Source: Oscillospiraceae bacterium
GTDB taxonomy: Bacteria; Bacillota; Clostridia; Oscillospirales; Oscillospiraceae
Direction of reading: 5' to 3'
DNA: 12,073 nucleotides
Assembly: GCA_017405545.1 (NCBI GenBank)
Contig: JAFRAF010000148.1
Location: 1 to 12,073 of the forward strand
In this document: positions 1 to 12,073 of the stretch, piece by piece
Layout: each line of letters starts with the position of its first letter
How positions within the stretch are numbered: position 1 is the stretch's first letter
The notes under the pieces: model-generated
Seen by the model: the letters and a program-made list of their open reading frames with translations, nothing else
What the model was told of the DNA's origin: nothing
Databases searched by the model: none
Made by a program: the position numbers and the translations under genes

Positions 1-645
1 GAAATGCCAGTCCACGCCTTTCTGAGTAACATTTCTTGCAACAGCCCACGGCACGAGCAAGCGCTGAAGCGAAGGAAGATCAGGGATTCTGTTGTTCGAA
101 ATACACTGACGGCCAAGAGCGGATAACTCAATCTCTGCGATATTAAGCCAACTCCCGTGCTTTGGTGTGTAATGAATCTCCAAACGTTCGGCATAATCTC
201 GAGCACGTTGCAGCGGAAATGTTGCGTACAGGGATGCAATACTGTAGGTGTTGAGGTTATCCATTATAAGAACAACCTTTTTTGCTGTTGGATACTGCGC
301 AGTCAGCAACCACTCGATCTGCATTGCCCAATCTTGAGCAGTTCTTCTCTCCTGGGCATCAGCATATCTCCATCCGGCCAGAGGTTCAGTAAAGAGAAAA
401 ATGCTCGCTGTACCGTTGCGGATATACTGGTAATCCTCGTATTGGACGCCATTCTTTTTGGAGCGGAATCCCTTGCGGAAGTCGACAAAGAATTGGACAG
501 GCTTTTCATCCATGCATACAACGGGGTATTCTTCGTCATATGGCCGGCTGTATACCTCTAGAACATCCTCCATTGCGGCCACAAATGCAGCACTGTGTTC
601 CGGCGGAATGCACCAGCATTTCTTCAGGTTAGGCTTAATTTCGTT
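1..645 (-). CDS. IS630 transposase, DDE catalytic part (orfB, -1 frame, cut by window edge)
   Basis: This frame is open from the A7 run to base 1 (215 codons) and encodes the RNase H-like DDE domain. It begins with the family-typical Lys-Lys-Cys-Trp-Cys-Ile-Pro-Pro-Glu segment. It contains the first catalytic Asp in VVCMDEKP (near base 510), the second in VVLIMDNLN (near 260), and the third acidic residue in WLNIAEIEL (near 140). The last visible residues, VDWHF, are normally followed by only about 15 more, so almost all of the protein is here. It has no start codon of its own in a sensible place. It should be expressed as a fusion with the upstream half through -1 slippage at 644-650. The remaining possibility is a broken copy or a homopolymer error. 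Confidence 0.85.
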
Positions 646-1085
646 TTTTTAAGAATGGTAGAGATTGTGACGTGCGATATGGAGTCTATATACCCAAGTT
701 CAACTGTTCTCTCCGCAAGCAGCCGTAGCGTCCACTTTGAATAACCCTCCGGCGGCTGTCCGCAAGCAAGCGCAATGACGTGCGCCTCCACCTCTCCGGT
801 AACCTTTGCAGGAACAGGCGGCGTTTCGCGTTTCTTCCTATTAATTGTGGCTTCAAGCCCTTTTTCACAATAAGAAGTTCGGACCGTCTGCACTGTAGTG
901 GGTGTGGTATGGTATGCAGTTGCAATCTCAGACACAGTCATGTATTTGTCGCTTCGTTTGTCTGAGGCAAGCAAAATGTTCGCCCGAAGGATGGTACGGG
1001 CCGGACTGTTTCCCTTTTGCACTATATCCAAAAGCTCTGCTTTATCCTGGTCACTGAGTTCAATCACATATTTGTATGACGGCAT
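624..1085 (-). CDS. IS630 transposase, N-terminal DNA-binding part (orfA)
   Basis: Encodes the helix-turn-helix half of an IS630-family transposase (153 aa from the chosen start). A homeodomain/winged-helix-like DNA-binding region covers most of it: one helix set with the Ala-Arg-Thr-Ile-Leu-Arg-Ala signature typical of the family, then a second set ending in the Ile-Leu-Lys-Lys linker. An upstream ATG at 1106 exists, but the ATG at 1085 is preceded by an AGGGGG Shine-Dalgarno-like stretch at proper spacing, so I take 1085. The frame stops at 624, shortly after a run of seven A on the coding strand (644-650). There the -1 frame carries on with the family's usual continuation, so orfA is probably the front of a single frameshifted protein. 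Confidence 0.85.
   Translation of the reverse strand: MPSYKYVIELSDQDKAELLDIVQKGNSPARTILRANILLASDKRSDKYMTVSEIATAYHTTPTTVQTVRTSYCEKGLEATINRKKRETPPVPAKVTGEVEAHVIALACGQPPEGYSKWTLRLLAERTVELGYIDSISHVTISTILKKTKLSLT
644..650 (-). other. Probable -1 frameshift site (A7) in the IS630 transposase
   Basis: Seven consecutive A on the coding strand lie exactly where the N-terminal frame must change to the -1 frame to reach the catalytic domain. Reading Lys-Lys, slipping back one base and continuing with AAC gives an uninterrupted protein matching the IS630 family across the joint. A-run slippage is known for several IS630 members; that it happens here is inferred. Confidence 0.65.
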
Positions 1086-1114
1086 ACAATAACCCCCTAT
1101 AACCATCTGAGGTT

Positions 1115-1143
1115 ATTATAGCACATCGTTTTGGTTTATACAA
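1115..1143 (-). promoter_or_regulatory. Sigma-70-type promoter of the IS630 transposase
   Basis: On the minus strand, TTGTAT (1138-1143) is separated by 17 bp from a perfect TATAAT (1115-1120), about 30 bp upstream of the chosen transposase start. The -10 box is consensus and the -35 box keeps only the TTG. It lies at or just inside the expected end of the element. Confidence 0.6.
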
Positions 1144-1246
1144 GTTTTAGATTTAACATAATACTAGTTTTCCGTGCCCATGTTCGCATTTACCCCGGCT
1201 CATATCCGCAAAGAGGCGCGATGATATACCATCAAACTGAGCTATG

Positions 1247-1693
1247 TTACTTAAGCGTCATGGCAAGCTCTATCTCGTCTTCGTCTTCATTTCCGGTCGC
1301 GGAAAAGCCCCTGTTCTCATATAGTTTTCTTGCAGTGGAAGTGTCTTTGTTGCAGGTTAAGGCAACTCTGTCCGAATCGCCGAAGGGCTTTGTCTTAATA
1401 TATTCTATGACCAGGTCAAGGGCTTCGCTTCCGTACCCGCGACCCTGTTCCTCTTTGTCTATCATCATGTGCCAGATGTCATATTCCGGGATATCATAGT
1501 CATATATCACCATGACATACCCGACCATTTTTCCCGCCGCATATATTCCGAAGGGCTGACACTGGCCTCTGTAGACATACGCCTGCGCAAGGCTCCGTAT
1601 CGGGTGTGAGACGTAAATCTCCTGTCCCGGCGCCAGCTTGAGATTAAATGCGTCAATAAAGTTTTCCTCTGTGATTGCATTAAGTTCTGCCAT
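1247..1693 (-). CDS. GNAT N-acetyltransferase, polyamine (diamine) acetyltransferase-like
   Basis: A 148-aa single-domain GNAT acetyltransferase that would transfer acetyl from acetyl-CoA to an amine. The acetyl-CoA pyrophosphate-binding motif A is seen as QGRGYG at residues 83-88. It follows the strand WHMMID and precedes the helix SEALDLVIEYI; a late NKDTSTARKLYENRGF segment is the usual GNAT C-terminal helix and loop. The N-terminal SLAQAYVY and PFGIYAAGKMVGYVM stretches resemble the BltD/spermine-spermidine acetyltransferase group, so a polyamine substrate is a reasonable guess only. I chose the ATG at 1693 because GGAGGA sits just upstream; an earlier in-frame ATG at 1705 overlaps that ribosome binding site. 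It is separated from the HEAT gene by about 190 bp of structured DNA, and followed by the insertion sequence. Confidence 0.85.
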   Translation of the reverse strand: MAELNAITEENFIDAFNLKLAPGQEIYVSHPIRSLAQAYVYRGQCQPFGIYAAGKMVGYVMVIYDYDIPEYDIWHMMIDKEEQGRGYGSEALDLVIEYIKTKPFGDSDRVALTCNKDTSTARKLYENRGFSATGNEDEDEIELAMTLK

Positions 1694-1749
1694 TGGTTCC
1701 TCCATATAAAGTAAAAGCTCTTTTTGCTGTAATCAGCCCGCATATAATT

Positions 1750-1828
1750 GCGGTCTGGGCAAAAGGCCACCGCAAAGCGGAGCTGATAGGCACGGCTTCT
1801 CCCAGGCCTTTCCGTTCCCATGCTCCGC
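1750..1828 (-). other. Inverted-repeat-rich spacer upstream of the GNAT gene
   Basis: No convincing gene lies between the HEAT-repeat gene and the GNAT gene. The spacer holds GCGGAGC (1777-1783) facing GCTCCGC (1822-1828), with a nested ACGG/CCGT pair in between. It also holds a small CCGC-AAA-GCGG hairpin (1770-1780) and GCGGT/ACCGC arms (1750-1754 and 1769-1773). The arms overlap, so alternative folds are possible. It could be an RNA leader structure or a decayed recombination site. I see no T-run that would make it a clear terminator and no match to a riboswitch I know. Confidence 0.4.
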
Positions 1829-1883
1829 TTTCTTAGTATCACTGCCGGAGGCCCCGTTGAGAGAGCAGGTATCGAAGGCCGGC

Positions 1884-2510
1884 TCATTTGGAACCGGAAT
1901 ATGCTTCCCGCGGTACTGTCGCCCTGATCGCAGCCTGACAGTGGATTCTTACGACTTGGTTAGCATCGCTTTCTGATATCTGCCGCAGCAGCTCCGCAAA
2001 AGGCCTGACGAACTCCGGCCTGCGTTTGCCGAGAACACGGAAGATTTCCGGCGCTTCCATTCTCACCTTGTCGTCCGCATCGTGCAGGAGCTTTTCAAAT
2101 ACCGGCATATGATCCCCGTAAATGCCTGGAGTGTTCGCGGCGATGTTTTCCGATGCCCAGATAAAACTGAGTCTGACCTTGGCCTCCTCATCAGCGGCAA
2201 AGCGGAACAGATCCGCCCAGTACGGCTCGATCACAGGATAGCAGCCTCGCCCGATCCTGCCGAGAGCATTAACCGCGCGCTCCCGCAAAAGCGGCGCCGG
2301 GCTGTCAAGGAAGGAGGCTATGACCGGAACCGCGTCCTGCACCGACTGCGGATACGCAAGGCCCATCTCGCCGAGCAGCCAGAGAGCCTTTGCCTGTATT
2401 TTTACGGATTCGTGGGAAAGAAGGGACGAGACACAGGGAATGCTTTCTTTCCACTTATCCCTGTTATCTGTCAGTTTTCCAAGCTCTTTATATAATTCCG
2501 AATCGGTCAA
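1884..2510 (-). CDS. HEAT-repeat protein
   Basis: A 208-aa, wholly alpha-helical protein built from HEAT-type repeats. Repeat-like helices are visible as ESVKIQAKALWLLGEMG, PLLRERAVNALGRIG, EEAKVRLSFIWASENIA, DKVRMEAPEIFRVLG and NQVVRIHCQAAIRA, spaced by roughly 35-40 residues. Such proteins usually act as binding scaffolds and I see no catalytic motif, so its partner is unknown. The start is TTG at 2510, preceded by AGGAG eight bases upstream; no ATG fits the frame. It begins 31 bp after the stop of the unknown protein at 2542-3006 and is probably cotranscribed with it. Confidence 0.8.
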   Translation of the reverse strand: MTDSELYKELGKLTDNRDKWKESIPCVSSLLSHESVKIQAKALWLLGEMGLAYPQSVQDAVPVIASFLDSPAPLLRERAVNALGRIGRGCYPVIEPYWADLFRFAADEEAKVRLSFIWASENIAANTPGIYGDHMPVFEKLLHDADDKVRMEAPEIFRVLGKRRPEFVRPFAELLRQISESDANQVVRIHCQAAIRATVPREAYSGSK

Positions 2511-2541
2511 TTTGTTATCTCCTCAAACGGGTATTTGTCTG

Positions 2542-3006
2542 TCAAGCCCCCGCTGTTTCAGCGGCCGGGTCTTTGACCTGCAGAAGTAATCTGCGATATG
2601 TATGGGTGTTTTTCCCGTTCTCATAGTTGCTGTCTTCGACGAATACCTCTTTTCCGCAGATCAGATCCACCTCCCACCCCGTGTTTTCCGGGCAGCCAAA
2701 AAATCTGATTATTTTGGGATCCGCTTTGATCCTGCATTTTATGCCGGTGATCCGTCTGTTTTCATCCATGATGAAGGACACGAATTCTGCGAACTCATAA
2801 CGTTCCCGGTCTCCCGGAAACAGCTTCACCGTCGTACCGACAACTGCCGGAACGAGACAGTGGGAATTCTTATGGACGGGCTCTACCGACGGTATGGGAG
2901 AGGTGATGTCATATCCGAAATCACAGCAAAGACAATACTCTTTCTCTGCCTCTTCCTTTTTTTCTTTCTTGTCCTTGTAAAAAAGCCCGCTGAATGGATT
3001 CTTTAT
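2542..3006 (-). CDS. Hypothetical protein with a missing or ATA start codon
   Basis: The frame is open from a TGA at 3025 down to its stop at 2542, and I do not recognise the family. It contains a charged Lys/Glu-rich stretch near the N-terminus (KDKKEKKEEAEKE), then CLCCDFGYD, then a mixed strand-rich region with KLFPGDRERYEFAEFVSFIMD and HTYRRLLLQVKD near the end. A GAGGAG ribosome binding site lies nine bases before an ATA codon at 3004-3006 followed by AAG AAT CCA TTC; no ATG, GTG or TTG occurs at that place. The first in-frame GTG (2829) has no ribosome binding site and would drop about 59 residues of otherwise uninterrupted frame. So this is either a gene that lost its start codon by an ATG-to-ATA change (154 aa) or one using a rare start. 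It follows an rlmD-tail repeat and precedes the HEAT gene. Confidence 0.55.
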   Translation of the reverse strand: MKNPFSGLFYKDKKEKKEEAEKEYCLCCDFGYDITSPIPSVEPVHKNSHCLVPAVVGTTVKLFPGDRERYEFAEFVSFIMDENRRITGIKCRIKADPKIIRFFGCPENTGWEVDLICGKEVFVEDSNYENGKNTHTYRRLLLQVKDPAAETAGA

Positions 3007-3082
3007 CGGTTTTATCTCCTCGTAATTCTGAATTCAGCAAGGGAGTATATTTCCAGCCATCTTTGTCGAGTTGCCTTAATGA

Positions 3083-3094
3083 TGAGTATACTCA
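3083..3094. promoter_or_regulatory. 12-bp perfect palindrome upstream of the hypothetical gene
   Basis: TGAGTATACTCA is a perfect palindrome about 80 bp upstream of the probable start at 3006. It also ends the reading frame of the rlmD-tail-like repeat next to it. It could be an operator, but with only one copy this is weak. Confidence 0.25.
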
Positions 3095-3150
3095 AGACCC
3101 ATTCTCACAGATGACTGTTTGATAAACCGACTGATCGGCAGCCTCTGCCC

Positions 3151-3291
3151 GGCTCGAGTGATCAGCGCGACGACCTCCGCATGCATTGGGACAACGGCGT
3201 GAATAAAATGATACATATTTGCGCTGCCCACACGACCCTGCTCGTCAGGAATATGCCGTTGACCGGTCGAGTCAGGGCACTCGGATCGATG
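3151..3291 (-). repeat. rlmD-tail-like repeat, copy 5 (long form)
   Basis: On the minus strand this block reads as a frame ending in P-M-H-A-E-V-V-A-L-I-T-R-A, which matches the last residues of RlmD (W-H-V-E-S-V-V-K-L-T-R-A). It is colinear without gaps with 3694-3834: I count 118 of 141 identical bases, and 64 of 65 in 3227-3291. The frame upstream of the tail (HIPDEQGRVGS...FIHA) is also shared. It fills most of the 311-bp gap between the DUF6440 gene and the hypothetical gene, in which I see no gene. It lies upstream of the genes it probably belongs with. Confidence 0.75.
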
Positions 3292-3317
3292 TTATGGTTT
3301 CGGCAAACGGGAATTTG

Positions 3318-3494
3318 CTACTTGACATATCTTGGGTCAAGCAACGGTTTTCCATCTTTATCGACCAACACCGTGAGGCCGCCTATATTGGTCCAATGAG
3401 CTAATAAATACTGGACACCAGTCTCTTTGTCAACAATGATACGAGCCCCTTGCATTAAACCTTTCTTTTCAATAAACTCAAACCGCTTATCCAT
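3318..3494 (-). CDS. DUF6440 family small protein
   Basis: A 58-aa protein with the features of DUF6440: an N-terminal KRFEFIEKKG, then RIIVDKETGVQYLL and GGLTVLVDKDGKPLLD, i.e. small beta-strand units with the VDKETGV and DKDGKP turns. The role of this family is unknown to me; members are short, soluble and common in gut Firmicutes. The start at 3494 is chosen because GGAGGT lies seven bases upstream; an earlier in-frame ATG at 3509 overlaps that site. It stands alone between two rlmD-tail repeats, so it looks like a single-gene cassette. Confidence 0.75.
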   Translation of the reverse strand: MDKRFEFIEKKGLMQGARIIVDKETGVQYLLAHWTNIGGLTVLVDKDGKPLLDPRYVK

Positions 3495-3690
3495 TGCTTT
3501 TACCTCCATAAAGGTCTGACTTGTCAGTTTTCTACATCAACAAATTGCGCCGCTGAATGATCCCACTTATACTAATCAGGTGATATTACTTTGATTTCGC
3601 CCATTGTATCGCATTTATATGTTTAAGCTTCCATAATATACCGTACTACTTCAAAAAACTGTAGCTCTACATATGACCTATAGACTCAAC
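3495..3690 (-). promoter_or_regulatory. Leader region of the DUF6440 gene, no strong promoter seen
   Basis: AT-rich spacer between repeat copy 4 and the DUF6440 start. It holds a ribosome binding site (GGAGGT), a CTGAC-TT-GTCAG palindrome (3516-3527) just upstream of it, and a TACAAT that could be a -10 box but has no matching -35 box. Together with the repeat at 3691-3834 it makes a 348-bp stretch without a gene. Confidence 0.3.
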
Positions 3691-3834
3691 TCAGGCTCGA
3701 GTGATCAATGTGACTGCATTCACATGCCTCGGGTGGGTGGCGTGAATAAAAAGGTGTATTTTTACGCTTCCCACACGACCCTGCTCATCAGGAATATGCC
3801 GTTGACCGGTCGAGTCAGGGCACTCGGATCGATG
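3691..3834 (-). repeat. rlmD-tail-like repeat, copy 4 (long form)
   Basis: On the minus strand a frame starting over the end of the DUF7662-like gene runs through HIPDEQGRVGS...FIHA to P-R-H-V-N-A-V-T-L-I-T-R-A and a TGA at 3691-3693. The end matches the RlmD C-terminus, with the general-base Glu replaced by Asn. It shares TGATCACTCGAGCC exactly with copy 5 and is colinear with it over 141 bp (about 84% identity by my count). The half farther from the tail is almost identical; the tail half has diverged. Confidence 0.75.
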
Positions 3835-3842
3835 CCGCTGTC

Positions 3843-4046
3843 TCACTCTTTTTCAAAGATCACCGTCTTGTTTTTCAACGAAATCTTCCCGACCCTGAAA
3901 CCGTAATTCAGTAATTCTTTCTTGTAATTCAAGAATGAATGATCCATCGGTAAGCCGGCAATCATCTCTATCTCGTCGAACGTCAGCATAAAACTGTCCG
4001 TGCCGTTATCCCTGATCCACATCCACAGTGGCTCATATTTACTCAT
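3843..4046 (-). CDS. Small DUF7662-like protein
   Basis: A 67-aa protein beginning MSKYEPLWMWIRDNG, with LTFDEIEMIAGLPMDHSFLNYKKEL and a C-terminal GKISLKNKTVIFEKE strand pair. The KYEPLW...L-F-EIE-I-G pattern is that of a widespread family of small Firmicute proteins close to DUF7662, with no function known to me. The start has a clear GGGAGA ribosome binding site eight bases upstream. It begins 16 bp after the stop of the DUF3795 gene, so it is the last gene of a four-gene run, and ends just before repeat copy 4. Confidence 0.75.
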   Translation of the reverse strand: MSKYEPLWMWIRDNGTDSFMLTFDEIEMIAGLPMDHSFLNYKKELLNYGFRVGKISLKNKTVIFEKE

Positions 4047-4062
4047 CTTTTATTTCTCCCGA

Positions 4063-4584
4063 TTATTGTTTCTTTTTTCGAAGTTTTAAGTCTACGCTGC
4101 TCCTTTTCTTCAGACGCTTCTCCATCTGCTTTGCTCTATCTTTTACAGGGATCTCCGGATCACTGTCCTCGAATAGCGTCCGAAGATCCTCCAGCGGCAG
4201 CAGATTCACGGCAAGACAGAACAGCGCCTTTTTTCGGCCATCGTTATATTCCGCAAGCAGCCGGTCAAGGATCCGACGCTTCTCCGCTTGTTCTGCGTTA
4301 TATGCTTCCTCACCGATTCTCTGTATTTTCTCAAGATCGGCTTTCTGATTCCTGTGCGTAATGAAAGAATCAAACTCATCAATATTTGCATACTTCTCAC
4401 ACGGGTACTCCGGGCATCGGAAGCAATACTCCGGCTTGCCATGCTCCAGACTGCATCTGGTTATCGGGCAGGGCTGATTCCCGAATCCACAGCCGCCGCA
4501 ATGCCCGGAAAGATGCATCGAACACAGCTTGCAGTTCAGCCCGCAAAGTGAAAAATATGGATTGTTTCTTGTAAAGCTTTTCAT
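4063..4584 (-). CDS. DUF3795-type cysteine-rich protein
   Basis: A 173-aa protein whose first 65 residues carry ten Cys (14, 18, 21, 29, 32, 39, 44, 54, 57, 62), in C-x3-C-x2-C and C-x2-C arrangements that suggest bound zinc or an Fe-S centre. The CGLNCKLCSMHLSGHCGGCG and CFRCPEYPCEKY pattern is that of DUF3795. The rest is helical, charged and coiled-coil-like, ending in a basic KKRSSVDLKLRKKKQ tail. Function is unknown; the family is often near small methyltransferases and acetyltransferases. AAGGA lies nine bases upstream of the ATG. It starts 29 bp after the methyltransferase stop and is probably in the same transcript. Confidence 0.8.
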   Translation of the reverse strand: MKSFTRNNPYFSLCGLNCKLCSMHLSGHCGGCGFGNQPCPITRCSLEHGKPEYCFRCPEYPCEKYANIDEFDSFITHRNQKADLEKIQRIGEEAYNAEQAEKRRILDRLLAEYNDGRKKALFCLAVNLLPLEDLRTLFEDSDPEIPVKDRAKQMEKRLKKRSSVDLKLRKKKQ

Positions 4585-4613
4585 GTTATTACATCCTTAT
4601 AAGCCGGATTCTG

Positions 4614-5369
4614 TCACTTTTTTGCTATCACAATCGGTTGATAAAAGTCTGTTTCTTCCGGGAACTTCCAAACCACATTACTGCATCCGTTTGCCCGGAG
4701 CAGATTCGTAAGTTCCTCCCTGCGAGTCGCCCTGTATTCACACACAAACTTGCTGATCTGCAGGTCATCCTCATCGTCGATGATGTACTGCGTCAGCCGA
4801 TAGTTATCGCCGCTCCAGACCCAGGTTTGGAAGGAAACGCGCTGTCCCTTGTTCGTTCTATGGATGTATGGCGGAGAATACGGCGGCTTTTCGGCCAGAA
4901 GGCTGTCATAATCCCGGATGCTGGCCACAAAGATGCCGCCTCGCCTGATTCGACCAACGATGCTCATGACAGCCGTTTCCAGTGCCTCACCTGTAAGCAT
5001 GTGCGGCAGAGCGTTGTCCATAGCGATTACAATATCAAACTGCTTTGAAAAGACATCAGATAAAGCGCAGAAATCCGCATGCTCAAAGCGAATATTTACA
5101 CCGTTCTTCTCAGCGCGATCAGCCGCCTCCGCAAGCTCCCCGTCGCTGATGTCCGATGCGGTCACATTATATCCGAGCGCAGCCAGCCCGATTGCCTGCG
5201 TTCCGATTCCGCATGCGCAGTCGAGTATCTGCGCTGTTCTGTCAAATCCGTTATCAGCAAAGATCCTGTTCAGAATAACAGCCTGCTCCCGTGTCGCTGC
5301 CTGCCAGTCAAGAAACAGTTTGTCATATTGAGTTGACAGATTATCATAAAAGGTCTGCGTAATACTCAT
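4614..5369 (-). CDS. Class I SAM-dependent methyltransferase
   Basis: A 251-aa Rossmann-fold methyltransferase using S-adenosylmethionine. Motif I is ILDCACGIGTQ (residues 48-58), the acidic end of strand 2 is SDIS (Asp73), an HADF segment gives Asp99, and FDIVIAMDNALPHM (111-124) is motif IV with the substrate-side loop. The C-terminal beta-rich part (YRLTQYIIDDEDD, CEYRATRREELTNLL) resembles the glycine/sarcosine N-methyltransferase and small-molecule methyltransferase group, so a small substrate is likely; which one cannot be seen. The ribosome binding site (GAGAG) is weak. It follows the flavodoxin gene by 32 bp and is followed by the DUF3795 gene at 29 bp, so these look like an operon. 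Confidence 0.88.
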   Translation of the reverse strand: MSITQTFYDNLSTQYDKLFLDWQAATREQAVILNRIFADNGFDRTAQILDCACGIGTQAIGLAALGYNVTASDISDGELAEAADRAEKNGVNIRFEHADFCALSDVFSKQFDIVIAMDNALPHMLTGEALETAVMSIVGRIRRGGIFVASIRDYDSLLAEKPPYSPPYIHRTNKGQRVSFQTWVWSGDNYRLTQYIIDDEDDLQISKFVCEYRATRREELTNLLRANGCSNVVWKFPEETDFYQPIVIAKK

Positions 5370-5401
5370 GCGCTTTTCTCTCTCACAAATCCCGATTTAT
5401 A

Positions 5402-5842
5402 TTACAATTCCCTATAAAACCTGACCGCTCCGGCAACCTCCTTCTCCGTAGGATGCCCCTTGGCGATGCCGCCGATCTTTCCGAAGGGTCCGAAGGTGTC
5501 GAAGCCGCAGCAGTGGTATTTGCCGATCTCGCGGCAGCGCTTTTTGTTCACGACCGCACGAATCCCTTTCAGAAAGCCTCCGACCGGCGCGCCGTGGGTA
5601 TAGATATAGAACACATCTTTGCTTTCCGGCAGATGCGCGTCGGCAAATGATATGATTTGCTTTGCAAACGAGCTGAAATAGATGCCGGAGGCAAGCCCGA
5701 TCCGGTCAAAGGCCGACAGATCGGCGTCCGGCTGCTGAGTCACGTCGATCAGCGTTACGGAGCTGTCCGCCTCCGCGATGGCGTCCAGCAGTTTCTTCGT
5801 GTTGCCGTGATGCCTGGAATAATAGACGATAGCAGTTTTCAT
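5402..5842 (-). CDS. Flavodoxin family protein
   Basis: A 146-aa flavodoxin-fold protein expected to bind FMN and carry electrons. The phosphate-binding loop is YYSRHHGNTKK at residues 7-17, right after the first strand. ASGIYFSSFAKQI (51-63) and YIYTHGAP (79-86) are the second and third FMN-contact regions, and the C-terminal GPFGKIGGIAKGHPTEKE is typical of the short flavodoxin-like group. The frame is open further upstream to 5986, but the ATG at 5842 is preceded by GGGAAGGGG and begins exactly at the conserved first strand. The upstream extension encodes only rlmD-tail repeat sequence in another frame. Its redox partner is unknown. Confidence 0.88.
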   Translation of the reverse strand: MKTAIVYYSRHHGNTKKLLDAIAEADSSVTLIDVTQQPDADLSAFDRIGLASGIYFSSFAKQIISFADAHLPESKDVFYIYTHGAPVGGFLKGIRAVVNKKRCREIGKYHCCGFDTFGPFGKIGGIAKGHPTEKEVAGAVRFYREL

Positions 5843-5864
5843 ATCGCATCCCCTTCCCTCATAC

Positions 5865-5940
5865 TTCGCATCATCAATACGACTGATTCCACATGCCTTG
5901 AGACGACGACTTGGATATCGTCGGTAAGCGGAAATATATC
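5865..5940 (-). repeat. rlmD-tail-like repeat, copy 3
   Basis: Between the CDP-alcohol transferase and the flavodoxin, a minus-strand frame encodes C-P-D-I-F-P, eleven extra residues, then R-H-V-E-S-V-V-L-M-M-R and a stop shortly after. DIFP...HVESVV matches DMFP...HVESVV of the rlmD gene at 7473, and HVESVV is identical. The insert between the two blocks keeps the frame (24 bp longer than in rlmD). There is no start codon or ribosome binding site of its own that I trust. Confidence 0.75.
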
Positions 5941-5966
5941 CGGGCAAAGCGCTCTGACTATGCAAG

Positions 5967-6476
5967 TCAACGATTGGCCGGATCATTATTCCCCGTTCCT
6001 GTTCTGATCAGGTGTCCTTCCTGTATCGCTGCGAATGTCGCTGCTGCGCTGACAAACACCCCACTATATTTCAAATCAATAAACGTTAATGTCATCGGAA
6101 GCACAAAAAGCAGTATTCCCGTCACCTTATTCATTACTGTATGCAGGGTAACCATTTGCTTTCGCATTACATATCCGGAAATCAAGTTGATCGCCTTGAT
6201 CACGGCAATCACGATGATCCAGATGATAAGCCAGGCCGGTACGTGAATGACCGGAATGAGTTTTATCAGACACACAACGACCAATACAAAATCAGCCGCT
6301 GTATCAAGCTTCGATCCAAACTCGCTGGCAGTGCCCGTTTTCCGCGCAACAGCCCCATCTGCCATATCGCTGACCCCGGCAGTGATATACAAGACATAGA
6401 ACGCCGGTGAAAACACAGGGCAGAACAGTAAAACTATACCGCAAACGATCCGGATTCCGGTGATGATGTTTGCCAT
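5967..6476 (-). CDS. CDP-alcohol phosphatidyltransferase family protein
   Basis: A 169-aa integral membrane enzyme of the family that joins a CDP-activated lipid to an alcohol. The complete catalytic signature D-x2-D-G-x2-A-R-x8-G-x3-D-x3-D is present: Asp37, Asp40, Gly41, Ala44, Arg45, Gly54, Asp58, Asp62. About five to six hydrophobic segments follow or precede it (near 7-20, 24-34, 63-75, 81-99, 117-133, 138-150). It resembles PgsA-like enzymes but is somewhat short, and the acceptor alcohol is not evident. Its ATG starts one base after the stop of the VOC gene (TAATATG), so it is probably translated by coupling. It ends just before repeat copy 3. Confidence 0.88.
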   Translation of the reverse strand: MANIITGIRIVCGIVLLFCPVFSPAFYVLYITAGVSDMADGAVARKTGTASEFGSKLDTAADFVLVVVCLIKLIPVIHVPAWLIIWIIVIAVIKAINLISGYVMRKQMVTLHTVMNKVTGILLFVLPMTLTFIDLKYSGVFVSAAATFAAIQEGHLIRTGTGNNDPANR

Positions 6477-6477
6477 A

Positions 6478-6840
6478 TTACACAGGTGTCCCCACTTCGA
6501 TCAGATTCCCGTCCGGATCATAGAAACGTATGACCTTCTGTCCCCAACTGTGGGTCATGAGCCGGTTGACGTATTTCACTTCCGGATAATAGCTCTCCAG
6601 CCTTTCCACAAATCCTTCTATGTCACGTTCCTCAAAATAGATTTCACATGAGTTATTCTCCGGAATAATCTTTTTACCGAGGAACTCTTTCCAGTATTTT
6701 TCTTCCTGTAGCACGAGCCCTTCCGTCAGGATCATATTACCGTCATTATCGAGGACAAGCTCAAGGCCGAACAAGTCATGATAAAACCGCCTGGATCTTT
6801 CGATATCTTTAACAACGATCAATACATTCTTCAGCTTCAT
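6478..6840 (-). CDS. VOC (glyoxalase/bleomycin-resistance) family protein
   Basis: A 120-aa protein with the paired beta-alpha-beta-beta-beta units of the vicinal oxygen chelate superfamily. The first unit has VLIVVKDIERSRRFYHDLFGLEL (residues 6-28); the second ends in VIRFYDPDGNLIEVG (103-117), with the usual metal-side Glu115 and a possible one at Glu66. The usual His near the start of the first strand is not present (KLKNVLIVV), so metal binding and the reaction are uncertain. A GGGAGG site lies ten bases upstream of the ATG. It is the first gene after repeat copy 2 and is coupled to the CDP-alcohol transferase gene. Confidence 0.87.
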   Translation of the reverse strand: MKLKNVLIVVKDIERSRRFYHDLFGLELVLDNDGNMILTEGLVLQEEKYWKEFLGKKIIPENNSCEIYFEERDIEGFVERLESYYPEVKYVNRLMTHSWGQKVIRFYDPDGNLIEVGTPV

Positions 6841-6882
6841 CTGAGATTATCCTCCCTGACAATAGTTCTATAGTTTCGGCAC

Positions 6883-7013
6883 GGCTCGAGACATCGAGAC
6901 TACGACCTCACAATGGCACGAGGAAAGGAAATAGATAGTCATCCTTCGTGCCTGTTTGCAAAACGCGGTCAGGAACATATCCACGAAGACACGTACGTAG
7001 AAACATGTCGACA
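6883..7013 (-). repeat. rlmD-tail-like repeat, copy 2 (two Val-Asp-Met-Phe blocks)
   Basis: In the 188-bp gap between the GNAT and VOC genes, a minus-strand frame reads V-D-M-F, 19 other residues, H-C-E-V-V-V-S-M-S-R-A, and a TAG soon after. This matches V-D-M-F-P-R-S-W-H-V-E-S-V-V-K-L-T-R-A at the end of RlmD. At DNA level aggaacatatccac (6971-6984) and agaaacatgtcgac (7000-7013) correspond to gggaacatgtccac (7525-7538) in rlmD, with 12 and 11 of 14 bases matching. So the upstream block is present twice, 29 bp apart and in different frames. The CTCGAGCC end is shared with copies 4 and 5. Confidence 0.75.
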
Positions 7014-7028
7014 AGTTGAACTTGTCCT

Positions 7029-7433
7029 TCAGCAATTCAGCGCCTTGACCATAACACGGCTGTTCAGCACTTCGTACCCGAATTTTCGATACAAATCATG
7101 GGCGTCTCTTGTAATCAGAATCCCTCGAAGACCGTTATATTCCGGTAGGGATTCTATATAAGACACCAGCGCAGCCCCCAGCCCCTTATGCTGATAGTCC
7201 GTATCAATAATAACGTCACACAGATAATAGGTTGTGGCGTAGTCGCTGATGACTCTTGCAAAACCAACAAGCTTTTTGCCGTCATCAAGCCGTACACCAT
7301 AACACGATGAATTCCGCATAGACTTTTCGATTTGCTCAGCTGAGCGTTTATCTGCCCAATATGTCATCCTGAGCAGCCGGATGACTTCATCGATGTTCAT
7401 TTTATCCGATCCATCAACAATACTGAAACTCAT
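7029..7433 (-). CDS. GNAT N-acetyltransferase
   Basis: A 134-aa single-domain GNAT acetyltransferase. Motif A is QHKGLG at residues 81-86, after the strand YYLCDVIID and before the helix AALVSYIES; GILITRDAHDLYRKFGYEV (104-122) is the usual C-terminal strand, helix and Phe-Gly-Tyr loop. LVGFARVISD is the central strand. The acyl acceptor cannot be told from sequence. I take the ATG at 7433 with GGGGTGA just upstream; a GTG at 7442 is possible. It starts only 39 bp after rlmD and ends 15 bp before repeat copy 2, so it is the first cassette gene and probably shares the rlmD transcript. Confidence 0.87.
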   Translation of the reverse strand: MSFSIVDGSDKMNIDEVIRLLRMTYWADKRSAEQIEKSMRNSSCYGVRLDDGKKLVGFARVISDYATTYYLCDVIIDTDYQHKGLGAALVSYIESLPEYNGLRGILITRDAHDLYRKFGYEVLNSRVMVKALNC

Positions 7434-7472
7434 ACCGATCACCCCATCTATTCAGTAACAGTAATTCTGTAT

Positions 7473-8837
7473 TCACAACCCGGCTCGGGTGAGTTTCACA
7501 ACTGATTCTACATGCCAGCTTCGCGGGAACATGTCCACGGCCTCGGCTTTTACGGCGGTATAGCCCAGCCGGGAGAAGATCTTCAGGTCCCGGGCAAGGG
7601 TGGCGGGGTCGCATGAGACATAAACCACCCTTTGGGGCCATATATCCGCGATTATGCCGGGCACGTCGGGGGCCAGACCCTTCCTCGGGGGGTCCACCAC
7701 GACCACGTCGATCTTTTCACCGGACAGGCGCAGGCGCTCGGCGGCGGCTCCCGCATCGGCGAGGACGAATTCAGCGTTGTCTATACCGTTGGATCGGGCG
7801 TTTTCCGCCGCGTCTGATACGGCGGACTCCACCACCTCGGCGCCGATGGCGCGGCGGCAGTGCCTTGCCATGCACAGGGTGATGGTGCCGGTGCCACAGT
7901 ACAGATCCAGCACCGTGTCCCCGGTGCCGAGGGCAGCGTACTCCAGCGCCTTGTTGTAAAGCAGCTCCGCCTGCCGGGGATTCACCTGGAAAAAGGAGGC
8001 GGGGGAGAGCTTGAAGCGCAGTCCGCACAGCTCGTCCTCAATGGCGTCGGCACCCCATAAGGTGACGAACTCACCGGCGAGGACTGTGTTGCCGGGCCTG
8101 TTGTTTATGTTAAGCACTATGCCGGCGGTTTCCGGGCAGCCGTCCAGTATGAGTTCTATAAGCCTGTCCTTTTTCGGTAGCTTGTCATCGGTGCAGACCA
8201 GCGTGACCTGTAGCGTACCATCCGCCCGGGAGGAGCGGCAGAACACATGGCGGACGAGTCCGCTGTGGGTCTTTTCATCGTAGGGCTTTGCCTTGGATTG
8301 TTCCATCCAGCGCTTTACGGCCTTGAGCGCCCTGTCGGCGGCGGGCTGCTGAATCAAGCATCTGTCCACAGGGCAGATGTCATGGCTGCGTTCCCGGTAA
8401 AAGCCGCTTACGGGCCCGTTCTTGTTCCTGCCTATGGCGTATATGGCCTTATTTCTGTAATTATATATGCTGTCTGCGCCTGTTATCTTCTCAACCTGCA
8501 GTTCAAGCCCGCCGATGCGCTGTATATCAGACTGCACCTTGTCCAGCTTGAAGCTGAGCTCCTCTGAATAGTCCATGTGCATCAGGGAACAGCCGCCGCA
8601 TTTGCTGAACACGGGACAGGCGGGGCTGAGCCTGTGGGGGGAGGGCTCGATCAGCCGCTCAACCTTGGCCCACATGAGCTTGTCGGTGACCTTGAGTATG
8701 CGTATGTCGCACACCTCGCCCCTTATTGCTCCCTTTACAAAAACTGCCCGGCCGTCAATGCGGGCAACTCCGTGCCCCTGGGAGGTGTAGCCCTCTATAG
8801 CTGCGCGGTATATGCTGTTTTTAGCCGGCTGTGCCAT
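7473..8837 (-). CDS. rlmD: 23S rRNA (uracil-C5)-methyltransferase, RlmD/RlmCD type
   Basis: A 454-aa enzyme that methylates uracil C5 in 23S rRNA (U1939 in E. coli numbering; the Bacillus RlmCD also modifies U747). A TRAM domain spans about residues 5-63. Cys74, Cys80, Cys83 and Cys155 (C-x5-C-x2-C...C) would hold the [4Fe-4S] cluster. FFQVN (282-286), DLYCGTGT (311-318), VVDPPRKG (380-387) and VYVSCDPATLARDL (nucleophile Cys409) are the catalytic core. The C-terminal VDMFPRSWHVESVV supplies the general base, Glu444. The ATG at 8837 is chosen over upstream frame because AGGAG lies seven bases ahead and homology starts there. A strong promoter precedes it. Its last codons recur at the boundaries of downstream gene groups. 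Confidence 0.95.
   Translation of the reverse strand: MAQPAKNSIYRAAIEGYTSQGHGVARIDGRAVFVKGAIRGEVCDIRILKVTDKLMWAKVERLIEPSPHRLSPACPVFSKCGGCSLMHMDYSEELSFKLDKVQSDIQRIGGLELQVEKITGADSIYNYRNKAIYAIGRNKNGPVSGFYRERSHDICPVDRCLIQQPAADRALKAVKRWMEQSKAKPYDEKTHSGLVRHVFCRSSRADGTLQVTLVCTDDKLPKKDRLIELILDGCPETAGIVLNINNRPGNTVLAGEFVTLWGADAIEDELCGLRFKLSPASFFQVNPRQAELLYNKALEYAALGTGDTVLDLYCGTGTITLCMARHCRRAIGAEVVESAVSDAAENARSNGIDNAEFVLADAGAAAERLRLSGEKIDVVVVDPPRKGLAPDVPGIIADIWPQRVVYVSCDPATLARDLKIFSRLGYTAVKAEAVDMFPRSWHVESVVKLTRAGL
7482..7538 (-). repeat. rlmD 3' end, reference copy 1 of the tail repeat
   Basis: This is the genuine C-terminal coding end of rlmD (V-D-M-F-P-R-S-W-H-V-E-S-V-V-K-L-T-R-A), which the repeats at 6883-7013, 5865-5940, 3691-3834 and 3151-3291 resemble. 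It is the likely recombination site of the array. Confidence 0.7.
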
Positions 8838-8877
8838 GGTCGGTCTCCTGTTTTTTAAGTATTGTTTTCTGTTTGAC

Positions 8878-8906
8878 ATTATAGCCTGTTTAGCCGCTGT
8901 TTTCAA
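8878..8906 (-). promoter_or_regulatory. Strong sigma-70-type promoter of rlmD
   Basis: TTGAAA (8901-8906) and a perfect TATAAT (8878-8883) are separated by 17 bp on the minus strand, about 40 bp upstream of the rlmD start and just after the cls terminator. It is the best promoter in the left two thirds of the window and could also serve the genes downstream of rlmD, since I see no terminator after rlmD. Confidence 0.8.
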
Positions 8907-8936
8907 CTCGCATTGCACGTATGTGCCGAGATGCAG

Positions 8937-8972
8937 GAGAGAAAACGTCCCCGAACACGTTTGTCCGGGGAC
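8937..8972 (-). terminator. Rho-independent terminator of cls
   Basis: On the minus strand GTCCCCG (8966-8972) pairs with CGGGGAC (8947-8953). A further ACA/TGT pairing follows inside after one mismatch, and GTTTTCTCTC comes after the hairpin. It begins 14 bp after the cls stop and separates cls from the rlmD promoter. Confidence 0.8.
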
Positions 8973-8985
8973 TGGTTGAGCATAC

Positions 8986-10551
8986 TCACATCAGCGGTGA
9001 GATGACCCTCAGGCATCGGCCGGCGAGCTTGCGGAGGACAGGGTCGTTCCTCAGCAGGTCCCGGTTGACGCGCACGCACTTTTTGAGGGTGTCCTGTATG
9101 TCCTTCTCCACGTTGGCGATGACCGGAGCCTCATGCATGTATATGGCGCACTCAAAGTGGTGGTATAGACTGCGGTAATCGAAATTGATAGTACCCACGA
9201 CCGCCCTTGTATCGTCGCTGACCATGACCTTTGAGTGGACAAAGCCGGGGCTGTACTCGTAGATTTTGACCCCTCTGTCCAGGAGATTGCGATAATAGGT
9301 GTGGGCCACGGCGAAAGCGCTCTGCTTATCCGGCTTGTGGGGCAGTATAAGCACCACGTCCACACCCCGCTCGGCCGCGAAGGTGAGGGCCGTAACCAAC
9401 TCGTTGTCCACGATGAAATAGGGGGTCATGATATGCACATAGCGCTTTGCCTGATTGATGATGTCCATATAGACCAGCTCGCCCACGTGCCGCCTGTCAA
9501 GGGGACTGTCAGCGTAGGGAATGACATAGCCGGGGGTCTCGGCTTTTATTCCCGATGTGACGTCCAGATAGCTTGTGTAATCCTCCGCCTTGTAATCGGG
9601 GCTGCTGACATTCCACATCTGCAGGAACATGAGCGTCATGCTTTTGACCGCATCGCCCCGCAGCATGATTGCGTTGTCCTTCCAGTGCCCGTGAAGGACC
9701 TTGCGGTTTATATACTCGTCCGCCAGATTGATCCCGCCGGTGAAACCGACCTTGCCGTCGATAACCATTACCTTGCGGTGGTCGCGGTTGTTGTAGTGGG
9801 TGGAGACAAAGGGCCGAAGCGGCGAGAACATTTTACAGGCGATGCCCAGCTTTTCCAGCTTTTGGGGGTAGTCGTAGGGGAGAAGCGCGATGGCGCATGT
9901 GCCGTCATACATGACTCTGACCTCAACTCCCTGCTGGGCCTTTTCGGCCAGGACCTCCAGGACCCGGCCCCACATATAGCCCTCGTCCACTATGAAGAAT
10001 TCCAGGAAAATGAACTCCTTCGCCTGTCGGAGCTGCCATATCATAGACTCCATGGCGGTCTCGCCCGAGGGGTAGTAGCGCATGTCTGTGTTCCGGAATG
10101 CGGGGAATCCGCCGCTTCTCAGATATATGGCGAGATTTCGCATCCCCTCGGGGAGTTCTTCGGCTTTAGCCTCCTCCGGGAGGTGGGAAAGGGACTCGGT
10201 GAATTGGAGCACCTCGTTGCATTTGTCTATCATCATCCGGTGCCCCAGCTCTGACTTGATGTACAGGTACAGCAGCAGCCCGAACAGGGGGAGGACCATA
10301 ATGAGAAGTATCCATGTTATTTTGACCGTCGGGTTGTCGTTGTTGGCCACAATACGCAGTACGACTATCACCGCAAAGAGGATATTGGCGCCCCAGAAGT
10401 AGTTTGAGTGGTCGCCCAGCCACTGGACGAAATAGAACAGTATGCCTATCTGCAGCAGAAGAAGGAGCATAATTATGCCCGTTCGTCCGAATATTATCTT
10501 GAGTATGCCGCGCTTGCCTTTTTCAAGAAGCAATATCTTTTCGCTGTCCAA
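8986..10551 (-). CDS. cls: Cardiolipin synthase (phospholipase D family)
   Basis: A 521-aa membrane enzyme that condenses phosphatidylglycerol molecules to cardiolipin. Three hydrophobic segments near residues 26-46, 51-70 and 76-98 anchor it. Two phospholipase-D catalytic motifs H-x-K-x4-D follow: His258/Lys260/Asp265 in HRKVMVID, with GFTGGINLADEY after it, and His439/Lys441/Asp446 in HSKVMVSD, with GTINFDYRS after it. Length and order are typical of bacterial Cls. The start is TTG at 10551, nine bases after a full GGAGGTGA; an ATG at 10558 is out of frame and too close to that site. It has its own promoter and terminator, so it is a single-gene unit. Confidence 0.94.
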   Translation of the reverse strand: MDSEKILLLEKGKRGILKIIFGRTGIIMLLLLLQIGILFYFVQWLGDHSNYFWGANILFAVIVVLRIVANNDNPTVKITWILLIMVLPLFGLLLYLYIKSELGHRMMIDKCNEVLQFTESLSHLPEEAKAEELPEGMRNLAIYLRSGGFPAFRNTDMRYYPSGETAMESMIWQLRQAKEFIFLEFFIVDEGYMWGRVLEVLAEKAQQGVEVRVMYDGTCAIALLPYDYPQKLEKLGIACKMFSPLRPFVSTHYNNRDHRKVMVIDGKVGFTGGINLADEYINRKVLHGHWKDNAIMLRGDAVKSMTLMFLQMWNVSSPDYKAEDYTSYLDVTSGIKAETPGYVIPYADSPLDRRHVGELVYMDIINQAKRYVHIMTPYFIVDNELVTALTFAAERGVDVVLILPHKPDKQSAFAVAHTYYRNLLDRGVKIYEYSPGFVHSKVMVSDDTRAVVGTINFDYRSLYHHFECAIYMHEAPVIANVEKDIQDTLKKCVRVNRDLLRNDPVLRKLAGRCLRVISPLM

Positions 10552-10621
10552 AAAACATAGTCACCTCCCTCATGCAGACTTGCGGCGGGCCATGCAGCTT
10601 GCCGCCTACTATAAGGATCAC

Positions 10622-10656
10622 GTTATAATCATAAAAGATATTTAACTGATTATAAC
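10622..10656. promoter_or_regulatory. 9-bp inverted repeat overlapping the cls promoter
   Basis: GTTATAATC (10622-10630) and GATTATAAC (10648-10656) are perfect inverted copies 17 bp apart. The upstream arm (in minus orientation) contains the cls -10 box. This could be an operator, or two -10-like boxes facing each other. Confidence 0.4.
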
Positions 10657-10677
10657 ATATTTCGCTTATGGGAGCAA
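10649..10677 (-). promoter_or_regulatory. Promoter of cls
   Basis: TTGCTC (10672-10677) and a perfect TATAAT (10649-10654) are 17 bp apart on the minus strand, roughly 95 bp before the TTG start. The leader between contains two similar CGGCAAGCTGCATG / CGCAAGTCTGCATG stretches (about 10570-10605) of unknown meaning. Confidence 0.65.
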
Positions 10678-10716
10678 GCGATCGGTGATTCCGGACATGT
10701 CATTATGGATAAACTG

Positions 10717-10742
10717 AGGGCCGACGAAGCATCGCCGGCCCT
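10717..10742 (-). terminator. Hairpin downstream of the SLH peptidase gene, probable terminator
   Basis: AGGGCCG (10717-10723) pairs with CGGCCCT (10736-10742), and CGA/TCG pairs inside after one mismatch around a four-base loop. On the minus strand it is followed by CAGTTTATCC, a poor T-tract. It lies about 80 bp after the stop of the peptidase gene and before the cls promoter, which fits a terminator. Confidence 0.55.
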
Positions 10743-10823
10743 GAAATATCTTTTATATGGCGCCGTCCCCTCTGCTTGAACAGGTAATGCCCGCTGTGAT
10801 GCGAGAGGATTACGCACGCTTTT

Positions 10824-12073
10824 TCAGCTCAAATCCATGGAGGAGTATCTCATGATAAGTGTGGCGAGCTGGGCTCTTGTCACCTCGCCGCCGGGGCTGA
10901 TGGCGGTGTCGCTGGTGCCCTTGATGAGGCCCACATCAACCGCCCACTGTACGGCGTCAAGTGCCCAGTCGGAGATGTCCCCGGCGTCCTCGAAAGCCGA
11001 CAGGTCGGCTCTGTGCTCATCCGCGCTGCCATTGGAAAAACGGTAGAGGATGACAGCCAGCATCTCTCTGGTTATGCCGCTTTCGGGGCTGAAGCTTGTT
11101 TCGGAGGTGCCCTTGACCACGTCGTTTTCCCAGGCCCACAGCAGGGCGTTCAAATATGCCGCATCGGCGGGCACGTCCGTAAAGGGGACGGACTCCGCAA
11201 CGGGGTCGGGGGACTTGGCGCAGCGCCACATGGTGTCCACCAGCTCGGCCCGGGTGGCCGTCTCGTTGGGTCGGAAACGACCCGCCTGAGTGTCCATGAG
11301 CTTGTTCTTCATGCAGAAGCTCACGCCCTCCAGATACCAGGGCGCGTCGGGCATATGACTGTTGCCGTCATAGCCGAGCAGTACCCAGGGCAGCTCGACT
11401 CCGCTGAGGCTCTGCATCCAGGTGTTGCCGTTGGCCCGCTTCACATCCAGCGTATTTATCAGCGTGGTCCTTACCCTCTGGCGTTTGCCGTCCTGCCAGG
11501 GGTTCATTGCGCTGCTGACGGTGCTGTATACATAGTATTTGTCGTTGCATTTGCCCAGATACAACATCTGATGGCCGGGGAACTGGAGCAGAGTGCCCAG
11601 GGGCAGCTTATCCAGAACGGCCTCCTTGGCCTCCACGGGCCAGTCGGCGATGCTGAGCGTGTCTATGGGCATAAGCCACTGCCAATTGGTGTTTCGGGGC
11701 AGGTCGAGGCCGAAGCACAGGAAGATATTGCGGTTGAAGCTTGTGCAGTCCTCGTTGTACAGCATGGCGCCCCAGCCATAGGCGTCACCGAGAGCGCCGA
11801 AGGCCACCTTGGCGATGTTGGCCTTTGTAAGGGGCAGGTAGCTCTCGCTGAGCTTTTCACGGGCGTTGAGCATTGCGGGATGCTTGCTGTAGCTGCCGTC
11901 CTCATTGCGCACGGGGAGATAGACGGCGTAGTTATGTACAGGCAGGCGGTTGATCACCAGCGTGCCCGGCTCCATCTCATCCATACGCTCTAAAACGGTG
12001 CCCATGGTGATGAGGCGGCGGGAGGTCTCGGGCGAGCTGATGGAGTAGTCGGTGTACATCTTGTCGCCGTAGA
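10824..12073 (-). CDS. NlpC/P60-type (C40) cell-wall peptidase with SLH domains, 5' end outside window
   Basis: The frame is open to the right window edge and the first ATG (12059) has no ribosome binding site, so the N-terminus is missing. Counting from that ATG, residues about 25-60 look like an SH3b-type module (PGTLVINRLPVHNYAVYLP). Residues 80-180 are an NlpC/P60 domain: GDAYGWGAMLYNEDCTSFNR with nucleophile Cys105, CFGLDLPRNTNWQ, and FPGHQMLYLG with His163. Three SLH repeats follow at about 242-282, 292-342 and 355-408 (e.g. FTDVPADAAYLNALLWAWEN, then a TREMLAVILYR helix). It would be secreted, held to the wall by the SLH repeats, and cleave peptidoglycan stem peptides. A signal peptide would lie outside the window. 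Hairpin 10717-10742 follows. Confidence 0.88.
   Translation of the reverse strand, partial: YGDKMYTDYSISSPETSRRLITMGTVLERMDEMEPGTLVINRLPVHNYAVYLPVRNEDGSYSKHPAMLNAREKLSESYLPLTKANIAKVAFGALGDAYGWGAMLYNEDCTSFNRNIFLCFGLDLPRNTNWQWLMPIDTLSIADWPVEAKEAVLDKLPLGTLLQFPGHQMLYLGKCNDKYYVYSTVSSAMNPWQDGKRQRVRTTLINTLDVKRANGNTWMQSLSGVELPWVLLGYDGNSHMPDAPWYLEGVSFCMKNKLMDTQAGRFRPNETATRAELVDTMWRCAKSPDPVAESVPFTDVPADAAYLNALLWAWENDVVKGTSETSFSPESGITREMLAVILYRFSNGSADEHRADLSAFEDAGDISDWALDAVQWAVDVGLIKGTSDTAISPGGEVTRAQLATLIMRYSSMDLS

Follow-up and report, generated by a model that had tools for sequence, protein, structure and literature searches.

An integron-like array of gene cassettes behind rlmD and its probable assembly by trans-acting serine recombinases

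Integrons (IntI, attI and attC, with the attC core G/TT) hold similarly oriented cassettes behind a fixed primary site; a cassette carries its recombination site 3' and a piece of the core 5', and orphan arrays lacking an integrase are known as well. There, single genes are captured by tyrosine recombinases, to our knowledge chiefly outside gut Clostridia. In SCC/SCCmec, Ccr serine recombinases act at the 3' end of rlmH, which also encodes an rRNA methyltransferase, and build tandem composite islands, which are large and carry ccr. ICEs of Streptococcus that encode one serine integrase are reported to insert in rumA, with attR located inside the integrase gene and an exchange that alters the reading frame of both proteins (PMC4701971), and CTn5 is inserted in rumA of C. 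difficile (PMC4320837). No description of cassette arrays at rlmD, as reported below, was found in the titles and abstract openings searched, a scope to which most subscription journals and bioRxiv did not belong.

We analyzed a stretch of 12,073 nucleotides (the window), in which the original prediction had placed four copies of the rlmD 3' end in intergenic segments, in the same orientation. A six-frame scan with a position-specific scoring matrix (PSSM), derived from 29 RlmD tails in loci of 40 relatives and not from the window tails, recovered exactly these four together with rlmD: five hits of at least 13 bits, all on the minus strand, at 7514 (rlmD itself), 6915, 5895, 3726 and 3183, and a sixth match at 6290 of 7.3 bits only. 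In 20 mononucleotide shuffles of the window the mean was 0.0 hits at 13 bits, compared with the five observed, and 0.05 at 15 bits versus four in the window. The residues of the copies (HCEVVVSMSRA, HVESVVLMMRS, HVNAVTLITRA, HAEVVALITRA) had been read correctly, and the upstream Asp-(Met/Ile)-Phe is present in two of them as VDMF/DIF remnants; in the copy at 3726 the core GA is changed to AA. As a correction, the copies at 3691-3834 and 3151-3291 are members of one conserved family of sites (class A below), in which only the last ~35-50 nt are rlmD-like and the rest is conserved non-rlmD DNA common to other species. The features of the locus are the following:

7473..8918, minus strand: rlmD (rumA), 23S rRNA U1939 methyltransferase (NCBIfam TIGR00479 rumA, 415.7 bits, cut-off 183.55)
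7473..7514, minus strand: current RlmD tail HVESVVKLTRAGL* (PSSM scan)
6909..7508, minus strand: cassette 1, 599 bp from GA to GA, with a GNAT acetyltransferase at 7029-7442 (Pfam PF00583)
6883..7013, minus strand: site c1 and tail HCEVVVSMSRAVPKL* (PSSM scan)
5889..6909, minus strand: cassette 2, 1020 bp, with a VOC/glyoxalase gene at 6478-6840 and a CDP-alcohol phosphatidyltransferase gene at 5967-6476 (Pfam)
5865..5940, minus strand: site c2, tail HVESVVLMMRS (PSSM scan)
3720..5889, minus strand: cassette 3, about 2.2 kb, with flavodoxin, SAM methyltransferase, DUF3795 (these three by Pfam) and a 67-aa ORF
3701..3844, minus strand: class A site c3, decayed, core AA for GA, tail HVNAVTLITRA (alignment of class A sites)
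3177..3720, minus strand: cassette 4, 543 bp, with a DUF6440 protein at 3318-3509 (PSSM scan, Pfam)
3147..3319, minus strand: class A site c4, tail HAEVVALITRAGQRLP... (class A alignment, blastn)
1884..3176, minus strand: candidate further cassette DNA, with an ORF region at 2542-3030 and a HEAT-repeat protein at 1884-2510 (Pfam for HEAT)

The last codons of rlmD would be the attachment site, comparable to attI or attB, and units common to other genomes place the putative crossover dinucleotide GA at 7508-7507 in its tail. Cassette 1 had no DNA relative among the fetched loci, and the left half of its site c1 resembles ..TTTCCTCGTGCCATGTGGA of L099/L149; DNA related to cassette 2 is present in L054/L159, L133, L100 and L082, and site c2 has a short inverted repeat recognized by eye (ACGACG..CGTCGT). 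Site c3 gave blastn matches to many class A sites. Pfam confirmed the earlier gene calls for GNAT, VOC, CDP-alcohol transferase, flavodoxin, methyltransferase, DUF3795, DUF6440 and HEAT; the DUF7662-like call, which is the 67-aa ORF of cassette 3, received no Pfam hit. The region of this ORF (3849-4046) resembles positions 5745-5942 of L042, located behind rlmD. The DNA at 1884..3176, probably further cassette DNA, has relatives in the array loci L133 and L062/L164; it showed no further RlmD tail at 13 bits, and the frame at 2542-3030 had no Pfam hit. A search of window positions 3000-7700 against Rfam (E up to 1) returned no match.

The class A site contains an inverted repeat, spans roughly 90-150 nt and is joined to an in-frame RlmD tail (together ~100-170 bp of similarity). 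The species collection has it at 79 places, distributed over 70 genomes that bear mostly Clostridia labels and in many cases come from ruminant guts; 75 stretches from the 70 genomes were usable for comparison. One match (L160), from another phylum and with unrelated flanks, was discarded as chance. Within the family, 8 of 150 genomes contained the conserved site, including the genome of the window, and none the reversed pattern; viral_contigs gave no match to the exact site pattern. Besides class A, several other kinds of left half exist. The tail is in frame at 75 of 77 sites (73 by a strict motif, plus L147 and L162). In 50 carrier genomes, an RlmD-family gene was found on the same contig for 38 of 73 sites, and all 38 lie downstream of that gene on its strand, at a distance of 481-13,599 bp. 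The other 35 are on contigs without an RlmD-family gene; 18 of these are on the plus strand, 10 of them less than 2 kb from the upstream end of the contig and 8 not.

Units between tails have a median length of 754 bp, and in 73 of the 78 units shorter than 4 kb the longest ORF has the orientation of rlmD, both figures including the duplicate records L097, L159 and L164 (excluded from the tests of unit-family identity and decay) and some doubtful tail hits. Ten unit families recur in several loci, beside different neighbours. Similarity between loci switches at a GA dinucleotide, that of the Glu codon of HVE: among alignments ending inside set windows around the core, 34 of 37 ends of shared stretches fall between +2 and +33, counted from the C of CAYGT, with 11 at +8/+9, directly 3' of GA, and the remaining three lie 38-74 bases left of CAYGT, and two of eight starts fall exactly at GA, the other six being 2-43 bases left of CAYGT, within conserved class A DNA. 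At unit starts identity is 0.32 at base -1 and high from GA onward, and at unit ends it drops after GA; the identity of 1.00 at GA is partly built in, because the unit alignment was anchored on the Glu codon. L141 and L158 have a cassette in common (97.7% over 1,098 bp): in one locus it comes after a class A site, in the other after the 3' end of a gene for a serine recombinase, and the switch occurs exactly at GA. In L141, RlmD itself ends in VESVVLITRAE*, a tail that stands behind a class A site in L121. As read from sequence, these comparisons show cassettes to be discrete units bounded at GA and reordered between genomes, one and the same cassette directly following rlmD in one genome and lying further down the array in another, and the tail of a first-position cassette being RlmD's own C-terminus.

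The original proposal, that site-specific insertions recur at the end of rlmD and stack cassettes in an integron-like array, is thus well supported by placement, in-frame tails and the GA boundary. An age gradient, in which the oldest cassette would have the most decayed tail, did not hold in general: in 34 arrays, not all of them free of chance hits, Spearman's coefficient of rank against tail score was -0.12 (p = 0.24), and the rlmD tail score minus the last tail score gave p = 0.050 (Wilcoxon).

We consider it probable that the rlmD 3' end anchors an array of mobile gene cassettes which are recombined by a rumA-type large serine recombinase in trans. From 5' to 3', a cassette comprises a spare RlmD C-terminus, one gene or a few, and the conserved left half-site. 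A free cassette, probably circular, would recombine its GA with the GA in rlmD, giving the gene a new set of last 8-20 codons and shifting the old tail and its array downstream, and because each cassette starts with a spare copy of the tail, it could replace the end of rlmD without breaking the gene. The enzyme would be a large serine recombinase as carried by rumA/rlmD-targeting ICEs/IMEs, and cassettes would be its non-autonomous passengers. Neither an excised circle nor a pair of strains with and without a cassette was seen.

The original prediction left the recombinase unknown; the GA boundary and two recombinase elements directly before arrays now point to rumA-type large serine recombinases and not to an integron integrase. 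In two genomes (G136 and G173, in the order rlmD, recombinase element, cassette), arrays are adjoined by serine recombinase genes that end in an rlmD tail; their products carry PF00239, PF07508 and PF13408, and NCBIfam CcrB/CcrC are among the top-scoring models for both, all below cut-off. Of the 120 best homologs of one recombinase, 107 have an rlmD tail at their end by a motif test. Three such recombinases served as phmmer queries against the ORFs of all 75 class A loci, each of 8 kb or less. Hits came from L097 and L158, where the recombinases are on separate elements that precede the cassettes, and from L104, a small serine recombinase (221 aa, PF00239, without PF07508) 0.7 kb upstream of its site; another enzyme may be involved, because that of L104 is of another kind. 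The proposed correlation of a recombinase with such arrays did not emerge, the L158 type being present in 2 of 50 carrier genomes (E <= 1e-50) versus 8 of 150 in the family sample, with no enrichment. The class A left half was absent from all recombinase C-termini listed, and G065, G090 and G101 have sites and no PF07508 match (E <= 1e-5), these MAGs being 65-87% complete. For tyrosine recombinases, one convincing case (L127) emerged when the ORFs in the loci were screened with a crude motif, and a PF00589 search in 12 genomes showed one on a site-bearing contig (G036:C13, i.e., L138). The tyrosine recombinases of L127 and L138 both lie beyond the last site.

It is unlikely, though worth serious consideration, that the units are scars of full rumA-targeting ICEs/IMEs that lost recombinase and transfer genes and are immobile on their own. 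The full recombinase-bearing elements at the same place in G136 and G173, the lack of the recombinase in 48 of the 50 carriers searched and the several kinds of left half would be consistent with such scars. However, lengths are equal within 2 bp across genomes in 7 of the 10 recurring families, which is not expected from independent decay, and the left half of class A, conserved from species to species, differs from the recombinase 3' ends observed.

We regard it as distinctly improbable that a tyrosine recombinase acts on a folded single strand of the class A site, as the integron integrase does on attC. The cassette logic is integron-like, c1 and c2 have short inverted repeats of their own (by eye), and in the class A inverted repeat 83% of cells are paired compared with 34-47% when slid; yet covariation is modest, as shuffles reached up to 82.5% pairing and 4 of 500 attained the score (a figure that is, according to the tool, not a probability), and RNAalifold on class A alone gave almost no consensus energy. 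The boundary, moreover, is a 2-bp GA, and TIGR02249 (integron integrase) exceeded its 265-bit cut-off in none of the 50 carriers, incomplete MAGs searched without a positive control, the sub-threshold matches being like those in all 14 control genomes, none of which was over the cut-off.

That units are exchanged by ordinary homologous recombination within site and tail, with no site-specific enzyme, is very improbable: their ~100-170 bp of similarity offers room for crossovers, but similarity begins at GA with base -1 at chance level, this sharp start is also found beside unrelated left DNA (recombinase gene, class A, DMF-like), and in-frame tails and arrays behind rlmD would be left unexplained. 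That the tails, short as they are singly (about 11 residues), are chance matches or decayed duplications of rlmD is already refuted by the shuffles (about 0 matches), the sites in 70 genomes and the placement behind rlmD, and tails move together with their cassette.

An integron-like cassette array behind rlmD, built by serine recombinases in trans, is therefore retained as the most likely reading of these sequences, with catalysis by a serine recombinase as its inferred part. We hesitate almost evenly, leaning slightly against, over the wider proposal of a "serine integron", i.e., a second, independent form of cassette capture in Bacillota, in which a rumA-type large serine recombinase would act in trans on non-autonomous cassettes, capture would take place at the coding end of rlmD, and each cassette would rewrite the RlmD C-terminus and leave the enzyme functional. 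If true, an overlooked route of gene flow in herbivore gut communities, via another type of recombinase, would be present in at least 70 gut genomes, and the problem of repeated insertion into a conserved gene would be solved in that every insert supplies a replacement end. The cargo comprises GNATs, hydrolases, phosphatidyltransferases and genes of no assigned function; units could be found by their tails, and the latter genes would become a defined set for study.

The rlmD arrays resemble integrons in their small cassettes of one orientation behind a fixed primary site, with a conserved recombination site at the cassette 3' end and a short piece of the core at the 5' end, and, like CALIN, they are orphan arrays without an integrase. 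They differ in being bounded at GA instead of G/TT, in the lack of an integron integrase over cut-off (0 of 50 carriers), and in having the coding end of rlmD as their primary site and an RlmD C-terminus encoded at the 5' end of the cassette. With SCC/SCCmec they have in common a serine recombinase (inferred here), a target at the 3' end of a gene for an rRNA methyltransferase and a tandem arrangement, whereas the target there is rlmH and the islands are large and carry ccr, compared with rlmD and small cassettes here, and the two array-adjoining recombinases score below the Ccr cut-offs. The rumA ICEs/IMEs are large and have their own integrase and transfer genes, unlike the units of rlmD arrays (median 754 bp, several per array), which have their own type of site and, in class A, no serine integrase gene, the recombinases of L097 and L158 being on separate elements; and the reading frame is changed in the Streptococcus ICEs, whereas tails are in frame at 75 of 77 sites here. 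Nevertheless, both use the same target gene end, a very short direct repeat and an exchange of the gene 3' end; the recombinase gene terminates in an rlmD tail, and the very short core of a rumA-type attB, situated where rumA/rlmD ends, has its counterpart here in the GA at the HVE codon.

To scan the window in six frames we used a position-specific matrix derived from 29 RlmD C-termini found in relatives. Every match of at least 13 bits is on the minus strand, falling either on rlmD itself or on one of exactly four intergenic places; these four are where the original prediction had located copies of the rlmD 3' end (tails), and its residues and coordinates proved correct on inspection. The four copies score 20.3, 27.6, 13.8 and 15.0 bits, and one weaker match (7.3 bits) lies at 6290. 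In the comparison with shuffled DNA that had been set as a test, the window has five matches of at least 13 bits and the shuffled window about none.

3151-3291, minus strand: tail copy
3691-3834, minus strand: tail copy
5865-5940, minus strand: tail copy
6883-7013, minus strand: tail copy
303-1106, minus strand: IS630-type transposase, apparently broken into two frames, at the accessory region's far end; match computed for 624-1106

In the search for tails across related genomes, 7 of 40 relatives' loci contain further tail-like matches downstream of rlmD (at least 12 bits, 13 in total, the DNA of 11 being inspected), some of which are probably due to chance. Conserved DNA left of the tail, common to several relatives' loci, defines a site that we call class A: GGTCAACGGCATATTCCTGACGCCGAGGGTCGTG..AGCGT..TTTTTATTCACGCTATTGTCCCAAGG, then CAYGTNGA, then the tail. 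The two distal copies in the window are class A and the two proximal ones carry other left halves. With up to 3 mismatches, the pattern matched 12 times in 8 of 150 family genomes, window genome included, and a reversed-pattern control 0 times. The exact degenerate pattern occurs in 76 stretches in a collection of 84,980 species; one, from Bryobacterales (L160), is regarded as a chance match, and the remaining 75 come from 70 genomes (counted by record names). Record titles of these carriers name Clostridia, Clostridiales, Oscillospiraceae, Ruminococcaceae, Lachnospiraceae and the like, in two cases Erysipelotrichaceae or Solobacterium, and many mention sheep, goat, buffalo, yak or deer samples. 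The cassette system is widespread. Viral contigs gave no exact pattern match, and an Rfam search of the window region returned nothing.

Class A was aligned from 46 of 79 sites plus the two window sites (omitting near-duplicates, sites near contig ends, L112, L127, L133 and L160). The class A inverted repeat is real: 83% of cells are paired, versus 34-47% when slid. Covariation is modest, and a folded-strand mechanism is therefore not claimed. Class A appears to contain two diverged copies, AACGGCATATTCCTGACG and AACGGCATTTTTATTCACG, resembling the rlmD left core (GTYGAYWTGTTYCC..ACGTG); at L045 2760-2925, four tandem copies resembling this core (by eye) precede one tail.

The tail is coding sequence. 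In 77 of the 79 class A sites the sequence extends 36 nt or more to the right, and a strict in-frame HVExVxxL motif fits 73 of these 77; L147 and L162 have the same motif in frame with Val at the last place, and L133 and L138 hold one broken copy each. A looser motif occurs 0 times and once in the other two frames. The tails differ from one another in the way that RlmD C-termini differ between species (HVESVVLMSRAGA*, HVECVTLMTKK*, HVETVCLLSRR* etc.), and within every one of the first six codons it is the third position that varies most. A long tail of about 30 residues, HVETVC[CF]LY.QKKD(F/Y/C)IS.., recurs in L097, L110, L113, L116, L125, L133 and L137. At L155 (5820-) and L154 (6053-) the tails run on in frame into ORFs of 126 aa and 43 aa, so that RlmD would be extended by additional sequence if such a cassette inserted at rlmD.

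The DNA units between successive tails behave as cassettes. They are shorter than 4 kb in 78 of 79 cases (median 754 bp), a count in which some records enter twice and some tail matches are doubtful; the longest ORF has the orientation of rlmD in 73 of the 78, the opposite one in 4 and is missing in 1. On visual inspection, class A sites are often found immediately after the stop codons of unrelated genes. Removing duplicates leaves 72 units, 25 of which fall into ten unit families that recur in at least two loci with different neighbours; lengths agree within 2 bp in seven (604 bp three times; 802 twice; 672, 672, 673, 673; 635/634; 634/635; 576 twice; 867/865) and differ in three (654/654/619/659; 1150/1081; 1196/656). 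DNA relatives were found for the window's HEAT unit (L062/L164), stretch 2560-3029 (L133), VOC and CDP-alcohol transferase unit (L133, L054/L159, L100, L082) and 67-aa ORF (L042), and none for the GNAT unit among the fetched loci. Elsewhere in the window genome, L235 (C374:5924-6109) is 75% identical to the 67-aa ORF region (3861-4046).

The cassette boundary is the GA dinucleotide of the Glu codon, which is probably the conserved crossover core that was to be sought in nucleotide alignments. In all-against-all alignments of loci (at least 82% identity and 150 bp, counted in set windows around sites), 37 common stretches have their end near a class A site, 8 have their start there and 3 run across it. 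Counted from the C of CAYGT, 34 of the 37 ends lie at +2 to +33, 11 of the 37 at +8/+9, just after GA (bases 7-8), and 3 lie 38-74 bases to the left; two starts coincide exactly with GA, and the other six are 2-43 bases to the left of CAYGT, within conserved class A DNA. When 22 unit pairs were aligned on the Glu codon, identity at the unit start was 0.32 at base -1 and then high, and at the unit end high up to GA and falling after it; the identity of 1.00 at GA is partly built in, as the anchor requires Glu, and -3/-2 are the GT of the Val codon. Compared letter by letter, two pairs (L141 with L158, L115 with L153) each have unrelated DNA on the left and a shared cassette from GA on. The tail is part of the cassette: VESVVLITRAE*, which forms the end of RlmD itself in L141, follows a class A site in L121, and therefore the first-position cassette supplies the RlmD C-terminus.

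The anchor of the array is rlmD. In 50 of the 70 genomes we mapped RlmD-family genes (E <= 1e-40) together with class A sites, allowing the latter up to 3 mismatches. Of the 73 sites, 38 (in 28 genomes) share a contig with such a gene, and every one of these is downstream of it and on its strand, at distances of 481 to 13,599 bp. Some genomes have, as anchor, a shorter RlmD-like paralogue without the N-terminal ~98 residues (L094, L095, L111, L121, L129, L136, L146). The other 35 sites are on contigs without an RlmD-family gene; 18 are on the plus strand, 10 less than 2 kb from the contig's upstream end and 8 not, so that secondary locations probably exist. Possible examples are L138, L127, L145 and L112, where class A sites stand beside a common serine hydrolase/GNAT gene group in fetched loci without rlmD; in L138 a site lies behind an apparent truA (recognised by sequence).

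A 2-bp core is a mark of serine recombinases. Large serine recombinase genes (PF00239, PF07508, PF13408) whose 3' ends are rlmD tails adjoin arrays in two genomes, G136 (L059) and G173 (L158/L236/L238), where rlmD comes first, then about 13 or 9 kb of DNA with the recombinase at its end, and after that a cassette; the L059 stretch also carries a MobA/MobL relaxase. The same cassette is preceded by the recombinase end in L158 and by a class A site in L141, with the switch at GA. A database search scoring only candidates with most words in common gave at least 3,594 homologs of the L059-type enzyme (E <= 1e-20); in 107 of the best 120 a nearly constant body is followed by the rlmD-tail motif, and their tails diverge around VE. 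In the family sample, 5 of 9 matches are on the rlmD contig. Four genomes (G136, G142, G117, G031) have such an enzyme downstream of rlmD on its strand, 11-57 kb away, and in G098 one overlaps the rlmD end from the other strand. This last gene (L037 15530-17242) converges on rlmD, its last codons antisense to the rlmD tail. We infer that such an enzyme acts on class A sites. Confidence in this is lowered slightly by L104, where a different, small serine recombinase (221 aa, PF00239 and HTH, without PF07508; 6984-7646, minus strand) is encoded 0.7 kb upstream of the class A site. The recombinase gene correlating with arrays that had been sought did not emerge: at E <= 1e-50 the enzyme is present in 2 of 50 carriers and as rare in the family sample (8 of 150). 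Three carriers lack any PF07508 match. The observed arrays are thus mostly orphans.

The array had been proposed to be integron-like; it works like an integron, but is not one by our tests, since no integron integrase exceeded the cut-off in 50 carriers (a search without positive control), the core here is GA, and the primary site is the end of a host gene, rlmD. The titles and abstract openings retrieved in a literature search do not describe any cassettes of this size located at rlmD. In the parts of the published accounts consulted, single serine integrases of streptococcal ICEs target rumA (rlmD), with repeats of 2-21 bp, and attR falls within the integrase gene (PMC4701971); in C. difficile, CTn5 sits in rumA (PMC4320837). 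As far as these excerpts go, the recombinases ending in an rlmD tail match the rumA-targeting streptococcal ICEs and CTn5 (PMC4701971, PMC4320837).
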